From Natranaeroarchaeum aerophilus (lineage in GTDB: Archaea; Halobacteriota; Halobacteria; Halobacteriales; Natronoarchaeaceae): 64,000 nt of DNA. Numbering within the stretch: the stretch's first letter is position 1; the number at the start of each line of letters is the position of its first letter. The notes beneath the pieces are model-generated. The model had not been told where the DNA came from, searched no databases, and saw only the letters and a program-made list of their open reading frames with translations. The translations under genes were made by a program, and so were the position numbers. The stretch spans positions 62,001-126,000 of the forward strand of contig NZ_JAKRVY010000003.1 in assembly GCF_023638055.1 (NCBI RefSeq). Direction: 5' to 3'. Positions 1 to 64,000 of this stretch are shown in pieces.

Positions 1-424
1 GAACCAGCAGTGGCGAGAGGGGAAGCGTCGCCCCCGTGAGGACGGCGACGAGCACGAGCACGAGCAGGCTGGCAATGCCGATAATCACGACGTTGACCAG
101 CGTGTGTGCGGCCAGCCACTCAGTTTTCGAGAGCGGCGTCGTCGCCAGCTTCTCGAAGCGGTTCCCGTCACGGTGGCGGGCGACCGTCGAGCCGAGCCGG
201 GAGAGGGGTGTAAAGAGGACGACGACGGCGACGTAGCCGGGGACGTAGTACTCCGCGGGCTCGGTGAAGAGCCCGCCGCCGCCCGGATCGGTCCGGACGA
301 GCGCGCCGAAGATGATGATCAGCAGAACGGGGAAAAAGAAGGTGAAAAAGACGGCTGTCCGGCGGCGCAAAAAGGAGTGCCAGGAGGCGTGAAACTCTGA
401 TCGGATGCGGGTGAGTGTGCTCAC
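1..424 (-). CDS. ABC-2 type transporter permease (partial, runs off the left edge)
   Basis: Membrane subunit of an ABC exporter. Reading back from a GTG at 424 gives a basic N-terminus, then a hydrophobic segment (FFTFFFPVLLIIIFGALV), an external loop with EYYVPGYVAVVVLFTPLSR and a second hydrophobic stretch starting at NVVIIGIASL. This is the usual start of ABC-2 permeases (TM1, large loop, conserved YxxPG). The start overlaps the stop of the ATPase gene by 4 bases (GTGA), so the two are translationally coupled. The substrate cannot be read from the sequence. About 140 residues are visible and the C-terminal part lies outside the window. Confidence 0.85.
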   Translation of the reverse strand, partial: MSTLTRIRSEFHASWHSFLRRRTAVFFTFFFPVLLIIIFGALVRTDPGGGGLFTEPAEYYVPGYVAVVVLFTPLSRLGSTVARHRDGNRFEKLATTPLSKTEWLAAHTLVNVVIIGIASLLVLVLVAVLTGATLPLSPLLV

Positions 425-1380
425 ACGTCACCTCCCACGGCTGGTGCTCCCCGTGACCGAACGTCATCTCGCGCTATTCCACCTTCTTCGTCACCCGCGA
501 GGGTCATGTAGACATCTTCGAGGGTCGGTTCGCGCCACGTCAGGGCGGTGTAGGAAAGCCCCTCGGCGTCCAGCACGTCCACGACTCTCCCGATCTCGGT
601 GGGCGCGATCCCGTGGACGGCGACGCCACGATGGGTCGTCGTGGCGTCGAACCCGCTCTCCGCGAGCATCGACGCGACAGTCTCCGCTTCGGCGTCGAGA
701 TCGATCTCGAGTCGGCTCTCACCGCCGTATTCGGCGAGCAGTTCGTCGGGAGTCCCGACCGCAACGAGTTCACCATCGGCGAGCAGTCCAACTCTGTCGG
801 CGAGCGCTTCGGCTTCGGCCATGTCGTGGGTCGTCAACAGGACGGTCGTCCCGCCCGCGGCGAGCGTCTCGACCCGCTCGGCGACGGTGCGGCGACCCGC
901 AGGGTCGATTCCGGTCGTCGGCTCGTCCAGAAAGAGCAGGTCGGGATCGTTGACGAGCGCGCTCCCCAGACAGACTCGGCGTTGTTGCCCCCCAGAGAGG
1001 TTCTCGTACCAGGTGTCGCCGGCGTCGCGCAGGCCGACCGTCGCCAGCACCTCCTCGGGGTCGAGCGGGTCGTCGTACAGTCCGGCGTAGTAGGTGAGAA
1101 GTTCGCGCGCAGTGAGCCGGTCGGGCGGGGAGAAGCTCTGTGGCAGGACGCCGAGGCGTCTCGCATCGATGTCTGCGGGCGACTCGCCGAAGACGGTTAC
1201 CGTTCCGGCGGTGGGTTCGACCGTCCCCGTGAGCGCCCGGACGAGGGTGGTCTTGCCCGCGCCGTTCGGGCCGATCAACGCGAACACCTCGCCCTCACGG
1301 ACCGACAGCGAAACGCCGTCGAGTGCCACGAGATCCCCATAGGACTTCGAGACGTCGTCGGCCGACAGCAGTGCGGTCAT
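421..1380 (-). CDS. ABC transporter ATP-binding protein (exporter type)
   Basis: 319-aa nucleotide-binding subunit that powers the adjacent ABC-2 permease. Walker A GPNGAGKTT lies at about residues 37-45, the signature LSGGQ at 128-132 and Walker B LLFLDEPTTGIDP at about 148-160, followed by an H-loop TTHD. The C-terminal ~90 residues match the accessory domain of drug/Na+-exporter-like ATPases (CcmA/NatA group). The ATG at 1380 gives the normal family N-terminus (MTALLSADDVSKSYGDLVAL). The frame is open upstream to 1773, but that extension is low-complexity antisense of the next gene. Substrate unknown. Confidence 0.92.
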   Translation of the reverse strand: MTALLSADDVSKSYGDLVALDGVSLSVREGEVFALIGPNGAGKTTLVRALTGTVEPTAGTVTVFGESPADIDARRLGVLPQSFSPPDRLTARELLTYYAGLYDDPLDPEEVLATVGLRDAGDTWYENLSGGQQRRVCLGSALVNDPDLLFLDEPTTGIDPAGRRTVAERVETLAAGGTTVLLTTHDMAEAEALADRVGLLADGELVAVGTPDELLAEYGGESRLEIDLDAEAETVASMLAESGFDATTTHRGVAVHGIAPTEIGRVVDVLDAEGLSYTALTWREPTLEDVYMTLAGDEEGGIARDDVRSRGAPAVGGDV

Positions 1381-1521
1381 ACTCGTTCTCGGCAGTCCGC
1401 CGGAAAACCCCCTTCGGTTCCCGATTGTGTGCACCCGTCTGCCCGCTGGTCTGGCCGTACTGTGGACCACAACTGGACCATTTCGCCGCCGATCGCCCGA
1501 GGAAGGTACGATATAGACGCC

Positions 1522-1540
1522 ACAACGCCTATATATCGGG
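1522..1540 (+). promoter_or_regulatory. TATA box for a leaderless transcript
   Basis: CCTATATATCGG is centred about 26 nt before the ATG at 1559. This is the spacing expected when transcription starts at or next to the start codon, as is common in haloarchaea. A second weaker ATATAG lies just upstream. Confidence 0.55.
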
Positions 1541-1558
1541 AGTAGCTTAGATTCGGAT

Positions 1559-2539
1559 ATGTCACGGTCTGCGCTCGTCGGCAACGTCGCGGCGATGCTC
1601 GAAGACGCAGGCTTCGCAGTGAGTGACCGCTGTGCAACACGCCCGCGAAGTTTCGATGTCGCGGCCCGCCGTGGCGACGAACTCGTGCTGTTGAAAGTGC
1701 TCGGTAACGTCGACGCCTTCGACGCCGAAACGGGCGAGGAGATGCGCCGCATCGGCGCGTATCTGGATGCCACGCCACTGGTAATCGGGCTCCGAACCAG
1801 AGACGAGGAGCTGAAACCCGAGGTCGTCTACTTCCGCCACGGGGTTCCCGTGCTGAGCCCCGACACCGCGATGGATCTATTTGTCGAGGGCGTCCCACCG
1901 CTGATCTACGCCGCGCCGGGCGGCCTGTACGTCAGCATCGACGGCGACATCCTCGCGGACAAACGCGAGGAGCGCGGCTGGAGTCTCGGCCAGCTCGCAA
2001 GCGAACTCGGCGTCTCCAGACGAACCGTCTCGAAGTACGAGGACGGAATGAACGCGAGCATCGAGGTCGCGATGCAGCTCGAAGAGCTCTTTGACTCCGG
2101 CCTGACAAGCGACGTCGACGTGCTCGATGGGGCCGAGGACGTACGGGACGCCGACCCGACCCCCGACGCGCCCGATGCCGACCCCGACGACGAGCGGATC
2201 GTCACGGTGATGACCCGCGCTGGCTACGAGGTCCATCCTACCCTGCGCGCGCCGTTCAAAGCCGTTAGCGAGGAAGAAGACGACGCCGATCCTGTCGAGG
2301 GGACGGTGCTGACGGGCCACTCGGAGTACACCCGGACCGCCGAGAAACGCGCCCGGATCATGGGATCGGTCGGGCGCGTCGTCGGCACGCGGTCGGTCTA
2401 CTTCGTCGATAGCGCCAAACAGACCTCGATCGAGGGGACTGCGCTGATCGAACGCGAGGAAGCAGAAGCGATCGACGATCCCGACGAGTTCCGCGATCTC
2501 ATCCGCGAGCGCGGCGAGTACGAAGAAGAACCTGCCTAA
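1559..2539 (+). CDS. Conserved archaeal HTH-type transcriptional regulator
   Basis: 326-aa protein of the archaeal 'putative HTH-type transcriptional regulatory protein' family (XRE-like, about 320 aa in most archaea). Residues 1-120 form the family-specific N-terminal domain. A Cro/C1-type helix-turn-helix follows at about 130-180 ([20 protein letters not shown], then RTVSKYEDG). An acidic linker and a conserved C-terminal domain complete it. Length matches the family. The gene stands alone with its own TATA box. Target genes are unknown. It ends 39 bp before the left target duplication of the element at 2578-3364. Confidence 0.85.
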
Positions 2540-2577
2540 AGTGTTTTCAGGGCTCGGACCCAGTCACCAGTGCACCC

Positions 2578-3364
2578 GACTGCCCGGCTCTCTTGAAATC
2601 CTCAAGCGGTGATTGGTTTCCTGCGTCGTGCTGTATACAGAGGATGAGTTCAGCACGGGGACTTCGTCTGTTTCGTACTGGAGACCTTGAACCAACTGCT
2701 CAGTAAACCTGCGGGCTGTTCGGTGAAGAGTATGACAGATAAGGATTCTATTTGTACTGGTATACAAGATAGAGGCGCATAGTCAGCAGCGAAGCCGACC
2801 GATAGAGAGTTAGGAGTTTCTTTTCTCGTCATATCGGTAATTGTCTACCTGATTTTGATGGAGGATTATTACACCCCCGTCATTTGGCATTAACTATCGA
2901 AGTTCGATCTTGCAAAGCACATTCACGAATGACGAACTTGGCGACAATGCAGGAAGTACCGTGATTATAGTGTGAGAGAGACCCTTATGACGCCTGCAAA
3001 CAAATAAATTATAATACAGAAGTGTGTGAATTGATCCATGGACGATCAAACTGCCGTTAAGTATTTTGAAATAATAACATCTGCGTTCATAGCACTTTGC
3101 GGAATGGTACTAATACTTACGTGGATGATATTAGAATACCCAAATAATACCCTGATTTCCATTAGGGTTATTTCAGGTACAATATTCTTGTGTATAGGTG
3201 TTATAGGGTTAATCAAGTTATTCAGTGACGGTTAGATGAGGGACCTCCTTTATTGACCGATCTAATCAGGTAGCTTTCCGCGAAGCCTCTCTGCAAGACT
3301 CGCGCCCTGTATTCAGCACACCGTTCGTGTCAGTTTTAAATGATTTCAACAGAGCCGACTGCCC
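2578..3364. mobile_element. Transposase-less insertion element with 15-bp TIRs and 8-bp TSD
   Basis: The left terminal repeat GGCTCTCTTGAAATC (2586-2600) and right terminal repeat GATTTCAACAGAGCC (3342-3356) are inverted copies with one mismatch. Both are immediately flanked by the identical octamer GACTGCCC (2578-2585 and 3357-3364), a textbook target-site duplication. The 771-bp interior is A+T-rich compared with its surroundings and has no transposase. Its only plausible gene is the 65-aa membrane protein at 3038. An 8-bp duplication fits several IS families (for example IS6 or IS1595), so the mobilising family is left open. Confidence 0.82.
3038..3235 (+). CDS. Small two-helix membrane protein carried inside the insertion element
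   Basis: 65 aa with two clear hydrophobic helices (about residues 13-31 and 41-61) separated by a short loop, and little else. Codon use is A+T-rich and unlike every neighbour, consistent with transfer. An AAATAAATTATAATAC stretch about 30 nt upstream could be its promoter. It is the only credible cargo of the surrounding 771-bp element. No family recognised. It could be a holin-like or toxin-like peptide, but nothing in the sequence proves that. Confidence 0.5.
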   Translation: MDDQTAVKYFEIITSAFIALCGMVLILTWMILEYPNNTLISIRVISGTIFLCIGVIGLIKLFSDG

Positions 3365-3403
3365 GAGTCGTATCGACTATCCGCAGTGTGAGGGATACGA
3401 GAC

Positions 3404-3649
3404 CTAGTCGTAGTGTTCTTCAAGGTGGGCGACGATATCATCGCTTTCGGGCATCCCGTGGACGCCCTGAGCCTCGTCGATCAATACCGGCACGCCGGTC
3501 TGGCCACTGACCTCTTCGACCTCGGTTCGCTCGGAGTGGCTTCGCGGCACCTCACGGGACTCGTACTCCAGGTCGAGTTCGTCTAGTTTCGACGTTACTT
3601 TCGCACAGAACGGACAGCCCGTGAGTTCGTACAGTATCAGGTCCGACAT
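3404..3649 (-). CDS. Glutaredoxin-like / GST N-terminal domain thiol protein
   Basis: 81-aa single-domain thioredoxin-fold protein. A CPFC redox motif lies at residues 12-15, after a beta strand (LILYELTG). The cis-proline region GVPVLID and the C-terminal helix DDIVAHLEEHYD complete the glutaredoxin fold. It probably catalyses thiol-disulfide exchange in the cytoplasm, where haloarchaea use gamma-glutamylcysteine rather than glutathione; that link is general knowledge, not visible here. It is a single gene, co-oriented with the permease behind it (59-bp gap). Confidence 0.85.
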   Translation of the reverse strand: MSDLILYELTGCPFCAKVTSKLDELDLEYESREVPRSHSERTEVEEVSGQTGVPVLIDEAQGVHGMPESDDIVAHLEEHYD

Positions 3650-3708
3650 TCACCCGTAGTTGGGGAGTGACGAGTAAGAAAGCGTTGGTGGTGTGCGTTG
3701 GCGACGCC

Positions 3709-5136
3709 TCAGAGGATGAACCCGCCAGTCTGGAGCACGTAGTAGGCGATCAGCAGCACCGCAAGCACCCACTGGCCGAGCCGGACGTCCGGACCTTCGC
3801 CCATCGCGGCCTTGACGATTGGGTACGCGATGATCCCGGCTGCAAGACCATCCGCGATAGAGTACGTCAGAGGCATGATCGTGATCGTGAGCGTGCCCGA
3901 GATGGCCCACGCGGGGTGGGTCCAGTCGATGTCGGTGACGCCCTGGAACATGATGACGCCGACGACGACCAGCGCGAGGAACGAAGCGTAATCGGGGATG
4001 ACTGAGACGAGCGCGACGAATGGAAGCGCCAGCACGAAACAGGCGGCGACTACGAGCGCTGTGAACCCGCTGCGACCGCCTTCCTCGATCCCAGTCGAGG
4101 ACTCGATGTAGGTCGTCACGGTCGAAGTACCGACCATCGCACCGAAGGTCGTACCGACTGCGTCAGCCATGAGGGGTTTTTCCATCTCCGGTAGCTCGCC
4201 TTCGTCGTCGAGGAAGTCACCGAACTGGGCGACACCGATCAGCGTCCCTGCTGTGTCGAAGAAATCCACGAAGAAGAACGTCAGCATCACAAAGAGGAAG
4301 GTGACTGGATCGATGTCACTCAGACCATCAACGAACGCCCCAGCGAGAGGAGTGATGTCATACTGGACGGTGACTACCAGCTCCCAGAGGCCTGTCAGAA
4401 TACCGTCCTGGCTGAACGTTGTGTACAGTCCTTCATCGACCACGTTCTCGGGATCCGTGAGGTTCGCCGCAGCGACGAGCCATCCAGCGACAGTTGTCGC
4501 GAGGATACCGATAACGATCGATCCTGTAACGTCACGCGACCAGAGGATCAGCGTAAAGGCGATCCCCAGCACGCCCAGAATTGCGAAAGGATCCGAGGCA
4601 ATGTCACCGAGCTGAACGAGGGTCTCCGGCTCGGAGACAATGACATTCATCTCCTGAAGTCCAATAAAGAGCAAGAAGACGCCGATACCGGCCCCGACAG
4701 CATATTTGACCGGTTCCGGAAAGAGATTGATAACGTACTTTCGTGCACCGACTGCCGTGAGGATAATGAACAGAATACCCTCAACAAACACCGCTGCAAG
4801 TGCTGTCTGCCATGGAATACCGAGACCGACGACAACCGTGTAGGTAAAGAACGCGTTCAGACCCATCCCCGGGGCGAGTCCGAACGGTCGCTTGGCGTAC
4901 AGCGCCATAACGAGCGTCGCCACCACCGACGCCAGGATTGTCGCGATGGCAATCATCTGGAAAATCTGTGTTTCGCTGTAGTTTTCTATCTCGATAGCAG
5001 TCGAGAGAATTGCTGGATTGACGACGATAATGTACGACATCGCCAGGAACGTCGTCACGCCAGCCAGTATCTCGGTTCGTATGTCTGTGTCGTGCTCCTC
5101 GAAGCCGAAGAAGTTCGCTACTTGATCCACTGCCAT
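3709..5136 (-). CDS. NCS2 family nucleobase permease (AzgA-like)
   Basis: 475-aa polytopic membrane protein with about 12-14 hydrophobic segments. It starts MAVDQVANFFGFEEHDTDIR and carries the AzgA-subfamily signatures TEILAGVTTFLAMSYIIVVN, GLAPGMGLNAFFTYTVV and FVDFFDTAGTLIGVA. Members import purines (adenine, guanine, hypoxanthine) by proton symport. The exact base cannot be assigned. ATG 5136 is chosen over the upstream in-frame start at 5166 because family alignments begin just before the FFGFEEH motif. Confidence 0.88.
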   Translation of the reverse strand: MAVDQVANFFGFEEHDTDIRTEILAGVTTFLAMSYIIVVNPAILSTAIEIENYSETQIFQMIAIATILASVVATLVMALYAKRPFGLAPGMGLNAFFTYTVVVGLGIPWQTALAAVFVEGILFIILTAVGARKYVINLFPEPVKYAVGAGIGVFLLFIGLQEMNVIVSEPETLVQLGDIASDPFAILGVLGIAFTLILWSRDVTGSIVIGILATTVAGWLVAAANLTDPENVVDEGLYTTFSQDGILTGLWELVVTVQYDITPLAGAFVDGLSDIDPVTFLFVMLTFFFVDFFDTAGTLIGVAQFGDFLDDEGELPEMEKPLMADAVGTTFGAMVGTSTVTTYIESSTGIEEGGRSGFTALVVAACFVLALPFVALVSVIPDYASFLALVVVGVIMFQGVTDIDWTHPAWAISGTLTITIMPLTYSIADGLAAGIIAYPIVKAAMGEGPDVRLGQWVLAVLLIAYYVLQTGGFIL

Positions 5137-5272
5137 TGGATGATTGTGCAGTCGGCGAAGACACAACTTAAATATTTTCTTCTCGATTGGACGTTACTAT
5201 ACACGTTCATGCCCAACAGTTCGGTCTGACACCGACCCGACGAGTGGACATAGGAATCAGTATGCGGACACA

Positions 5273-5415
5273 GGCCGGTGAGGAAATCTGAACCGCTCGC
5301 TCGTCACGTTGTCTCGGCTTCACCTCCGTTCACCGAAGCGGCGAGCCGCTTCGAGCCAGCGCTTAGACCGTAGGTGATAGCTTCACAGAAACAAGCCGGT
5401 GGGGGGATTTGAACC
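5273..5415. repeat. Two tRNA-Thr 3'-end remnants next to the intact gene
   Basis: Positions 5394-5415 repeat exactly the last 22 bases of the tRNA-Thr gene (5505-5526 on this strand: discriminator, acceptor and T-arm 3' half). A degenerate third copy (GCCGGTGaGGaaATcTGAACC) starts at 5274. Spacing is about 120 and 111 bp. Copies of a tRNA 3' end are the usual scar of integrase-mediated insertion into a tRNA gene. No integrase is present. The 5137-5504 stretch holds nothing else that I recognise. Confidence 0.65.
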
Positions 5416-5504
5416 ACCTGAACGTCGGTCGCATTGCTCCCTCGTTCCGTAGTTCAAATCCCGCACATGCCTCTTTCGTCCTCACTGTCGTTCGGACAGA
5501 ATAG

Positions 5505-5579
5505 AGCCGGTGGGGGGATTTGAACCCCCGGCCTAATCCTTACGAAGGATTCGCTCTAGCCAGTCTGAGCTACACCGGC
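5505..5579 (-). tRNA. tRNA-Thr (anticodon CGT)
   Basis: The minus strand folds into a full cloverleaf. The acceptor GCCGGTG/CACCGGC has 7 pairs and discriminator T. The D arm is GCTCAGACTGGCTAGAGC. The anticodon stem AATCC/GGATT closes loop TTCGTAA with anticodon CGT (reads ACG, threonine). The T arm GGGGG/CCCCC closes TTCAAAT. No intron, and CCA is not encoded. The 3' half is duplicated upstream (5394-5415), suggesting past use as an integration site. Confidence 0.95.
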
Positions 5580-5623
5580 GCTCACTCAATGGTACGACGC
5601 AAAACCCCAATAAGGGTTGCGAA

Positions 5624-6607
5624 TTACGCCCGGGTCAGTCGGACGTCGAGACAGACGTTGAGCTCGTGGGGCGCGTAGGATCGGACCCTCTGGGTGTGCC
5701 CGACCGTGACGTCGTACGCCGGTTCTGCGGCCGCACGGATCGCCCGCTCGCCGGGCCCGTACGGGTCGTCCTCGTGTTGAATGTCGTAATAGTGGATCAC
5801 GCAGTCCTCCCCAGCGAGTTCGACCGCAGTATCGAGGAACTCGTCCGCACTGTGGGGGAGATTCATCACGATACGATCGGCCCAGTTCTCGTACTCCGCG
5901 GCGACCTCGCGGACGTCACCCGCAATCGCCGTCACGCGCTCCTCGACGCTATTTCTGCGGGCGTTCTCGCGGAAGTACTCGATCGCGCGCTCGTTGATGT
6001 CCGTACCGACAACCGTCGCACCGCGGGCCGCCGCGGGGATCGCGAAGGGGCCGACGCCCGCGAACATGTCGAAGACCTGCTCGTCGGGGGCGATTTGCTC
6101 GACGACGCGATGGCGCTCGGTGGCGAGTCGCGGTGAAAAGTAGACCGCGTCGAGATCGAGCGCGAACTCACAGCCGTACTCGCGGTGGACCGTCTCCGTA
6201 CTCTCGCCGACCAGCACCGTCCAGTCGCGGATGCGCTGTTCGCCCTTGATCTTCGAGGCACGGTCGAGCACCGTCTCCACGGGGAGGGCGGACTCGTCGA
6301 CGGCGTCGGCGATCTCGCGGGCGCGCTCCGGGTCGTCCTCGTCGAGAATCACGACGTCGCCGAGCCGTTCGTAGCTCGGTTCGTAGCCCAGTATGTCGGC
6401 GGGCATCTCCGGGAGCGATCGCTCGGGGAGATCGCGCACAACGAGGTCGTACTCCGCGGGGACTCCCTCGGGCTCGACGACCGGGATGTATATCGCACCG
6501 TCCTCGGCGACGATTTCGACGTCCTCGGCGACCAGATCAGCCTCGGCGAGCGTGCGACGCGTCTCCTCGCCGCGCTCTCGGGGGACCCGCACGCAGTGGG
6601 CATCCAT
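5624..6607 (-). CDS. trm5: tRNA (guanine(37)-N1)-methyltransferase Trm5
   Basis: 327-aa SAM-dependent class I methyltransferase that makes m1G37 next to the anticodon, preventing +1 frameshifts. The N-terminal D1/D2 region spans about residues 1-140. The SAM-binding loop FDMFAGVGPF is at 179-188, the acidic loop GTDINERAIEY at about 201-211 and the catalytic-site motif NLPHSADEFL at 249-258. The C-terminus YAPHELNVCLDVRL is typical. Length matches archaeal Trm5. ATG 6607 gives a normal N-terminus. It lies next to a tRNA gene but is transcribed separately. Confidence 0.93.
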   Translation of the reverse strand: MDAHCVRVPRERGEETRRTLAEADLVAEDVEIVAEDGAIYIPVVEPEGVPAEYDLVVRDLPERSLPEMPADILGYEPSYERLGDVVILDEDDPERAREIADAVDESALPVETVLDRASKIKGEQRIRDWTVLVGESTETVHREYGCEFALDLDAVYFSPRLATERHRVVEQIAPDEQVFDMFAGVGPFAIPAAARGATVVGTDINERAIEYFRENARRNSVEERVTAIAGDVREVAAEYENWADRIVMNLPHSADEFLDTAVELAGEDCVIHYYDIQHEDDPYGPGERAIRAAAEPAYDVTVGHTQRVRSYAPHELNVCLDVRLTRA

Positions 6608-6648
6608 GGGCTATCGTGGACGCGCCCCGGAAGTAACGGCTTCGCTTC

Positions 6649-6921
6649 TCACTCGATGCTGACGGGGCCGTCGTCGCTCTCGCCGGGTTTCCACTCGAGC
6701 TCGAACTCGATGCTCAGCTCCTCGTTTGACTCGGTACCCTCACGCTCGGCTTTGATCTCGAAGGTCGGATTGGCTGGCGGGTCCATATCGACGGACTGGT
6801 TGCCCGCCGAGAGAGTGATCGATTCGCCGGCGTCCAGTTTGTCCGCGACAGCGCGGAGGGTGTCGGCGATCTCGGCACGGCTCTGCTTGCGTTCGGTCTC
6901 GAATAACACTTCTTCAGGCAT
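6649..6921 (-). CDS. Amphi-Trp domain-containing protein
   Basis: 90-aa protein consisting of the haloarchaeal amphi-Trp domain: MPEEVLFETERKQSRAEIAD, an amphipathic helix, then beta strands with the conserved FELEWKPGES ending. These are small cytoplasmic proteins of unknown role, often found as paralogues. ATG 6921 is preferred to an upstream start at 6987 because the domain begins there. It ends 41 bp before the trm5 start and may be co-transcribed with it. Confidence 0.8.
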   Translation of the reverse strand: MPEEVLFETERKQSRAEIADTLRAVADKLDAGESITLSAGNQSVDMDPPANPTFEIKAEREGTESNEELSIEFELEWKPGESDDGPVSIE

Positions 6922-7124
6922 GCATGAGAGTACGGGCCGCAAGGATATAACTCTCTGCGTGGTGTGGGCGATCAACAGACGTGTCATATTATTAGTGAGT
7001 AGATAGTATGAGTTCGGTATCTTCAGATATCACTGTTTCGCCCGGCATAGCACGGTCTAAACGGTATTACCCAGAAGGCGACACACTTATTTTCATCTGC
7101 CAGTTAGTACTAAATCGTTATACG

Positions 7125-7400
7125 ATGTACGATCTAACAGGATTCCAACGTGATCTACTGTACGTCATCGCCGGGAAAGACGAGCCCCACGGCCTCGCAG
7201 TCAAAGACGAATTGGAGCAGTACTACGAGTCGGAGATCCACCACGGTCGACTCTACCCCAACCTCGACACGCTCGTCGACAAGGGCCTCGTCGAGAAAGG
7301 CGAACGCGACCGACGGACGAACACCTACTCGATCACGCGCCGTGGCCAGCGCGAAATCGATGCTCGAGAGGAATGGGAAGCCCGCTACACCGAGGAGTGA
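7125..7400 (+). CDS. PadR family transcriptional regulator
   Basis: 91-aa winged-helix protein: LTGFQRDLLYVIAG, then DEPHGLAVKDELEQYY (recognition helix region), HHGRLYPNLDTLVDKGLVEK and a wing with RRTNTYSITRRGQ. This is the minimal PadR domain without the C-terminal dimerisation helices of bacterial PadR, as is common in haloarchaea. ATG 7125 starts at the conserved MYDLTGFQRDLL. The frame is open back to 7008 without family similarity. Regulated genes are unknown; the nearest downstream gene is the MgtC-like membrane protein. Confidence 0.88.
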   Translation: MYDLTGFQRDLLYVIAGKDEPHGLAVKDELEQYYESEIHHGRLYPNLDTLVDKGLVEKGERDRRTNTYSITRRGQREIDAREEWEARYTEE

Positions 7401-7501
7401 GGGTGGCGCTTAAGCGGCTGTAAGGAGTAGCGCAAGCGGTGCTCGAACACGTCGAGGTCGTGAGTGTCGTGGTTGCTTCCGCAACACCGCAGCCACTGGT
7501 G

Positions 7502-8755
7502 ATGTCGTCACCACTCGACAGCACGGTCTTTCGGATCGCGCTCGCCGCTGCACTGGGGCTGTTTCTCGGCCTCGAACGGGAGTGGTCACAGAAGTCCGCA
7601 GGAATCCGGACCTTTTCGTTGATTAGCCTGCTGGGTGCGGTGTTTGTCGTCCTCGATCAGGTCGCCCTGCTCGTCGTTGGCGGCGTTCTCGTGATCGCTC
7701 AGGGCGTGTTGCTGGCCGTCGAGGGACTCGTCGAGGACAACGAGGAAGGGCTGAGCCTCACGACGTCCGTCTCGATGCTGGTCGCCTACGGCGTCGGCGC
7801 GCTCGTCGCCTCGGGCTTTCTGATCGAGGGCGTCACGGTGGCCGTGCTCTCCTCGCTGTTGCTCGTTCTGAAACGGGAGCTACACGATATCGCGTGGGGG
7901 CTCTCCCGTGAGGAGCTACGGTCGGCGACGGAGTTCGCCATTCTCGCGTTCGTGGTCTACCCGCTCTTGCCCGCCGATCCGATCGATATCGACCTCGGGA
8001 CGACCACCGTGGCCTTCGAACCGCGTGTGGCCTGGCTGATGGTCGTCCTCGTCGCCGGAATCGGCATTGTCAATTACGCTGTTGTCGAGACCTACGGCGG
8101 GCGGGGCATCGCAGTGACGGGCTTTTTCGGCGGGCTCGCCTCCTCGGCGGCAGTGGTCGGGACAATGATCGACCACGTGAGCCAGCGCCCCGAGGCCACG
8201 GCGTACGCGGTTACTGCCGTCCTGCTGGCCAACGCGGCGATGGCGCTCCGGAACCTGGGGATCGCGGTCGTCTTCACCATCGACGGGGGGCTGCTATACG
8301 GCGCGATCGTCCCGCTCGGTGCGATCGTGATCGGATCAGTGCTGATCGCGCTCGTCGTTGCCGACTGGTCCGGCGAGGTCGAACTGGAGCTCGACAACCC
8401 CTTCTCGCTGCGAAACGCGCTGGCCTTTGGCGCGGTGTTTACGCTCGTATTGCTGGCCGGAGCCGTCGCCGAAGTCGAACTCGGTCGGCTCGGCTTTTAC
8501 GCTACCGCGGCGGCGACCGGGCTCATCTCCAGTGCAGGTGCAACGGCCTCGGCCGTCCTGCTGTACCGCGTCGGCGAGATCAGCGCGGACACCGCCGTCA
8601 TCGCCATTCTGCTTGCGACAGCAGCGAGCGTGCTCGTCAAGGTCGGCCTCGCTGCCGCCGGGCCGAATCGAGCGTTCGCGGTCCAGGTTGCAGGCTGGAG
8701 CGCGGTACTGCTGGCGGCCGCAGGCGGGGCAACCGCCGTTGTCGTGCTCGTCTAA
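7502..8755 (+). CDS. MgtC/SapB-DUF4010 family membrane protein
   Basis: 417-aa integral membrane protein with about 11-12 TM helices. The N-terminal third is MgtC-like (ALGLFLGLEREWSQKSAGIRTFSL, with the conserved GLERE). The C-terminal two thirds match DUF4010 (FFGGLASSAAVVGTM, GLISSAGATASAVLLYR). The function of these fusions is unknown; MgtC proteins modulate membrane ATPases or Mg2+ homeostasis, and extension of that role here is only inference. ATG 7502 gives MSSPLDSTVF; a GTG at 7439 would add 21 unlikely residues. Confidence 0.85.
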   Translation: MSSPLDSTVFRIALAAALGLFLGLEREWSQKSAGIRTFSLISLLGAVFVVLDQVALLVVGGVLVIAQGVLLAVEGLVEDNEEGLSLTTSVSMLVAYGVGALVASGFLIEGVTVAVLSSLLLVLKRELHDIAWGLSREELRSATEFAILAFVVYPLLPADPIDIDLGTTTVAFEPRVAWLMVVLVAGIGIVNYAVVETYGGRGIAVTGFFGGLASSAAVVGTMIDHVSQRPEATAYAVTAVLLANAAMALRNLGIAVVFTIDGGLLYGAIVPLGAIVIGSVLIALVVADWSGEVELELDNPFSLRNALAFGAVFTLVLLAGAVAEVELGRLGFYATAAATGLISSAGATASAVLLYRVGEISADTAVIAILLATAASVLVKVGLAAAGPNRAFAVQVAGWSAVLLAAAGGATAVVVLV

Positions 8756-8812
8756 ATACCAACCAGAAATTTGCCCGGTTGCTTTAACATGCCATGAAGA
8801 TAAGGTATAATT

Positions 8813-10138
8813 ATGGACAGAGAGACAGCCGAGCCCGTCGTTACTGACATCCCCGGTGATCGGGCAGACCAGTGGGTCCAGTATCACCACGAGTTTGCCG
8901 CGCCGAGCACGTACGTCTACGAGTTCGTCTGGGACGTGACAGGCGAGTCGATCGGACCCTTCTGTACCGATGTCGACGGCAACGTCCTGCTGGATTTCAC
9001 CGCTCACGTCGCCGCGTCGCCGCTGGGCTACAATAACCCGAAGATCACGCGCGCGATGGAGGGGTTCGATATCCCGGAACCGACGAAGATCGCCGGGCAA
9101 GACTTCTACGCCAGCGGCGGCTGGCCGCCCGAGGATCCCGAGTTCCCCGGCCCCACTCAACTGATGGAGCGACTCGTTTCTGCCTCGGACGGACTCGATC
9201 AGGTGTTCCTCTCGAACACGGGCGCGGAGGCCGTCGAGAACGCCATCAAGATCTGCTATGCCGACCGGGGCCATCGTGGCGTGACCTTCGATGGAGCCTT
9301 TCACGGTCGGACGCTCGGGGCGCTCTCGCTCAACCGCTCGAAGGCGGTCCATCGCAAGGGATATCCCGAGGTGCCCGGCATCATCAGCGTCCCCTACTGC
9401 ACCTGCGAGGAGGAGTGTACCTGTGGGTGGGTTACCGACGGTCCTGCTGGCAACGCCCTGGGCGACAAACTGCATCCGGAGCACGGCGTCATCGACCCCG
9501 AGGAAGTCGCCTACATTATTCTGGAGCCGATTCAGGGCGAGGGTGGCTATCGGATCCCCTCGGATCGGTTTCTGGAAGATATCGCCGAAATCCGCGACCG
9601 GTATGGCATCCACGTCATCGCCGACGAGATCCAGTCAGGGCTGGGTCGGACCGGCGAGTTCTGGGCGATCGAGCACACGCCGCTCGAACCGGACGTCATC
9701 GCCAGCGCGAAGGGCCTGCGCGTCGGCGCGACCGTCGGGCGCGCGGAGGTCTTCCCCGACGAGACGGGACGGCTCTCCTCGACGTGGGGTGCGGGCGATT
9801 TCCTCTCGGCACTCCAGGGCGTCGCGACGATCGACGCCATCGAGGAGTACGACTTGCAGGAGAACGCGACCCGACGCGGGCGACAGGCAAAGGAACTGCT
9901 CTCGGATGCCTACCTGCCGGGTGTCGAGGACATCCGCGGGCGCGGCCTGATGCTCGCCGTCGAGTTCGACACGAAAGAGAGGCGTGAAGACGTGGTGCGT
10001 GCCGCGCTCTCTCGCGGCCTGCTGACGCTTGGCTGTGGCCACAAAACCCTTCGATTGCTACCTCCGCTCGACGTCACCGAGCGCGAGATCGAGCTGGGCG
10101 TGGAGTTGCTCGCCGCGGCAACACAGGACGCGGCCTGA
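8813..10138 (+). CDS. Class III PLP-dependent aminotransferase
   Basis: 441-aa fold-type I aminotransferase of the acetylornithine/4-aminobutyrate group. PLP contacts: SNTGAEAVENAIK (about 134-146), the FHGRTLGA loop, DEIQSGLGRTG (271-281, Asp binds the pyridine N) and Lys300 in SAKGLRVG for the Schiff base. An unusual Cys cluster CTCEEECTCGW (Cys196, 198, 202, 204) sits in a surface loop, like a small metal-binding knuckle. It is a monocistronic gene between membrane genes, so the amino-donor substrate cannot be inferred. Confidence 0.88.
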   Translation: MDRETAEPVVTDIPGDRADQWVQYHHEFAAPSTYVYEFVWDVTGESIGPFCTDVDGNVLLDFTAHVAASPLGYNNPKITRAMEGFDIPEPTKIAGQDFYASGGWPPEDPEFPGPTQLMERLVSASDGLDQVFLSNTGAEAVENAIKICYADRGHRGVTFDGAFHGRTLGALSLNRSKAVHRKGYPEVPGIISVPYCTCEEECTCGWVTDGPAGNALGDKLHPEHGVIDPEEVAYIILEPIQGEGGYRIPSDRFLEDIAEIRDRYGIHVIADEIQSGLGRTGEFWAIEHTPLEPDVIASAKGLRVGATVGRAEVFPDETGRLSSTWGAGDFLSALQGVATIDAIEEYDLQENATRRGRQAKELLSDAYLPGVEDIRGRGLMLAVEFDTKERREDVVRAALSRGLLTLGCGHKTLRLLPPLDVTEREIELGVELLAAATQDAA

Positions 10139-10203
10139 AACTTCCCCACTCGTTCACCCGGTTTCGGCAGCTTATTTATTAGATAGTTACTCAAGACGTC
10201 CGT

Positions 10204-11469
10204 ATGGTTACCGCTCCCCTCGGCAGCCTGATCTTGCTGCTTGCCTGGCTGGTGTTCGTTCTCTACTCCGTCTCGATTCTCACCTGGCTGGGACAGGTGT
10301 TCGTTCTCGGTCGAAACCAGCTCGTCTCCGAGGAGGAGCTGGCCTACGATCACGAGGACGTGCAAGTACGGATCCTCACCATCGGGGCCGAAGCCGTCGT
10401 CCAGGCGACGGTCGATTCCGTCCCCGACGAGGTCAAGGACGTCCACGTGATCGCCGAGCGCGACATCGATATCGACGGGGCGACTGTCCACGTAGTCCCC
10501 GAGGAGTTCGAGTGTACGGCCCGACACAAGGGGCGCGCGCTCGAATGGGCGCGCCGGCACGTTCCCTGCACGCGCGAGTTCGTCCTCTATCTGGACGAGG
10601 ATACGATCGTTCAGAATTTCCGGGGCCTCCCCGATGCTGACATCGTCCAGATTACGGAGAAACCGCTGTTTACCGGCTCGTGGCTTGCCTTTTTCGCCGA
10701 GACGTTCCGGATCGGCTACCAGTACGAACAGCGCTCGTTCGGCTGGTTCAACTACCCACTGTACGCGTGGGGCGGCGGAATTGCGATCAGGAAATCGCTC
10801 GAAGACGAACTGACCTGGGACGCCGAGACGATTACCGAGGACACGAACTTCGTCTGGCGTGCCGCGGAGTCCCGTGATCTCGATTTCCGCGTATTGAATC
10901 TGAAGTTCCGGAATCAGGCCCCGCCGTCGATTCGGGGGATGTTCCGACAGCGCCGTCGCTGGTTTGCCGGAACACAACATTCGACAGGTCTGCTCCCAGC
11001 GCGATACAAACTTTTGTTCGCGTTTCGGATGTTCACGTGGGCGCTGTCACCACTGATTCCGCTGCTCTCGCTCGTCCTGTTTGCGTTTCCACAGTTCGTC
11101 CCCGAACCAGCCTACTATCAGATCGGCTCACTCACTCTCTTCGCGACGCTCTTTTTCATCACCTTGCTCGGGACGGTCGTCTATCTCCCCCGCGAGCGCA
11201 TCACGTTGCTTGCGATCCCGCTCACGCCGCTGGTGGTCGTGTTGAACACCGCCGGCGCGCTGTGGGCACTCGTCTCCCCGGTGCACACCTTCGCCGTGAC
11301 GGAGAAAGTCGCACCGGTCACCGAGCACGTCGATCCCGAAATCATCGAACAGGTGCATCCACAGCTCGAAGACGGGGCGTTCTCGGGTCACGACGGAGCC
11401 GGGCGGCTGATCACCGATGGTGGGGAGGATATAGCCACGGATGGCGACGAAACAGGAGACGATGACTGA
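10204..11469 (+). CDS. Family 2 glycosyltransferase, membrane-bound (cellulose-synthase-like topology)
   Basis: 421 aa. An N-terminal TM helix (residues 8-34) is followed by a GT-A catalytic domain with DED at 131-133 (nucleotide-sugar/metal site), TED at 211-213 (catalytic base) and QRRRW at 249-253, then three or four C-terminal TM helices (about 275-370) and an acidic tail. D..DxD..TED..Q(Q/R)xRW is the processive GT2 signature. It probably polymerises an exopolysaccharide across the membrane. The next gene is a GH16-like lipoprotein 56 bp downstream, suggesting a two-gene polysaccharide unit. Sugar unknown. Confidence 0.87.
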   Translation: MVTAPLGSLILLLAWLVFVLYSVSILTWLGQVFVLGRNQLVSEEELAYDHEDVQVRILTIGAEAVVQATVDSVPDEVKDVHVIAERDIDIDGATVHVVPEEFECTARHKGRALEWARRHVPCTREFVLYLDEDTIVQNFRGLPDADIVQITEKPLFTGSWLAFFAETFRIGYQYEQRSFGWFNYPLYAWGGGIAIRKSLEDELTWDAETITEDTNFVWRAAESRDLDFRVLNLKFRNQAPPSIRGMFRQRRRWFAGTQHSTGLLPARYKLLFAFRMFTWALSPLIPLLSLVLFAFPQFVPEPAYYQIGSLTLFATLFFITLLGTVVYLPRERITLLAIPLTPLVVVLNTAGALWALVSPVHTFAVTEKVAPVTEHVDPEIIEQVHPQLEDGAFSGHDGAGRLITDGGEDIATDGDETGDDD

Positions 11470-11525
11470 GACGCTCGCCACACAGTCTTTATTCGATAGC
11501 CCCGCCTACTCCGATCCGTGATCGT

Positions 11526-12392
11526 ATGCCGGTCGATCAGTCCCGCCGTCGGCACCTCCTCGTGACTCTCGGAGCCCTCGCCGGAAGCGGCTGTCTCATC
11601 GACGATGGTGGGGACGCCGCACCACCAGTGGGAGACCCCGAGAGGTGGCGACTCGTCGTCGACGAGCAGTGGGAGCGGTTCGACACCGACCGGTGGGCCG
11701 TCGGCTTCATCGACCGCGAGGAGTGGATTCCCGATGACGACGCGACGGTGAGCAGCGATCACGTCACCGTTCGCGACGGACAGTGTCTCCTCGAGGTCGA
11801 GTCGACGGGGGCCGGTCCGGAGGGCTGTTTTCAGGGCGTCATCAATTCGAGCGCTGGGGGCGAGCCACACCACCCGGGTGCGGGGATTCCGATCGATCCC
11901 GTCCCGGGGCAGTACGTGGAAGCGAGCTTCAAGCTTCCGGATCGTCGGGGCGTTCTCCCGGGGTTCTGGATGCATCCGGCGAACATGCACTGGCCGCCCG
12001 AGATCGATATCATCGAGTTGCTGCCCGACGGGGAATCGGGGCGTGGTGCCCACGTCGACGTGCACTGGAGTCGATCCGGTGAACCAGCCGACATGGAGAC
12101 CCACGAGCATTCGCCCCAGTCAGTTGACGTCGATTCCACCGTGTCCGAGGAGTTCAACACCTACGGCTGTGCGTGGTTCGAGGACCGCATCGAGTGGTAC
12201 GTCAACGATCGGCGAGTCCGAACCCTCTCCGGTCCGCCCGCGATGCTTGAGTCACTCACTGCCTCGGCGGCGCGTCCGTTCGGTCTGATCTTCTCCAATC
12301 ACGTGAATCGCCTTGGCCAGGCACCGCTGGACAAGGAATGGACCGAACAACTGGTGATCGACTGGGTGCGGGTGTGGGAACGGACAGGATAG
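11526..12392 (+). CDS. GH16-like glycoside hydrolase lipoprotein (Tat)
   Basis: 288 aa. The N-terminus SRRRHLLVTLGALAGSGC is a Tat signal ending in a lipobox (Cys23), so the enzyme should be anchored outside the membrane. The body is a concanavalin-like beta-jelly roll. The catalytic signature E159-I-D161-I-I-E164 is the GH16 ExDxxE motif, preceded by GFWMHPANMHWPPEI. GH16 enzymes cut beta-1,3/1,4 glucans, galactans or similar chains. It follows the GT2 gene by 56 bp, fitting a polysaccharide-editing role. Its stop abuts a duplicated scrap of the PQQ lipoprotein gene. Confidence 0.85.
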   Translation: MPVDQSRRRHLLVTLGALAGSGCLIDDGGDAAPPVGDPERWRLVVDEQWERFDTDRWAVGFIDREEWIPDDDATVSSDHVTVRDGQCLLEVESTGAGPEGCFQGVINSSAGGEPHHPGAGIPIDPVPGQYVEASFKLPDRRGVLPGFWMHPANMHWPPEIDIIELLPDGESGRGAHVDVHWSRSGEPADMETHEHSPQSVDVDSTVSEEFNTYGCAWFEDRIEWYVNDRRVRTLSGPPAMLESLTASAARPFGLIFSNHVNRLGQAPLDKEWTEQLVIDWVRVWERTG

Positions 12393-12395
12393 TTC

Positions 12396-12488
12396 GCTTC
12401 CCGCAGACAGTACGCGTGACCCGGCTCCTCCAGAACCGTCTCTTCGTCATCCTCGTAGTAGTTCGAGAAGACGCCGCGCTCGGCGTAG
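12396..12488 (-). repeat. Duplicated 3' end of the PQQ-repeat lipoprotein gene
   Basis: 93 bp, about 96% identical (four mismatches) to 13412-13504, the 3' end of the intact gene at 13405-14772. Same orientation, offset 1016 bp. It starts 3 bp after the stop of the GH16 gene. The pair therefore brackets the HVO_A0114/TumE gene pair as a long direct repeat, as if the cassette had inserted at the gene end while regenerating it. Confidence 0.88.
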
Positions 12489-12504
12489 AGTCACGTCCAC
12501 GACA

Positions 12505-12954
12505 TCACGGTGTGGCAGGTGCCGTATCGCCAGCCTCTGGATCGAACGGGAGATTGATGACGAGTTCGTCGAACCAGACGACAGGCCGCTTGCTCTGGCC
12601 GTCTTCCTCGAAAAAGATGATGCCCAGCCGGGCGAGCCGACTGAGTTCCTCGTGGACGTTCTTCACGTCCCGCTCGACAATCCGAGCGGTCTCATTGATG
12701 CTGGATGGTGCTTCCTGGCGAACCGCTTCGATGAGGTCGAGGACACGCGGCGTCAGCGTCTCCATGAGATCGTCGTAACTGGTGAACGAGAGCGTCGGCG
12801 GGGAGTCCACTCCGTCGCCCTGTTTGAGCGCTTCGATGCCCTCACTGACGTCGTCCTGAAACTCACTGGACGACTTCACAGTCACGATAAGGGTTGATTC
12901 GGCCCGTAGCTGTTCGCGCTCCATCGGGTGCAGCGGTGGGGTAGTGTCGTTCAT
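12505..12954 (-). CDS. HVO_A0114 family DNA-binding protein (probable antitoxin of TumE)
   Basis: 149 aa. The N-terminal half has VKSSSEFQDDVSEGIEALKQ, typical of the HVO_A0114 family. Then a winged helix-turn-helix (TPRVLDLIEAVRQEAPSSIN, ETARIVERDVKNVHEELSRL) and a short C-terminal strand. The family is widespread in haloarchaea as a 'putative DNA-binding protein' and commonly sits beside a TumE-like partner, as here (24-bp gap). It probably acts as antitoxin and autorepressor. ATG 12954 is chosen; a GTG at 12963 is also possible. Confidence 0.8.
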   Translation of the reverse strand: MNDTTPPLHPMEREQLRAESTLIVTVKSSSEFQDDVSEGIEALKQGDGVDSPPTLSFTSYDDLMETLTPRVLDLIEAVRQEAPSSINETARIVERDVKNVHEELSRLARLGIIFFEEDGQSKRPVVWFDELVINLPFDPEAGDTAPATP

Positions 12955-12978
12955 GGGTATCACCGTAGTGTGATGGCC

Positions 12979-13311
12979 TCACTCGACCTCGAACTCGGAT
13001 TTCGGAATCTCGCTCCAGAACCGTTCCCAGCGTTCGAACATTCCGGGAAACTCGAGTATCTCCGGCTCGGGGTCCGGTGCGACGTGCAGTTCATGCCCTT
13101 TTGTCTTCTCGTGTGAGTTGTCGTACCGACGAATCGTTCCATCATCAAGCGTGCTGGGCGGGTCCGGCTCCGTCGCACCGTAGTGGAGCTTGTAGGCCCA
13201 CCCGGACGGGTACGCATCACGGTCCGTCCGCATGCAAAACACGCGGACAACGGTCCCGTCAGAGTACTTTCGGGCCTCGCTCACGCCATCGAGGTCGTCC
13301 GATGAGGCCAT
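12979..13311 (-). CDS. TumE/DUF6516 family toxin-like protein
   Basis: 110 aa, first gene of the pair. Features of the TumE family: early strand GTVVRVFCMRT, GWAYKLHYG, RYDNSH at 62-67 and KGHELH at 71-76 (the RYDN-x-H and GHxxH core). TumE is the toxin of the transposon-associated TumE-TumA system; its biochemical target is not established to my knowledge. Upstream lie two inverted repeats that look like autoregulatory operators (13321-13367). The cassette is bounded by copies of the PQQ gene 3' end. Confidence 0.72.
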   Translation of the reverse strand: MASSDDLDGVSEARKYSDGTVVRVFCMRTDRDAYPSGWAYKLHYGATEPDPPSTLDDGTIRRYDNSHEKTKGHELHVAPDPEPEILEFPGMFERWERFWSEIPKSEFEVE

Positions 13312-13320
13312 CCTCGACTA

Positions 13321-13367
13321 TTGGTACACAGACCAACGCAATAAGAGCATTGGTCAGGAGACCAATG
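13321..13367. promoter_or_regulatory. Paired inverted-repeat operators of the TumE cassette
   Basis: Two palindromes share the half-site TTGGT/ACCAA: TTGGTacacagACCAA (13321-13336) and CATTGGTCaggaGACCAATG (13348-13367, 8-bp arms). They lie directly upstream of the TumE start at 13311, where a HTH antitoxin would bind to repress its own operon. A related CATTGGTTA/TAACCAATG pair occurs at 16354-16390. Confidence 0.7.
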
Positions 13368-13404
13368 CCACTCTCAATACCCTGCGTTTGTCCACCTATG
13401 GCAC

Positions 13405-14772
13405 TCACTCCGCGTCCCGCAGACAGTAGGCGTGGCCCGGCTCCTCCAGAACCGTCTCTTCGTCATCATCGTAGTAGTTCGAGAAGACGCCGCGCTCGGC
13501 GTAGTAGACGCGGCCGTCGACCGGCACCGCCGCGCTGGTGACCCGACCGCGGTTCCGGACGCGCCAGCAACGCTCGCCGGTCTCGCGATCCAGCGCGTAG
13601 AGGTGGCTGTCGTACGAGCCCACGAGTACCTTCCCCGCCGTCGCGGTGAGCGCGCCGACCACGCGCCCATTCACGTCGGCGGTCCAGATCTCGTCGCCCG
13701 AATGGGCATCGAGCGCGCGCACGATGCCGCTGTCGCCGCCCGCGTAGACGATATCCTGCTCGGGGTCGACCGCGGGGTTGGACATGTTCGAGCCGCCGGT
13801 GTCGACCGCCCACTCCTCGCTGCCGTCCTCGAGATCGAGACAGTAGAAGTTGTTGTCCCACGAGCCGAAATAGCCGCGGCCGTCGTGGGCGGCAACAGTG
13901 CCTTTGATCTCCGCACCGGCGCGGAACTCGCCCCCCTCGCGTTCCTCGCCATCGGCATCGGCCTGGAACTCCCAGAGAAACTCCATGGAGGGGAACTCCC
14001 AGCAGTAGACGACGCCGTCGTTCGAGCCCGCGACGATCCGACCCAGATCGAGGTCGATCGTCGGCGAGGGATGGGGCTGGCCCCAGATCCGCCCATCGCT
14101 CCACAGCGGCTCGCCGGTCTCGGCGTCGAGTTCCCAGAGCGCCCCCGAGGAGGGGCTGCCGTACTCCGCGATCACGTACAGCGAGCCCTCGTAGTACGCC
14201 GGGCTGGAGCCGACCGCGAGCGTCCCGTCGAGCTCCGAGGAGGGCGTATGCCAGACGATCTCGCCGTCGTCGATATCCAGCGCGTAGACGTCGCCGTCGT
14301 AGCCGCCGATGTACGCGGTGTTGCCGACGATCGCCGCCGAGCCGTGAAAGCCAAGCTCCGTCGCACTGGTCTGGGTACTCCACTTTTTTTGCCCATCCGG
14401 GCAGTAGGCGTCGACCCGTCCCTTGTCCCCCGCGAAGACGATCGTCTCTCCGGCGGGCGTCGGAACCGGGCTGGACTTGGCCGCCGTATGCCCCGCGTAG
14501 TTGATCGGCATCGACCAGTTCACTTCCACTGACTCGGGGACGTGCTCGTCGGGATAGTAATACAGCCGCCGGAGCCCGCGGCCGAACATCGAGACGTCCT
14601 CGTCGGGATGGGTCGCGTACTCCGAGACTGAACTCGCCGGTTCCACGGGATCACAGTCGATCGTCTCCTGGGGGCTCGGCTCGCCGCCGAACTCCGCACA
14701 GCCCGCGAGTCCGGCCGTCGCCGCCACGCCCGCCGCCTGGAGGAGTCGGCGGCGGCTCGGTTCGTCCGTCAT
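13405..14772 (-). CDS. PQQ-binding-like beta-propeller lipoprotein (Tat)
   Basis: 455-aa extracellular protein. The start MTDEPSRRRLLQAAGVAATA carries a Tat twin-arginine motif, and the lipobox GLAGC follows. The rest is a seven- to eight-bladed propeller of PQQ/BamB-type repeats, with blades recognisable by WxxDxxG-like endings such as NTAYIGGYDGDVYALDIDDG and AGKVLVGSYDSHLYALDRET. Such haloarchaeal proteins are surface lipoproteins of unknown function; PQQ binding is not implied. The 3' end is duplicated at 12396-12488. ATG 14772 places the Tat motif correctly. Confidence 0.85.
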   Translation of the reverse strand: MTDEPSRRRLLQAAGVAATAGLAGCAEFGGEPSPQETIDCDPVEPASSVSEYATHPDEDVSMFGRGLRRLYYYPDEHVPESVEVNWSMPINYAGHTAAKSSPVPTPAGETIVFAGDKGRVDAYCPDGQKKWSTQTSATELGFHGSAAIVGNTAYIGGYDGDVYALDIDDGEIVWHTPSSELDGTLAVGSSPAYYEGSLYVIAEYGSPSSGALWELDAETGEPLWSDGRIWGQPHPSPTIDLDLGRIVAGSNDGVVYCWEFPSMEFLWEFQADADGEEREGGEFRAGAEIKGTVAAHDGRGYFGSWDNNFYCLDLEDGSEEWAVDTGGSNMSNPAVDPEQDIVYAGGDSGIVRALDAHSGDEIWTADVNGRVVGALTATAGKVLVGSYDSHLYALDRETGERCWRVRNRGRVTSAAVPVDGRVYYAERGVFSNYYDDDEETVLEEPGHAYCLRDAE

Positions 14773-14885
14773 TATCGAGGAGACAGGCGGAGCGCGCAAA
14801 AACGTCACGGTCGGGAGTACAGTCTAGATCGTGTTCGTCATGGACATCGTTCGTCGTGAACCAGCCGATCAGGGCAGAGGAGATA

Positions 14886-14954
14886 TCAAGGCAGGTCTTT
14901 GGTAGCGTTGAGGAGGTCTGTGTAGTCGGCGAGAATCCGGAATTCTGGGTATGT
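14886..14954 (-). pseudogene. C-terminal remnant of an unidentified gene
   Basis: The minus strand reads TYPEFRILADYTDLLNATK plus three residues and a stop, with codon use like real genes. It is cut off at the left boundary of the inverted-repeat element (14955). Joining across that element gives an open stretch (LQQN before TYPEF), consistent with an interrupted gene. I do not recognise the family. Confidence 0.4.
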
Positions 14955-15076
14955 TAGGGTGTCATGGAACAGTTCACAAGGTAGTTAGTTTCAGAATCTC
15001 TCGGGACGGATCATCCGATTGGTTAGTCTGTGTATCGACCGGTAGTTTCAACTATCTTCGTAAGGAATTCTTACGC

Positions 15077-15340
15077 ATGAGCGTAGACGACCCTGAAGTG
15101 ACGACGGTTACCTCGAAGGGACAGATCACGATCCCCAGTCGGCTTCGAGATCAGTTCGGACTCGAAAAAGGAACGAAGCTGATGGTCGTTCCGACGGATT
15201 ACGGTCTTGTATTGAAAAAAATAGAGCTCCCGTCAGTTGCGGAGTTCCAAGAGCGCGTTGCCGAACGAGCCGAGGATAACGAACTATCGCTCGGAGATGT
15301 GAATCAGCTGGTTCACGCCACGCGTGAGACCGACGAATGA
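15077..15340 (+). CDS. AbrB/MazE/SpoVT-type antitoxin
   Basis: 87 aa. The swapped-hairpin DNA-binding domain is unmistakable: VTTVTSKGQITIPSRLRDQF, then LEKGTKLMVVPTDYGLVLKK. The acidic C-terminal helix should block the partner toxin. It overlaps the PIN gene by 4 bp (ATGA), the standard antitoxin-toxin order. ATG 15077 is chosen because the domain begins there; earlier in-frame codons lie across the element boundary. Likely autoregulated. Confidence 0.87.
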   Translation: MSVDDPEVTTVTSKGQITIPSRLRDQFGLEKGTKLMVVPTDYGLVLKKIELPSVAEFQERVAERAEDNELSLGDVNQLVHATRETDE

Positions 15341-15750
15341 AGGCTGTCCTCGACACGAACGTCCTTATTTCCGCAGCTATCTCGACCGGCACACCGCACG
15401 AGATCGTCATAGCGGGATATACGAACGAGTATCAGATCATCGCATCCGTACCGACGCTCATGGAGTTTCGAAAAACATTACAAAAATATCCCGAGCGCTT
15501 CGGATTGGATGATGAGGAGATTCAGACTGAAGTCGAAACGCTCCGATACTTTGCGGAATTCGTTGTCCCTGATGAAGACATTACGGCCGTCGAGGCTGAC
15601 CCGGATGACGACAAGTTCCTTGAGGCAGCTGTGGCAGGCAATACGGATTACATCATCTCCGGTGACCAGCACTTACTCGATCTTGAATCGTTCCGTGGAA
15701 TCGACATAGTCACACCAAGAGAATTTTTTGAGGTGCTAAATGATCGATGA
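15337..15750 (+). CDS. PIN-domain ribonuclease toxin (VapC-like)
   Basis: 137-aa single PIN domain. Acidic residues: Asp6 in MKAVLDTNVLISA, Glu in PTLMEFRKTL, Asp in PDDDKFLEAA and the terminal YIISGDQHLL strand. This belongs to the 'putative toxin-antitoxin system toxin component, PIN family' group. PIN toxins cut tRNA or rRNA. Coupled to the AbrB-type antitoxin by ATGA and enclosed with it in inverted repeats. Confidence 0.88.
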   Translation: MKAVLDTNVLISAAISTGTPHEIVIAGYTNEYQIIASVPTLMEFRKTLQKYPERFGLDDEEIQTEVETLRYFAEFVVPDEDITAVEADPDDDKFLEAAVAGNTDYIISGDQHLLDLESFRGIDIVTPREFFEVLNDR

Positions 15751-15837
15751 ATCTCCTGTATTGAACGATTCGGGAAGACAGAAGATGGGTATACCAATCG
15801 TTCCATGACACCCTCGTATGTGTTTTGCTGCAGTGAT

Positions 15838-15892
15838 CGAATCGGTTACCGATTCAGTTATAACCGATTCGTATCTGGGCGAAATACTTAAT
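15838..15892. promoter_or_regulatory. Operator palindrome plus TATA box upstream of the wHTH gene
   Basis: CGAATCGGTTA (15838-15848) and TAACCGATTCG (15861-15871) are perfect 11-bp inverted arms. An extra half-site CCGATTC lies between them. A TATA-like AAATACTTAAT follows at 15882-15892, 25-30 nt before the ATG at 15917. The operator therefore sits right at the BRE side of a leaderless promoter, where a repressor or activator would act. Confidence 0.68.
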
Positions 15893-15916
15893 CCGGTTCT
15901 CCCCAAAGTAGGGAAT

Positions 15917-16327
15917 ATGAGTACGCCAGACTACCCGTCGGGCGGGATCGATACGGTGCGGGAACGACTGAACGTCGTCACCCAGGAGACGCGATTCTCG
16001 CTGATTCAGGATATCCTCGGGCATCCTGCCCAACTGCCGACGCTGAAGGAACTGGACTACGTCAACCCGGGTAAAAGTCAGACGACGATTCGCCAGCACC
16101 TCCAGAAACTCGTCACCGAGGGCATCGTTGAGGAAGTCGCGCTACCGAAAGATCAGCGGCAGAACGACCTCCCGTACAAGTTCTACGGGCTTGGCGAGGA
16201 TGGCCGTGAGTTCCTGGAAGAACACGGGCTACTCCGTGCGGAGGAAACGCTCGGGGAGATATACAGCACCATCGAAAAAACCGAGACTATCCAGCGGTAC
16301 GAAACCGCACCGCGGCCCGGCCGCTAA
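15917..16327 (+). CDS. Winged helix-turn-helix transcriptional regulator
   Basis: 136 aa. The wHTH core is TRFSLIQDILGHPAQLPTLK, the recognition region QTTIRQHLQKLVTEGIVEEV, then the wing with LPYKFYGLGEDGREFLEEH. The C-terminal helix ends IQRYETAPRPGR. It is the family often paired with haloarchaeal accessory genes. It probably autoregulates through the palindrome at 15838-15871. A decayed C-terminal copy of a relative lies at 45620-45760. ATG 15917 fits the leaderless promoter. Confidence 0.82.
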   Translation: MSTPDYPSGGIDTVRERLNVVTQETRFSLIQDILGHPAQLPTLKELDYVNPGKSQTTIRQHLQKLVTEGIVEEVALPKDQRQNDLPYKFYGLGEDGREFLEEHGLLRAEETLGEIYSTIEKTETIQRYETAPRPGR

Positions 16328-16353
16328 TACTTCAGTCAGTAGTCTGAGTGATA

Positions 16354-16390
16354 CATTGGTTACCGCAAGTACTTATATAGCTAACCAATG
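16354..16390. promoter_or_regulatory. Inverted repeat around a TATA box with no intact gene behind it
   Basis: CATTGGTTA (16354-16362) and TAACCAATG (16382-16390) are perfect 9-bp arms enclosing ACTTATATAG, a good TATA element. The half-site GGTTACCG also occurs in the operator at 15838-15871. No credible gene starts within 100 bp on either strand, so this looks like an orphan promoter/operator left by a lost cassette. Confidence 0.5.
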
Positions 16391-16533
16391 CAGTAGTTGA
16401 GCCGACCGCCGTATATTGAACCATTCACTGGGCGAAACCGCCTCTATGCAAGAGGTCAAGCGGGGCCAGTGTTCTTGCAATATACCGGAGTATCCGGTCG
16501 AAAACGCGCCCCACGTGCTCAACGAGTTTCCCG

Positions 16534-16647
16534 TCACAAGACGTTGGGCTTCAGTGCGGTTTCGCGAACCCGCTCGAACGCGTCGGCGTTCTCCCATGCG
16601 AGCTCTCGCATCAGCCATCCAAAGTTCCATATGCTGGCGAACAGTAT
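16534..16647 (-). pseudogene. Unassigned coding remnant (possible transposase tail)
   Basis: Minus strand, between two in-frame stops: LFASIWNFGWLMRELAWENA, then DAFERVRETALKPNVL and a stop. The hydrophobic/aromatic pattern resembles the tail of some haloarchaeal transposases, but I cannot name the family. The rest of 16391-16763 holds nothing I can support. Confidence 0.3.
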
Positions 16648-16763
16648 CTACAGGTGAGCGCAGAGGTGCTGCGTGGAGCCTGTGTGACCATGTCCCGCAA
16701 GCCTGGCGGCGCAAGCCAATAGGCGTCGAAGACGGACGTGGGCGCAGGAAATGTACCTGATTT

Positions 16764-17195
16764 CTACACATCCCCAGGATCAAGCCGTGGGACAAGTCCA
16801 TCGAAATCGTCGTCGAAGCTCAGGACGTGATCGATATCGTGGCGACGCGTCAGCGCCACGATCGTCGCGTCGGTGAAGCTCAGCTCCTGATCGTTATACC
16901 GCTCGAAGACGTCAATGGCGTCGGAGAGCTCCGCTGGAGAAACGTACAGTAGTTCGAAGGCCTGCGGGTACGGATCGCCCCCTCGAAGTCGCTTTCCAAG
17001 GCGCTGTGCGAGCTCGAACGACCCAGTGCGGGTGCGAGCGAGTGTAATCGCTTCGTCGTAGATATACTCGGAAATGTAGGGATGTCCGTACTCCCCATCG
17101 TAGATGGTTTCCAGTGCCGCACTCGCGGTCTGGTGTCGTGTCGCATCAGTGTCGTGGTCCGCGTAGAGAACACCGGTATCGACAATAACAGTCAT
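16764..17195 (-). CDS. PIN-domain toxin (VapC-like)
   Basis: 143 aa. PIN core: MTVIVDTGVLYADHD (Asp6), EYIYDEAITLA (second acidic residue), NDQELSFTDATIVAL (third acidic site, typical D-x-x-I/L) and HVLSFDDDFDGL. This is the VapC subgroup that cuts structured RNA. Coupled by a 4-bp overlap to the antitoxin gene upstream in transcription order. Confidence 0.88.
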   Translation of the reverse strand: MTVIVDTGVLYADHDTDATRHQTASAALETIYDGEYGHPYISEYIYDEAITLARTRTGSFELAQRLGKRLRGGDPYPQAFELLYVSPAELSDAIDVFERYNDQELSFTDATIVALTRRHDIDHVLSFDDDFDGLVPRLDPGDV

Positions 17196-17467
17196 CCGTA
17201 CAGAATCTCGTCGATATCCTCCTCGTCCGTCTCGATCCCGGAGCTACACCGTCCCTGGCGCATCGCCTCCTTTTCGGACTCCGAGAGCGGGACGACAGTC
17301 TCGCGAAACGAGCCGATGACGTCTTCCCGAGACTCGTAGGCACCGTCGATAAGATGCGACAGCAGCTCCTGCTGGGTTACCGACGTGCCAGTCCGGAGTC
17401 TGATCTCCGCCTGTAGCTCTTCGAGACGGGATTTCGCCTCCTCGTCGACTTTTACTGCTGTGGCCAT
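17192..17467 (-). CDS. VapB-like antitoxin
   Basis: 91 aa. The N-terminus MATAVKVDEEAKSRLEELQA, with RTGTSVTQQELLSHLIDGAY, is a ribbon-helix-helix-like DNA-binding part. The acidic C-terminus DEEDIDEILYG is the probable toxin-binding tail. It precedes and overlaps the PIN toxin (ATGA). ATG 17467 is chosen; upstream in-frame codons run through the operator. Confidence 0.78.
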   Translation of the reverse strand: MATAVKVDEEAKSRLEELQAEIRLRTGTSVTQQELLSHLIDGAYESREDVIGSFRETVVPLSESEKEAMRQGRCSSGIETDEEDIDEILYG

Positions 17468-17480
17468 ACCTGTTGTAAAC

Positions 17481-17493
17481 ACTGTAACACAGT
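17481..17493. promoter_or_regulatory. Probable VapB operator
   Basis: ACTGTaacACAGT is a short perfect palindrome inside a broader near-repeat GTAAACactgtaacacaGTAAAC, located 14-26 bp upstream of the antitoxin start. Position and symmetry suit antitoxin autoregulation. Confidence 0.5.
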
Positions 17494-17609
17494 AAACGTT
17501 TCCACGGCATGGTGCAGTCAGGTAAGATGCTGGATTCGAGCCGGGCATCGTGGTTTGATGTCGCTGCCGCTCTCGGGTGGAGCACGCAAAAGAAAGGAAC
17601 TGCAACGGG

Positions 17610-17632
17610 AACTCGACTCAGTTAGTCGAGTT
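17610..17632 (-). terminator. Conserved 3' hairpin, surface glycoprotein gene 1
   Basis: AACTCGACT-cagtt-AGTCGAGTT forms a 9-bp stem with a 5-nt loop and begins at the first base of the stop codon. The same hairpin with the same position follows the two paralogues (22341-22363, 26774-26796). It lacks a long U-tract, so RNA processing or stabilisation is as likely as termination. Confidence 0.6.
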
Positions 17633-20600
17633 TAGTTGTTGCGGCGGCGGGCGAGGAGTGCTGCGCCGAGCAGGGAGACGAGGGCAACCAGCAGGCCGAA
17701 GCCGGGCTGGTCGTCATCGTCTTCAGGCTCGCCGTCATCGTCGCCGTTCTCCTCACCGTTCTCTTCTTCACCGTTCTCCTCACCGTTCTCTTCACCGTTC
17801 TCTTCGCCGTTCTCCTCACCGTTCTCATCGTGGTCCACGACAACCGTCAGCGTCGCGGAGTCGGATTCGTCGAGGAGCTCGACTTCGAGGTCGTGGTCGC
17901 CTTCAGGGAACTCGTCCTCGTTGGTTTCGAGCGTGAAGGTGGCATCGTCACTGTTGCCCGCGTCAGCGGTCACAGTGGCGGTGCCCTCTTCCTCACCGTT
18001 GAGGAACAGCGTGACTTCCTCGTCATCGAGGCCATCTGCGCCGGCGACGGCGGTGGCGTCGATGTCGACGGAGTCACCCTGATCGACTTCGTAGGTGTCC
18101 TGACCGAAGTCGATGGACAGCTCGAAGTCGTCTTCCTCGGCTTCGACGAGTGTGGAGTCGAGTTCGTGCTGGTTCTCGCCATCGTTGGCGTCAGTAGCGC
18201 GGAGCGTGAACTCGGTGCCACTGGATTCCTCGCTGAAGTCGTAGGTGGCGGTGAACGTACCGTCTTCTGCGACCTCAACGGTGGTGCGGTCGACGAACTC
18301 ACCGGGCGCGCGTGCTCGGGTGTCGACCTCAGTTCCGGGTGCGACGTTTGTCGTACCCGTCACATCTGCATTAGCAATGACCGGAACTTCGGACGCGCTC
18401 TCGTCCCACTCGATATCTCGCTCTTCCGAGGAGTAGGATGCAGAGGTGTCTTCCCAGTCATCGTAGAGCGGACTTGAGTCGGACATCTGTACGAAGACTT
18501 CGAAGTCAGACCCAACCGAAAGGTCTTCCTGCGGTTCGAGCAGGGCGATAAACTCACCATCGTCCTGATCAGCACTCACAATAGTCCCGACCAAGCCGCC
18601 GTCAAACCAAGTCCCGACTTCTTCTTGGTCGTCAACATTGAGTTCCTGTTCTGTACCTTCGATCCTCATCTGCATGTCGTTGATGATATGCTCATTATCA
18701 TCAATACCACCGACGTTAGCTCCCTCTTCGACGAAGCCGTAGACGCTCTCGGCTTCAACTTTTACGAGCAGCTCATCGTCTTCGGCCACGGTATCGGTCT
18801 CCGTGAGCGTGGCATCATCTAGATCGCCTTCATCGTCGATTGAGTCTGCTGGAGCAGTCATAATAGATGCCGGTGCATCCCAGATCTCTTGATGCTCAGT
18901 AATGCGGACGAACGTCGTGTCTAATTCGTCCTCAAGTTCTTCTTCATTAGCATCATACCCTTCCGCAATGCTCATTTCGTAGTCAGCTGGGTCAAGGAAT
19001 GGACCCTGCGGAAGTTCCACGATCTGATCGTGGACAGTCGCTTCAGCGTCGCTATCTTTGATGTCCCAGGCACCGGATTCAGAAGGCTCAGAATATGTGT
19101 TGAACGTAAGAACGACATCTTCGTCGTCTTCATGTTCCTCGAGATTGCTGATTTCGACGATCATCTCGAAGGCGACATCTTCCTCGTCGCCAAGCTGTAC
19201 ATAGAGGTTGTCGTCATAGTTGTCGACATCGATGTCGACATGTGCAACGTTCCCACTCTGAACTTCGTAATCTCCTTCGACGAAGTTCACTTCACCTTCT
19301 GTAGGTTCTACCACTTCGATCTCCGCAGCATCGGAGGCAGTCGAGTCAGCGACATCGGCAGTGAACTCGTAGTCGCCGAGATCACTATCGTCGTCAAACT
19401 CGGCGGGCATGACGTCACCTTCCTTCACGTCCTGGAAGGTTACTGTATTCTCGTCATCATTTTCGTCGTCAGCATCGAAGATGTCCGATAGCGTATCGGC
19501 CTCGATAGCATCACCGTCGTACTCGCCGCTGATGTGGAGATCAACGGCTTCCCCACGGTTATCTTCGGCAAACGATAGGTCAACAATCGAGCCCTGTTCG
19601 ACGGTTTCCGCGTCGAACTCTAGCTCGATATCCTGTTGCTCGACGAAGAACTCACCGTAGACTGCCTCCTCGTCAGTACCTGCCTGCAGGTAGTGGTAAC
19701 CCGAGAACTCGTCGGTTTCGAAGGTTACCGTTCCTTCGTGGTCGGTTTGCAGCGTGTCAACTCGCTCGGAATCACCGATGACCCCTTCGCGGAGCTGCAC
19801 GGGTTCACCAGGCTCGAAGCCACCGACTCGTGGCTCCTGTCCTTGCCATACGGTCCGATCATTGAGGACCGTCCGTGGGATTGCATCGTCCGGAACGTCG
19901 AGTGTCACCTGCGCTTGGTCGGTTACAGGCGTCGGGAAGTCTTCACCGGCCTGCAGAATGGGCGAACCGTACGGCTCCCCATCGAAGTGAAGCATCGCGA
20001 TGACGTCAGTATCTTCAGCAAGCGGGTCAATCTCTACCTCGACGCCGGATTCAGCACCATTCAGTGTCTCGGAGCTGCCGAGTACCGCTCGGTCTTCAGC
20101 AGCCTCGTGAATGACAATCTGGTAACCGTTTGCCGGATCGAGATTACTGGAGCTAACGGTCACAACATCTCCAGTGACTTCTTCGTTGTCAGCGTCCTCG
20201 ATTGACACAGCCGCATCGTAGACAGTCGCTGTGTCAGCGGTGACAATGTTATCCAGAGTATCCGAAGAGACGATACCAGTATCGGAAGTGTCACTACTCA
20301 ATTCATCAATGGCGTGAACTGTGTGTTCACCGGGTTCCCCTCCACGATCGTCAACCGGAATGTTGACGTACTGTTCTTCGTTCGCACCGTCAGCCGTACC
20401 TGCGACAACCGTATCGACGCCGTCCTCATACGTCAGTACAAGGGTGGCTTCGGCACTACCTGCCGTATTCACGTAGACCTCTTCATCATTCTCATTGAGC
20501 GCCTGATTGTCGAACTCAACGAAGGTCTCTGAGAGTGTAGCAGTATCTGTAATATCACTCAGCTCTCCGTCGCTGAGTTCCTGAATGACGTCTCCAGCAC

Positions 20601-21999
20601 TGCCGTCATCTTCCGCTATATGCAGTTGAGCATAGACATCAGTGAATCCTGGATCAAGTGCCTCATCCAGTTCCACAGCAACCTCTTCATCACCGGTTGT
20701 TGGGTCGCTGGTTCCGAGGGTTGTATCGTCACCAGCATCAGAAACCGTCACAACGTACTCGTCATCGGGAGCGAGGTTCGCGTTGACTGTGACTGTATCG
20801 TCATCAGGTACCTGATCGTCTATCGACAGTTCGGCATCGTAGATTGTCGCAGTCGAGTCAGCTATAACCGCCTTTGCAGTCTGTTCAGGAAGGGGCTTAT
20901 CATACTCAAAGTTCTCAACATCATATGGAATAATATGAATTGTGTGTTCACCGGGTGAGTCTACGTACGAATAGAGCTCTACGGAGTCGATGCTGCCAGG
21001 AGAAGCATCACCGTCATCGACGACAATTTGCTCGCCAGTACTGTCGTCAGTTACCAAATAGTAGCCGAACAAGCCAACATCTTCTTCAAGATACTGGCCA
21101 GTAGAGAGAATCTCATTTCCGTTCTCAGCGTCGAAGCTCTGTGGTTCGAGCTCAATATCAGCTTCTCGGATGTGATCTTGCCAGACCAGTGGTGCGTCAT
21201 CCGATGCGATTGCGCTATCAAGTGTTGCAGTCGATATGGGGTCCGTACTGTCTTGATAGTCACCACTCACTGCGCTGGTCGGAACTGCATATACCGTGAA
21301 CGCACCCGTCACATCACCATCAATTTCACGAGTTATCGTTGCTGTATCGTCATCCTCATTAATTTCAGTTATTCCGCGGAGGAACTGACCACCCTCTCCA
21401 AAGTCGGTTTCCAGCATGAGCGTGGCGTCCCCATCAACATCGATATTGGTGATTTCGATATCCTCAACCACACTGTCTTCCGTATCACCGACCTGTGCTT
21501 CAAACGTAAGTGTGCCCTCTGTAGCATCGCCCTCCGCCACAACTACTGCCGTATCAGCGTCGAGCGCATCGTCGGCAACCGTTTCGGTTACCTCATCGCC
21601 AACGCTCAGATCTGCGGCACCGGCAGTATCGTCATCAAAGACGTGAGCAGTGTAGGCCCCGTGAAGACCATCCGGATGGCCCCATTCGAGGCCAACATTG
21701 ATGATCTCGTCAACATCGTTCGCATCTTCATCAATCGCCGCTACTGTCGTGGTATCCTCGTTCAGAGGATCATCATATGTCAGTACAACTGTTGCGTCTC
21801 CATCGGTCTCGACGCCGACGTCCACGGAGTCATCCTGTGCAAGTTCTTGGTTGTCGAACTGCACGGTCGCGTCCGTCGCCGCCGTCGCCACCGCCGCCCC
21901 CGGAAGGGTAGCGGTCATGGCGACCATCGAAAGTACCATGATCGCGGCCAGGAACACCGCACGTCCTGCCTCGCGATATGATCGTCTGTTTCGTGTCAT
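17632..21999 (-). CDS. Surface glycoprotein with PGF-CTERM anchor, paralogue 1
   Basis: 1455 aa, very acidic, S-layer-like. The signal peptide of the haloarchaeal surface-glycoprotein type (SYREAGRAVFLAAIMVLSMV) is at residues 6-40. Residues ~40-700 hold repeated DUF7282-like beta modules (FDNQELAQDD at about 43; FDNQALNEND at about 500). The BGTF module spans about 715-830 (VWQGQEP, VQLREG, FSGYHYLQAG, YGEFFVEQQ). A C-terminal Ig-like part shared with both paralogues starts at WDESASEVP (about 1195). Then come a Glu/Asn/Gly linker (EENG repeats) and DDQPGFGLLVALVSLLGAAL, the PGF-CTERM signal processed by archaeosortase ArtA. ATG 21999 places the signal peptide correctly; the frame is open to 22098. 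Confidence 0.88.
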   Translation of the reverse strand: MTRNRRSYREAGRAVFLAAIMVLSMVAMTATLPGAAVATAATDATVQFDNQELAQDDSVDVGVETDGDATVVLTYDDPLNEDTTTVAAIDEDANDVDEIINVGLEWGHPDGLHGAYTAHVFDDDTAGAADLSVGDEVTETVADDALDADTAVVVAEGDATEGTLTFEAQVGDTEDSVVEDIEITNIDVDGDATLMLETDFGEGGQFLRGITEINEDDDTATITREIDGDVTGAFTVYAVPTSAVSGDYQDSTDPISTATLDSAIASDDAPLVWQDHIREADIELEPQSFDAENGNEILSTGQYLEEDVGLFGYYLVTDDSTGEQIVVDDGDASPGSIDSVELYSYVDSPGEHTIHIIPYDVENFEYDKPLPEQTAKAVIADSTATIYDAELSIDDQVPDDDTVTVNANLAPDDEYVVTVSDAGDDTTLGTSDPTTGDEEVAVELDEALDPGFTDVYAQLHIAEDDGSAGDVIQELSDGELSDITDTATLSETFVEFDNQALNENDEEVYVNTAGSAEATLVLTYEDGVDTVVAGTADGANEEQYVNIPVDDRGGEPGEHTVHAIDELSSDTSDTGIVSSDTLDNIVTADTATVYDAAVSIEDADNEEVTGDVVTVSSSNLDPANGYQIVIHEAAEDRAVLGSSETLNGAESGVEVEIDPLAEDTDVIAMLHFDGEPYGSPILQAGEDFPTPVTDQAQVTLDVPDDAIPRTVLNDRTVWQGQEPRVGGFEPGEPVQLREGVIGDSERVDTLQTDHEGTVTFETDEFSGYHYLQAGTDEEAVYGEFFVEQQDIELEFDAETVEQGSIVDLSFAEDNRGEAVDLHISGEYDGDAIEADTLSDIFDADDENDDENTVTFQDVKEGDVMPAEFDDDSDLGDYEFTADVADSTASDAAEIEVVEPTEGEVNFVEGDYEVQSGNVAHVDIDVDNYDDNLYVQLGDEEDVAFEMIVEISNLEEHEDDEDVVLTFNTYSEPSESGAWDIKDSDAEATVHDQIVELPQGPFLDPADYEMSIAEGYDANEEELEDELDTTFVRITEHQEIWDAPASIMTAPADSIDDEGDLDDATLTETDTVAEDDELLVKVEAESVYGFVEEGANVGGIDDNEHIINDMQMRIEGTEQELNVDDQEEVGTWFDGGLVGTIVSADQDDGEFIALLEPQEDLSVGSDFEVFVQMSDSSPLYDDWEDTSASYSSEERDIEWDESASEVPVIANADVTGTTNVAPGTEVDTRARAPGEFVDRTTVEVAEDGTFTATYDFSEESSGTEFTLRATDANDGENQHELDSTLVEAEEDDFELSIDFGQDTYEVDQGDSVDIDATAVAGADGLDDEEVTLFLNGEEEGTATVTADAGNSDDATFTLETNEDEFPEGDHDLEVELLDESDSATLTVVVDHDENGEENGEENGEENGEENGEEENGEENGDDDGEPEDDDDQPGFGLLVALVSLLGAALLARRRNN

Positions 22000-22073
22000 A
22001 TTGTAATCTGTTGTCGGTTGGTGGCAGCGGATCGCTCCCTCCGACCGATTCCGGCAAGGTATGCGACACCGAC

Positions 22074-22120
22074 TACCACGGGTAGGGGTTGCAATCAAAC
22101 GGTAAGTTTGCTATAAGTAA
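22074..22120 (-). promoter_or_regulatory. Promoter and conserved 5' leader motif, gene 1
   Basis: On the minus strand a TATA element (ACTTATAGC, 22109-22118) is followed after about 25 nt by AACCCCTACCCGTGGTAG (22074-22089). The same CCCCTACC-TGGTG motif sits at the same distance from TATA in the two paralogues, so it should lie at the very 5' end of each mRNA, with a leader of about 90 nt. 22121-22340 holds nothing else recognisable. Confidence 0.68.
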
Positions 22121-22340
22121 TAATTTACGGTGTTATTGTTCTTCACAGAGTTACAAAACCCGTAGGAACCCTGAGGCGGTTTTATTCAATCGTTCGAAAG
22201 GGGCACCAATGAATGTTGAAAAATAACACAAAGATTAGCCTACGTCCGATCATCTAAACAATCAGGGGAATTGCCCCACGAAACTGTCGGCACTGTGTAG
22301 CTGGCGTCGCCAAAAAAGTCCGCGCGATGCGGAAAGGGGG

Positions 22341-22363
22341 AACTCGACTCAGTTAGTCGAGTT
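22341..22363 (-). terminator. Conserved 3' hairpin, surface glycoprotein gene 2
   Basis: Identical stem-loop to the one after gene 1 (AACTCGACT/AGTCGAGTT), again starting at the stop codon. Confidence 0.6.
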
Positions 22364-25300
22364 TAGTTGTTGCGGCGTCGTGCGAGGAGTGCTGCGCCGA
22401 GCAGCGAGACGAGGGCGACCAGCAGGCCGAAGCCGGGCTGGTCGTCATCGTCTTCTGGCTCGCCGTCATCGTCGCCGTTCTGCTCGTCGCCGTTCTGCTC
22501 GTCACCGTTCTGTTCGTCGCCGTTCTGCTCGTCACCGTTCTGTTCGTCGCCGTTCTGCTCGTCACCGTTCTCATCGTCTTCGACGACGATGGTCAGGGTA
22601 GCCTCGTCAGAGGCGTCGAGGAGCGTGACTTCCAGATCGTGGTCGCCCTCAGGGAAGTCTTCCTCGTTGGTGTCGAGCGTGAAGGTGACATCGTCACTGT
22701 TGCCCGCGTCAGCGGTCACAGTGGCGCTATCGACCTCGTCGTCGTTGAGGAACAGCGTGACCTCGTCGTCATCGAGGCCGTCCGCACCTGCGACGGCGGA
22801 GACGTCGATGTCGACGGAGTCACCCTGATCGACTTCGTAGGTGTCCTGACCGAAGTCAACGGACAGCTCGAAGTCATCCTCGTCGGGGTCGACGAGTGTG
22901 GAGTCGAGTTCGTGCTGGTTGTCGCCATCGTTGGCGTCAGTGGCGCGGAGCGTGAACTCCGTTCCACTGGATTCCTCGCTGAAGTCGTAGGTGGCGGTGA
23001 ACGTACCGTCATCTTCGACCTCAACGGTGGTGCGGTCGACGAACACACCGGGCGCGCGTGCTCGGGTGTCGACTTCCGTACCGGGTGCGACGTTCGTCGT
23101 ACCCATCACGTCAGCGTTAGCGACGGTTGGGACTTCAGATGCGCTCTCGTCCCACTCGATGTCGCGTTCGTCGTAGTCGAACTCGCCTTCAGCGGTTTCT
23201 TCAGCATCCTCGTCCTCGATGAACGGATTGTCTTCACCGATCGTGAAGGTGACATCGTATCCGGCGTCAGTCTCGAAGTCACCGTTATCCGATTCGAGGA
23301 GGATGATAGCCTGCTCCCCGTCGTTGCTGAGGGTGTAGACATTCAGCTCACCGTCGTCGAAGCTCCACGTCTGAGCATCGACGTTCGGACGTTCGTCCTG
23401 TGCCTCAACTTCGAGATTGATGTCGCTATCGAAGTTCAGGTCACCACCCTCGATATCAGTACTATCGAGGTACTCAGTATCAGGGAGGAACGAGGTCGTC
23501 CCCGTGGCCTCCAGACTGGTTACGATCTTATCCTCTTCAGCGACCGTGTCGGTCTGGCTCAGGATGTCGAGCAGTTCGTCATCCTCAGCAGCGTCGAACA
23601 GGTCATCAGCATCGTTGTCGGACGGTGCGGTCCACGTCGTCAGGTCTTCACCGATCGGCGTTCGGTCGGTGAGTGTCAGGAAGGACGTGTCGAACTCGTT
23701 GTCGACTTCCGCACCGATGACGTTGTCGTCGTCATCTTCGAGCACGGACCAGTCGTCACCGATGCTCAGTTCGTAGTCGGTTGCGGCAAGCGGCGCTTCA
23801 TCGATCGTGCCACCTGCTGCTTCTAGATCGTCCGCGATCGCAACGTCGACATCGTCGGAGTTGTCTCCAACGATGTACCAGCTGCCTTCATCGTCCGGAT
23901 CAGATGCCGTGTTGTAGCCGACGGTGACTTCGTCGTCCTCGTCGATATCATTGAGGCCGCTGATTTCCAGAACGTTCTCCCAGTTGACTTCCTCTGCGTC
24001 ACCGACGGTGACGAAGACGTTGTCCTGGTCGTAGTTCTCAGCAACGAAGCTGAATTCTGCGTTGTCACCGAGCTCGGACGTGAAGTCGCCCGCGGTGAAG
24101 CGGACGTCAGCGTCCACAGGCTCGGTCACTTCGATCTCGGCGGAGTCGGATGCGGTCGTGTCGTCAACTTCGAGCGTGAAGTCGTAGTCACCGACATCCT
24201 GGTCGTCGAAGTCGAAGGTTTCGCCAGCAGCGTCGAAGTCCTCAATGATGACCGTTTCATCATCGTCGGTCTCCGAGTAGTTGTTAACGATGTCTTCGAG
24301 AGTGTCCTCGTCGAGGGCTTCCTCGTCGAGTTCACCGGAGACGACGACATCGACGAGGTCACCGCGGTTGTCCTCTTCGATCACGAGGTCAACCTGGGTA
24401 TCCTCGGCGTCATCGCCGTCGAATGGGACCGCGTCGTCCTCGAACTCGAAGTCGATCTCCTGTTCGTCAACGAAGAACTGGTCCTGGTTCTCATCAGCAG
24501 TCTGCGTGCCTTCCTGCAGGTAGTAGTACCCCGAGAGGTCATCGGTATCGAAGGTCACTACACCGTCGGACGCACGCAGCGTGTCGATTCGTTCGGAGTC
24601 GTCGTCACCGGTCAGACCCTCTCGGAGCTGGACCGGACCGCTACCGTCGTTGTCCTGACGGACATCGAACACTTCGACAGTCTGGCCTTGCCAGATGTCA
24701 GTCTGTCCGAGCTGGCCGAAGGCGACGGAGATGTCACCGCCAGCCTCTCGGACGGTTGCGAGATCGTCGTCGATAACCTCACCGGCAGTTTCGGCGGAGA
24801 CTGCGTCTCCAATACCGTACTCGCCACTGAGGCCGTCGTTAGCGATCAGGTGAGCAGTGTGCTCACCGGGGAAGCCACCGTCATCCTCGATGCTGACAGG
24901 AACAGCCTCGCTGTCGAGGTTGTCCGCGCTAGCCAGGCCAGCGATGATCAGTTCGCCATCGTCCTCGTACGTAACGACAACGACGGATTCCTGATCACTA
25001 CTGACATCTGCGACGGTAACCGTACCGTCAGCAGCGAGGTTCTGGTTGTTGAACGTCAGTTCACCAGTGTACACGGGGTCCGCAACTTCGTATCCATCCT
25101 GACCGTCAGCGAACGGGCTCACCTGAGCAGTACCACCGAGGTCACCGCCGTCCTCGTGGAGGCTCAACGTGAACGTGGGTGTGCTAACGTCAGGGTTGGT
25201 GACATCCTGGATGTTGATATCCACGCTGTCTTCGTCGGTTACGTCCGTCCCGAACTCAATGTCCTCGCCGGAGCCGAGTTCGATCAGGAGTTCAGAGGCC

Positions 25301-26379
25301 GTGAGGTCACCTTCAGCGGTGGCCTCACCGTCACCTGACGCAGTATAAAGATCATCAACCTCGTAGTTATCGCCGTCGACACTAACGTCGTTGATGTTAA
25401 CTTCGTCAAATGCGACCGATTCGTCGCCGAAGTCGGCGAGGATGTACTGTGCTGCCTCGCCGCCGTCAGTACTGACGATATCAAAGGTCACATCGTAGGT
25501 CGCCTGAGTGTTGGAGTCCTGTGGGTTCGGGTTATCAACGGTTACGTCGATATCGGACTCAGGCTCTTCGACAAGTTCGAAGTTCTGAGTATCGTCCTGA
25601 CCCTCAACGTTAACAATCTCAGTACTAGACTGGAATCCGTCTGCGTTGGCGGTCACATCAGCTGCGTCAGCAGTGATGGGGCCGAGGTCGGAGACTTCGA
25701 TACTGTAAAGACCATCTGTGCCGGTCGTGTCTGTAAGGGTACCCTCTTCATCGAAGGAAACGTCAGCACCATCAATGGCGGTCGAACCATCATCTTCAGT
25801 CACTTCGCCGCCGAGTGTGACTGACTCAATCGGGTATGGATCAGCTTCAATGATGTTGTCCACACCGGCAACAGTAGCATCGGCAGTGACGTCTACCGTA
25901 CCGACATCACCGGTTGCGTCGGGGTTGGCAATGGCACTGACCTGAAGGTCGATGGAATCATCTGCACTGACTCCTGGATCGCTGTCTACATTGATGGTGA
26001 GAGTATTGTCATCAGAAGTGAGGGAGAAGTCCCCCTCATCATTCAGTACTGTTTCATCGGGTCCCTCACCGATGGTGAGAGATAGGTCACTCTCTGTGAC
26101 CCCTGAAGCAACAGTAAGACCATCATCATAATCAACAGTCAACTCGTTGAGACTGTCTCCAGCGAGTTCGTCGTCAGACTGTGCTGTCCAACTAACTGTA
26201 TGCTGTACACCGTCTGCTCCGATAAACGAATTATCGGAGGTAATCTCGGCATCTGCATCCGAGGTCGCAACGACCGCACCCGGGAGGGTAGCGGTCATGG
26301 CGACCATCGAAAGTACCATGATCGCGGCCAGGAACACTGCGCGTCCTGCCTCACGATATGATTTCGTGTCGTTTGTCAT
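22363..26379 (-). CDS. Surface glycoprotein with PGF-CTERM anchor, paralogue 2
   Basis: 1338 aa. The signal peptide (SYREAGRAVFLAAIMVLSMV) is identical to paralogue 1. The N-terminal region is unique. A cohesin-like domain (about 38-165) is followed by a carboxypeptidase-regulatory-like module (VTLGGEVTEDDGSTAIDGAD, about 175-245), a second cohesin-like domain (about 255-430) and one DUF7282-like module (FNNQNLAADG, about 450). From about 560 on (DIWQGQTVEVF) it follows the common BGTF architecture and ends with the shared Ig-like part, a GDEQN pentapeptide repeat linker and the PGF-CTERM tail. The cohesin-like part suggests that it may bind other surface proteins; this is inference. Confidence 0.87.
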   Translation of the reverse strand: MTNDTKSYREAGRAVFLAAIMVLSMVAMTATLPGAVVATSDADAEITSDNSFIGADGVQHTVSWTAQSDDELAGDSLNELTVDYDDGLTVASGVTESDLSLTIGEGPDETVLNDEGDFSLTSDDNTLTINVDSDPGVSADDSIDLQVSAIANPDATGDVGTVDVTADATVAGVDNIIEADPYPIESVTLGGEVTEDDGSTAIDGADVSFDEEGTLTDTTGTDGLYSIEVSDLGPITADAADVTANADGFQSSTEIVNVEGQDDTQNFELVEEPESDIDVTVDNPNPQDSNTQATYDVTFDIVSTDGGEAAQYILADFGDESVAFDEVNINDVSVDGDNYEVDDLYTASGDGEATAEGDLTASELLIELGSGEDIEFGTDVTDEDSVDINIQDVTNPDVSTPTFTLSLHEDGGDLGGTAQVSPFADGQDGYEVADPVYTGELTFNNQNLAADGTVTVADVSSDQESVVVVTYEDDGELIIAGLASADNLDSEAVPVSIEDDGGFPGEHTAHLIANDGLSGEYGIGDAVSAETAGEVIDDDLATVREAGGDISVAFGQLGQTDIWQGQTVEVFDVRQDNDGSGPVQLREGLTGDDDSERIDTLRASDGVVTFDTDDLSGYYYLQEGTQTADENQDQFFVDEQEIDFEFEDDAVPFDGDDAEDTQVDLVIEEDNRGDLVDVVVSGELDEEALDEDTLEDIVNNYSETDDDETVIIEDFDAAGETFDFDDQDVGDYDFTLEVDDTTASDSAEIEVTEPVDADVRFTAGDFTSELGDNAEFSFVAENYDQDNVFVTVGDAEEVNWENVLEISGLNDIDEDDEVTVGYNTASDPDDEGSWYIVGDNSDDVDVAIADDLEAAGGTIDEAPLAATDYELSIGDDWSVLEDDDDNVIGAEVDNEFDTSFLTLTDRTPIGEDLTTWTAPSDNDADDLFDAAEDDELLDILSQTDTVAEEDKIVTSLEATGTTSFLPDTEYLDSTDIEGGDLNFDSDINLEVEAQDERPNVDAQTWSFDDGELNVYTLSNDGEQAIILLESDNGDFETDAGYDVTFTIGEDNPFIEDEDAEETAEGEFDYDERDIEWDESASEVPTVANADVMGTTNVAPGTEVDTRARAPGVFVDRTTVEVEDDGTFTATYDFSEESSGTEFTLRATDANDGDNQHELDSTLVDPDEDDFELSVDFGQDTYEVDQGDSVDIDVSAVAGADGLDDDEVTLFLNDDEVDSATVTADAGNSDDVTFTLDTNEEDFPEGDHDLEVTLLDASDEATLTIVVEDDENGDEQNGDEQNGDEQNGDEQNGDEQNGDEQNGDDDGEPEDDDDQPGFGLLVALVSLLGAALLARRRNN

Positions 26380-26467
26380 ATGTTATGTTTATCTCGTTGT
26401 CTTCATCGGTAACAGGAGCTTTCTCACCGCAGGCACGCGATATGCCTGTAAGGTATTACTCACTTCT

Positions 26468-26516
26468 GCACCATGGGTAGGGGCATCATAAACACAGGAT
26501 TCCATATACTTAAAGC
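26468..26516 (-). promoter_or_regulatory. Promoter and conserved 5' leader motif, gene 2
   Basis: Minus strand: TATA element CTTTAAGTATATG (26503-26515), then after about 25 nt GCCCCTACCCATGGTGC (26468-26484). It gives a leader of about 100 nt before ATG 26379. Nothing else is recognised in 26517-26773. Confidence 0.68.
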
Positions 26517-26773
26517 TGGGTGGTACTGTTAGATATTCTTAGTGTTCGGTTTCCGGATAGTACTTGGATCATAATCACAGGAGGGCGACCCAATGGCGAC
26601 TCTCCATGGGAGGTGTGCACACTCCTCTCAAACGGAGACTACTACCACATCGTGGACAGGAGTAGTATAAAAAAGGATCCTATTGCAAGCGCGCTGGTTC
26701 CTCACCCGCGAGTGGAGCTGTCGCTCACCGAGGTAGCACACGAAAGAAAGAATCCGCGCGATGCGGAAAGGGG

Positions 26774-26796
26774 AACTCGACTTAGTTAGTCGAGTT
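26774..26796 (-). terminator. Conserved 3' hairpin, surface glycoprotein gene 3
   Basis: AACTCGACT-tagtt-AGTCGAGTT, differing from the other two copies only in one loop base, and overlapping the stop codon in the same way. Confidence 0.6.
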
Positions 26797-29246
26797 TAGT
26801 TGTTACGGCGTGCGAGGAGTGCTGCACCGAGCAGCGAGAGGACAGCGACCATCAGGCCGAAGCCGGGCTGATCGTCGTCATCCGTGGGTTCCTCGTCATC
26901 GTCGCCGTTCTCGTCGGTTTCACCGTTCTCGTCAGTTTCACCGTTCTCGTCAGTCTCGCCGTTCTCGTCAGCCTCACCGTTCTCGTCCACGTCACCCTCA
27001 ACCGTCAGGGTCGCGGAGTCGGAGGCGTCGAGCAGCTCGACGTCGAGATCGTGGTCGTCAACGGGGTAGTCGTCCTCGTTGGTTTCGATGGTGAAGACCA
27101 CGCTGTCGTGGTCGGAGTCACCAGCGTCGACCGTGACGGTCGTGCTGTCGAGCTCGTCACCGTTCAGGAGGAGGGTAACGGTCTCCTCGTCAAGGTCCTC
27201 TGCACCGGCGTCGACTTCGATGCCGACGTCGACGGAGTCGCCCTGATCAACCGTGTAGGTTGCCTGGTCGAACGCAACGGAGAGTTCGTCCTCTTCGTCG
27301 TCGTCAGCGTCAGCGTCGACGAGGACGGAGTCCTGCTCAACCTGGTTGTCGCCATAGTTTGCGTCAGTTGCACGGAGCGTGAACTCCGTACCGGACTCTT
27401 CACCACTGAAGTCGTAGGTGGCGGTGAACGTACCGCCCTCTGCGACCTCAACGGTGGTACGGTCGACGAACACACCGGGCGCGCGTGCTCGGGTGTTGAT
27501 CTCCGTACCGGGTGCGACGTTCGTCGTACCCGTCACGTCTGCGTCAGCAACGTTGGGGACCTCTGCAACGCTGTCGTCCCAGTCGATGTCGCGCTCTTCA
27601 AGGTCGAAGTCGCCTTCAGCGACTTCTTCGTCATCCTCGTCGGCGATGAACACGTTGCCCTCACCGATCGTGAAGGTGACATCGTAGGTACTGCCAGCCT
27701 CGATATCTTCAGCCGTGTTCTCGAGGCCTTCGTCGATGTGGAAGATGACCTGCTCGTCATCGACCACTAGCACAGTGATATCGTTTTCATCAACGGTGAA
27801 CTCTTCATCGGCAACGTTCGGTCGGTCGTCCTGATCTTCGAGGTCAACCGTGATGTCTGCACCGGCAGCGAAGCCGTCCTCCGCACTGATGAAGGAGCTG
27901 ACACCCGTCGCGTCCATGCTGACGACGATGTTGTCGTTCTCGGCGATGGAGTCAGTCTGGGTCAGCACGTCGAACAGTTCGTCATCGTCAGCAGCGTCGG
28001 CGAGGTCGCCCGCATCGTCATCGGACGGTGCGGTCCACGTCGCCAGTTCGTCACCAATCGGCGTTCGGTCGGTCAGGGTGAGGAACGACGTATCGAACTC
28101 GGTGTCGGTATCGACACTCTCGATGTCGCCTTCATCCATCTCGACAGTGAAACCGTCAGCGATGCTCAGCTCGTAGTCGGTTGCTGCCAGCGGGAGATCG
28201 TCACCAGTGATGGCGCTATCGAGATCGTTGTCGACTGTGACAGTAGCGTCACTGTCACCGACGACTTCCCAGCCGGCGTTAGTGTCACTGGCGGTGTTGT
28301 ACGCGACAGTGATCTCTTCGTCATCCTCGTCGACATCCGAAATGTCGATTTGGAGGATGTGCTGGAAGTTGACTTCGTCGAGGTCACCAACGCTCACGTA
28401 GATCTCGTCGTGATCGTAGTCCTCTGCAACGAAGCTGAACTCAGCGTCGTCACCGAGCTCGGACGTGAAGTCGCCCGCGGTGAAGCGGACGTCAGCGTCC
28501 ACAGGCTCGGTCACTTCGATCTCAGCCGTGTCGGTTGCGGTCGTGTCAGTCACTTCGAGCGTGAACTCGTAGTCACCGAGGTCCTGACCGTCGAAGTCAG
28601 ACGTGACACTCTCGGTTCCGTCGTTGAAGGTGATGATCGCGCTGTCGTCATCTTCGGTGTCCGCATCGTCGAAGATCTCGCTCAGCGTGTCATCATCGAG
28701 AGCCTCACCGTCCAGCTCGCCTGTGACGAGCACTTCGAGGTCGTCCTGGCCGTAGTCATCTGCACGGTTGTCCTCTTCAATTTCGAGTTCGACTGTGGTG
28801 TCGTCCTCAGCGTTGGCGACAGTACCCGAGCTGAACTCGAAGTCGATCTCTTGCTCCTCAACGAAGAATTCACCGTACTGGGTTCCGCTGGAGCCCTCTT
28901 GCAGGTAGTAGTAACCCGAGAGGTCGTCGGTCTCGAAGGTTACTTCGCCACCGGTGGCACGGAGCGTGTCAATTCGCTCGGAGTCACCCTTCAGGCCTTC
29001 ACGGAGCTGGACTGGTCCATCTCCACCGCTACGAAGACCCTCAACGTGGACAGTCTGGCCTTGCCAGATGTCAGCACCATCCAACGCAGTAGCATCGGCA
29101 TTCAAATCAAACGATACGTCGTGATCATCATTGTCCGCCGCAACGGAGCCGGGGAATACCGCGGCACCTGCGAAGACGGACAGAATCATAAGCGCGGCGA
29201 GGAACACTGCACGTCCCTTGTCGCGATATGAATTATTTCCTGTCAT
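26796..29246 (-). CDS. Surface glycoprotein with PGF-CTERM anchor, paralogue 3
   Basis: 816 aa, the shortest of the trio. The signal peptide (SYRDKGRAVFLAALMILSVF) leads almost directly into the BGTF module (ADIWQGQTVHVEGL at about 57; YYLQEG; YGEFFVEEQEIDFEF), so it lacks all DUF7282 and cohesin-like modules. It then follows the common order: beta domains, RTPIGDELATWTAPS, the shared Ig-like part, an ETDENG repeat linker and the PGF-CTERM tail (DDQPGFGLMVAVLSLLGAAL). It is probably the basal form from which the longer paralogues grew, or the reverse. Likely a glycosylated, ArtA-processed cell-surface protein. Confidence 0.88.
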   Translation of the reverse strand: MTGNNSYRDKGRAVFLAALMILSVFAGAAVFPGSVAADNDDHDVSFDLNADATALDGADIWQGQTVHVEGLRSGGDGPVQLREGLKGDSERIDTLRATGGEVTFETDDLSGYYYLQEGSSGTQYGEFFVEEQEIDFEFSSGTVANAEDDTTVELEIEEDNRADDYGQDDLEVLVTGELDGEALDDDTLSEIFDDADTEDDDSAIITFNDGTESVTSDFDGQDLGDYEFTLEVTDTTATDTAEIEVTEPVDADVRFTAGDFTSELGDDAEFSFVAEDYDHDEIYVSVGDLDEVNFQHILQIDISDVDEDDEEITVAYNTASDTNAGWEVVGDSDATVTVDNDLDSAITGDDLPLAATDYELSIADGFTVEMDEGDIESVDTDTEFDTSFLTLTDRTPIGDELATWTAPSDDDAGDLADAADDDELFDVLTQTDSIAENDNIVVSMDATGVSSFISAEDGFAAGADITVDLEDQDDRPNVADEEFTVDENDITVLVVDDEQVIFHIDEGLENTAEDIEAGSTYDVTFTIGEGNVFIADEDDEEVAEGDFDLEERDIDWDDSVAEVPNVADADVTGTTNVAPGTEINTRARAPGVFVDRTTVEVAEGGTFTATYDFSGEESGTEFTLRATDANYGDNQVEQDSVLVDADADDDEEDELSVAFDQATYTVDQGDSVDVGIEVDAGAEDLDEETVTLLLNGDELDSTTVTVDAGDSDHDSVVFTIETNEDDYPVDDHDLDVELLDASDSATLTVEGDVDENGEADENGETDENGETDENGETDENGDDDEEPTDDDDQPGFGLMVAVLSLLGAALLARRNN

Positions 29247-29321
29247 AGTTTGTTATCTCTGTATCGGTTTCAGCACCTTTCTCCTGGGCGGCGTCACGCC
29301 GACCCGTGATACTCGATACTG

Positions 29322-29370
29322 GCACCATGGTAGGGGTACATTACAACACAAGCAGATGGGGTTATAAGTG
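29322..29370 (-). promoter_or_regulatory. Promoter and conserved 5' leader motif, gene 3
   Basis: Minus strand: CACTTATAACC (29360-29370), then after about 25 nt ACCCCTACCATGGTGC (29322-29337), with about 75-90 nt of leader to ATG 29246. 29371-29719 holds no gene I can support. Confidence 0.68.
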
Positions 29371-29719
29371 CTTTGTGGTGGGGTTAGGTGCGTGTTACTA
29401 CGTGTCAAGAGGAGTATCAGGCCGGGTAACGGCAGATTAGAATTTCAACCTGGCAATAGAATCGACGTATTTGGTATATAAACGAAACCACCACCAGTAC
29501 GGCGACGGAGCACCCAAAGCGGCGATCTACACGCTGGTTTCTACATCCGAACTGGCGGGTCGTGTCGACTTGTGGGGGTCAGTACCCGCCAGGGCTCGAA
29601 CCGCTCGGCGGAGCCGGCGGGACCAGAACGGTTCCCAGGCCGTGGAGTCCGCACTCATCGGGGATGCGGGACGCTATCTCGCCCTGAAGAATGCAAAAAC
29701 GACCAGCCCGCCGACTGCT

Positions 29720-29900
29720 ACTCGCCGCCGACGCTGTTGAGCGCGCTGTTCAGCTCGAAGAGCTCCCGAACGATATCTGCAACCCGATACCGACGCGGGG
29801 ACGTCTCTGGTCGATCAGTTCGACGTCGAGCAACAGGTCCGTGTAGTTGCCGGCAGTCTGGCGAGTGACGCCGGCGTGCTCGGTCTTGTTGAACTCGCGG
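29720..29900 (-). pseudogene. Frameshifted C-terminal fragment of a HTH regulator, copy A
   Basis: The minus strand reads EFNKTEHAGVTRQTAGNYTD (a helix-turn-helix) in one frame and, after a shift, SPRRYRVADIVRELFELNSA plus NSVGGE and a stop in another. The last ~115 bp recur at 30597-30714. The ending RYRVAD..ELNSALN is typical of haloarchaeal MarR/HTH partners of small nucleotidyltransferases. No N-terminus remains. Confidence 0.6.
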
Positions 29901-29914
29901 TTTCGGGGTAGGTC

Positions 29915-29986
29915 GAGCAACTCGAACGATGGGTGCGGACACTGGCCGTCGAGGAGGAGTATGACCGACTCAGAGCTGCGTGATCA
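29915..29986 (+). repeat. Orphan copy of the nucleotidyltransferase 3' end and following gene start
   Basis: 72 bp closely matching 31335-31406, which spans the last codons of the nucleotidyltransferase gene and the first codons of the gene at 31381. The copy stops precisely at the stop codon of the ParE-like toxin (29984-29986). Together with HTH fragment A it is the hollowed-out remains of a second HTH-nucleotidyltransferase locus. Confidence 0.8.
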
Positions 29987-30247
29987 GGGCGGGAGATGCC
30001 GATCGTACACGTTTCGTCGGTGGCCGACCGCTTCGACAATCAGAACGTCGTCGTCACGATCCCACGTGATGATCGCCCGATAGTCGCCAGCGCGAAGTTT
30101 GTAGTACGGGTAGCCGGAGAGGCGCTCAAGCCGATGTTCCGTCCATTCAGTCGCCTCGTCGATCTTGTTCATCACGCGATCGGCGACGTGCGGATCGAGC
30201 GCTTCGAGCTGTTCGATCGCCTGTTCGGTGTATTCGACACTACTCAT
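29984..30247 (-). CDS. RelE/ParE-family toxin
   Basis: 87 aa: MSSVEYTEQAIEQLEALDPH, then VADRVMNKIDEATEW, LSGYPYYKLRAGDYRAIITW and VLIVEAVGHRRNVYDRH. This is the compact RelE/ParE fold; the conserved KLRxGdYRaiitw and VgHRr(n/d)vY strands are seen. Family members either cut mRNA on the ribosome (RelE) or block gyrase (ParE); the tail H-R-R-x-x-Y suggests RelE-like cleavage. The start overlaps the antitoxin by 8 bp. Confidence 0.88.
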   Translation of the reverse strand: MSSVEYTEQAIEQLEALDPHVADRVMNKIDEATEWTEHRLERLSGYPYYKLRAGDYRAIITWDRDDDVLIVEAVGHRRNVYDRHLPP

Positions 30248-30521
30248 CGAGGCCGAGGCGCTCACGGACGTCGTCGGCCGAGTGCGTTTCTCCACGCTCT
30301 CGCTGCTCGCGGCTGTCTTCGAGCGCGTCGAGCACCTCCTCGGAGAGCCGCTCCGGCGGGTCGATCCAGTCCCGGAGCGCATCGCGGATCGCCTCCGACC
30401 GTGAGGTATAGCCACGACGCTCGTACTCCTTGTCGATCGCTTCGAGAAGCTGATCGGGAACACGTACGTCGATCTTGGACGTACCGTTGCCCTCCCCGGC
30501 GTCGTTAGTGTCAGTACTCAT
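30240..30521 (-). CDS. Ribbon-helix-helix (CopG-type) antitoxin
   Basis: 93 aa: after a short Ser/Gly-rich start, KIDVRVPDQLLEAIDKEYER and RGYTSRSEAIRDALRDWID form a ribbon-helix-helix, followed by a C-terminal arm for toxin binding. It is the first gene of the pair. An 8-bp-arm palindrome lies 5 bp upstream of the start, making autorepression likely. ATG 30521 is chosen: MSTDTNDAGEG. Confidence 0.87.
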   Translation of the reverse strand: MSTDTNDAGEGNGTSKIDVRVPDQLLEAIDKEYERRGYTSRSEAIRDALRDWIDPPERLSEEVLDALEDSREQRERGETHSADDVRERLGLDE

Positions 30522-30526
30522 TATTG

Positions 30527-30546
30527 TGTGAGACGCCTGTCTCACA
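30527..30546. promoter_or_regulatory. Operator of the RHH/RelE pair
   Basis: TGTGAGACgcctGTCTCACA is a perfect 8-bp-arm palindrome directly upstream of the antitoxin start. A near-identical orphan copy with flanks lies at 37758-37796. Confidence 0.72.
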
Positions 30547-30596
30547 GATAAGTGTTTCCTGCATCGGCAACGGTGTTACGATTCGGAGAGTGGATC

Positions 30597-30714
30597 ACTC
30601 GCCGCCGACAGCGTTGAGCGCGCTGTTCAACTCGAAGAGCTCCCGGACGACCGCGCTGCCTGCGACCCGGTACCGGCGTGGGGACGTGTTCGGTCGATCA
30701 GTTCGACGTCAAGT
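30597..30714 (-). pseudogene. C-terminal fragment of a HTH regulator, copy B
   Basis: Close homologue of the last part of copy A. The minus strand reads TSPRRYRVAGSAVVRELFEL, then NSALNAVGGE and a stop. It is cut off at about 30714, leaving no DNA-binding part. It lies just upstream of the nucleotidyltransferase gene, where an intact regulator would be expected in the original locus. Confidence 0.6.
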
Positions 30715-30800
30715 ACTAAGCATTCAGCTGCCCCCACGCGCGAATATCGACCATGGCTGGCCACATGGCACTTTATCCACCTGGGGGGCGATCACCCACT

Positions 30801-31403
30801 ATGGCCGGAATCGAACTCGTCGACGGCGAACTCGTCGTCGACCGGGCACCGAACGAACTCGACACACTGGCGATCGCGTTCACCCGGATTCTCGACGACC
30901 TCGGCATCGACCACGTCTACGTCGCGGGCTATCTGGCGATCCTGACCGGGCGTTCGCGCTCAACCGAGGATATCGACGTGTTGCTCGAACCGCTCGGCGA
31001 AGCCGAGAGCAAGCGACTGGCTGAGCGGCTGAAACGCGAGGGGATGTGGGGGCCAGCGATGCCGCTTGACGATCTGCATATGATGTTGAGCGACGGGGAC
31101 AACATCTGGGTCGCGCCGGACGAACAGGTGATCCCACATATCGAGGCGAAGTTCGTCGACGACGAGGCGGATCGGGCATCACTCGACCAGGCGATCACGG
31201 CCCGAGTTGGCGACGCCGAACTGCCGGTTGGACCACTCGAACTGCAGATCCCATACAAGCTCTACCTCGGAACACGCACAGACATCGAGGATGCGGCCCA
31301 CCTGCTGGCGCTGTTCGAGGAAAGTCTTAGGACGGATGAACTCGAACAATGGGTACGGACACTGGCTGTCGAGGACGAGTATGACCGACTCAGATCTTCG
31401 TGA
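30801..31403 (+). CDS. Nucleotidyltransferase-fold protein (AbiEii/DUF6036-like)
   Basis: 200 aa. The N-terminal nucleotidyltransferase core is VYVAGYLAILTGRSRSTEDI, with the metal-binding pair in DIDVLLEP (Asp57, Asp59), then WVAPDEQVIPHIEAKF and a C-terminal helical region ending LEQWVRTLAVEDEYDRLRSS. It resembles nucleotidyltransferases used as toxins that modify tRNA or proteins, but the family here is not biochemically defined to my knowledge. ATG 30801 has a TTTATCC element 26-30 nt upstream. It overlaps the next gene by 23 bp. Confidence 0.72.
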   Translation: MAGIELVDGELVVDRAPNELDTLAIAFTRILDDLGIDHVYVAGYLAILTGRSRSTEDIDVLLEPLGEAESKRLAERLKREGMWGPAMPLDDLHMMLSDGDNIWVAPDEQVIPHIEAKFVDDEADRASLDQAITARVGDAELPVGPLELQIPYKLYLGTRTDIEDAAHLLALFEESLRTDELEQWVRTLAVEDEYDRLRSS

Positions 31404-31614
31404 TCAACTGGACGAGAAACACGAGCGTAACCGGGAGCTCCGGCTCGACGCGATTCGTCGGTGGGTGGAGTTTATTGAGGAACAGCCACCGGAGGTGTGG
31501 GGGCCACAGCAGAACAGACTGATCGAGTCCCAGCTACAGTCCGCCCGCGAGTCCGGCCTCGACGCCGAGCATTACCGACGTGTCAAAGAGGCAGGCAACG
31601 ACGGCGGGGAGTGA
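31381..31614 (+). CDS. Small charged protein coupled to the nucleotidyltransferase
   Basis: 77 aa, mostly helical and highly charged: MTDSDLRDQLDEKHERNREL, WVEFIEEQPPEVWGPQQNR and LDAEHYRRVKEAGNDGGE. The start lies inside the nucleotidyltransferase gene (23-bp overlap), so the two are translationally coupled; it may be the cognate antitoxin or partner. Not a family I can name. Its 3' part is repeated in decayed form at 32617-32748, and its first codons at 29964-29986. Confidence 0.65.
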   Translation: MTDSDLRDQLDEKHERNRELRLDAIRRWVEFIEEQPPEVWGPQQNRLIESQLQSARESGLDAEHYRRVKEAGNDGGE

Positions 31615-31621
31615 CATCCCC

Positions 31622-31639
31622 CCACGGCTTTCGCCGTGG
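31622..31639. other. Short hairpin resembling an IS200/IS605 end
   Basis: CCACGGCtttcGCCGTGG, 8 bp after the stop at 31614 and followed by ACTCTCTCCGTC. Haloarchaeal IS200/IS605 elements end in such C/G-rich hairpins just after their TnpB gene. No TnpA or TnpB is present, so this may be a relic or a terminator. Confidence 0.4.
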
Positions 31640-31715
31640 ACTCTCTCCGTCAATCGCTGTAGTGACGCCATCGGCACATCTATTGGTGTGTGGGTTGTAC
31701 ACTGAACCAGCGGAC

Positions 31716-32078
31716 ATGTCCGGGAACACCGAACGCGACGAACGTGGACAGTTCGAGTCCGAACTGGAACCCGAGGACATCATGAGCTACTTCGCCGAGG
31801 GGCGTCCATTTCACACCGCCCAGGAGGTGGCTGACCGGTTCGATATCGACCGGTCAACTGCGTACCGACGGCTGAGTCGGCTGGACAACGACGGGCATCT
31901 GGAGAAGGTTTCACTCGGCAGTCGGACGGTTGTCTGGTGGTACACGGCAGACACGGCCACAGCGCCCGATGAGGTCGAGTCCGATGACCCGCTCTTCGCT
32001 GCTCCGACGTTCACGGTTGACGACCCCGTTGATGAAGACGAGATCGACGATGTTCTCTACGGCGAGATCGAGGGATGA
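31716..32078 (+). CDS. wHTH antitoxin-like protein
   Basis: 120 aa: acidic start (MSGNTERDERGQFESELEPE), then a winged helix (RPFHTAQEVADRFDIDRSTA, YRRLSRLDNDGHLEKVSLGS, wing RTVVWWY) and an acidic tail DEDEIDDVLYGEIEG. Overlaps the PIN gene by 4 bp. The tail DEIDDVLYGE resembles that of the VapB at 17192 (DEEDIDEILYG), suggesting equivalent toxin-binding segments on unrelated DNA-binding domains. Confidence 0.8.
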   Translation: MSGNTERDERGQFESELEPEDIMSYFAEGRPFHTAQEVADRFDIDRSTAYRRLSRLDNDGHLEKVSLGSRTVVWWYTADTATAPDEVESDDPLFAAPTFTVDDPVDEDEIDDVLYGEIEG

Positions 32079-32530
32079 GTGGGCCAGGAACCACGCCGCT
32101 GTTCGTCGATACTGGCGCGTTTTTCGCACACGTCGTGCAAAACTCTCCTCGGCACGACCGCGCTCGTGCGGTGATGGACGCGATTCGGGCCGGAGAGCTC
32201 CGATTTCGGCCGATATATACGACAGGATATGTCCTCAGCGAACTGACGACGCTACTCTTGCGGAAGAAGAGCCATGAGAAGGCCATGGATACGTTACAGC
32301 GCGTCCGGGAGTCACCAGTGGTGACTGTTCTTCATCCCGACGCGACTCAATTCGACGCGGTCTGTAGCGAATTTGGCCGCTTTGATGACCAGCAAATCTC
32401 GTTCGTGGACCATACGACTGGGGTGCTTGCAGGCGACGTTGACGCAGAACACATCTTCGCGTTTGACAGCGATTTTCGGACGCTTGGGTTTTCACTCGTC
32501 CCGGATGACATCGATCTCCCGGAACAGTGA
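32075..32530 (+). CDS. PIN-domain toxin (VapC-like)
   Basis: 151 aa. PIN motifs: PLFVDTGAFFAHV (first Asp), YVLSELTTLLL (Glu), DDQQISFVDHTTGVLA (third acidic) and HIFAFDSDFRTLGF. It resembles the VapC at 16764 in the order 'Q-x-I/L-S-F-x-D' and the FDxDF ending, so the two are likely of the same subfamily. Coupled to the wHTH gene by ATGA. Confidence 0.87.
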   Translation: MSGPGTTPLFVDTGAFFAHVVQNSPRHDRARAVMDAIRAGELRFRPIYTTGYVLSELTTLLLRKKSHEKAMDTLQRVRESPVVTVLHPDATQFDAVCSEFGRFDDQQISFVDHTTGVLAGDVDAEHIFAFDSDFRTLGFSLVPDDIDLPEQ

Positions 32531-32616
32531 TACACGACGGGTCGTCGTTCGACGAAGACGGTGTCACAGTGGAGATCCTCCACGCCCCGATCTACAGGCG
32601 GAAGGGGCCGAAGTAG

Positions 32617-32748
32617 TTGACCGTGGAACAACCTCAGGAACTGTAGGGGACCACAGCAGAACAGACTGGTCAACTCACACGCGAGTCCGGCCTCGACGCC
32701 GAGCACTACCGGCGTGTCAAAGAGGCAGGCAACGACGGCGGGGAGTGA
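32617..32748 (+). pseudogene. Decayed 3' copy of the small gene at 31381
   Basis: From GGACCACAGCAGAACAGACT (32648) to GGGGAGTGA (32748) the DNA matches 31501-31614, with an internal deletion of about 12 bp; weaker similarity extends back to 32617. With the parent gene it forms a direct repeat around the wHTH/PIN cassette. Confidence 0.8.
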
Positions 32749-32749
32749 G

Positions 32750-35248
32750 TCACGCCCGTGCAAGCGATGCCGGGACGATCTCGCTGGACGAGATGCGATC
32801 CCAGACGACGATCGCGGAGGGCAACACGAGCACCGAGCTCAGCCACGCGTAGAAGACACCCAGTGCGAGCAACAGGCCAAACTCCATGATCAGCGGGATC
32901 AACGCCACGTAGAGGATGCCGAGCCCACTCACCGTCGTCAGCATGCTCCCGGTGAGCGCGCCACCGGTCCCGCGAACCGTCGTCCCGAGGGCGTCCTGCA
33001 CGCTTTTCCCGCCCTCGAACTCGTCGACAAAGCGGTGCATGAAGTGGACGGTGTAATCGACGCCGAGCCCGATCGACACCGAGAGGATCGGCGCGTTGAT
33101 CGGGGAGAGTGGGATATCGAACAGCCGCATCGATCCGGCCAGCAACGCCACGGCAAGCAACACCGGAACGAGATTGAGCACGCCGTAGACGGCGCGGCCT
33201 TCGAGCCACCAGTACGAGAGCACCAGAAAGACCATCGTGAGGACGAACGCGACGAGCAGGCTGTTCACCGACGCCTCTGTCGTTTCGTCGATGATCGACT
33301 CGAAGATGACGAGCTGGCCGGTCGCCGTCGCATCGAGACGCATATCTTCCGCGAGTGCGCGGGCCGCAGCCACCGCCTCGTCCTGTTCGGCATCGACGTC
33401 GACCTGCACGTCGACGATCGCGCCGGTGCGGTCGGTCGTCAGTCGATCCTGCGCACGGTCGCCCGCGGGCGAGTCGAACAGCTCATCGTACACCACGTCG
33501 ACATCCCGGTCCGGGATCCCGTCACCGGAGGAGTCGTACCGTTCGACGGTTCGGGCGAACTCGGGATCCGCCGCTTCGTGGGACTCGATCACGCCGAGGA
33601 TCGACTCGGCGTCAGCCTGCCGCCCATCCGCCTCGAAGGCCTCGTCGGGGTCATCGAGCGCGCGATCGATCTCCGTGAGGCCGCGATCCGACCGCAACTC
33701 ACTGTCGTCAATATAGATCGTCACCGACCCCTCGAACCCCTGCTCGAAGTCCTCTTCGAGATAGGTGAGCACCTGTATGAACGTGTACTCGCCCGGCTGG
33801 AGCGGTCCGGGCAGCGACTCGTACTGCTCGATCCGATCCTCGTCGGGGAAGAAGGCCTCCTCGTCGAACTCGGTATCGACGCCGGTCCCGTACGCCGTTG
33901 CCCCGACACCGAGTGCCAGCACTGCGACGAGAAAGATCACCGGCGCGACTTTCGAGATCGACACACCGACGGTGAGCACTCGCCCCAGCGCGGAGTCTTC
34001 GTTTCCGAGCGGGCTCGTTCCGAACTCGGGGAATCGCGTTCCCTCGCGAAGCGTGTCAAAGCCCACCTTCCCGGCGGGGAGGAAGATCCCGAAGATGAGA
34101 AACGTGAAGATGATCCCGGCAGTACCGACGATCCCGAAGTCCCGGGTGACATCGCTGATGAGGTTCGCCATCAGGCTGAACACGGTCGTCAGCGTGACGA
34201 TCAGGAGCGCAATGAGAAGCTGCTGGGTGGTAATCCGCATCGACTCCGTGATCTGTTTACCAAGCTCCCGTTCCTCCCGATAGCGATTGATGATGTGGAT
34301 GCCAAAGTCGATCCCGACGGCGAGCAACAGCGCGAAGACGGTGATCAGTTGATCCGAAAAGGGGATGTCGGCGAGCGTCATGAAGCCGAACGTCCAGATA
34401 AACGTCAGAACGAGGGAGACGAGCCCCAGCATGAGATCGATCGGATCCCGGTACGCAACCGCCAGGAAGAAGATGATCAGGACGACCGCGGCGGGGAAGA
34501 CGACGATCGCCGTGTCACCGAGCAGCTGGAGCGTCTCCTCTTCGATGATCGCATCGCCGAAGACGACGACGTTCTCGCCAGTCTCGTAGCCGTCAATATC
34601 GTTTGCGATCTCCTGGGTCTGGAACTGAAGGTCGGCCGTATCACTCGTCTCCGCGTTCGGCGGCGTATCGTACGTGATCGCCACCTGCGCCACTGACGCC
34701 GATCCCGACTCCGGTTTGAAGTCCGTGCTAACGGGCAGTCCAGCGGTCTCGTCGGCGTCCGCGATCGCCTGCTCGAGCTGGCGCTGTGGCGTGCGCTCGA
34801 TCGTCCGATACTGCTCTTCGGCTGTCGTCGCCTCGGGATCGATCTGTTCTGCGACAAGCGAGGCCGGACTCGTCGAGGACTCGACGCGCAACCGGTCTTC
34901 CGTCTCGATACGATCCTGGAACGTCAACATCCGCAACAGCGATTGTTTCGACAGGACGTTCCGATCATCTTCCACGAACAGCTGTGCGGTTGTCCCCCCG
35001 GTGTCCCGTCCCTCGTCCCGGAACTCCTCCTGGATCTCGTCGAAGGCCTCCTGTGCGTCGGACCCCTCGGTGAACTGATCGGCACCGGCCTCTTCTTCGC
35101 CATCACTGAGGGCGATCGCTCCCAGGAAGCCGGCGGTAATCACGAGGAACACGAAGACGACTGTCCACGGCCGGGCGGTGATCGCCGTATTCACCCACCG
35201 TGTGAGACGATTGTCCTCCTCGGGTCCGTCAGTGGCTGCGTCACTCAT
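32750..35248 (-). CDS. RND superfamily (MMPL-type) exporter
   Basis: 832 aa, two repeated halves, each with one TM helix, a large external domain and five or six TM helices. Seen: TM1 at about 20-45 (WTVVFVFLVITAGFLGAIAL), the RND motif AVGIDFGIHIINRYREE in half one and SIGLGVDYTVHFMHRFVDEF in half two. This is the haloarchaeal/MmpL-like group exporting lipids or hydrophobic compounds. ATG 35248 overlaps the stop of the COG1361 gene (ATGA), so the two form an operon controlled from the divergent TetR promoter. Confidence 0.9.
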   Translation of the reverse strand: MSDAATDGPEEDNRLTRWVNTAITARPWTVVFVFLVITAGFLGAIALSDGEEEAGADQFTEGSDAQEAFDEIQEEFRDEGRDTGGTTAQLFVEDDRNVLSKQSLLRMLTFQDRIETEDRLRVESSTSPASLVAEQIDPEATTAEEQYRTIERTPQRQLEQAIADADETAGLPVSTDFKPESGSASVAQVAITYDTPPNAETSDTADLQFQTQEIANDIDGYETGENVVVFGDAIIEEETLQLLGDTAIVVFPAAVVLIIFFLAVAYRDPIDLMLGLVSLVLTFIWTFGFMTLADIPFSDQLITVFALLLAVGIDFGIHIINRYREERELGKQITESMRITTQQLLIALLIVTLTTVFSLMANLISDVTRDFGIVGTAGIIFTFLIFGIFLPAGKVGFDTLREGTRFPEFGTSPLGNEDSALGRVLTVGVSISKVAPVIFLVAVLALGVGATAYGTGVDTEFDEEAFFPDEDRIEQYESLPGPLQPGEYTFIQVLTYLEEDFEQGFEGSVTIYIDDSELRSDRGLTEIDRALDDPDEAFEADGRQADAESILGVIESHEAADPEFARTVERYDSSGDGIPDRDVDVVYDELFDSPAGDRAQDRLTTDRTGAIVDVQVDVDAEQDEAVAAARALAEDMRLDATATGQLVIFESIIDETTEASVNSLLVAFVLTMVFLVLSYWWLEGRAVYGVLNLVPVLLAVALLAGSMRLFDIPLSPINAPILSVSIGLGVDYTVHFMHRFVDEFEGGKSVQDALGTTVRGTGGALTGSMLTTVSGLGILYVALIPLIMEFGLLLALGVFYAWLSSVLVLPSAIVVWDRISSSEIVPASLARA

Positions 35249-36879
35249 TCGCTGGTTGCTCGCCGTCGCCACCACAGTCCAGCGATGCCGATGGCAGCAA
35301 CGACACCGCCGAGCGGGAACAGCAGACTGAGCAGCCCACCGTCGTCATCGTCTACCCCCTCTTCGACATCGACAGGCAACTGATACGTGTCGGAGATTTC
35401 AGTATCACCGCGCTCGGTATCGTACTGGAAATCGAGTTCGACCGGATACGTCTGGACCGTGGCGTCGTCCGCCGCGGCCACATCGAATCGGATCTCGGCG
35501 GATTCATCCGGAGCAAGCGAGGGGACGAACGCCTCGTCGTCCTCACTTGCCAGTGGACTATCCGTGTACAGGGCAGCATCGATGTTCGAGAGCGTCTCGG
35601 GGCGCTGGTTCGTGATCTCGACGATCAGGTCGGCAGTTTCACCCTGTCGCACTGTCGTCTCGACGCCATCCAGCGAGAACTCGTCGGTTCGGGGATCGAC
35701 CACGACACGCTGGGAGATCGGGCCATCCTGTGCGGTCGATCGGTCCCCGGAGCCGTATTCGACTGTGAACTGCAATTGGCGCGGTCCTTCATCGGCCTGC
35801 CCGCTCACATCGGTCGGATATCTGAACGACGTCGTCTCTCCGGCGTCCAGTTCTGGCAGTGCGTACCGCGTATCCTCGATGAACAGCGACTCGCTCTGGG
35901 GCTCGGCGATCAGTACTGCGTCGTCAACGCTCCGTGGCCCCTCGTTCGTAATCTCGCCGGTAACCTCGCCGTCGTAGCCGACCGACAGCGTATCCTCCAG
36001 GTTATCGATAGCGAACCGCTGTTCGGCTGCCGGAGCGAGACTGGCCGTTTCGGTCCCGGCCTGTCGTTCGATCCCGGCGTCATCTCGATAGCTGAGGTCG
36101 AGCTGGATGGGCTTTGCACCCTCACTCGTCGTCTGCGGGATCTCCACGTCAACCGTCACCGATGCCGAATCGTTCGCGTCGAGATCGCCGAGGAGTTCCT
36201 CGGCGGTGCCGCCGTCAACGACGACGCCGCCGCCACCGCTGATCGTTGCCTGCGTCGCGTTTGCGGCCTGGGCACCGACGTTTTCGACAGTGAGTGTTGC
36301 TGGGCCATCCCCACCAGGCTGGACATCCGTGTCAACAGCAGAGATAGCAAACCGTGGCTCGTCGGGAACGACGATCGTGAGAGTGAACCGATCACTGTCG
36401 GTCCTGTCCCAGCGCGATCCGGTGTTGTCCGACACCTGCCACGTGTAGGCATAGTCGGCTTCGACAGTGATCTCGTACTCACCCGGGTCGAGATCCTCGG
36501 GCGCTTCGATGCGCTGTGTCGCGCTGATGCTCTGGCCCTCGGGTAACGAACCCACTGAGGACTGGCCCGACTTCACGTCAAACGGCCCCTCATCAACGAC
36601 CTCGACGGAGAGGCCACGAGCGGTTGTCACGCGCTCGCTCTGGGTGCCAGTATCAAGTTCGCCCTGATTCTGTAGCTGTATCTCGATGGATTCCTCGGTG
36701 CCAGCGTTGAGCTCCGGCTCGGGCAGGAAGGCGTCGAGGTCGGGCTCGCCCCGCGTCAGCTCGCCGGACGACGAACCGAACTCGTCCTCCTGAGCGAGGA
36801 CGACCGGCACGGTAAGGGCAGCGGCCAGAATGAGAACCAGCGCGGCGACCACGACGACGAGTCGCTGACCCTCTGTCAC
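35245..36879 (-). CDS. COG1361/CARDB-type exported protein, RND partner
   Basis: About 544 aa. N-terminal TM/signal LVVVVAALVLILAAALTVPV, then three or four Ig-like COG1361/CARDB repeats (PATLTVENVGAQAANAT; EVTGEITNEGPRSVDDAVL; ADLIVEITNQRPETLSN), then an acidic spacer and a C-terminal anchor LLFPLGGVVAAIGIAGLWWR. Proteins like this commonly accompany archaeal MmpL-type exporters as extracellular subunits. The GTG at 36879 overlaps the stop of a 22-codon upstream ORF (GTGA); a GTG at 36888 is also in frame. Coupled to the RND gene by ATGA. Confidence 0.82.
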   Translation of the reverse strand: MTEGQRLVVVVAALVLILAAALTVPVVLAQEDEFGSSSGELTRGEPDLDAFLPEPELNAGTEESIEIQLQNQGELDTGTQSERVTTARGLSVEVVDEGPFDVKSGQSSVGSLPEGQSISATQRIEAPEDLDPGEYEITVEADYAYTWQVSDNTGSRWDRTDSDRFTLTIVVPDEPRFAISAVDTDVQPGGDGPATLTVENVGAQAANATQATISGGGGVVVDGGTAEELLGDLDANDSASVTVDVEIPQTTSEGAKPIQLDLSYRDDAGIERQAGTETASLAPAAEQRFAIDNLEDTLSVGYDGEVTGEITNEGPRSVDDAVLIAEPQSESLFIEDTRYALPELDAGETTSFRYPTDVSGQADEGPRQLQFTVEYGSGDRSTAQDGPISQRVVVDPRTDEFSLDGVETTVRQGETADLIVEITNQRPETLSNIDAALYTDSPLASEDDEAFVPSLAPDESAEIRFDVAAADDATVQTYPVELDFQYDTERGDTEISDTYQLPVDVEEGVDDDDGGLLSLLFPLGGVVAAIGIAGLWWRRRATSE

Positions 36880-36944
36880 TGCAACCACCTGCCGATTCGT
36901 CGATCAGCGTAACCCGTCGGGTCCGAACCCGCAGTATCGCTCAT
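36876..36944 (-). CDS. Possible leaderless 22-aa leader ORF before the COG1361 gene
   Basis: ATG 36944 opens a 22-codon frame (MSDTAGSDPTGYADRRIGRW and two more residues) whose TGA overlaps the GTG at 36879. The TATA-like GCTTAAG lies about 25 nt upstream, which puts the transcript start at this ATG. It could therefore be translated first, delivering ribosomes to the main gene. No family known, and expression is inferred. Confidence 0.45.
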   Translation of the reverse strand: MSDTAGSDPTGYADRRIGRWLQ

Positions 36945-36963
36945 ACCCACCTGTTTGATACCT

Positions 36964-37008
36964 GAGTCTTAAGCATTGTGATTGAACGTTCAATCACATT
37001 GTTTATCG
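36964..37008. promoter_or_regulatory. Divergent promoter with a 22-bp perfect palindrome (TetR operator)
   Basis: TGTGATTGAAC followed directly by GTTCAATCACA (36977-36998) is a perfect palindrome. On its left lies the minus-strand TATA (CTTAAG, about 36966-36973), on its right the plus-strand TATA (GTTTATC, 37001-37007). A TetR dimer bound here would block both promoters, giving autoregulation plus control of the exporter. Confidence 0.8.
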
Positions 37009-37030
37009 CCCCCGGCATCGAACTGGGAGT

Positions 37031-37117
37031 ATGCAACACCGGGGAGACACCTGCCGAGATGTCGGTTGTGCATCTAGCGAGAGAGAGCCAGCACCGACCC
37101 AGAGTAAACGACCGTGA
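37031..37117 (+). CDS. Possible leaderless 28-aa leader ORF before the TetR gene
   Basis: ATG 37031 lies about 26 nt after the GTTTATC box and opens 28 codons (MQHRGDTCRDVGCASSEREP, then eight more). Its TGA (37115-37117) overlaps the GTG start of the TetR gene (37114). It mirrors the 22-aa ORF on the other side of the operator. Function unknown; two Cys are present. Translation is inferred from position only. Confidence 0.45.
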   Translation: MQHRGDTCRDVGCASSEREPAPTQSKRP

Positions 37118-37722
37118 CCATGTCTGAAGACCCGTTTGCGGACACGGAAACGACCCAGGAAGAGATCCTTGCGGCAACCTACAGAGCACTGTGTACCGAG
37201 GGCTATGCCGATATCACCATCAAATCGATCGGTGAGCAGTTCGAGAAGAGTCCATCACTCATCTACCGCCACTACGAGGGAAAAGACGACCTCGTGCGTA
37301 GCTGTCTGGAGTATCTACTGGAGGGCTTCGAGAGTCAACATACCAGTGGAGAATTCGAAAAGCCCAGAGAGGAACTCGATGAGTTCGTCACGTCCATGAC
37401 TGCAACCGACCTTGACGACGAAGAGCGCCAGTTCATGGCGACACTCGTCGCCCTCCGGGCACGGGGTGTTACCGACGAGGAGTACCGACAGCTGTTCACA
37501 CGTAGTGATGCGATCCTGAAATCGCATCTCGTGTCGATTATCGAGTCGGGAATCGACACGGGCGAGTTCCAGCAGTGCACTCCCGAAAGCGTCGCCGAAA
37601 CACTCCTTGCTATTCTCTCGGGGGTCTCGACCAGACAGGCCACATCTATGTCCGATGAGTGGGTCACCGGTGTCCGCTCGGAGGTCAACGAGTACCTGAA
37701 ACTGCGTGTCTACGCCGAGTGA
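37114..37722 (+). CDS. TetR/AcrR family transcriptional regulator
   Basis: 202 aa. The N-terminal HTH is TQEEILAATYRALCTEGYAD, ITIKSIGEQFEKSPSLIYRH, YEGKDDLVRSCLEYLLEGF. The C-terminal ligand-binding region matches the haloarchaeal TetR group. It is divergent from the RND/COG1361 operon with a perfect palindrome between, so it is the likely repressor of that exporter, relieved by an exported compound. Start: GTG 37114 (overlapping the mini-ORF stop) or ATG 37120. Confidence 0.9.
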   Translation: MTMSEDPFADTETTQEEILAATYRALCTEGYADITIKSIGEQFEKSPSLIYRHYEGKDDLVRSCLEYLLEGFESQHTSGEFEKPREELDEFVTSMTATDLDDEERQFMATLVALRARGVTDEEYRQLFTRSDAILKSHLVSIIESGIDTGEFQQCTPESVAETLLAILSGVSTRQATSMSDEWVTGVRSEVNEYLKLRVYAE

Positions 37723-37757
37723 ACTACCCGACCCTACTCAGCCACTGGTGCGGCTTC

Positions 37758-37796
37758 GTGTCAGTTCTCATTATTGTGTGAGACGACTGTCTCACA
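37758..37796. promoter_or_regulatory. Orphan copy of the RHH/RelE operator and antitoxin start
   Basis: 39 bp matching 30508-30546 with two mismatches. It contains TGTGAGACgactGTCTCACA (37777-37796) and the first five codons of the antitoxin, whose frame now ends after about 16 codons. It is the stump of a deleted second RHH/RelE cassette, or a decoy site for the antitoxin. Confidence 0.72.
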
Positions 37797-37896
37797 AAAA
37801 TCGTTTCCTGTGTCGAACCGCCTACTGGAGAAGTCAGTACTCGCAAAGATGTACGTGTCTCGTGTACTCAACGGATAGAGATCTCACAGACCGAAT

Positions 37897-38343
37897 TCAC
37901 TCCAGTACACCGCGCTCCGACAGGTGCGTCCGCACCGCGATCAAAAAGTCCCGATACCGTTCGAGATCACCCAGCGCTTCGTATACTTCCTCGTGATTGA
38001 TGGCACCACCATAGGTATGAGCGAGTACGTTCCGGAATCGTGCTGCTTCCGCCATCTTTTGGGTCGTCGTCTCATCGATGATATCCGCGTCCCCAAGCAC
38101 AATCATAGCGGCTGGATTGCTCTTCGGGCGCTCGTCACGTTCGTCAACGGCCAGTGTTTTTGCGATGTCGAGTGCGGCTTCAGTCAACTTGACAAACCGC
38201 CGTTCAACGACGTCACGGGTTTCCGGATCGCTCCGGTAATCGGCAGCGGAAAGTGCCTGTTTGTCCGCCAGTACTGCAAGACTCGCTTCCATCGTTTCGA
38301 CGGCAGTGACGATCCGCTCAATATCGCTCTCCGAGAGGCTCAT
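37897..38343 (-). CDS. hepT: HepT-like HEPN-domain toxin/ribonuclease
   Basis: 148-aa all-helical HEPN protein. The catalytic RX4HXY motif is R104-N-V-L-A-H109-T-Y111 in ARFRNVLAHTYG. It overlaps the MntA-like gene by 4 bp. In the MntA-HepT (type VII) system the nucleotidyltransferase antitoxin AMPylates the Tyr of this motif and silences the RNase; both key sites are present here. The symbol reflects the clear pair. Confidence 0.87.
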   Translation of the reverse strand: MSLSESDIERIVTAVETMEASLAVLADKQALSAADYRSDPETRDVVERRFVKLTEAALDIAKTLAVDERDERPKSNPAAMIVLGDADIIDETTTQKMAEAARFRNVLAHTYGGAINHEEVYEALGDLERYRDFLIAVRTHLSERGVLE

Positions 38344-38771
38344 GCCAGATGGTCCTCGATCGCCGCGAGGGCATCGTCGAACCGTTCAGTAGGCGATCGC
38401 TGACGGCCACGGTCCTGGCCAGCGTCGCGGAGCTCCTCACGAAGCTCCCTGGCCGCTTGTTCGGACCCAGCGATGCGATCTCCGTTTTGGAATACTGCAC
38501 GAACCAGCGTCGGTGACGCCGATCGGAGGTCAACAATATCGATATCATCGGTGCCGAGGGCGAGGGCAAGATCGACACCAAGCGCGAGTCGCGCACGTCG
38601 CTGATTGGCCTCGGTTTCCTCGAAGGCCACTGCCACATCGATATCGCTTCCCGTGCTGGCCTCGTTGCGAGCCCGTGAACCGAAGATAAATCCGACTGCC
38701 ACTGGGTGGTCAGTGAGGACGGACGCAACTGTCTCATAAACCCCCTCGTCATCGACGTCCGTGGTCATCAT
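38340..38771 (-). CDS. mntA: MntA-like nucleotidyltransferase antitoxin
   Basis: 143 aa. The minimal nucleotidyltransferase motif GSX10DXD is complete: GSRARNEASTGSDIDVAV (Ser32, Asp43, Asp45), with the third Asp in DDIDIVDL. First gene of the pair and coupled to hepT by ATGA. A TATA-like TTTATACTATAC lies about 26 nt before the tandem ATGATG start, suggesting a leaderless mRNA. It should AMPylate and neutralise HepT. Confidence 0.87.
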   Translation of the reverse strand: MMTTDVDDEGVYETVASVLTDHPVAVGFIFGSRARNEASTGSDIDVAVAFEETEANQRRARLALGVDLALALGTDDIDIVDLRSASPTLVRAVFQNGDRIAGSEQAARELREELRDAGQDRGRQRSPTERFDDALAAIEDHLA

Positions 38772-38856
38772 CTAAAATAAGGTCCCTGTATAGTATAAAT
38801 CCGCTGCCCGCTTGGTACGCGACGACTTCGTATCGGGTCTCATTCCGGAGACCTGT

Positions 38857-40179
38857 TTACCGGGCGTCGATTGCGTCCTCGAGCAGCACCCGCGCTTCCT
38901 CATACAGCTCCGACGTCGTGACCTCAGTTCGACCCTCCGTAGTCACCCGAACCAGCGGCTGCGTCCCGCTGGCGCGCACGAGAAACCAGCCGTCCTCGCG
39001 CTCGACCCGGACGCCGTCGAGCGTCTCCACTGAGTCGTACTCCTCGTATGCACGCGCAGCAACCCGTTCCATGACCTCGCGCTTTGCCTCGACCTCCATG
39101 CTCTCTCGGCGAAGCGGGTAGCTCGGCAGCTCAGCGACCAGCGCCGACAGGGGTCCCTCCCGGTCGACCAGCACCGCGAGCTTCGCCGCGGCGAGCGGGC
39201 CATCCGGGGCGAGGGTCTCCTCGGGCCAGATCCACGCGCCGCTTGGCTCTCCACCGAAGACCACGTCATCCGCGCGTGCTCGCTCGGCGACGTATACATC
39301 ACCCACGCGTGTGCGTGTGAGGCTGGCACCGACCTCCGCGAGCGTGTCGTCCACGGCGAGGCTGGTATTCAGCGGCGCAGCGACGACGCCGCCCTCGCCC
39401 ACTGCGCGGCGACCGAACAGGGCAAGGAGGGCGTCACCGCCGAGGAACTGGCCGGTTTCATCGACCGCCATCATGCGATCACCGTCGCCATCGTGGGCGA
39501 TCCCAAGGTCGGCATCGGTCGCACCGACCAGCGCCTGCAGTGTCTCACAGGCGTCTTCGGTCGGCTCGCTGGGTCGACTGGGAAAGTGGCCGTCCGGCTC
39601 GGCGTTGAGCGTCTCGACCGAACAGCCAAGATCGCGGAGCGCGCCCGCCGTGACCCCACCAGCACCGTTGCCGACGTCGACGACCACCGAGAGCTTCTCG
39701 ATCGGGGCGACTGCGTCGACGATTGCGGCGTGGTGGCGTGCCGTCGCGTCGTCCCACTTGCTTGCGGTGCCGACGGCGTCCCACGTTGCGGGATCGTACT
39801 CGTCAACCTCGACGAGCGTCGCGATACGCTCCCGGCGCTCCTCGTCGAAGGCCATCCCCGAGGGCGTCCAGAGCTTGATCCCGTTGTCCTCGGGCGGGTT
39901 GTGCGAGGCTGTGATCATCACGCCCGCGTCCGCGTCACGCCACGCTACCGCTCGCGCGAGGGTCGGGGTGGCGACCATCCCACAGTCGACGATGTCCCCG
40001 CCGGACTCGCGGACCGCAGCCGAGAGCGCGTCAGCAAGGAGCGGCCCGGTCGTGCGTGGGTCCCGGCCGAGGACGATCCGCTCTGCGCCCTCAGCCACCA
40101 GTGCGCGTCCGATCGAGATGGCGAGGTCGACCGTCACGTCCGTCCCAAACTCCCCTCGAACACCGCTCGTTCCGAACAT
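38857..40179 (-). CDS. glmM: Phosphoglucosamine mutase / phosphohexomutase
   Basis: 440 aa, alpha-D-phosphohexomutase superfamily. Substrate loop MFGTSGVRGEFG, catalytic phosphoserine Ser92 in MITASHNPPEDNG, metal loop IAHDGDGDRMMAV and sugar loop GGEPSGAWIWPE, with the phosphate-binding RASGTQPLVRV near the C-terminus. The very short N-terminus before GTSG and the GEPSG loop fit archaeal GlmM (glucosamine-6-P to glucosamine-1-P, for UDP-GlcNAc). Phosphomannomutase activity cannot be excluded. Likely monocistronic. Confidence 0.85.
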   Translation of the reverse strand: MFGTSGVRGEFGTDVTVDLAISIGRALVAEGAERIVLGRDPRTTGPLLADALSAAVRESGGDIVDCGMVATPTLARAVAWRDADAGVMITASHNPPEDNGIKLWTPSGMAFDEERRERIATLVEVDEYDPATWDAVGTASKWDDATARHHAAIVDAVAPIEKLSVVVDVGNGAGGVTAGALRDLGCSVETLNAEPDGHFPSRPSEPTEDACETLQALVGATDADLGIAHDGDGDRMMAVDETGQFLGGDALLALFGRRAVGEGGVVAAPLNTSLAVDDTLAEVGASLTRTRVGDVYVAERARADDVVFGGEPSGAWIWPEETLAPDGPLAAAKLAVLVDREGPLSALVAELPSYPLRRESMEVEAKREVMERVAARAYEEYDSVETLDGVRVEREDGWFLVRASGTQPLVRVTTEGRTEVTTSELYEEARVLLEDAIDAR

Positions 40180-40323
40180 ATGTCATCTGACGTGTCGATC
40201 CCTAACAGTCGTTGGCCTTCCACCCACGGAAGCCCGTGTCACGAACCGGAATCCTCGGGAGATTCGGAGTGTTGAACATGGTCTCAGCAACCTTTTTGTG
40301 ACTCTCGTTGCGAATCAGAGCAG

Positions 40324-42408
40324 GTGAACAGGGTGACGGCACACGGGACAGACGACGGCCGCAACGAGGGAGCTACGCACGCAGGGACGGTGCCACGGGT
40401 AGGTGTCGACGTCGGTGGAACGTTCACCGACGTGGTGCTGGTCACAGAGGACAGAGTATGTACGGCGAAGGTCCCCTCGACCGAACCCCAGCACGAGGGG
40501 GTGCTGACCGGGATCAAAAAAGCCTCCAATCGGGCGGGGATCACCCCACGAGAGATCGAATCGTTCGTCCACGCGACGACAGTCCCGGTTAATGCCCTGC
40601 TGGAGCGGGCAGGTGCGGAGACTGCTCTCGTGACGACGGCGGGCTTTCGCGACGTACTCGAAATCGGTCGACAGACCCGTCCCGATCTGTACGATCTCGC
40701 TGCGGAGAAGACACCGCCGCTGGTGCCCCGGCATCGTCGGTACGAACTCGACGAACGCTCGACCGTTGACGGTGTCGAAGAGCCGATCGATCTCGGGCCG
40801 GTCGACGAACTCGCCGAGGCGCTGTCGGACATCGACAGCGTCGCCGTCTCGTTTCTTCACGCGTACCGTCACCCGACGAACGAAGCCAAGGTCGCAGCGA
40901 CGCTCAGGGATCGGCTGGACGTGCCGGTGTCGGCTTCCAGTGAGGTCCTGCCGACGTTTCGTGAATACGAGCGGACATCGACGACTGTGGTCGACGCCTA
41001 CCTGCGCCCGGCGATCGACTCGTATCTCGGCGAGCTGGTCGCGGGGGCCACGGAGATCGGCCTTCCGGAACCGCAGGTGATGCAGTCAAACGGCGGGATC
41101 GCCGATCCGGACCGGGTCAGGGAGCGCGCCGTTACAACCGTGCTTTCCGGCCCTGCCGCGGGCGTCGTCGGCGCGAGTGCAAGCGCAGACGGCGTGCTCG
41201 ACACTGCGGGCGTCGAGGGGATCGTCACGTTCGACATGGGCGGGACCTCCAGCGACGTGGGCGTCGTCAGGGAGCGCGGCATCGCGCGGACGACCGACGC
41301 GACGGTCGCCGGACAGCCGATCGGAACCCCGATAGTCGACATCGAAACAGTTGGCTCCGGGGGTGGGAGCATCGCCTGGGTCGACGAGGGAGGCGCGCTC
41401 CGCGTTGGACCCGAATCCGCCGGTGCGGATCCCGGACCGGTCTGTTACGGCAACGGCGGCGATCGGCCCACCGTCACCGATGCGAACGTCGTGCTCGGTT
41501 ATATCGGCGCTGGCACGGAGTTCGGCGGCGAAGTTACGTTGGACGAGGCAGCCGCCCGTGAGGCGCTCGCCGATCTGGCCGAGGAAGCAGGTCTTTCGTC
41601 GGCCGTCGAGGCCGCCGAGGGGATCTACAGGGTTGCGAACGCGACAATGACCCGGGCGATCCGCTCGGTGACGATCGAGCGCGGCCACGATCCGCGCACG
41701 TTCGGCCTCGTCGCGTTCGGGGGGGCCGGGCCGATGCATGCGGCCGCGCTCGCCGAGCAACTCGATATCGACCGCGTAGTGTTCCCGCTGGCTGGCGGGG
41801 TACTCTCCGCTTACGGCCTGCTGGCAGCCGACGAGAAACACGATGCAGTGCGGACCCGGCGGGTCGAACTTTCGGACGCGGATCCGGAGACGCTTGCGAG
41901 GATCTACGAGGAGCTGATCGCCGAGGTCGAGTCGAACGCCACCGCCGATGCGGCTCCCGAGATCGAGCGGACGGCGGCGCTACGCTACCGCGGTCAGAGC
42001 TTCGAGCTGGACGTCGACGTTGACGAGCGGTTCGATCCCGCGACCGTCCGCGAGCGCTTCGTGGCGGCTCACGAACAGGCATATGGCTACGCGATGGACG
42101 ACCCCGTCGAGCTTGTCACGCTTCGAGTAACCGGGACTGTCGAGAACGAACCGCCCCGGACCCGGTACCGCCCCCAGACTGCAGAGTCGGCGGAACCGAA
42201 CGAACAGCCGACCACGCGATCGGTCGTTTTCGACGGCGAAGAGCGGACTGCAACCGTTTCCGGCCGAACCGCATTCGAACCGGGAACGACGATCGACGGC
42301 CCAGCGATCCTCGAAGGCGAGGAGAGCACAACGGTGATCCCCCCACGCTGGACGGGAGACGTTCGACGGGACGGTGCCATCGTCTGCAAGCGCGGTGATC
42401 AGCCATGA
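40324..42408 (+). CDS. hyuA: Hydantoinase/oxoprolinase subunit A (HyuA family)
   Basis: 694 aa. The N-terminal ATPase-like domain starts VPRVGVDVGGTFTDVVLV (about 21-38). The middle has FDMGGTSSDVGVV and VGSGGGSIAWVDEGG, typical of HyuA. VAFGGAGPMHAAALAE follows in the second half, and the C-terminal domain with LRYRGQSFELDV. HyuA/HyuB are ATP-dependent ring-opening enzymes for hydantoins, 5-oxoproline or, in a related branch, acetone carboxylation; the true substrate is unclear. GTG 40324 is the only convenient start. ATGA overlap with hyuB. Confidence 0.88.
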   Translation: MNRVTAHGTDDGRNEGATHAGTVPRVGVDVGGTFTDVVLVTEDRVCTAKVPSTEPQHEGVLTGIKKASNRAGITPREIESFVHATTVPVNALLERAGAETALVTTAGFRDVLEIGRQTRPDLYDLAAEKTPPLVPRHRRYELDERSTVDGVEEPIDLGPVDELAEALSDIDSVAVSFLHAYRHPTNEAKVAATLRDRLDVPVSASSEVLPTFREYERTSTTVVDAYLRPAIDSYLGELVAGATEIGLPEPQVMQSNGGIADPDRVRERAVTTVLSGPAAGVVGASASADGVLDTAGVEGIVTFDMGGTSSDVGVVRERGIARTTDATVAGQPIGTPIVDIETVGSGGGSIAWVDEGGALRVGPESAGADPGPVCYGNGGDRPTVTDANVVLGYIGAGTEFGGEVTLDEAAAREALADLAEEAGLSSAVEAAEGIYRVANATMTRAIRSVTIERGHDPRTFGLVAFGGAGPMHAAALAEQLDIDRVVFPLAGGVLSAYGLLAADEKHDAVRTRRVELSDADPETLARIYEELIAEVESNATADAAPEIERTAALRYRGQSFELDVDVDERFDPATVRERFVAAHEQAYGYAMDDPVELVTLRVTGTVENEPPRTRYRPQTAESAEPNEQPTTRSVVFDGEERTATVSGRTAFEPGTTIDGPAILEGEESTTVIPPRWTGDVRRDGAIVCKRGDQP

Positions 42409-44009
42409 GCCTCGATGCGGTAACGCTGGAAGTACTGCGAAATCAGCTCGTTGGGGTCGCCGAGGAGATGGGTGAGGTACTGATTCAGAGCGCGTACTCG
42501 CCAAACATCAAGGAGCGTCAGGACTGTTCGACCGCGCTGTTCGATGCCCGCGGTCGGATGGTCGCGCAGGCCGAACACATCCCGGTCCACCTGGGTGCGA
42601 TGCCCGAGGCGGTCTCGGCCGTCCGTGAGCGCGATCCCGAACCGGGAGAGGCCTACGTGCTGAACGATCCGTTCACCGGTGGGACGCATCTGCCCGACAT
42701 CACGATCGTCTCACCGCTCGGGCTCGACGGGGATATCCTCGGATACGGCGTCACGCGGGCACACCACGGCGATGTCGGCGGGATGGCTCCGGGGAGCATG
42801 CCCGCGGGTGCGATGGAAGTCTACCAGGAGGGAGTACGGCTTCCCCCAACCTGTCTCGTCCGCGACGGTGAGATCCGGGAGGAGCTGCTCTCGCTGATCC
42901 TCGCTAACGTCCGGAACCCCGACCAGCGTCGGGCGGATCTGCGCGCCCAGCTCGCCGCGAACGATCGTGCTGACCTCCGCCTTCGCGAACTCGTCGACGA
43001 GCACGGCAGAGAGACCGTCGAGACCAGCTTCGACGAGGTGATCGAGTACTCGCGCAAGCGGATCGAGGCCGAAATCGAGGCAATCCCGGACGGCGAGTAC
43101 GTCGCCGAGGACGTCCTCGAAGGCGACGGTGTCGTCGACGAGGATATTCCGGTCGTCGCGACCGTCTCGATCGACGCCGCGTCGGTGACGGTGGATTTCG
43201 AGGGGAGCGCCGACCAGATGCCCGGGAACATGAACGCGCCGCTGGCGGTCGCAAAAAGCGCAGTCTACTTCGTTCTCCGTGCCGTGACCGACCCCGACAT
43301 CCCACCCAACGCGGGCTGTTACGAGCCTGTCGAGGTATGCGTCCCGGAGAGGTCGATTCTGAACCCGCGCCCGCCCGCCGCAGTCGTCGGTGGCAACGTC
43401 GAGACCAGCCAGCGAGTCACCGATGTCGTTCTCTCGGCGTTCGCCGAGGCAGCCCCCAATCGAGTTCCCGCACAGGGGCAGGGGACGATGAACAATCTGA
43501 TCATCGGGACGCGGGACACCGACGGCTTCACGTACTACGAGACGATCGGCGGCGGCTTCGGCGCACGGCCGGATCGGGACGGTATGGACGGCGTGCAGGT
43601 CGGCATGACGAATACGCTGAACACGCCGATCGAGGCCTTGGAGAACGAGTATCCGTTCCAAGTGCTCGAATACTCGCTTCGCAACGGGAGCGGCGGCGAT
43701 GGCCAGTATCGGGGCGGAATGGGACTCACTCGCTCGCTCCGGCTAGAGGAGGAAGCCACGGTTTCAGTACTGACCGAGCGGCGACGACTCGCTCCGCAAG
43801 GGCTCGACGGCGGCGAACCGGGTGCCACCGGCGAGAACCTGATCGACGGCGACCCGATCCCCGCGAAAACCACCGTCGATGTCGACGCCGGATCGACGGT
43901 CACGATCAACACACCCGGTGGAGGGGGGTACGGTGATCCCACCGAGCGAGCGACGGAGCTTCGTGAACGAGACAGTATCGACGGACGCGGAGATGTGGAC
44001 GACAAGTGA
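42405..44009 (+). CDS. hyuB: Hydantoinase/oxoprolinase subunit B (HyuB family)
   Basis: 534 aa. Characteristic HyuB motifs: LEVLRNQLVGVAEEMGEVLI, ERQDCSTALFDARGRMVAQA, HIPVHLGAMPEAVSAV, NDPFTGGTHLPDITIVSPL, HHGDVGGMAPGSMPAGAMEV and the C-terminal TPGGGGYGDP. Complete length for a compact archaeal HyuB. Forms one unit with HyuA (4-bp overlap); together they make the heteromeric ATP-dependent hydrolase. No transporter or racemase gene is adjacent to suggest the substrate. Confidence 0.9.
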   Translation: MSLDAVTLEVLRNQLVGVAEEMGEVLIQSAYSPNIKERQDCSTALFDARGRMVAQAEHIPVHLGAMPEAVSAVRERDPEPGEAYVLNDPFTGGTHLPDITIVSPLGLDGDILGYGVTRAHHGDVGGMAPGSMPAGAMEVYQEGVRLPPTCLVRDGEIREELLSLILANVRNPDQRRADLRAQLAANDRADLRLRELVDEHGRETVETSFDEVIEYSRKRIEAEIEAIPDGEYVAEDVLEGDGVVDEDIPVVATVSIDAASVTVDFEGSADQMPGNMNAPLAVAKSAVYFVLRAVTDPDIPPNAGCYEPVEVCVPERSILNPRPPAAVVGGNVETSQRVTDVVLSAFAEAAPNRVPAQGQGTMNNLIIGTRDTDGFTYYETIGGGFGARPDRDGMDGVQVGMTNTLNTPIEALENEYPFQVLEYSLRNGSGGDGQYRGGMGLTRSLRLEEEATVSVLTERRRLAPQGLDGGEPGATGENLIDGDPIPAKTTVDVDAGSTVTINTPGGGGYGDPTERATELRERDSIDGRGDVDDK

Positions 44010-44152
44010 TTCAACGAGCGACGGAGAGCCGAGCGATTCGCGTCCCTCGTGGCGGCTCGACGAGTGGACCTGAGAAGACGTCGGAGAGTACGTCAAGGAT
44101 GACCTAGGGAAATCCCGTGAGGGGGCCCCACAATTTTGAGACTGGGAGGAGG

Positions 44153-45547
44153 TCAGAAGTGTGGGCCGACGATTTCCGTCGGCGTAAACAGTGAGACGTC
44201 TGGACGGTCGGCGGCAGTCTTTTCGAGTCCATCGGAAAAGCCAGAGCGACAGAAACAACAGTAGTGATACGAGACATCCCTACCGTCCGGCGGCGTCCAC
44301 TCCACCTGGTCCGCACTTCGTTCGAGATCTGCCAGATCCCCTTCGTGCATCTCCCGATTCGTATACTTGCACTCGCCAGCCACGATCGTCCCATCGCTTG
44401 CAAGTCCGACGACATCGAGTTCATGATGTGTGTGCCACCAGTAGCCAATCCTGTGGTAGGTCTTCGGTACCAACTCGGGGAGAGCGTTCTGACAGATGTG
44501 CTCGAAGGCTGCACCCATATAGTCGGTGAACGAGGGCGCAACGATCTCCTCGTACGCCTCAGAGGCCAGTTGTGTAAGCTCTCCTTCCCGTCCATAGACG
44601 TACCGAAACCAGAAACGAAACAGCGGCTCAGTCAGTCGATACCGACTCCTCCGCGTTGCGTTCGGGTTTGCGGTTACGGGGATATCACGCTCGACAAGTC
44701 GGAGCCGACGGAGTTTCGTGAGGTACGACCCGAGCGCGTTCGAGTCGACCCCAGCGAAGGTCGCAATCTCGTTTGCCGTGCGTTTCCCCATTGCGATAGC
44801 CCGGAGGATCGTATAGTACGTCTGCGGTTCGCGGATCCCGAACTCGGTTCGCAAGAGGAACTCCGGTTCGTTGTGCAAGACGCCGTGCTCTGAAAGAATA
44901 ACTGACTGGATATTCTCGGGGAGGCTCCTGTCCTGAGACAGCGCCTGTAGGTAGTATGGCGTCCCACCGAACACACCCCATGCCTGAAGTGTGGCGTCGG
45001 GATCGTCGACAGGGTACAGTTCGCGAGCGTGTTCCAGATCGAGTGGTGGCAGATCGATCGTCGCGGTTCGACGCCCATACAGTGGACTCCCGCCATCCAG
45101 AACTTTGTCCTCCATGACCGAAATAGACGATCCCACGAGCACGAGTGTCATTTCGGTCTCTTGCAGATGGAGATCCCAGACGCGCTGGACCTTGGATGGA
45201 ACTGCTCCATCCGACTCGATCAGATACGGAAATTCGTCAAGAACGACAACGGCGTCCTCACGACCCATCGCTCGCAGCAGGGCTTCCCAGTCCCGTTGGA
45301 TGTCGTCGACGAGACCAAACGTCTGGCTGGCCGTGTCGACGAAGTTCGATAGCTGGACGTCAGCAGTCTCTTCCGTCGCCTGCCAGTAGACTGCGTCCTC
45401 TCGCCCCTGAATTGCGGCACGGACCAACGCGCTCTTGCCGAGTCGTCGACGCCCATAGATGACGATCAACTCCGCGGAATCGCTCTCGAACGACGACTGG
45501 AGCGTACCGAGTTCGGTGTCTCGATTCACGAACGCTGGGCTGGCCAT
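44153..45547 (-). CDS. Archaeal AAA ATPase with C-terminal DUF234 nuclease-like domain (1)
   Basis: 464 aa. Walker A in VIYGRRRLGKSALVRA, Walker B AVVVLDEFPYL, sensor VLVGSSISVMEDKVL, then GGTPYYLQAL and a wHTH (ANEIATFAGVDSNALGSYLT). The C-terminal DUF234 carries DVVGLASDGTIVAGECKYTN, a PD-(D/E)XK-like D..ExK site. These archaeal ATPases are abundant and of unproven function, possibly mobile or defence-related. A second one is at 54061. ATG 45547 is chosen; a GTG at 45565 is in frame. 44010-44152 holds nothing recognisable. Confidence 0.85.
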   Translation of the reverse strand: MASPAFVNRDTELGTLQSSFESDSAELIVIYGRRRLGKSALVRAAIQGREDAVYWQATEETADVQLSNFVDTASQTFGLVDDIQRDWEALLRAMGREDAVVVLDEFPYLIESDGAVPSKVQRVWDLHLQETEMTLVLVGSSISVMEDKVLDGGSPLYGRRTATIDLPPLDLEHARELYPVDDPDATLQAWGVFGGTPYYLQALSQDRSLPENIQSVILSEHGVLHNEPEFLLRTEFGIREPQTYYTILRAIAMGKRTANEIATFAGVDSNALGSYLTKLRRLRLVERDIPVTANPNATRRSRYRLTEPLFRFWFRYVYGREGELTQLASEAYEEIVAPSFTDYMGAAFEHICQNALPELVPKTYHRIGYWWHTHHELDVVGLASDGTIVAGECKYTNREMHEGDLADLERSADQVEWTPPDGRDVSYHYCCFCRSGFSDGLEKTAADRPDVSLFTPTEIVGPHF

Positions 45548-45619
45548 GAACTCAGTACCATTCACATCACAATAATACTATTGATTATCTAAATCGCGCT
45601 TTTACTAATCGTGCTTTTA

Positions 45620-45760
45620 CTAATCAAGAACCACCGGTAGTTCCGGACGCGGAGCCGATTCGTGGCGTTCGATTTTTGCGGTCTTCCGCGTGTTCTCGTA
45701 GAGGGCGCGAGCGACCGCAGACCGGTAGCGAGCAGCGCTTGGCACCGGCTGGATCTGCTC
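45620..45760 (-). pseudogene. C-terminal remnant of a wHTH regulator
   Basis: Between stops the minus strand reads YRSAVARALYENTRKTAKIE and then RHESAPRPELPVVLD. Compare the intact regulator at 15917, which ends IYSTIEKTETIQRYETAPRP; about half of these positions agree. All of the DNA-binding domain is gone. A 14-bp tandem repeat GCTTTTACTAATC lies just beyond the stop. Confidence 0.5.
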
Positions 45761-45809
45761 TCAGAGGTGTTGCTCGTGCTCGCGATGGCCAAAATCTGTC
45801 TTCGAACCG

Positions 45810-46073
45810 CTACTCGGCTTCTGCAGTGGCGGCTTTCTCTTCTTTCTCTTGAAGTCGTGTTTCGGCTTCGTCGCGGTCCTCGAGGTATCCCACGTCGATA
45901 CGCCGAGTGACTGCGTCACTCGAGGTCCCGCTCGTGAACTCGCGAGACCGCCAGCCGTCAAGGCCGATCGCGTCGATCGTCCGGCCGGACTGGATCAGCA
46001 GGTCGATCGCCTCGCTGATCTCGTACTCACCCTGACTGGTGAAGTCCAGACCGTTCACCAGCATCCCAGGCAC
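45810..46073 (-). pseudogene. C-terminal fragment of a sugar nucleotidyltransferase, copy A
   Basis: Reads GEYEISEAIDLLIQSGRTID, AIGLDGWR, then a 16-residue insert, then RIDVGYLEDRDEAETRL. This is the C-terminal signature of NDP-sugar pyrophosphorylases of the AglF/RmlA type. The N-terminal two thirds, including the nucleotide-binding GGxGTRL loop, are missing. The insert (SREFTSGTSSDAVTRR) corresponds to a palindromic repeat also present in copy B. Confidence 0.75.
45900..45947 (-). repeat. In-frame 48-bp palindromic insertion, copy A
   Basis: Two hairpins in series on the minus strand: GTCTCGC...GCGGGAC-type arms and CGAGTGACgcaGTCACTCG. It encodes 16 extra residues between the Gly-Trp-Arg and Ile-Asp-Val motifs of the nucleotidyltransferase. 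Same position and near-identical sequence as 48481-48528. Confidence 0.75.
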
Positions 46074-46121
46074 ATACCGACTATCACAGGTTTAATTTAA
46101 CCCGAGAAACCTGATTGTACA

Positions 46122-47486
46122 GTGACACGGGATTATCGATTTGGACGGCGAACGGTACTGGCTGGAAGCGCGCTCGCACTGGCCGGGTGTGTCGAAGACG
46201 AGACCCCTACCGATATCGACGACGAGAACGACGATAGCAATGGGCAGGACGAGAACGGCCAGGAGGAGGACGGCGGAGTCACCGAGGACGACGATGCCAA
46301 TGGCGAAGAACGGAGCGAGGAGGATGAGGACGAAGACGACGAAGCGGATGCAGAGACCGGCGAGGGCGACCTATCGGTCTGGCACGATTTCAACAGTACT
46401 ACGGAAACGTCGTTCACACACTGGACCGATGAGTTCGAAGCCGAGACCGGACTGGATATCGCCGTCACTGAGGTCGCGGACCTCGAAGACCGTATCGAGA
46501 CGGGCGTTCCATCCGGTGAGGCTCCCGAGATGTGGCCGTGGTTGCACGACTGGGTCGACAACCACTGGGACCGTGGCTTCCTTGCGGACGTCTCCGGCGA
46601 CCTGACGATCGACCTCGATGCGGAGTTCACCGACGCAGCCGTCGAGGCAGTCCAGCCGTCAGGTACCGATGCCGTCGTCGGGCTCCCGTATGCAGGCGAG
46701 ACGATGACCCTGTTCTATAATCCCGAGCTCATCGACGAGCCGCCGGAGACGTACGATGAGATGCTCACCATTGCCCAGGAGTTCCACAATCCACAGTATG
46801 GCGAGTACGGCATCACGCATCCCGTTGATGTCTACTTCATCAGCTGGGCCCTGCAGGCCTTTGGCTCCCGGATCTTCGAGGTCAATGATGCGGGGGAGCC
46901 ACAGCTCGGACTCGAAGAGGACAGTATGCACGAGGGGATGGCGCTGTTCCGTGAGCTGTATAATTATATGCCACGGGATTTGTTTTACGACCCACAGATA
47001 TCCGCGTTCGCCAACGGCGACGCACCGCTTCATTTCAACGGCCCCTGGGCGGTGCGGGACTTCAACGACCGGGACACCGAGTTCGCTGTCGCGGAGTTAC
47101 CCGCCATCGAGGGTGGGTCGGCGACACCGTTCGCCGGGATCGATGTCTGGTACTTCTCGAGTATGATCAACGAAGATGACGATCGGAAGGAGGCGAGCAT
47201 CGAGTTCGGCGAATGGTTCACGACCACCGATGAGATCGTCGAACACCACGCCGAGGAGTACGGACACGTTCCGGTCACCACAAGTGTCAACGAGAACGAA
47301 CTGCCCGACGATGTACGCGGGTTCTATCACGCCATGGAACAGGGTGTCCCGATGCCTGCCGACCCCCGAATGAATCAGGTGTGGCAGCCGCTTGAGGATG
47401 CCATCAGCAATATTCTCATCGACGATGCCGATATTGCCGATGAGTTCGGAGCGGCTGCAGCGTCGATCAGAGCAGCCTGGGAGTGA
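46122..47486 (+). CDS. ABC-type sugar-binding lipoprotein (orphan)
   Basis: 454 aa. Tat motif RRTVLAGSALALAGC with lipobox Cys, then about 70 residues of extreme Asp/Glu linker, then a family-1 extracellular solute-binding protein (LSVWHDFNSTTETSFTHWTD; VGLPYAGETMTLFYNPELI; PLHFNGPWAVRDFND). It binds maltose/oligosaccharide-like ligands at the cell surface for an ABC importer, but no permease or ATPase gene is nearby; it is surrounded by pseudogenes. The GTG start is 25-30 nt behind a TTTAATTTA box, so leaderless. Confidence 0.86.
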   Translation: MTRDYRFGRRTVLAGSALALAGCVEDETPTDIDDENDDSNGQDENGQEEDGGVTEDDDANGEERSEEDEDEDDEADAETGEGDLSVWHDFNSTTETSFTHWTDEFEAETGLDIAVTEVADLEDRIETGVPSGEAPEMWPWLHDWVDNHWDRGFLADVSGDLTIDLDAEFTDAAVEAVQPSGTDAVVGLPYAGETMTLFYNPELIDEPPETYDEMLTIAQEFHNPQYGEYGITHPVDVYFISWALQAFGSRIFEVNDAGEPQLGLEEDSMHEGMALFRELYNYMPRDLFYDPQISAFANGDAPLHFNGPWAVRDFNDRDTEFAVAELPAIEGGSATPFAGIDVWYFSSMINEDDDRKEASIEFGEWFTTTDEIVEHHAEEYGHVPVTTSVNENELPDDVRGFYHAMEQGVPMPADPRMNQVWQPLEDAISNILIDDADIADEFGAAAASIRAAWE

Positions 47487-47493
47487 GGGGCCC

Positions 47494-47764
47494 TCACTCG
47501 AACACTGCTGCGATGTCGACGTGGTCAACGTATGGCTCGACGAGATACCAGCACAGGCTCACCGAGATCGACGCTGCGTTGATGACAACGTCCGTGAGGG
47601 CCATGTGTCGCTCCGGGACGAATCCCTGCGCGAGTTCGATGAACGCGCCGTAGCCGTGGCGAGGACGAAGACGAGCAGTGCCTTGCGTTTTCGTGAGATC
47701 GGATAGTCCGTGAGGGGTCCACGATCGAGAGGCCAAGCACGACGTACCCGAGGAAATGTCGCCA
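47494..47764 (-). pseudogene. VanZ-like membrane protein, frameshifted
   Basis: Three frames give one protein in order: WRHFLGYVVLGLSIVDPSR, then SRKRKALLVFVLATA, then GYGAFIELAQGFVPERHMAL with a tail. H-F-x-x-Y..E-x-x-Q-x-x-x-P-x-R is the VanZ pattern. Two frameshifts and a missing start make it non-functional. Its start is replaced by the glycosyltransferase fragment. Confidence 0.7.
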
Positions 47765-47935
47765 GGTGGGGAGGTCTGCGAGCGTTGATTCGACCGACAC
47801 TGTCGAGCCATCATCAACGACAATTAACTCGATCGGCTCGTACGTCTGGGCGAGCACGCTACGCACCGCTCGGACGAGCATGGTCGGCCTGTCTTTGGTT
47901 GGGATGACGACACTGACCAGCGGTGTCGACGGCAT
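47765..47935 (-). pseudogene. N-terminal fragment of a family 2 glycosyltransferase
   Basis: 57 codons: MPSTPLVSVVIPTKDRPTML, VRAVRSVLAQTYEPIELIVV and DDGSTVSVESTL. This is the nucleotide-binding start of a GT-A enzyme (VSVVIPT...VDDGS). It fuses without a stop into the VanZ remnant, a recombination joint between two broken genes. Confidence 0.75.
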
Positions 47936-48325
47936 CTTCGTCGTAGATTATCGTTTCTGTTTACCCTGATCACGTACACCCACCAGCCCGAACAGAAGGG
48001 CCTGTCACACGCCCTGCTCACCGCCGAGGAGCATATCGACGATGACCTCATGCTCATCTTGGGCGATACCATCTTTGAGGCGAATCTCGACGACGTCGTT
48101 CACCGTCAGCAGGAGTCCCGCGCGGATGCCGCCTTCCTCGTCGAGGAAGTGCCGTGGGACGAAGCCTCCCGCTACGGCGTCTGTGACATGAACGACTACG
48201 GGGAGATCACGGACGTCGTTGAAAAGCCCGATGACCCGCCGTCGAACCTCGTGATGACCGGCTTTTACACGTTCTCACCAGCCATCTTCCACGCGTGCAG
48301 GCTCGTCCAGCCGTCCAATCGCGGC

Positions 48326-48399
48326 GGTCCCGTGAGTGAACGCGAACGGGACCTCGCGAGAGAACGGGACGAACGAAGTGAGTCGAGTGGACTTGCGGC
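48326..48399 (+). repeat. 74-bp palindromic insertion breaking copy B
   Basis: Begins GGTCCCGtgag...CGGGACC (7-bp arms) and contains GACGAACGAAGTGAGTCG. It ends with a duplicated GGC. The length, not a multiple of 3, destroys the frame between SNR and GEYEIS of the enzyme. Confidence 0.7.
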
Positions 48400-48480
48400 G
48401 AGTACGAGATCAGCGAGGTGATCGACCTGCTGATCCAGTCCGGCCGGACGGTCGACGCGATCGGCCTCGACGGGTGGCGG

Positions 48481-48528
48481 TCCCGCGAGTTCGCGAGCGG
48501 GACCTCGAGTGACGCAGTCACTCGGCGT
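48481..48528 (+). repeat. In-frame 48-bp palindromic insertion, copy B
   Basis: TCCCGCGAGTTCGCGAGCGG, then GACCTCGAGTGACGCAGTCA and eight more bases. It contains GGTCCCGC/GCGGGACC (first two bases from the host codon) and CGAGTGACgcaGTCACTCG hairpins. It adds SREFASGTSSDAVTRR between GLDGW-R and IDVGY. Confidence 0.78.
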
Positions 48529-48739
48529 ATCGACGTGGGCTATCCCGAGGATGGGGACGAGGCCGAGGAGCGTCTGCAGGCAAAAGAAGAGCGAGCAGCG
48601 CTAGCGGAAGCTGAATAGCGGGTTAGAGGATTTCGTTTCGATTTCTCAGACGGAGTGAACGGTCTGTGCAGGCTTCTGTATCCAGTCCTAGCGAACACGA
48701 TATCGCTTTTTTCAGGACTCGATGTATCTCCACTGGAGT

Positions 48740-48900
48740 GTGAGAGGACGTTTCGTGTGCTTTCTCTATCGAGCGAACAGATCGTAACCCCAGTTCGGGA
48801 ACACGGAGAGAGTACATTTCGTGTGCTTTCTCTATCGAGCGGGAAGAGATAGATCGTAGTTGACCAACACAGAGAGAGAGAGAGAGTACATTTCGTGTGC
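48740..48900 (-). repeat. Three origin iterons, left of orc1 (inverted)
   Basis: GTTTCGTGTGC ending 48760, GAGTACATTTCGTGTGC ending 48826, and again ending 48900; the first two continue TTTCTCTATCGAGCG. These are reverse complements of the iteron GCACACGAAAYGTACTCTC that occurs eight times on the other side of the Orc1/Cdc6 gene. The remainder of 48619-48921 carries no gene. Confidence 0.8.
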
Positions 48901-48921
48901 TTTTGACTGCGAGGGCCCATC

Positions 48922-50118
48922 CTACAGTCTGGTCCCCTCGATCGTTTTGCGCGTCTCGATGACGATCTCGGCGTTGAGGTCCAGTTCGTACTCGTAGTAC
49001 TGCCCGCCGCTCAGTCCCTCGTTGCGCTCGAACCGCTGAAGGAACCCGAGCATGTGGAGATCCGAGAGGTGGTCCTGAATGCTCTTCAGTGTCGTCAGTG
49101 GATCGTCCCCGCATTCGGCCGCGACGTCCTGATAGAGATCATAAATTTCCTTCGAGCGTACAGGTGTCTCGTCGCGCTCTTCGAGATAGGCGATCGTCTC
49201 CAGAATGTACTGGCCGTGGATGGTCTGCTCACGGATTCGGTTGTGTAGCCGACCGCGCTGCACTCGTTCTCGTGCCGCTCCGATGTGGTCGTCCGTGACG
49301 CAGTCGGCTTCCTCGCGAAGTGCGACCTCCCCGCCGACCCGAAGCAAATCGATCGCCTGCCGAGCGTTCCCCATATCCTGTGCAGCAAGCGCCGCGGCTC
49401 GACGTATCGCGGACTGATCACAGGCGTCTTCGGCGAACGCTTGTTCTGCGCGATCCTGCAGGATGGTACCCAGTTCGTTTGCGTTGTACGGACCAAAAGA
49501 GATTTCAGTCTCCATCAGCGTGTCCTTCACTTTCGGCGAGAGCGACGTCCGGAACGTGTAGTTGTTGCTGATCCCGATGATACCCACCTGTGCATTGATA
49601 ATGTGGCCGTTGGCGCGTGCTCGTGGGAGTTCGTAGAGCAACGTGTCGGCGTCGTCGAGGTGGTCGATCTCGTCGAAGACCATCAAGTGGGTCCCGCCGA
49701 TTCGATCGAGTTGCTCGTAGAGCTCGGTGAAGGCATCGCCAGTTCCGAGCCCTCGCTTTGGAAATTTGCTTGCATTCGCGGGGAGTAGTGTGTTGACGAG
49801 CTGTCTAACGACCATGAAGACGGTCTTGCCGTTGCAGTTGATCTCGTGTATGTGCAGTTCGTCAGCTTCGTTCCGGGTTTCAACCTCCGTTTGCAGTGCC
49901 TCCAGAATGTAGGTCGTTACCGCCGTCTTTCCGAGACCGGCTTTCCCGTACAACATTACGTTTTCAGGCTCTCTTCCAAACAGGACGTCCTGCAACGCGT
50001 AACGATATTCCTCGATCTCATCGTCCCGTTCCAGGATAGTCTCCGGCTGGTAGCTCTCTGTTAGCACTTCCTTGTCCGCAAAAATCGTGTCCATCATCCC
50101 GCCGAACGGATTACCCAT
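48922..50118 (-). CDS. Orc1/Cdc6 family replication initiator (1)
   Basis: 398 aa AAA+ ATPase with C-terminal winged helix. Walker A VMLYGKAGLGKTAVTTY (Lys65), Walker B HLMVFDEIDHLDDAD, sensor 1 VGIIGISNNYTF, sensor 2 GNARQAIDLLRVGGEVA, wHTH at about 315-385. It recognises and melts origins together with its own repeats, which surround it here (3 left, 8 right). A TTTTAAATA box lies 26-30 nt before ATG 50118. Diverges from the second Orc gene. Confidence 0.92.
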   Translation of the reverse strand: MGNPFGGMMDTIFADKEVLTESYQPETILERDDEIEEYRYALQDVLFGREPENVMLYGKAGLGKTAVTTYILEALQTEVETRNEADELHIHEINCNGKTVFMVVRQLVNTLLPANASKFPKRGLGTGDAFTELYEQLDRIGGTHLMVFDEIDHLDDADTLLYELPRARANGHIINAQVGIIGISNNYTFRTSLSPKVKDTLMETEISFGPYNANELGTILQDRAEQAFAEDACDQSAIRRAAALAAQDMGNARQAIDLLRVGGEVALREEADCVTDDHIGAARERVQRGRLHNRIREQTIHGQYILETIAYLEERDETPVRSKEIYDLYQDVAAECGDDPLTTLKSIQDHLSDLHMLGFLQRFERNEGLSGGQYYEYELDLNAEIVIETRKTIEGTRL

Positions 50119-50243
50119 TTACTAGTGAATATTTGTTAGACTATTTAAAACCTGATGTTGTTAGTTTCGTTTGCTTTTCGTTGCTCTCTTGCTTCTTCGT
50201 ATCCCGCTGTACAGCGATGGTTTTGTCCGGCAAGATTACAGAA

Positions 50244-50620
50244 AGCACACGAAACGTACTCTCTCACACCTCGGGGCCAACCACCCCATAGCACACGAAA
50301 CGTACTCTCTCACACCTCGGGGCCAACCACCCCATAGCACACGAAACGTACTCTTTGGCCCCTCAGATTGGATCCACTATCCGACGAAAAGCACACGAAA
50401 TGAACTCTGTGATTCTGCTCTCTCACACCCCCGGGGTCAACCACCTCAGAGCATACGAAATGTACTCTCTCACTCAGTTAAGTCGAGCCAGTCGAAGCAG
50501 ACGAAACGTACTCTCTGGCCTCTCAGATTGGAGCCACTATCCGACAAAAAGCACACGAAATGTACTCTCTCACACCTCCGGAGTCAACCACCCCAGAGCA
50601 CACGAAACGTACTCTCACTC
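50244..50620 (+). repeat. Eight-iteron array, probable replication origin
   Basis: Direct copies of GCACACGAAAYGTACTCTC begin at about 50245, 50291, 50337, 50391, 50451, 50497, 50551 and 50598, spaced 46, 46, 54, 60, 46, 54 and 47 bp. Spacers also repeat (CTCACACCTCGGGGCCAACC; CTCAGATTGGATCCACTATC). The array lies in the intergenic region between two divergent Orc1/Cdc6 genes, which is where archaeal origins sit. The motif is unlike the common haloarchaeal ORB with its TGGAAAC core, so it is probably cognate to this Orc protein. Confidence 0.85.
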
Positions 50621-50648
50621 TCGTAAGTTCCATTGCCGAACGTCGAAC

Positions 50649-50739
50649 GTTTCCGGAAACTAGCCTGTTCCACGAACAAAATGTACGAGTGAGACACTCT
50701 ACTCGATGAAAGCACTCACGTGAGGTCGATTCCGGAAAC
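50649..50739. promoter_or_regulatory. TTCCGGAAAC palindromes before the second orc gene
   Basis: GTTTCCGGAAAC (50649-50660, perfect 12-bp palindrome) and ATTCCGGAAACC (50729-50740) lie 50-140 bp upstream of ATG 50791. They could be binding sites for the second Orc protein or for autoregulation. Confidence 0.4.
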
Positions 50740-50790
50740 CTCCCAGACACACTTTTGTGACCAGACGAAAAACCAGGGTAGCGAACAGAG

Positions 50791-51813
50791 ATGATCCGCG
50801 ATGCTCGCGTCCTCCGTGCTGGTTTTGTCCCGCGAGAAGTCGAGCATCGCGATGCCGAAGTCAATCACCTCTCTAGCGTGCTCGAACCAATTGCCAACGG
50901 CGAACCCGCAGATACCGCCATCGTTACTGGACCCAGTGGAACCGGAAAGACCTGTCTCTCAAAGTTCGTCACCGAACGGCTCCGTGAGGAGGTGCTTGAC
51001 GTCGAGGGCACCTACGTCAACTGCTGGCGCAACTACACCCGATTTCGGGCGCTGTACCAGATTCTCGATGATCTCGGCAAGACGATCGACATCCATCGCC
51101 AGTCGACGCCACACGACGAACTGATCGAACGTCTCCAACAGTACGACGGACCGCGGGCAGTCATCATCCTCGACGAGGTCGACCAGCTCGAAGATCCGGG
51201 AGTACTCTACGATCTACACAGCCTCCCGCAGTTCGCGGTCATCTGTATTGCTAACGAGGAAGAACAGTTGTACAGCCGTGTCGACGACCGGCTCGTGAGT
51301 CGCCTGCGATCCAGCGAGCACGTCCGTATGGACAAGTACCATAACGACCAGCTCTTCGACATCCTGACCGCCCGTGCGAAATGGGGTCTCGAACCCGATA
51401 TCATCACCGACGACCAGCTCTATCACATCGCGGATGCGGCCGCTGGCGACGCCCGGCTGGCGATCGGCATGCTTCGTACCGCAGCCAGCACGGCTGCTCG
51501 CGAAAATCACGACCGGATCACCGGCGACCTACTCCAGGACGCCGCCGGTGATGCCCGCGCACAGATCAGACAGAAGAGCCTCGACTCGCTGACTCCACAC
51601 CAGCAGGTCGTCTACGAGATCGTCAACAAGTACGGCCCGGTCGGACCGAGTGAGATCCACGACCGCTATACTGAGGAAGTCGAAGACCCCCGGACGAAAC
51701 GGACTGTCCGAACATACCTCTCGAAGATGGCCCAGTACAACCTTCTCGAAGCGGAGGGGACGAGCCGGGACCGAGAGTACTCGCTGGTCGAGTCGCCGAC
51801 GGCATCGCAGTAG
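50791..51813 (+). CDS. Orc1/Cdc6-like AAA+ ATPase (2), short form
   Basis: 340 aa. Begins MIRDARVLRAGFVPREVEHR, with Walker A AIVTGPSGTGKTCLSKFV, Walker B AVIILDEVDQLEDPG, sensor 1 FAVICIANEEEQLY and sensor 2 GDARLAIGMLRTAAS. A C-terminal winged helix (SLTPHQQVVYEIVNKYGPVG) ends at SPTASQ. Shorter than typical Orc1 (about 400 aa), as in several accessory haloarchaeal Orc proteins. Divergent from orc1 across the iteron array. First gene of a rightward replication cluster. Confidence 0.88.
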   Translation: MIRDARVLRAGFVPREVEHRDAEVNHLSSVLEPIANGEPADTAIVTGPSGTGKTCLSKFVTERLREEVLDVEGTYVNCWRNYTRFRALYQILDDLGKTIDIHRQSTPHDELIERLQQYDGPRAVIILDEVDQLEDPGVLYDLHSLPQFAVICIANEEEQLYSRVDDRLVSRLRSSEHVRMDKYHNDQLFDILTARAKWGLEPDIITDDQLYHIADAAAGDARLAIGMLRTAASTAARENHDRITGDLLQDAAGDARAQIRQKSLDSLTPHQQVVYEIVNKYGPVGPSEIHDRYTEEVEDPRTKRTVRTYLSKMAQYNLLEAEGTSRDREYSLVESPTASQ

Positions 51814-52062
51814 TCGGGTTTTTGTGGAACGGAACCGGTTCAAACAATCCCGGAGCCATCAGTAGCAACAGTCATGACCAGAACTGGAGTGACCCTGCTC
51901 GATGACTGATCGAGCCGTGACGCTTCCGGAACCGTTCCCAGAAGTCGCCCCGATCGGTGGAAATCAATGGAGGGCCAGCAGTCCCTCCCGGACAGCAACC
52001 GTTTCCTGAAACGTGGAAGTGCCACACCGCGGCTTATCCACCCTGTCGGCATCTAGTAACAT

Positions 52063-53013
52063 ATGCTCGAAGACGCACGACCAGCATCGGAGTCATTGCG
52101 GGCCAACCGACCGACCAGAAGTGCGGACGAGAATCGCGATCTCGTCGATCGCGCCGATCCAGCGACCGAGAACCAGCTACTCCCGTCTCTCGACGATGGC
52201 ATCACGCTGCTCGACGTCGAGGGGAGTCGGGGCGTCCCGATCCTCCAGTCACTCGTACTCGACCATCTCCTCCTACACGATGGCCCTGCCTTCTGGGTCG
52301 ATGCAAACGGACACGCGACGACCACGACGCTCGCCCGGATCGCGCCCAGCCAACGGTTGCTCGACCGAATTCGGGTGGCACGTGGATTCACCGCCTACCA
52401 GCACTACGGCGCTGTCTGTGATCTCACGACAGCGGTGAACCGGTCAAGCAAGACATCCACGGCCGATATCGGGGCGGTCGGTCGAGAGACACCAATTCGC
52501 GACGAAAACACGTCGCCGCACACCCCAGCTCTCATCGTCGCCCCGGCCGTCGATGCGCAGTACCGCGCCGACGATACGCTCTGTAAGACACATGCCGAGA
52601 CCCTGCAGGCCCGGACGCTCGCCCAGCTATCGACCTACGCCGATGGGTACGACGTTCCAGTGCTCGTCACCCGGAGTGAGCGTAATGACTTCACCGCAGC
52701 AGTCCCAACGGCTGCAGACCATCACATAGAGTGTGAACAGACACGAATGGGTCCACGGCTCCTCGGCGAGGATTTCGAGACGCTCGTCTATCCCGTTGAC
52801 GACGGCGCGTACTATCAGACAACGTTCGCATACTGGCGAGAAGTACTCACAGCTCGCGCTACCCAGGTCGGGATGGACCCGACGACATCGTCGCCCTCGA
52901 CTGCAACTCGGGATGGCGTCGGGACGGGCATCACAGCTGCTGGGGAGAGGGCGTCGACTACTACTGATCCACTGCTCGATGCATGGACGGCAACTGGCAC
53001 TGGAGGCCGATAA
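52063..53013 (+). CDS. RecA-fold protein without Walker A lysine, replication cluster
   Basis: 316 aa. Residues about 48-165 follow a RecA/RadB core: GITLLDVEGSRGVPILQSLV occupies the Walker A position but has no GKT/S, then LLHDGPAFWVDANGHATTTT and RVARGFTAYQHYGAVCDL, and a Walker B-like strand TPALIVAPAV. The C-terminal part is low in order and Thr-rich. It may be a non-hydrolysing recombination or clamp-like partner; this is inference. TATA (GCTTATCC) lies 25-30 nt before ATG 52063. 1-bp gap to the next gene. 51814-52062 holds at most a 35-codon ORF at 51902. Confidence 0.65.
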   Translation: MLEDARPASESLRANRPTRSADENRDLVDRADPATENQLLPSLDDGITLLDVEGSRGVPILQSLVLDHLLLHDGPAFWVDANGHATTTTLARIAPSQRLLDRIRVARGFTAYQHYGAVCDLTTAVNRSSKTSTADIGAVGRETPIRDENTSPHTPALIVAPAVDAQYRADDTLCKTHAETLQARTLAQLSTYADGYDVPVLVTRSERNDFTAAVPTAADHHIECEQTRMGPRLLGEDFETLVYPVDDGAYYQTTFAYWREVLTARATQVGMDPTTSSPSTATRDGVGTGITAAGERASTTTDPLLDAWTATGTGGR

Positions 53014-53014
53014 G

Positions 53015-53332
53015 ATGGGCCGGACGAACCCAACCTATCGGGATGCGTTGCGAGCGATCGAGGAGCGGTGGGCGGACTTTCGACGAGCACTCCGGCGTCG
53101 TGACCAACCCCACTTTGACCAGTTGTTCGAGTACGCCCGCGAGCATGCGGATGCGAGCGGCCTGTTAAACCATCAGAACCCACTCCTGCCCGCGCTACTC
53201 AGCATTGATCTCGAACAGGAAGAACGCCTCGACGACCACGAAGCGCGCCTCGATGAACTGGAAGCCGCGCTCGAAACAGCGGACGATCAGCGGGAGTTAG
53301 TCGATGCTGACCGCATGGAGACCGACCAATGA
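53015..53332 (+). CDS. Small coiled-coil protein of the replication cluster
   Basis: 105 aa: MGRTNPTYRDALRAIEERWA, DFRRALRRRDQPHFDQLFEY, then a conserved PLLPALLSIDLEQEE and a coiled-coil tail (RLDDHEARLDELEAALETAD). No named domain. Lies 1 bp after the RecA-like gene and overlaps the exonuclease gene by 4 bp (ATGA), so it is part of the operon and probably links the partners. Confidence 0.75.
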   Translation: MGRTNPTYRDALRAIEERWADFRRALRRRDQPHFDQLFEYAREHADASGLLNHQNPLLPALLSIDLEQEERLDDHEARLDELEAALETADDQRELVDADRMETDQ

Positions 53333-53988
53333 GTTCCCTCTCGACCGTCGCGTTCGACATCGAGACGACCGGCTTCACGGTCGGTGACCGGCTGACAGTC
53401 GTGGGATTCGATGCTGAGATCGGCTCGCACGTGTTCCTCAACACCGACGGGAAAGCACCCTCCGAAGGGCTCGAAGAGAAAATTAACAACCCGGTGACGA
53501 CGCCCGTGGTGCTCTCGATACACGATAGCGAGGACGCTCTCCTACACGCCGTCACTGAGTTCATTGAGTCGACGCTCGCTGACCGAGATATCAAGCTCGT
53601 CGCGTACAACGGCGAGACGTGGAACGGTGGGTTCGATCTGCCGTTTCTCCGTACACGGCTCAACCACCACGACCTCGGGTGGCCGTTTGAGGACATCCCG
53701 TATATCGAGGCGATGGACGTGTTCCAGTCCCGCTTCAATACCACCGAGAACTCGCTTGTTGCAGTCTACGAGGAACTGATCGGCGGGGACGTAGGAGACG
53801 TCGATCCGTTCAAGGACAGCGCGTCTGCCGTAGATGCGTGGGAGCGCGGTGAGTTTGAAGCCGTCGTGTTGCACAACGTTGCCGACATTCGTCGGACACG
53901 GGCACTGATGGATCTGGCAGAGCGCTATTGCTCAAAATCGGATTTCTCCATGAAGTCGCTCGATCCAGTGGCCAACGACCAACGGTGA
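53329..53988 (+). CDS. Stand-alone DEDD 3'-5' exonuclease (RNase H-like)
   Basis: 219 aa. Exo I AFDIETTGFTVGDRL (DxE), Exo II VAYNGETWNGGFDLPFLRTR (NGxxxxxFD type) and Exo III VVLHNVADIRRTRALMDL (HNxxD). The order and spacing match the proofreading exonuclease domain of family B polymerases, but here as a separate protein. Operon with the RecA-like and coiled-coil genes. It could supply proofreading to the PolB2-like protein encoded nearby, whose own exonuclease site is missing. Confidence 0.85.
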   Translation: MSSLSTVAFDIETTGFTVGDRLTVVGFDAEIGSHVFLNTDGKAPSEGLEEKINNPVTTPVVLSIHDSEDALLHAVTEFIESTLADRDIKLVAYNGETWNGGFDLPFLRTRLNHHDLGWPFEDIPYIEAMDVFQSRFNTTENSLVAVYEELIGGDVGDVDPFKDSASAVDAWERGEFEAVVLHNVADIRRTRALMDLAERYCSKSDFSMKSLDPVANDQR

Positions 53989-54060
53989 ACGGACGAAAGA
54001 AATCGCGTCATCAATATTTCACCATCGCCACAAAACAATACCCCGCTCACTCACCCAAGC

Positions 54061-55455
54061 CTAGGACGACTCTGAAAGAAGCGTCTCCAATTCGGACAGG
54101 CTAAAGAGCGACCAGTTGTCGTCAAGTGCTTCGGCTACGCCGTCGGCGAACCCAGCCTTCGAGAACAGGGCAAATTCCTGGTCGCGCTGGTCTGGCCCCC
54201 AGCGAACTCTGTCAGCTTTGTCGCGCAACTTCGCAGCGACCGAGTAGCCGATGGGATCAGTTGTCCACTTACATTCTGCGAGCAGTATCCGGTCATCGTT
54301 TGGCGCAAGGCCGACGATATCGATCTCGTCTTCGCCGTACCACCATCGACCGACTTCGGAGTACGGCCCGAGTTCGTCGCTTCGAATTGCTTCCCAGACC
54401 GCTTCTTGACAGACATCCTCGAACGTCGTTGCGACATGGTCGGGAAGTGCCGGTTCGATTGTCCCCTCATACACGACTGATGGAGCTTCCTCGATACTCG
54501 ACCGGTTGGGTTCGACAAAACGGAACCAGAATCGCAGGAACTCATCTGCAACCTGATATCGGGAGCGTTTGGATTGTTTTGCCGACGCAGTTACTGGGAC
54601 TTCCCGATCGATGAGACGCAGTCGTCGAAGGGTCTGCAAGTACTTCGACAATGGGCCAGAACCGATGCCAGTCGCGCCAGCGATTTCGTTCGGGGTTGTG
54701 TGCCCGGTCGCGACTGCCTCAAGGATACTCATATATCGAGCCGGGGTTCGTAGCTCGGTGCGTAGTAGAAACTCGGGCTCGTTGTAGAGGACAGCTGTTG
54801 GTGAGAGGATCTCAGTTTGGATGTTTTCAGCGAGTGATCGGGCGTAGTCAAAGAGCTGTATATACATCGGAGTCCCACCCGTGATCGCGTACGACCGTAT
54901 CGCGTCGTCGAGATCGTACGTGAGGAGCTCGCAAGCCTCTCGAAAGGAGAACGGTTTGAGATCTATCTGCCCTGTTCGGCGGCCGTAGAGCGGGCTCTCG
55001 TGGCCAAGAATCTCCGACTCCATTGTACTGATGCTGGAGCCACACAGCACGACCATTGATTCGGTGTTCTGGAGCTGTTGGTCGACGAACGACTGGACGT
55101 ACGAGAGGAGCGAATCGTTCTCTTCGACCAGATACGGGAACTCATCGATGACGACGACGAGTTGCTCTAACGCGAGCTTCTCACCGAGGTACTCGAATGC
55201 CTCATCCCATCCATCAACGCGGGGGATTCGGTCGTTACAATACGTAGCAATTTGTTCAACGAACTTCTCACGTTGTCGGTGTTCGGCTTCTTGTGATGCG
55301 AGAAAGTAGATATGTGGCTGATCGGAACAGAACTCTTTGAGGAGTTCCGTCTTCCCAACACGGCGGCGACCATAGACGACGAAAAACTCGTGGCCCGGCG
55401 ATTCGAACGCTGTTTCGAGGGCGTCGAGTTCCTCGTGCCGATCGTGGAAGGTCAT
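54061..55455 (-). CDS. Archaeal AAA ATPase with C-terminal DUF234 nuclease-like domain (2)
   Basis: 464 aa, the same architecture as the protein at 44153: Walker A VVYGRRRVGKTELLKEF, Walker B LVVVIDEFPYLVEEN, sensor VLCGSSISTMESEIL, GGTPMYIQLF, wHTH (NEIAGATGIGSGPLSKYLQT), DUF234 with DIVGLAPNDDRILLAECKWT. It sits on the opposite strand between the exonuclease and PolB genes and so interrupts an otherwise rightward cluster, as an inserted gene would. Paralogues diverge clearly (same motifs, different spacer sequences). Confidence 0.85.
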   Translation of the reverse strand: MTFHDRHEELDALETAFESPGHEFFVVYGRRRVGKTELLKEFCSDQPHIYFLASQEAEHRQREKFVEQIATYCNDRIPRVDGWDEAFEYLGEKLALEQLVVVIDEFPYLVEENDSLLSYVQSFVDQQLQNTESMVVLCGSSISTMESEILGHESPLYGRRTGQIDLKPFSFREACELLTYDLDDAIRSYAITGGTPMYIQLFDYARSLAENIQTEILSPTAVLYNEPEFLLRTELRTPARYMSILEAVATGHTTPNEIAGATGIGSGPLSKYLQTLRRLRLIDREVPVTASAKQSKRSRYQVADEFLRFWFRFVEPNRSSIEEAPSVVYEGTIEPALPDHVATTFEDVCQEAVWEAIRSDELGPYSEVGRWWYGEDEIDIVGLAPNDDRILLAECKWTTDPIGYSVAAKLRDKADRVRWGPDQRDQEFALFSKAGFADGVAEALDDNWSLFSLSELETLLSESS

Positions 55456-55672
55456 TCTCTAGATAATGATTACTGCGATAATGACTTATGTCTTTCCCGC
55501 GTTGCTGCACAACACCTGGAAGCGACTGGTTGATTCCGGAAATCACAGTGGAAACACAAGAGCCGGTCGTGGAGGCCCAAATCGACTACAATCAGCGTTC
55601 TGAAGTCCTGTATATTGACTCCGGAAGGGACACGCCACGAATTATGCACGAGTCGGATCTCATACTCATCAG

Positions 55673-57838
55673 ATGCCGTTTACGATCGACTTTCTGGACG
55701 ATGGGCGCGTTCTGGAGTGGGAGGCAACCACTGCTGGCGCAGTCGTCACCGAGACTGACGAGTACACGCCACGGTTCTACGTTGCTACTCGCGATCCTAA
55801 CGCCGATCTCGATCTCACGGCACTCCAATCGATGTACGACCAGCATCCGGACGTTGACGCGACCGAGATGGTTTCTCGACGTCCCGGTTTTCGACGTGAT
55901 GAGGAGTCGGTCCTCGCTGTCGACGTCGAGCACGTCAACCGCGTCACTGGGCTCGCCCGGCAAACACGGCAACTGTCAGAGTATCCGGTTGGTGACCTTG
56001 CCTGCTTCAATGTGGACCTCTCACGGGAGTTCCGCTACTGTCTGGAGAACAGCATCGATCCGACGCCAGCGAACGAGCTATCGACGCTCCGACTCGGCGT
56101 CCCGGTGACCGAGACGAGCAACGACGTGTACGAGGAGTTGACTGTCGCTGGCGAAACCATCACTGGGTCGGTGAGGGATATCCTCACTGGCGTCCAGACG
56201 AAAATCGAGACACGTGATCCCGATGTCCTGGTGTGCTCGACGAGCGACATCATTCCGACGCTGTACGAGATGGCGACGGCGGCGAACATCGACGAGTTCA
56301 CGCTGAGTCGGTGGCCCGGCGTGGACTACCAGCAACTTGCGAGCCAGTCGACGTACTCGAGTTACGGTCAGGTGGGACACTCCCCGGCGCGGTACAACGT
56401 GCCCGGTCGGGCCATCGTCGACGAGTCGAACACGTTCTTTTACGGGGAGACGAACCTCGACGGCGTCCTCGATCTCGTGTCACGCTCGACGAAGCCGGTC
56501 CAGGAACTCGCGTGGGCGTCGATCGGGAACGTGCTCACGGCGATCCAGATCTGCGAGGCTCACGACCGGGGCGTCCTCGTCCCGTGGAACTCCTGGCGTC
56601 ACGAGTTCTACAAGCCGATGGGGACGCTTCACGACGCCGACCGGGGTGGGTTCATCTTCGCGCCCGAAGTCGGCTTACACGAGAACGTCCACGAGCTCGA
56701 CTTTTCGAGCCTGTATCCGAATATCATCTGCACGCGAAACGTCTCCCCAGATGTGATTCGCTGTGACTGCCACAGCGACCGCGAGGACGTCCCCGAACTC
56801 GGCTACTCGATCTGTGACACGCGAGGCTATCTCGTCGACGTATTGCAACCGATCATCGACGCTCGCGACGAGATCAAGACAGCCATCCACCGTGAAAACC
56901 AACGTGACAATCCCGACGAGGATCGGCTGGCGGAACTCGAAGGGCGGTCGGGAGCGCTGAAATGGATCCTCGTCGCTTGCTTCGGCTATCAAGGGTTCAG
57001 CAACGCAAAGTTCGGCCGCATCGAGTGCCACGAGGCGATCAACGCATTCGCTCGCGAGATTCTGCTAGAAGCCAAAGAGCGGCTGGAAGCCAGCGGGTGG
57101 CGCGTTGTCCACGGTATCGTCGACTCAATCTGGGTGACACCGGATCCCGACGTCGACGACGATGAGCGCGAGGCCCTCGAAACCCTCGCAACGAACATCA
57201 CTGAGGCGGTCGAGATCCGGCTCGAACACGAGGCACAGTATGACTGGGTGGCGTTCGTCCCCCAGCGCGAGAGCGATGCTGGCGCACTGACCAAGTACTT
57301 CGGGAAAGTTGCAGGTGCGGACGAGTTCAAGATCAGAGGTCTCGAAGCCCGACAACGCACCACTCCGCCGTTCATCGAGGATGTCCAGCGAGACTGCCTC
57401 GACCGGCTTGCTGGCACACGATCTCCCGACGCAGTGCTCAGACGTCTCGAACGAGCAATCGAGGCACTGCATAACGGAGAGGTTGCAGTGGACCGACTCG
57501 TCAAGCGCAATCGAGTCTCAAAGCCACTCGAAGGCTATACGCAGAACACCCAGAACGTGGCAGCCCTGAAGCGGGCACGCGATCACGGTCTCGCTGTTCA
57601 TCCGGGCCAAGATATCGAGTATGTCGTTGTTGACGACGAGAAGACCTCTCGGGACCGCGTCTCACTTGTCCATGAAGATGTCGAGACCTACGACGCCTCG
57701 TACTACGAGACGCAGCTCGTCCGAGCTGTTGAAAGCGTCTTGTCACCGCTCGGCTGGGACCGAACGGAGATTCAACGTACCATCGCTGAGACTCGGGAAA
57801 TGAACCTGTCTGCCTTCACCGAGTTCGACGACAGCTAA
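55673..57838 (+). CDS. PolB2-like family B DNA polymerase, motif C degenerate
   Basis: 721 aa. Motif A is intact (ELDFSSLYPNI, about 341-351). Motif B region KWILVACFGYQGFSNAKFG (about 429-447). Motif C reads HGIVDSIWV (about 480) instead of YGDTDSVFV, so the first catalytic Asp is replaced by Ile while the second remains. The N-terminal exonuclease motif DxE is absent (VDLSREFRYCLENSIDPTP in its place). Archaeal PolB2 proteins are described as having lost catalytic residues; this fits. Same strand as the exonuclease operon and probably its partner. Confidence 0.85.
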   Translation: MPFTIDFLDDGRVLEWEATTAGAVVTETDEYTPRFYVATRDPNADLDLTALQSMYDQHPDVDATEMVSRRPGFRRDEESVLAVDVEHVNRVTGLARQTRQLSEYPVGDLACFNVDLSREFRYCLENSIDPTPANELSTLRLGVPVTETSNDVYEELTVAGETITGSVRDILTGVQTKIETRDPDVLVCSTSDIIPTLYEMATAANIDEFTLSRWPGVDYQQLASQSTYSSYGQVGHSPARYNVPGRAIVDESNTFFYGETNLDGVLDLVSRSTKPVQELAWASIGNVLTAIQICEAHDRGVLVPWNSWRHEFYKPMGTLHDADRGGFIFAPEVGLHENVHELDFSSLYPNIICTRNVSPDVIRCDCHSDREDVPELGYSICDTRGYLVDVLQPIIDARDEIKTAIHRENQRDNPDEDRLAELEGRSGALKWILVACFGYQGFSNAKFGRIECHEAINAFAREILLEAKERLEASGWRVVHGIVDSIWVTPDPDVDDDEREALETLATNITEAVEIRLEHEAQYDWVAFVPQRESDAGALTKYFGKVAGADEFKIRGLEARQRTTPPFIEDVQRDCLDRLAGTRSPDAVLRRLERAIEALHNGEVAVDRLVKRNRVSKPLEGYTQNTQNVAALKRARDHGLAVHPGQDIEYVVVDDEKTSRDRVSLVHEDVETYDASYYETQLVRAVESVLSPLGWDRTEIQRTIAETREMNLSAFTEFDDS

Positions 57839-57893
57839 GTGTTGGTGAGAATTTCAACAGAGCCATTTCCTGGGTTTGTGACAGTGGTATGGT

Positions 57894-58055
57894 CTAGTCT
57901 CCCAGAACGTCGCCATTGGGAAGGTCGTCTCGCCGCTGCTCTGTTAGGTCGAAGTCAATCACCCGCGTTTCATCGGGCATTGCCCTGACGTCGATTCCAC
58001 GCCACTCGCCGTCGACGCCGACAGGAGCTTCGGAGTAGCCAGTTCGGTCGTTCAC
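57894..58055 (-). CDS. Small hypothetical protein (53 aa)
   Basis: GTG 58055 opens VNDRTGYSEAPVGVDGEWRG, IDVRAMPDETRVIDFDLTEQ and 13 more residues. Composition (acidic, few hydrophobic residues) is like real haloarchaeal proteins. CGATTTctgAAATCG (58071-58085) just upstream is a possible operator. Too short for family recognition. The solo GAATTTCAACAGAGCC (about 57849) next to its stop resembles an element end. The rest of 57839-58217 is empty. Confidence 0.45.
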   Translation of the reverse strand: MNDRTGYSEAPVGVDGEWRGIDVRAMPDETRVIDFDLTEQRRDDLPNGDVLGD

Positions 58056-58217
58056 CCGGAAAAGAAATCACGATTTCTGAAATCGGGATTTTTCATCCGC
58101 CTTGCTCCCCACCGAACACAGTCGTTACCCCACGATTGCACACCATCTTCTTGACGTTGGTAGTACAATGTACTCATACGATCGTATCGTCACAAACCGG
58201 GGCGCGATTCGAACGAA

Positions 58218-59123
58218 ATGAACGAGTCCACACGATCGGCGATAATCGCCGGAATGGCCATTTTTGCAGTCGCCTACGCAGCAGCGACGCTGGACTCGAC
58301 GGTTCGTCCCGAGGGAGGAGGTGGAGACGGAACTGTTGGGACTGGTGACGGCGGCAGTGGGGTAGTACCAGTCACCCAATCGGAGTCGCCTCCCGGCGAG
58401 ACAATTACGATTCCGTACCTCGACGAGATACTTGCGATTCTCGCCGTCGTGTTACTACTGGGGCTCATTGCATACGTGGTTCTCTACCGGCGACAGGCAC
58501 TTGCCATGTTTCTAGTGCTCGCCGTCTCGCTCGTGGCAATGTACCTTCTCTCAGCAGTGCTGGATCCGACAGCTGTCCCGCCGGATATAGCAGGACTGGA
58601 GCCAGGTGACGAGACTCCGGTCGGCGACGGCAGTGGTGAGGGCTGGGGCGATGGGAGTGGCGTCGATCCAACACAGCCATCCCCACCAGCACTACTCGTA
58701 GTGGTCGTGGTGGGACTCACTATCATCGGTGGGGCCCTTGCACTGTTGAGCACACGGACCGAGGACAGCGACGAGTCTGTACACCAGTCTACTGGGGACG
58801 GTGAGAACGCTGCGGCCATCGGCCGAGCAGCAGGACGGGCGGCCGACCGGCTCGAAGCGGAGGAGAATGTCGATAACGAGGTGTACAGGGCCTGGCGGGA
58901 AATGGCCGACTTGACCGATGTCGATAACCCCGGATCAACTACTCCGGGGGAGTTCGCCGCTGCTGCCGCCGAGACGGGTCTTGGCCGTGACGACGTAACT
59001 GAACTCACCCGTCTGTTCGAGGACGTTCGATACGGCAACACACAACCATCCGAAGAGCGGGAACGCCAGGCAATCACGATTTTCCGTCGGATCGAGAACC
59101 GATACGCAGAAGAAGAGCCGTGA
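58218..59123 (+). CDS. DUF4129 domain membrane protein
   Basis: 301 aa. TM helix at 7-25, Gly-rich loop, TM pair (EILAILAVVLLLGLIAYVVL; LAMFLVLAVSLVAMYLL) and another (PPALLVVVVVGLTIIGGALA), then the cytoplasmic DUF4129 domain (VYRAWREMADLTDVDNPGST, TPGEFAAAAAETGLGRDDV, LTRLFEDVRYGN). DUF4129 proteins accompany DUF58, MoxR and transglutaminase proteins in a membrane-linked assembly or proteolysis system. Overlaps the DUF58 gene by 4 bp. Confidence 0.88.
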   Translation: MNESTRSAIIAGMAIFAVAYAAATLDSTVRPEGGGGDGTVGTGDGGSGVVPVTQSESPPGETITIPYLDEILAILAVVLLLGLIAYVVLYRRQALAMFLVLAVSLVAMYLLSAVLDPTAVPPDIAGLEPGDETPVGDGSGEGWGDGSGVDPTQPSPPALLVVVVVGLTIIGGALALLSTRTEDSDESVHQSTGDGENAAAIGRAAGRAADRLEAEENVDNEVYRAWREMADLTDVDNPGSTTPGEFAAAAAETGLGRDDVTELTRLFEDVRYGNTQPSEERERQAITIFRRIENRYAEEEP

Positions 59124-61096
59124 ACTATCGCCGCGTCGCGCTTGCGATCGGTACTCTCTCACTTGGGCTCAGTCTTCTTGCGATCGTCTTCCCCGGACTG
59201 GTAGCGGTCACGCTCGAACAGGTTGTGATCTCCGTGGTCGGTGGCGTGGTCCTCCTGCAGGCGCTTCGCGTTATGCTGGTTCGCCGACGCGAGGATCGCG
59301 ATGAGGCTGTGCCACCTGACCCGGAACGGCCGATTTCGACCTCGCCACCAGGTGAGGAGTTAGAAGACGAACTCGAGCGGTTTCTGGGCGACAGGCGACT
59401 CTACTTTCCCCGGGTTCGTCTTCGCGAAGGACTCCGTGCAGCCGCTGTTACTGTACTCTCCCAGTACGGACCCCATTCCACAGCCGAGGCGGAGGAGGCA
59501 GTCGATGCAGGAACCTGGACTGACGACGTGTATGCGGCTGCGTTTCTCGGTGACGAACGGGCCCCGACGCCGCCGCTCCGTGTTCGTGTGGGGAACGCTC
59601 TTCGACGTGAGTCACCACTCGAGCGTCACGTTCGACACGTCGTCGACGCGATTGCCGCGGCTGCTGGCGTGGCCGCACCCTCGAACGAAGGAGCGAGCAA
59701 ACGTTCGGGACAACAGGCGGACCGACGAGCGGAATCCAGCAACAGGACAGCGCGGAATCGATCTACGGGACGGGCAAACGACGTCAGAAACACCACTGAC
59801 CCCGAGACGAACGACACTCTCAGACGTGCAACACACTCGACGGGGCACTGGACGGGCGTCAGTGTCGTGGCCCTGGTGAGCATCGGCGTCGGGATTCTCG
59901 TCGAGCAGCCGTCGATACTGCTTGCAGGCACCGTCGGCATCGGCTACGCGGCGTACGCCCGCTCATCGGCGCTGGCGCCTCGTAGTGTCTCCCTCTCTCG
60001 AACGCTCAGTACTGAGCGGCCGGAACCGGGTGAGGAAGTCGAGGTAACGGTCACCATCACAAACGACAGCGAGCAGGCGCTGGCGGATCTGCGACTCGTC
60101 GACGGTGTCCCAGCATCGCTCGCCGTGACGGATAGCTCACCGCGTATCGGCACGGCACTGCGGGCAGGAGAGAGTCGATCGTACACCTATGCAGTGACTG
60201 CCCGTCGAGGCGTCCATACGTTTGGGCCAGCGACGCTGATCGCACGCGACCTCGCGGCCGCAGCCGAGCAGGAGCGAGAACTCTACACGGAAACAACGCT
60301 GACCTGTATTCCGCCGCTACGCGCGATACCGGAACCGATCCCGCTTCGAGCACAGGCGACCCGAGAGGTGGGTCATATCGAGACGGCGACCAGCGGAGAC
60401 GGGGTCGAGTTCTATGCGACCCGGGAGTACCGCCCGGGCGATCCGATGAGTCGGATCGACTGGAACCGTCGCGCCCGGACTGGTGAGCTCACAACGGTCG
60501 AGTTCCGGAACGAGCGTTCGGCGAGCGTCGTCATCGTGGTCGACACCCGCGAGGAAGCGTACGTCTCGCCCGATCCGGACGCCGAACATGCACTCGACCG
60601 TGCGGTCGACGCCGCCGGACAGCTGTTCGTGACGCTGGCCGATTCGGGAGACAGAGTGGGTATCGCTTCACTGGGCGACAACGCCTGTTGGCTCGCCCCA
60701 GGCACCGGTGTTGATCACAGGGACACCGCACGAGAACTGCTCGCAACGCATCCTGCGTTCTCCCCGGTGCCGAGAGAGACTCGATCAGTGGTGGTTCAAC
60801 ACCGCAACCGCCTCAGAAAACGACTGTCTGCGGGTACACAGGTAATCGTTCTCACACCGCTGTGTGACGAATTCGGGGGGCAGTTTGCCAGGCGGCTCGA
60901 GGAACACGGCTATCCGGTCACGGTGATCAGCCTCGATCCGACCGCCAGCCAGACGACTGCACAGCGATTCGCACGGGTCGCCCGACGACTTCGGGTTTCG
61001 AACCTTCGAAGCAACGGGATTCCGGTTATCGACTGGGACTGGGACGACTCGATCACTGCCACGCTTGCCCGATTCAACGAGCGGTGGTCGCGATGA
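59120..61096 (+). CDS. DUF58 domain-containing membrane protein
   Basis: 658 aa. Two TM helices at the N-terminus (about 10-50), a disordered Arg/Thr-rich stretch, a second TM pair (VSVVALVSIGVGILVEQPSI), a beta domain with VTITNDSEQALADLRLVDGV, then DUF58: GDGVEFYATREYRPGDPMSR, IDWNRRARTGELTTVEF and a VWA-like VVIVVDTREEAYVSP. Substrate/partner of MoxR ATPases. GTG start 59120 coupled to DUF4129; ATGA overlap with the next gene. Confidence 0.9.
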   Translation: MNYRRVALAIGTLSLGLSLLAIVFPGLVAVTLEQVVISVVGGVVLLQALRVMLVRRREDRDEAVPPDPERPISTSPPGEELEDELERFLGDRRLYFPRVRLREGLRAAAVTVLSQYGPHSTAEAEEAVDAGTWTDDVYAAAFLGDERAPTPPLRVRVGNALRRESPLERHVRHVVDAIAAAAGVAAPSNEGASKRSGQQADRRAESSNRTARNRSTGRANDVRNTTDPETNDTLRRATHSTGHWTGVSVVALVSIGVGILVEQPSILLAGTVGIGYAAYARSSALAPRSVSLSRTLSTERPEPGEEVEVTVTITNDSEQALADLRLVDGVPASLAVTDSSPRIGTALRAGESRSYTYAVTARRGVHTFGPATLIARDLAAAAEQERELYTETTLTCIPPLRAIPEPIPLRAQATREVGHIETATSGDGVEFYATREYRPGDPMSRIDWNRRARTGELTTVEFRNERSASVVIVVDTREEAYVSPDPDAEHALDRAVDAAGQLFVTLADSGDRVGIASLGDNACWLAPGTGVDHRDTARELLATHPAFSPVPRETRSVVVQHRNRLRKRLSAGTQVIVLTPLCDEFGGQFARRLEEHGYPVTVISLDPTASQTTAQRFARVARRLRVSNLRSNGIPVIDWDWDDSITATLARFNERWSR

Positions 61097-61587
61097 ACCC
61101 CATTGATCGAGATCCGGCACAGCACAGCAGTCTGGTAGCAGGGTGTGCTGCGGTCGTTGCGTTCGGGCTCAGCGCGTTCTACTCGTGGCCGGCCCTCGCT
61201 ATCGGCGCAGTAGGACTGGCCCTCATCCTCGTGGGGCTCATCCGTGGACTGTATACTGCAGTCACGGTGGGTGCGTTCGGCCTGTTCGTGGGCGCGATTC
61301 TCGCTGGTGTAGAGACCACGGCAGTTGGCCCGGTGCTCATCAGTGTCACTGCTGCAGTACTGGCGTGGGATATCGGCACGAACGCGATCAGCGTCGGGGA
61401 ACAGCTGGGACGAGCAGCTGACACGAGACGTCTCGAAGCAGTCCACATAGCCGCGAGCACTGGGGTTGGCATCATAACGGTTAGCATCGCATACGGACTG
61501 TACATGACCGGCACCAGCGATCAACCGATCACGGCCCTGTTCTTGTTATTGCTCGCTGCAGTCCTGTTGCTGGAATCACTACGCTAG
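61093..61587 (+). CDS. Small polytopic membrane protein of the DUF58 operon (DUF7519-like)
   Basis: 164 aa with five hydrophobic helices (SLVAGCAAVVAFGLSAFY; AIGAVGLALILVGLI; AVTVGAFGLFVGAIL; HIAASTGVGIITVSIAYGL; ITALFLLLLAAVLLL). It is translated through ATGA overlap with DUF58 and probably replaces the transglutaminase-type gene seen in bacterial operons. It ends 4 bp into the convergent MoxR gene. ATG 61093 is chosen because of the overlap. Confidence 0.75.
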   Translation: MNPIDRDPAQHSSLVAGCAAVVAFGLSAFYSWPALAIGAVGLALILVGLIRGLYTAVTVGAFGLFVGAILAGVETTAVGPVLISVTAAVLAWDIGTNAISVGEQLGRAADTRRLEAVHIAASTGVGIITVSIAYGLYMTGTSDQPITALFLLLLAAVLLLESLR

Positions 61588-62540
61588 TCGACAGTCGGAA
61601 CTTCGACCGCTTCGAGCACACTGTCGATTACCGCCTGTTTCTCCACGTCGTTGACCCGTGCATCGGCAGTCAGCACGAGTCTGTGGGCGAGCACCGGTTT
61701 GGCAACCGTCTTCACGATATCCGGGGTTACGTACTCACGGCCTTCGATAACCGCCTGCGCTCGTGCCGTTTCGAACAACCGCTGTGCACCGCGCGGCGAC
61801 ACGCCGACGCTCACACGTGACTCCTCCCGCGTTCTGCGGCTGATATCGAGCATGTACAGGATGAGATCCTCGTCGACGCGGACGGTCTCGGGAACACGCT
61901 GTAGCGCACGAACACGATCGGGAGTGAGTACGGGATCGACAGAGGGACTCCGTTCCTCTCGACCATCTCGCCGAAACAGGAGTTCTGCCTCCCCCTGGTA
62001 ACTCGGATACCCCATGCTGGCCTTCACGGCGAACCGATCGATCTGTGCCTCGGGCAGAGCGAAGGTACCCTCCTGTTCGACGGGGTTCTGTGTCGCGATG
62101 ACGAAAAACGGGTCCGGCAGTTCACGGGTTTCCCCATCGGCCGTGACCTGTCGCTCTTCCATCGCTTCCAGTAGTGCACTCTGGGTTTTCGGTGGCGCCC
62201 GATTGATTTCATCAGCAAGCACGACGTTCCCGAAAATGGGCCCTTCGTTGAACTCGAAGGTACGATCGCGCTCGTTGAAAACGTGGGTGCCAGTCACGTC
62301 TGCTGGGAGGAGATCAGGGGTAAACTGCACACGTGAAAACGACAGGCCCAGTGCCGTGGCCATACTTCGAGCAGTCAGTGTTTTTCCGGTTCCCGGGACG
62401 TCTTCGAGGAGAACGTGGCCCCTGGCGAGCACACCAAGCAACACCGTTTCGAGAAACGACCGGTCAGCGATAACCGCGTTTTCGACTTCGGTCAGCACAG
62501 CATCACACTGTGCACTTGCGTCGTCGATGCTCATGGTCAT
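61584..62540 (-). CDS. MoxR family AAA+ ATPase
   Basis: 318 aa. Walker A HVLLEDVPGTGKTLTARSMA, Walker B GNVVLADEINRAPPKTQSAL, sensor 1 PFFVIATQNPVEQEGTFALP and the arginine-finger region. It works as a chaperone-like ATPase with DUF58/DUF4129 membrane proteins. Usually co-directional, but here it is convergent with their operon and so independently transcribed; the two stops overlap. ATG 62540 (MTMSIDD) or ATG 62534 are the likely starts; the upstream extension to 62618 is low quality. Confidence 0.9.
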   Translation of the reverse strand: MTMSIDDASAQCDAVLTEVENAVIADRSFLETVLLGVLARGHVLLEDVPGTGKTLTARSMATALGLSFSRVQFTPDLLPADVTGTHVFNERDRTFEFNEGPIFGNVVLADEINRAPPKTQSALLEAMEERQVTADGETRELPDPFFVIATQNPVEQEGTFALPEAQIDRFAVKASMGYPSYQGEAELLFRRDGREERSPSVDPVLTPDRVRALQRVPETVRVDEDLILYMLDISRRTREESRVSVGVSPRGAQRLFETARAQAVIEGREYVTPDIVKTVAKPVLAHRLVLTADARVNDVEKQAVIDSVLEAVEVPTVD

Positions 62541-62730
62541 ATGTTGCCTATTGACTACCAGGGGACAAAGATTGGCCTCCTCGCGAGAACCGCAGTAGAT
62601 GGTTCGTCGGCACGACACCCCGGACGGATGTCTCCCAGTCGCTGACAGAGTCCGTATCGAGCGGTGGTTCGCGTAGTTGAGTGACGCGATTCACGCCCGT
62701 CCCCAGAGCGCGAGGCGTTCTGGTGTGCGA

Positions 62731-62766
62731 ACGAGAGCTTTGCTCTCGTCAACGCCGTGAACGGCG
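62731..62766. other. Twin hairpins resembling an IS200/IS605 relic
   Basis: ACGAGAGCtttGCTCTCGT (62731-62749) is followed directly by CGCCGtgaaCGGCG (62753-62766) and GGGATTCTCTCGCTG. This C/G-rich hairpin followed by TTCTCTC is usual at the 3' end of haloarchaeal IS200/IS605 elements. No TnpA or TnpB. The rest of 62541-62923 holds nothing recognisable. Confidence 0.4.
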
Positions 62767-62923
62767 GGATTCTCTCGCTGTAAGAAGATAGAAGACAGTC
62801 GTCAGACTCCCGAGCACCCCACGTTCCATCGGCTGGCAGAACCGCCCCGGCCATCGCTGGATCGATCCCGACTGAGCCCTCGAATCGCATCGTTTTTTCT
62901 CCCGAGCCCGAGAACTACGAGGT

Positions 62924-64000
62924 ATGTCAACGACTATCTATTTCATCGGCGCCGGTGCGATCGCCCGCAGCCACGCCGAAGCCGTCGAATTGCTCCCGAA
63001 CGCCGACGAGATCGAACTCGCCGCAGCGGACCCGACCCCAGCTGCCCGCAAGCGGTTCGCGGAGGCCGTCGATGACGTCCGCCTCTACGAGGACAGCGAG
63101 TCGATGCTATCGGAGGCGGTCGATCCGGACGACTTCGTCGTTGTCGCAGCGCCGCCGTTTACCCACCACGACGAGACGATCGCGGCGCTCGAAAGCGGCC
63201 GACACGTATTATGCGAGAAACCGCTGGCGCCAGCCCTCGATGAAGCCGAAGCGATGCTCAAGGCCGCGAGGGAGAACGACCGTCTCCTCGGCTCGTGTAA
63301 CTGTCGTCACTACCGGACGCCCGGCACCGAGCGCGTCAAGCAACTGATCGATGAGGGAGCGATCGGCGATCCGTACCACGTCACGTGGATCACCCGCAGC
63401 CAGCGGGGTCGCCCCGGGATCGAGTATCAGCCGGAATCGAAGTGGTTCCTCGACCGCTCGAAAGGTGGCGGCGGGATCGTCATGGACTGGGGCCCTTACG
63501 AGTTCGCCACGCTCGAAGACCTCCTCGTACCTGATAGCGTCGACGTCAAACACGCCTGGACTGCCCAGCCCGAGACGGCTGTCGATCCCGAGGACATCCC
63601 GTTCGACGTCGAAACGCACGGGGGTGCGACGCTCGTTTACCGCACCGACGAGCGCGACGTGCAGGTAACCTATGAACGAGCGTCCGGAACACACGGCGAG
63701 GAACGAGACGTGACAGAAATCGAAGGGACCGAGGGTGCGATCCGGTGGGACTGGACCGAGGTCGGCACGTCGACAGTCACGCTGGCGACCGACAACGATG
63801 GTGACCTAGTCGAAGAATCGATAGCCGTCACCCCGGACGAAGATATAGAGGCGCACGATCGGCCCCTCGTGTATTTCGACCGTGTCGTGCGGGGCGGGGA
63901 CGCACCGATCCGAACCGGTGCGGAGGCGATCACGTCAGTTGCGATGATCAACGCGATGTATCGGTGTGCCGAGTCGGGAGAGCCCCAGCGAGTGGACCTA
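62924..64000 (+). CDS. Gfo/Idh/MocA family oxidoreductase (partial, runs off the right edge)
   Basis: About 359 residues visible. N-terminal Rossmann fold: TIYFIGAGAIARSHAEAVEL (GxGxIAxxH), DPDDFVVVAAPPFTHHDETI, then HVLCEKPLAPALDEAEAML, the EKP signature. Middle CRHYRTPGTERVKQLID and catalytic region GGGGIVMDWGPYEFATLEDL (the family's D-x-G-x-H position reads D-W-G-P-Y, so the usual His is replaced). NAD(P)-dependent sugar or inositol dehydrogenase; substrate unknown. Confidence 0.9.
   Translation, partial: MSTTIYFIGAGAIARSHAEAVELLPNADEIELAAADPTPAARKRFAEAVDDVRLYEDSESMLSEAVDPDDFVVVAAPPFTHHDETIAALESGRHVLCEKPLAPALDEAEAMLKAARENDRLLGSCNCRHYRTPGTERVKQLIDEGAIGDPYHVTWITRSQRGRPGIEYQPESKWFLDRSKGGGGIVMDWGPYEFATLEDLLVPDSVDVKHAWTAQPETAVDPEDIPFDVETHGGATLVYRTDERDVQVTYERASGTHGEERDVTEIEGTEGAIRWDWTEVGTSTVTLATDNDGDLVEESIAVTPDEDIEAHDRPLVYFDRVVRGGDAPIRTGAEAITSVAMINAMYRCAESGEPQRVDL

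Follow-up and report, generated by a model that had tools for sequence, protein, structure and literature searches.

Divergent loci that pair a TetR repressor with an RND-MMPL exporter are organized around a palindromic operator between two divergent promoters, with the exporter as the target of the repressor. The locus described here has a TetR_N domain and a palindromic site between divergent genes, as such TetR exporter loci do, but it differs from them in that the divergent partner encodes a COG1361-type protein, the promoters are archaeal and a putative fore-cistron opens both arms.

In mycobacteria, leaderless ‘coupled’ small ORFs end in an RTGA stop/start overlap and have been suggested to enhance translation of the gene that follows (Shell et al. 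2015, PMC4633059). The present locus shares with them a short unannotated ORF and the RTGA overlap, and a leaderless start is predicted here as well. However, the mycobacterial system is bacterial and its conserved uORF examples keep significant amino-acid identity (PMC4633059), whereas the present mini-ORFs preserve their frame but not their peptide, and do so on both sides of a single divergent operator and in most sampled genera of an archaeal order. Given that leaderless coupled mini-ORFs are known from mycobacteria, we regard the present case as a new archaeal variant.

Overlapping gene pairs of Haloferax volcanii have the same short overlaps and SD motifs within the upstream ORF, and the downstream gene depends strictly on that ORF (PMC6728339, PMC10666635). 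These pairs are normal operon genes, many of them for subunits of one complex, whereas the upstream ORF studied here is without a conserved product. Short uORFs (15–31 aa) ahead of normal genes have also been reported from this haloarchaeon, in a survey that covered only 5′-UTRs of 150–250 nt, of which 16 of 97 had one (PMC4983044). The leaders of the window, at 65 and 83 nt, fall below that range and would have been missed; the uORF section of that study read the peptides as acidic real proteins, and coupling lay outside its scope. The leaderless bicistronic design of Corynebacterium glutamicum, which is engineered and bacterial, likewise joins a leaderless promoter to a fore-cistron, and there strong expression of the downstream gene requires both translation of the fore-cistron and its SD motif (PMC10367133). 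A 2025 review lists ribosome delivery among the possible functions of a short upstream ORF (PMC12548453). In the literature searched, with subscription papers largely outside it, we found no report of the present locus or of conserved peptide-independent archaeal fore-cistrons.

Layout of the divergent locus

Within the window, by which we mean the whole 64-kb stretch of haloarchaeal-type DNA analysed, covering positions 62001-126000 of contig C3, a TetR gene (plus strand) and a COG1361 gene (minus strand) diverge from a 245-bp region at 36876-37120 (Table 1). A sequence-only reading of the window had described a perfect 22-bp palindrome between two TATA boxes, and this is confirmed: it is the only perfect palindrome of at least 22 bp in the window, and the TATA-like boxes that flank it both end 25 nt before the ATG of the respective mini-ORF. 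For comparison with the scores in Table 1, 2.7% of random sites score above 4 with the same PWM. No second match to the 18-bp core of the palindrome was found in the same genome with up to 3 mismatches allowed. The second-longest palindrome in the window is perfect over 20 bp (19221-19240, TGTCGACATCGATGTCGACA).

Table 1 Positions of the features of the divergent locus in the window
Feature	Position	Strand	Details
Perfect 22-bp palindrome, proposed TetR operator	36977..36998	.	TGTGATTGAACGTTCAATCACA; between both promoters
TATA-like box TTTAT, TetR-side promoter	37002..37006	+	PWM score 6.1
TATA-like box CTTAAG, COG1361-side promoter	36968..36973	-	PWM score 4.4; TTAA at 36972-36969
Mini-ORF, 28 codons, proposed leaderless fore-cistron of the TetR gene	37031..37117	+	ATG start; stop overlap conserved
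Mini-ORF, 22 codons, proposed leaderless fore-cistron of the COG1361-MMPL operon	36876..36944	-	ATG start; stop overlap conserved
AGGTGG, SD-like motif within the end of the minus mini-ORF	36885..36890	-	5 nt before GTG 36879
TetR-family repressor	37114..37722	+	PF00440 TetR_N, PF13977 TetR_C_6; start GTG 37114 or ATG 37120
COG1361-type secreted protein	35245..36879	-	NPCBM_assoc/CARDB repeats, signal peptide, C-terminal TM helix; start GTG 36879
MMPL/RND exporter (HAE3-type)	32750..35248	-	Adjoins the COG1361 gene downstream

The two mini-ORF ATGs, at 37031 (+) and 36944 (-), are both exactly 43.5 nt from the palindrome centre. The TGA of the plus mini-ORF overlaps GTG 37114 of TetR and the TGA of the minus mini-ORF overlaps GTG 36879 of COG1361, giving an RTGA overlap of stop and downstream start at a distance of -4 nt on both arms. 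The earlier reading had claimed ORFs of 22 and 28 codons with exactly these overlaps, and its coordinates and codon counts are correct. The TetR start is ambiguous in the window, as an in-frame ATG follows 6 nt after the GTG, and the TetR side shows no clear SD-like motif there. On the minus strand, successive overlaps link the mini-ORF to COG1361 and COG1361 to MMPL; at the second of these (COG1361/MMPL junction, 35245-35275), the COG1361 TGA and the exporter ATG at 35248 share a 4-nt ATGA.

Beside the TetR gene, window positions 37897-38771 (-) encode a HepT-like ribonuclease (PF01934) and a Pol-beta-type nucleotidyltransferase (PF18765), the HepT-like gene being directly downstream of the nucleotidyltransferase gene with a 4-nt overlap; this pair is a HepT/MntA-type toxin-antitoxin.

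Start and stop positions across haloarchaeal loci

That the double overlap is unlikely by chance, as had been claimed from the window, does not hold well for a single sequence, given that shuffled leaders in which ATG, frame and RTGA were kept still gave the exact overlap in approximately 24% (TetR side) and 41% (COG side) of cases. A single genome is hence only suggestive, and it is conservation across loci that carries the strength of the claim. We sampled 47 haloarchaeal loci, including the window, with TetR and a divergent COG1361 gene, from 18 genera and five families. TetR orthologues were gathered by genome search, and loci below 40% TetR identity, without a COG1361 neighbour, were left out; a TetR scan of genome contigs gave remote bacterial matches only. 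Main starts were set independently of the mini-ORF, by homology for TetR and, for COG1361, from the hydrophobic core of its signal peptide.

Close copies of the palindrome, mostly with 0–4 differences from TTTGATTGAACGTTCAATCAAA, stand ahead of most of the 47 loci, and in three (L042, L045 and L047) only half of the operator site is recognizable. This conservation of the site at orthologous loci suggests that the palindrome is the binding site through which TetR represses both genes. An ATG lies 43–46 nt from the operator centre in 42/47 loci on the TetR side and in 46/47 on the COG1361 side, with no comparable ATG peak elsewhere downstream of the TATA box in these loci. Among loci in which the main gene lies further downstream of the conserved ATG, to which the stop-position counts were restricted, the mini-ORF stops within -8 to +12 nt of the main start in 33/36 (TetR) and 42/45 (COG1361). 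The exact 4-nt RTGA overlap is the commonest class (13/36 and 34/45, respectively), and the remaining leaders mostly have 8- or 11-nt overlaps or gaps of 2–4 nt. Apart from the 11-nt class, these distances lie within the range of about -8 to +10 nt of termination-reinitiation pairs (PMC10666635). SD-like 5-mers precede the main start in 18/36 leaders on the TetR side and 21/45 on the COG1361 side, compared with 1.3 in control windows. Neither arrangement, mini-ORF or leaderless, is clean on the TetR side of 5/47 loci (L033, L036, L037, L051 and L054), and three COG-side leaders (L037, L069 and L109) are without the overlap.

Frame-keeping dinucleotide shuffles were judged too lenient, and the main control was therefore the third frame, read in the same sequences. 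Here, only 8/36 (TetR) and 0/45 (COG1361) stops fall in the interval (p = 2e-9 and 3e-22), although p-values per locus overstate independence because loci of one genus are related. Genus-level counts are safer and give 12/15 and 16/18, with 0 and 0 in the third frame. Indels in multiples of three between mini-ORFs were not counted, given that the length of any ORF is a multiple of three by definition. In GC-rich DNA the ORF of a promoter-proximal ATG may often end near the next start by chance, and shuffles that keep frame and RTGA do place the stop in the interval in about half of the leaders (18.7/36 and 24.4/45). Nevertheless, the observed counts exceed this conservative null by approximately 6 standard deviations each, the third frame falls far below them and the ATG position is itself fixed, which leaves chance barely credible.

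The sequence-only reading had named conservation of both mini-ORFs in relatives as its check, and unconserved frames as what would speak against it. Start position and stop overlap are kept on both arms in most sampled genera, which disposes of that objection, and the translational coupling that it had suggested is well supported by the conserved mini-ORF start and its overlap with the main start.

A TATA box precedes the mini-ORF ATG by about 25 nt in 31/33 (TetR) and 38/42 (COG1361) leaders, counts that are partly circular as the PWM was built from the same promoters; free of this circularity, a TATA-like site precedes the main start in 0/33 and 2/42. The TATA spacing points to a transcription start at or near the mini-ORF ATG. 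Nine loci have a leaderless TetR gene without a TetR-side mini-ORF, and in 8/9 of them this gene starts 43–48 nt from the operator centre, a matching distance that supports the predicted transcription start. Hence, transcription starting inside the mini-ORFs is unlikely, given that TATA-like sites are nearly absent ahead of main starts and that leaderless TetR mostly starts at the same operator distance. The TetR tree contains at least three changes between the leaderless and mini-ORF states, and the leaderless TetR of L032 is nested within a mini-ORF clade on supported branches. In five loci of one genus (L068, L072, L074, L080 and L097), TetR is leaderless with its start 43 nt from the operator centre, and the COG1361-side mini-ORF has 56–67 codons, ending GGER with GTGA.

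Frame, peptide and RNA structure of the leaders

Across loci the mini-ORFs keep their frame but not their peptide, for which no selection is detectable. In close pairs, substitutions at codon positions 1/2/3 number 32/41/25 in TetR-side mini-ORFs and 37/33/46 in COG-side mini-ORFs, and 15/11/83 in the TetR genes of the same pairs; the COG1361 genes were excluded as a contrast, the comparison being ungapped and one pair having only 66% identity. GC content differs little between the three codon positions of the mini-ORFs (TetR side, 0.69/0.63/0.67; COG side, 0.63/0.66/0.66), with no GC3 periodicity in the tested leaders of either side, and is 0.60/0.42/0.80 in TetR and 0.77/0.50/0.76 in COG1361 genes. 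The window and its sister species (L004) agree in mini-ORF length (28 and 22 codons) and in having a GTGA overlap on each arm, and their peptides match at 13/29 TetR-side positions, counting the stop, and at few COG-side ones. The mini-ORF peptides contain 14–17% arginine and are net positive; the main proteins are acidic.

It is very improbable, on this evidence, that the mini-ORFs are genes for small functional proteins. Their position is conserved, and haloarchaea have many small proteins (PMC4983044), but there is no purifying selection, no GC3 bias and no Pfam match for the peptides, the positive charge is at odds with the acidic main proteins, and length is free, ranging from 13 to 67 codons.

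Leader-peptide control, by attenuation or ribosome arrest, had been put forward alongside coupling. Here the mini-ORF peptide or its codons would sense a condition and alter expression of the main gene, and short ORFs that open regulated operons are indeed the classical form of leader peptides. In addition, COG-side mini-ORFs of one genus frequently have ...RW-x-P or GW-x-P at their end, although the stretch with the W is also where the AGGTGG SD-like motif lies. Close relatives do not share the peptides, however, and substitutions are spread evenly over codon positions. Leader RNA folding is also no better than that of shuffles, with mean z of 0.03 and -0.34 for 33 TetR-side and 42 COG-side leaders. 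The leaders thus have neither the conserved peptide or regulatory codons nor the stable alternative RNA structure of an attenuator or arrest peptide, and we consider this form of control improbable, as peptide selection is lacking and no RNA structure stands out.

Proposed route of translation and its possible wider use

We propose, with a probability of approximately 0.8, that the mini-ORFs are peptide-independent leaderless fore-cistrons whose 5′ AUG loads ribosomes, both main genes then being reached by termination-reinitiation. The position of the mini-ORFs is kept across many genera and their protein sequence is not, so that ribosome loading and hand-over is their likely job. The divergent promoter would be symmetric and under TetR control, each transcript beginning at, or a few bases from, an AUG that opens a short fore-cistron. 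A ribosome would bind this leaderless end, translate 22 or 28 codons of free sequence, terminate where the TGA overlaps the following start codon, then reinitiate on TetR (plus) or COG1361 (minus), from where the second overlap, ATGA, could pass it on to the MMPL exporter. The SD-like motif at the mini-ORF end, where present, may aid reinitiation, and a TetR dimer on the palindrome could shut both arms. Conservation of the frame lends indirect support to translation of the mini-ORFs.

What is known of Haloferax would fit this route. Leaderless transcripts make up 72% of the total in this genus (PMC4983044), initiation at 5′-UTRs does not rely on SD motifs (PMC3986360), and at short overlaps reinitiation is strict (PMC6728339), with an SD contribution that varies from gene to gene (PMC6728339, PMC10666635). 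The mini-ORFs may be kept because leaderless ends are good loading sites for haloarchaeal ribosomes, which have no SD-driven start inside a 5′-UTR. With the same device on both arms, repressor and exporter would be translated by one rule.

The 5′ AUG might instead be an inhibitory decoy that diverts ribosomes and keeps TetR and exporter low, with the overlap as a by-product. Main starts are GTG in 50/81 leaders, which fits low expression, and the present data are compatible with damping as well as with activation. A decoy would need no stop placed at the main start, however, and the common 4- and 8-nt overlaps and the SD-like motifs before main starts are features of coupled genes (PMC10666635), which makes the decoy distinctly unlikely.

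Fore-cistrons may also be used elsewhere in the genome. In 1.65 Mb of the same genome, analysed with a simple gene finder and excluding the present locus, coupling to the next gene is seen for 44/122 upstream ATGs with a TATA box, compared with 180/849 without one (p = 5e-4) and 18/122 in the third frame (p = 2e-4). The excess of approximately 18–26 genes, some of them ordinary small genes, corresponds to 2–3% of 907 leading genes. This suggests use of the same device by a few percent of leading genes, on weaker evidence than for the locus itself. Whether peptide-independent leaderless fore-cistrons are a standing initiation route in haloarchaea for genes with a leader, serving a few percent of the leading genes of this genome with frame rather than peptide under selection, is in our judgement an even call.

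If so, some genes would have a concrete answer in a conserved mini-ORF that serves ribosome loading alone, and SD motifs near main starts would become reinitiation signals. Annotation would wrongly treat such leaders as untranslated, and the overlap could be used to place main starts. The locus itself supplies matched relatives with and without a fore-cistron.

For two of three further genome-wide candidates, no similar DNA was found in the sister species. One further case is a 23-codon mini-ORF with GAGGTGG and ATGA ahead of a TFX-type regulator (C3:172406-172477 (-), L184), for which the sister species keeps the 23 codons, the SD-like motif and the ATGA, with a changed peptide.

Follow-up and report, generated by a model that had tools for sequence, protein, structure and literature searches.

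The window analysed here is a stretch of 64,000 nucleotides from the haloarchaeon Natranaeroarchaeum aerophilus (contig NZ_JAKRVY010000003.1, positions 62,001 to 126,000 of the forward strand), in which the gene for a stand-alone exonuclease-like protein, hereafter EXO, lies among the genes of a PolB2 operon (Table 1). The reading frame of EXO is intact, and the extent given for it in an earlier note on this DNA was exact. The small gene immediately upstream, PPB2, had been given too early a start by the ORF lister (a 199-aa frame from 52733). PPB2 N-termini read MGRT in 15 of the 16 sequences aligned and MRRT in one, the window copy carrying MGRT, which is described as a conserved motif of the PolB2 partner PPB2 in passages of PMC11791011. 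The preceding iRadA-like gene was compared as a profile with the PDB, where all 28 matches at E<=1 were RadB, RadA, Rad51 or Dmc1 chains, these matches being weak (best 7.6e-5). The polymerase downstream scores 1403 bits against NCBIfam PRK05761.1-4, which places it in the PolB2 group, and orc genes have been described as neighbours of archaeal PolB2 operons (passages of PMC4104785). The MGRT-bearing PPB2, the profile matching the RadA family only, the PolB2 motifs and the orc neighbours therefore identify the window locus as the known PolB2 "mutasome" set (orc/cdc6, iRadA, PPB2, PolB2) with EXO inserted between PPB2 and PolB2.

Table 1. Features of the PolB2 operon and its surroundings in the window
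Feature	Position	Strand	Basis
Second orc1/cdc6 gene, divergent from the first	48922..50118	-	
Three inverted copies of the origin-box-like repeat	48735-48903		
Eight ~38-nt repeats (AGCACACGAAACGTACTCTC core), origin-recognition-box-like	50238..50628	+	
orc1/cdc6 family gene, arORC2-like position heading the operon in relatives	50791..51813	+	domain match
iRadA-like inactive RadA homologue, 316 aa, no GxxxxGK[ST] motif visible	52063..53013	+	profile search of PDB
PPB2 (arCOG07300-like small helical PolB2 partner), 105 aa, N-terminal MGRT	53015..53332	+	MGRT motif, position
EXO, stand-alone DEDD-type 3'-5' exonuclease-like protein, 219 aa	53329..53988	+	intact complete ORF; PF13482 match, alignment, predicted fold
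ATPase_2/DUF234 gene between EXO and PolB2, matches PADLOC candidate defence family PDC-S27	54061..55455	-	
PolB2-group family-B DNA polymerase, 721 aa, ExoI/ExoII lost, motif A DFSSLYP intact, motif C GIVDS	55673..57838	+	NCBIfam, motifs

Mutasome operons of the order iRadA-PPB2-PolB2, often with an orc1/cdc6 gene, are described from archaea and some bacteria in passages of PMC4104785 and PMC11791011, and the window shares with them the genes and their order, the MGRT motif, the decayed exonuclease domain of the polymerase, its altered DxD and the orc neighbour. What the window adds is a DEDD exonuclease gene translationally coupled to PPB2. The operon neighbours named in the same passages are SRAP, DUF72, lexA and orc1/cdc6, with no exonuclease among them, and a literature search covering titles, abstracts and passages of main text turned up no account of such a gene in these operons; its wiring into the known operon appears to be what is new here. 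The exonuclease does belong to the same operon as the polymerase, though "beside" it, as first described, is too close a term, the two being 1.7 kb apart with the opposite-strand ATPase gene in between. At the head of the operon, the two orc/cdc6 genes diverge and are bracketed by repeats of ~25-38 nt, eight of them direct and three inverted, which marks 48735-50628 as a likely replication origin adjoining the PolB2 operon.

All three Exo motifs are complete in EXO, as the earlier note had it, and are invariant in the 54 family members aligned: D10-I11-E12 (ExoI), G101-F102-D103 (ExoII) and H182-N183-x-x-D186 (ExoIII), together with N94. The predicted metal ligands are D10, E12, D103 and D186. 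The ExoIII motif of DEDDy proofreading domains carries Tyr, and here a correction is due: EXO has the four-residue spacing of the DEDDy type with His in place of the Tyr (H182-x3-D186), and Tyr-x3-Asp occurs in none of the 54 aligned sequences. Relatives of EXO with identity of up to 94% occur in other haloarchaeal genomes, many copies being plasmid-borne, and public records label the gene either "ribonuclease H-like domain-containing protein" or "hypothetical protein".

The window protein scores 24.8 bits against RNase_H_2 (PF13482), above the curated cut-off of 22, and 18.7 bits against the family-B polymerase exonuclease domain (PF03104), below the cut-off of 23; among six EXO relatives scanned with PF13482, two were above the cut-off, three were below it and one gave no match. 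Profile-profile comparison likewise placed EXO nearest to a haloarchaeal family of stand-alone RNase_H_2 proteins (probability 97.5, E 8e-12, 93 columns), followed by a second RNase_H_2 family (2e-5) and the exonuclease domains of haloarchaeal PolB1 (1e-3). With the N-terminus of PolB2 no profile similarity was detectable (E 0.19), a comparison in which signal may have been lost, as the control of PolB1 exonuclease against the PolB2 N-terminus was also weak (0.016). EXO thus shares with the stand-alone RNase H-like nucleases of PF13482 both the Pfam match and the nearest haloarchaeal profile, and differs from them in the invariant His for Tyr in ExoIII, a conserved C-terminal SDFxMKSL motif and its linkage to PolB2.

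A sequence search of solved structures with EXO returned no matches, while a fold search succeeded. The AlphaFold model (pLDDT 90.8, pTM 0.89) was compared using Foldseek and VIA-align, and family-B polymerase exonuclease domains ranked first, the best match being that of yeast Pol epsilon (Z 20.4, with 18% identity and 2.3 A over 191 residues), with further matches to E. coli Pol II (Z 19.1) and KOD (Z 18.8). No dedicated RNase_H_2 structure stood among the VIA matches listed, an absence to which no meaning attaches. The matches span residues 1-209 of the model, and a fold like that of the proofreading domain in family-B polymerases is accordingly predicted for EXO.

The archaeal equivalent of Pol zeta is PolB2, a family-B extender whose proofreading domain is dead. 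The window polymerase was previously said to show no DxE in its N-terminus, which holds: a profile alignment to P. abyssi PolB reads "..TLRLSVPVTE" at ExoI against "..FLAVDIET", and the ExoII position is CSTSDIIP. The further statement that the polymerase lacks the domain altogether is contradicted by the N-terminal and exonuclease-core region still present in this protein, whose whole length is ~50 aa below that of typical archaeal PolBs. In the profile alignment with P. abyssi PolB, PolB2 can be followed through its N-terminal domain as far as ExoI, the first segment scoring only 8 bits. The full-length model is poor (mean pLDDT 58), and its chain matches archaeal PolBs with high rmsd; only the block of residues 136-220 was used, in which strands and helices are confidently modelled (block confidence ~66-92). 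PolB2 has therefore kept a decayed exonuclease domain in which ExoI and ExoII are destroyed; the domain has not been lost.

Across the PolB2 set the motifs read SVPV or GVPV at ExoI, CSTS[ED]IIP at ExoII and GIVDS at motif C, where the first Asp of the DxD is replaced in the window protein, an alteration described for most PolB2s. ExoI and ExoII are alike in 25 PolB2s accompanied by EXO of the operon clade (the window included) and in 29 with no EXO in the fetched stretch, and the decay of PolB2 is therefore older than the arrival of EXO. A DxE string was present in the searched region of two of these 29: the PolB2 of locus L114 (7924-10005) keeps LDIEET at ExoI and has no ExoII Asp, and may be seen as an intermediate of exonuclease decay, while that of L119 reads SIDAPP at ExoI and has its DxE string elsewhere. 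PolB2s outside haloarchaea are also described as decayed (passages of PMC11791011 and PMC8764526), and Sulfolobus Dpo2, as reported in the latter, has no detectable exonuclease activity and extends mismatches. In a passage of the knock-out paper on strain NRC-1 (PMC1906834), conserved exonuclease motifs are attributed to its PolB2 on the basis of data not shown. Neither iRadA nor PPB2 is annotated next to polB2 on pNRC200 of Halobacterium salinarum NRC-1 (L275:8873-13253), and of EXO this locus holds only a 79-residue fragment, meaning that this early knock-out did not test a complete mutasome locus.

The start codon of EXO shares the sequence ATGA (53329-53332) with the stop of PPB2, and this arrangement is conserved. 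Among 49 distinct EXOs of the operon clade, the gap between PPB2 and EXO is -4 bp in 41, -1 in two, -8 in one and -14 in two, PPB2 not being found in the remaining three. The order PPB2-EXO-PolB2 on one strand is found in the 33 operon-clade cases with PolB2 on the fetched stretch, the distance from EXO to PolB2 ranging from 2 to 8209 bp (median 2063). In loci with no EXO, the PPB2 stop lies 2 bp before PolB2 in 16 of 21.

Co-occurrence was assessed in 292 genomes of the class, with a PolB2 match defined at E 1e-20 and an operon-clade EXO as a full-length sequence of >=60% identity. EXO of any clade was found in 82 genomes and PolB2 in 201. The distribution is not that of a gene residing mainly in genomes without PolB2, which would have spoken against the connection originally proposed: 71 of the 82 EXO genomes have a PolB2 match, as do all 31 with an operon-clade EXO, compared with 170 of the 261 others (Fisher p 6e-6, uncorrected for kinship; p 1e-6, equally uncorrected, at a stricter PolB2 cut-off). 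For the other EXO genomes, 40 of 51 have PolB2 and the association is weak (p 0.03, or 0.08 at the stricter cut-off, kinship uncorrected). Operon-clade EXO is optional, being absent from 170 of the 201 PolB2 genomes. Other EXO lineages have also entered PolB2 operons at different sites: between iRadA and PPB2 in Halohasta salina (L192, order iRadA-EXO-PPB2-PolB2), directly after PolB2 in Salinibaculum (L217), and, in L199 and L211, in divergent orientation to the orc gene with which the operon begins. Of all the arguments for a functional tie, this recurrence is the strongest.

Distances over 24 loci were compared by Mantel tests, which gave a rho of 0.83 for iRadA-PolB2, 0.27 for EXO-PolB2 and 0.26 for EXO-iRadA; to judge from these sequence distances, EXO does not share the history of PolB2. 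When PPB2 was split at about residue 78 (23 loci, L077 dropped), its core followed iRadA (0.73) and PolB2 (0.54), whereas its tail followed EXO (0.50) and hardly iRadA (0.20), and EXO and the PPB2 tail therefore move as a cassette. Another PPB2 tail is common to most of the operons with no EXO. The tail may be a co-adapted dock for EXO or a mere hitchhiker. By a quick method, with long branches flagged, at least 12 changes in the presence of EXO are needed on the PolB2 tree, and supported branches make four of these unavoidable. The gap between EXO and PolB2 is an insertion hotspot (54061-55455 in the window, and the same gap in L061-L130), which carries as cargo a wHTH DUF7342 gene with a 160-aa gene, IS605 TnpB, DnaJ or, in the window, the PDC-S27 ATPase, and also leftover fragments of PPB2, EXO and PolB2.

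A tree of 106 EXOs resolves the PPB2-coupled group and two further clades, one of 36 rows (support 99) and one of 15 (support 100), the latter partly beside orc genes. In the 36-row sister clade EXO is part of a tight, conserved cluster, in which it is joined by four small genes and one for an HNH nuclease; the example L181:6152-11896 has a CxxC-bearing protein of ~192 aa, two RAMP-like proteins rich in glycine and one protein of ~300 aa along with EXO and HNH. Three large RAMP-like genes are present in 26 of the 41 named loci L180-L220, which include loci of other EXO clades, and eight tree rows of the 36-row clade lie near BREX genes by our own rule (e.g. PglZ-BrxL in L190). Glycine-rich GGARNxGxG motifs are a feature of RAMP proteins. 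One cluster protein matches Cmr3 weakly (best 3.2e-5), PDB profile searches with two of the cluster's proteins yielded nothing of use, and the putative RAMPs had no matches in Pfam and NCBIfam. Haloarchaeal HRAMP modules, in which Cas5/Cas7-like genes of CRISPR origin accompany nucleases, are described in passages of PMC8730458 and PMC12669027, and the sister-clade cluster is probably such a CRISPR-derived module because of the weak Cmr3 matches, the GGARNxGxG motifs, the HNH partner and the host range. What resembles HRAMP is the setting of the sister clade, where a haloarchaeal cluster includes an HNH nuclease and a protein weakly similar to Cmr3; the window EXO belongs to a different clade with different partners and has the PolB2 operon, rather than Cas5/Cas7-like RAMP genes, as its neighbourhood. 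In 246 genomes of the phylum no EXO was found outside Halobacteria, the 14 genomes with EXO all belonging to the window's own order. A viral origin was considered and rejected: viral contigs gave two weak partial matches, and annotated phages only the PolB exonuclease domain of HCTV-6/HCTV-15 (36% over 48%).

The reading that we favour, to which we would give about an even chance of being correct, is that EXO serves a haloarchaeal variant of the PolB2 mutasome as an added nuclease for editing or for processing 3' ends. An accessory DEDD 3'-5' exonuclease would have been recruited into the operon, its synthesis would be tied to that of PPB2, the bridging subunit, and it would act in trans on the 3' ends on which the exonuclease-dead PolB2 extender works, trimming primer ends that are unextendable or wrongly extended and so providing editing or 3'-end clearance in lesion bypass. 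The conserved residues, the predicted fold, the PPB2 coupling, the PolB2 co-occurrence, the entries of other lineages and the dead PolB2 site form the observed basis for this role, in which EXO would be catalytically active, would have DNA as its substrate, would make physical contact with its partners and would edit; the EXO-specific C-terminal tail of PPB2 is a candidate dock. The arrangement may be likened to DnaQ, the epsilon subunit of Pol III, in that a separate 3'-5' exonuclease gene would serve a polymerase (there Pol III alpha) with no active exonuclease of its own; it differs in the PolB-type exonuclease fold and HxxxD spacing of EXO and in its polymerase being a family-B extender. 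Against the editing role stand the optional nature of EXO, a history unlike that of PolB2 and iRadA, the unrelated cargo often found between EXO and PolB2, and the sister clades in clusters without PolB2. An extender polymerase must moreover keep mismatched ends, and a tight proofreader could defeat its purpose.

The same mobility invites the main rival explanation, a possible though somewhat doubtful one, in which EXO, a nuclease cassette of defence or mobile type, uses the PPB2-PolB2 junction as a place to land, borrows the translation of PPB2 and works independently of PolB2, as its RAMP-cluster relatives would. It gains from the sister clade, which makes up 36 of the 106 tree rows and lies in a conserved RAMP-like cluster with HNH, sometimes beside BREX PglZ-BrxL, from the varied cargo of the EXO-PolB2 hotspot, and from EXO moving with the PPB2 tail and being carried by many plasmids; yet the co-occurrence with PolB2 in every operon-clade genome, the conserved 4-bp coupling and the repeated entry at other sites of the operon exceed what a neutral landing site would predict. 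A role alongside the linked orc/cdc6 proteins in starting or restarting replication, in place of one with PolB2, appears improbable. Orc genes do flank the window operon, and 9 of the 106 tree rows adjoin an orc gene with no PolB2 operon in the fetched stretch, several of them divergently, but the operon clade is coupled to PPB2 and not to orc, and most EXO members in RAMP clusters have no orc gene nearby.

Least probable by far, and rejected here, is the origin put forward in the earlier note, namely that the exonuclease domain of PolB2 itself was split off and survives as a subunit. The PolB-type fold of EXO and the dead site of the polymerase would fit such a split, but PolB2 still has its decayed domain, which is equally decayed with and without EXO, the profile affinity of EXO is to RNase_H_2 rather than to PolB2, EXO has other homes and is confined in the phylum sample to a single order, and its distances correlate poorly with those of PolB2. 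The part of that proposal which stands is the functional link, supported by the 4-bp overlap with PPB2 and by co-occurrence.

A more elaborate form of the editing reading, which we put forward only tentatively, is a mutasome with an added editor, present in some of the haloarchaea, in which EXO would be docked on the error-prone, exonuclease-dead PolB2 via the PPB2 trimer by the EXO-specific tail and exchanged as a cassette between operons, so that lineages could alternate between bypass polymerases with and without editing, the same family, with His for the ExoIII Tyr, also serving a CRISPR-derived RAMP module. If lineages do carry a dedicated exonuclease in the operon, the presence or absence of one gene could tune damage-induced mutation rates, and natural EXO-plus and EXO-minus operons, with PolB2s ~85% identical, offer a ready-made comparison. 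The gene pools of repair and defence would also be connected by one nuclease family being divided between the mutasome operon and a cluster of probable CRISPR descent.

Two further loci deserve mention. In Halobacterium hubeiense (L230:5149-7463) the orc/cdc6 and iRadA genes of an EXO-bearing PolB2 operon are separated by a gene for SRAP (SOS response-associated peptidase) and one for a further RNase H-like protein of larger size, and a contig labelled as a Clostridia MAG (L159) carries haloarchaeal iRadA-PPB2-EXO and is probably mis-binned.
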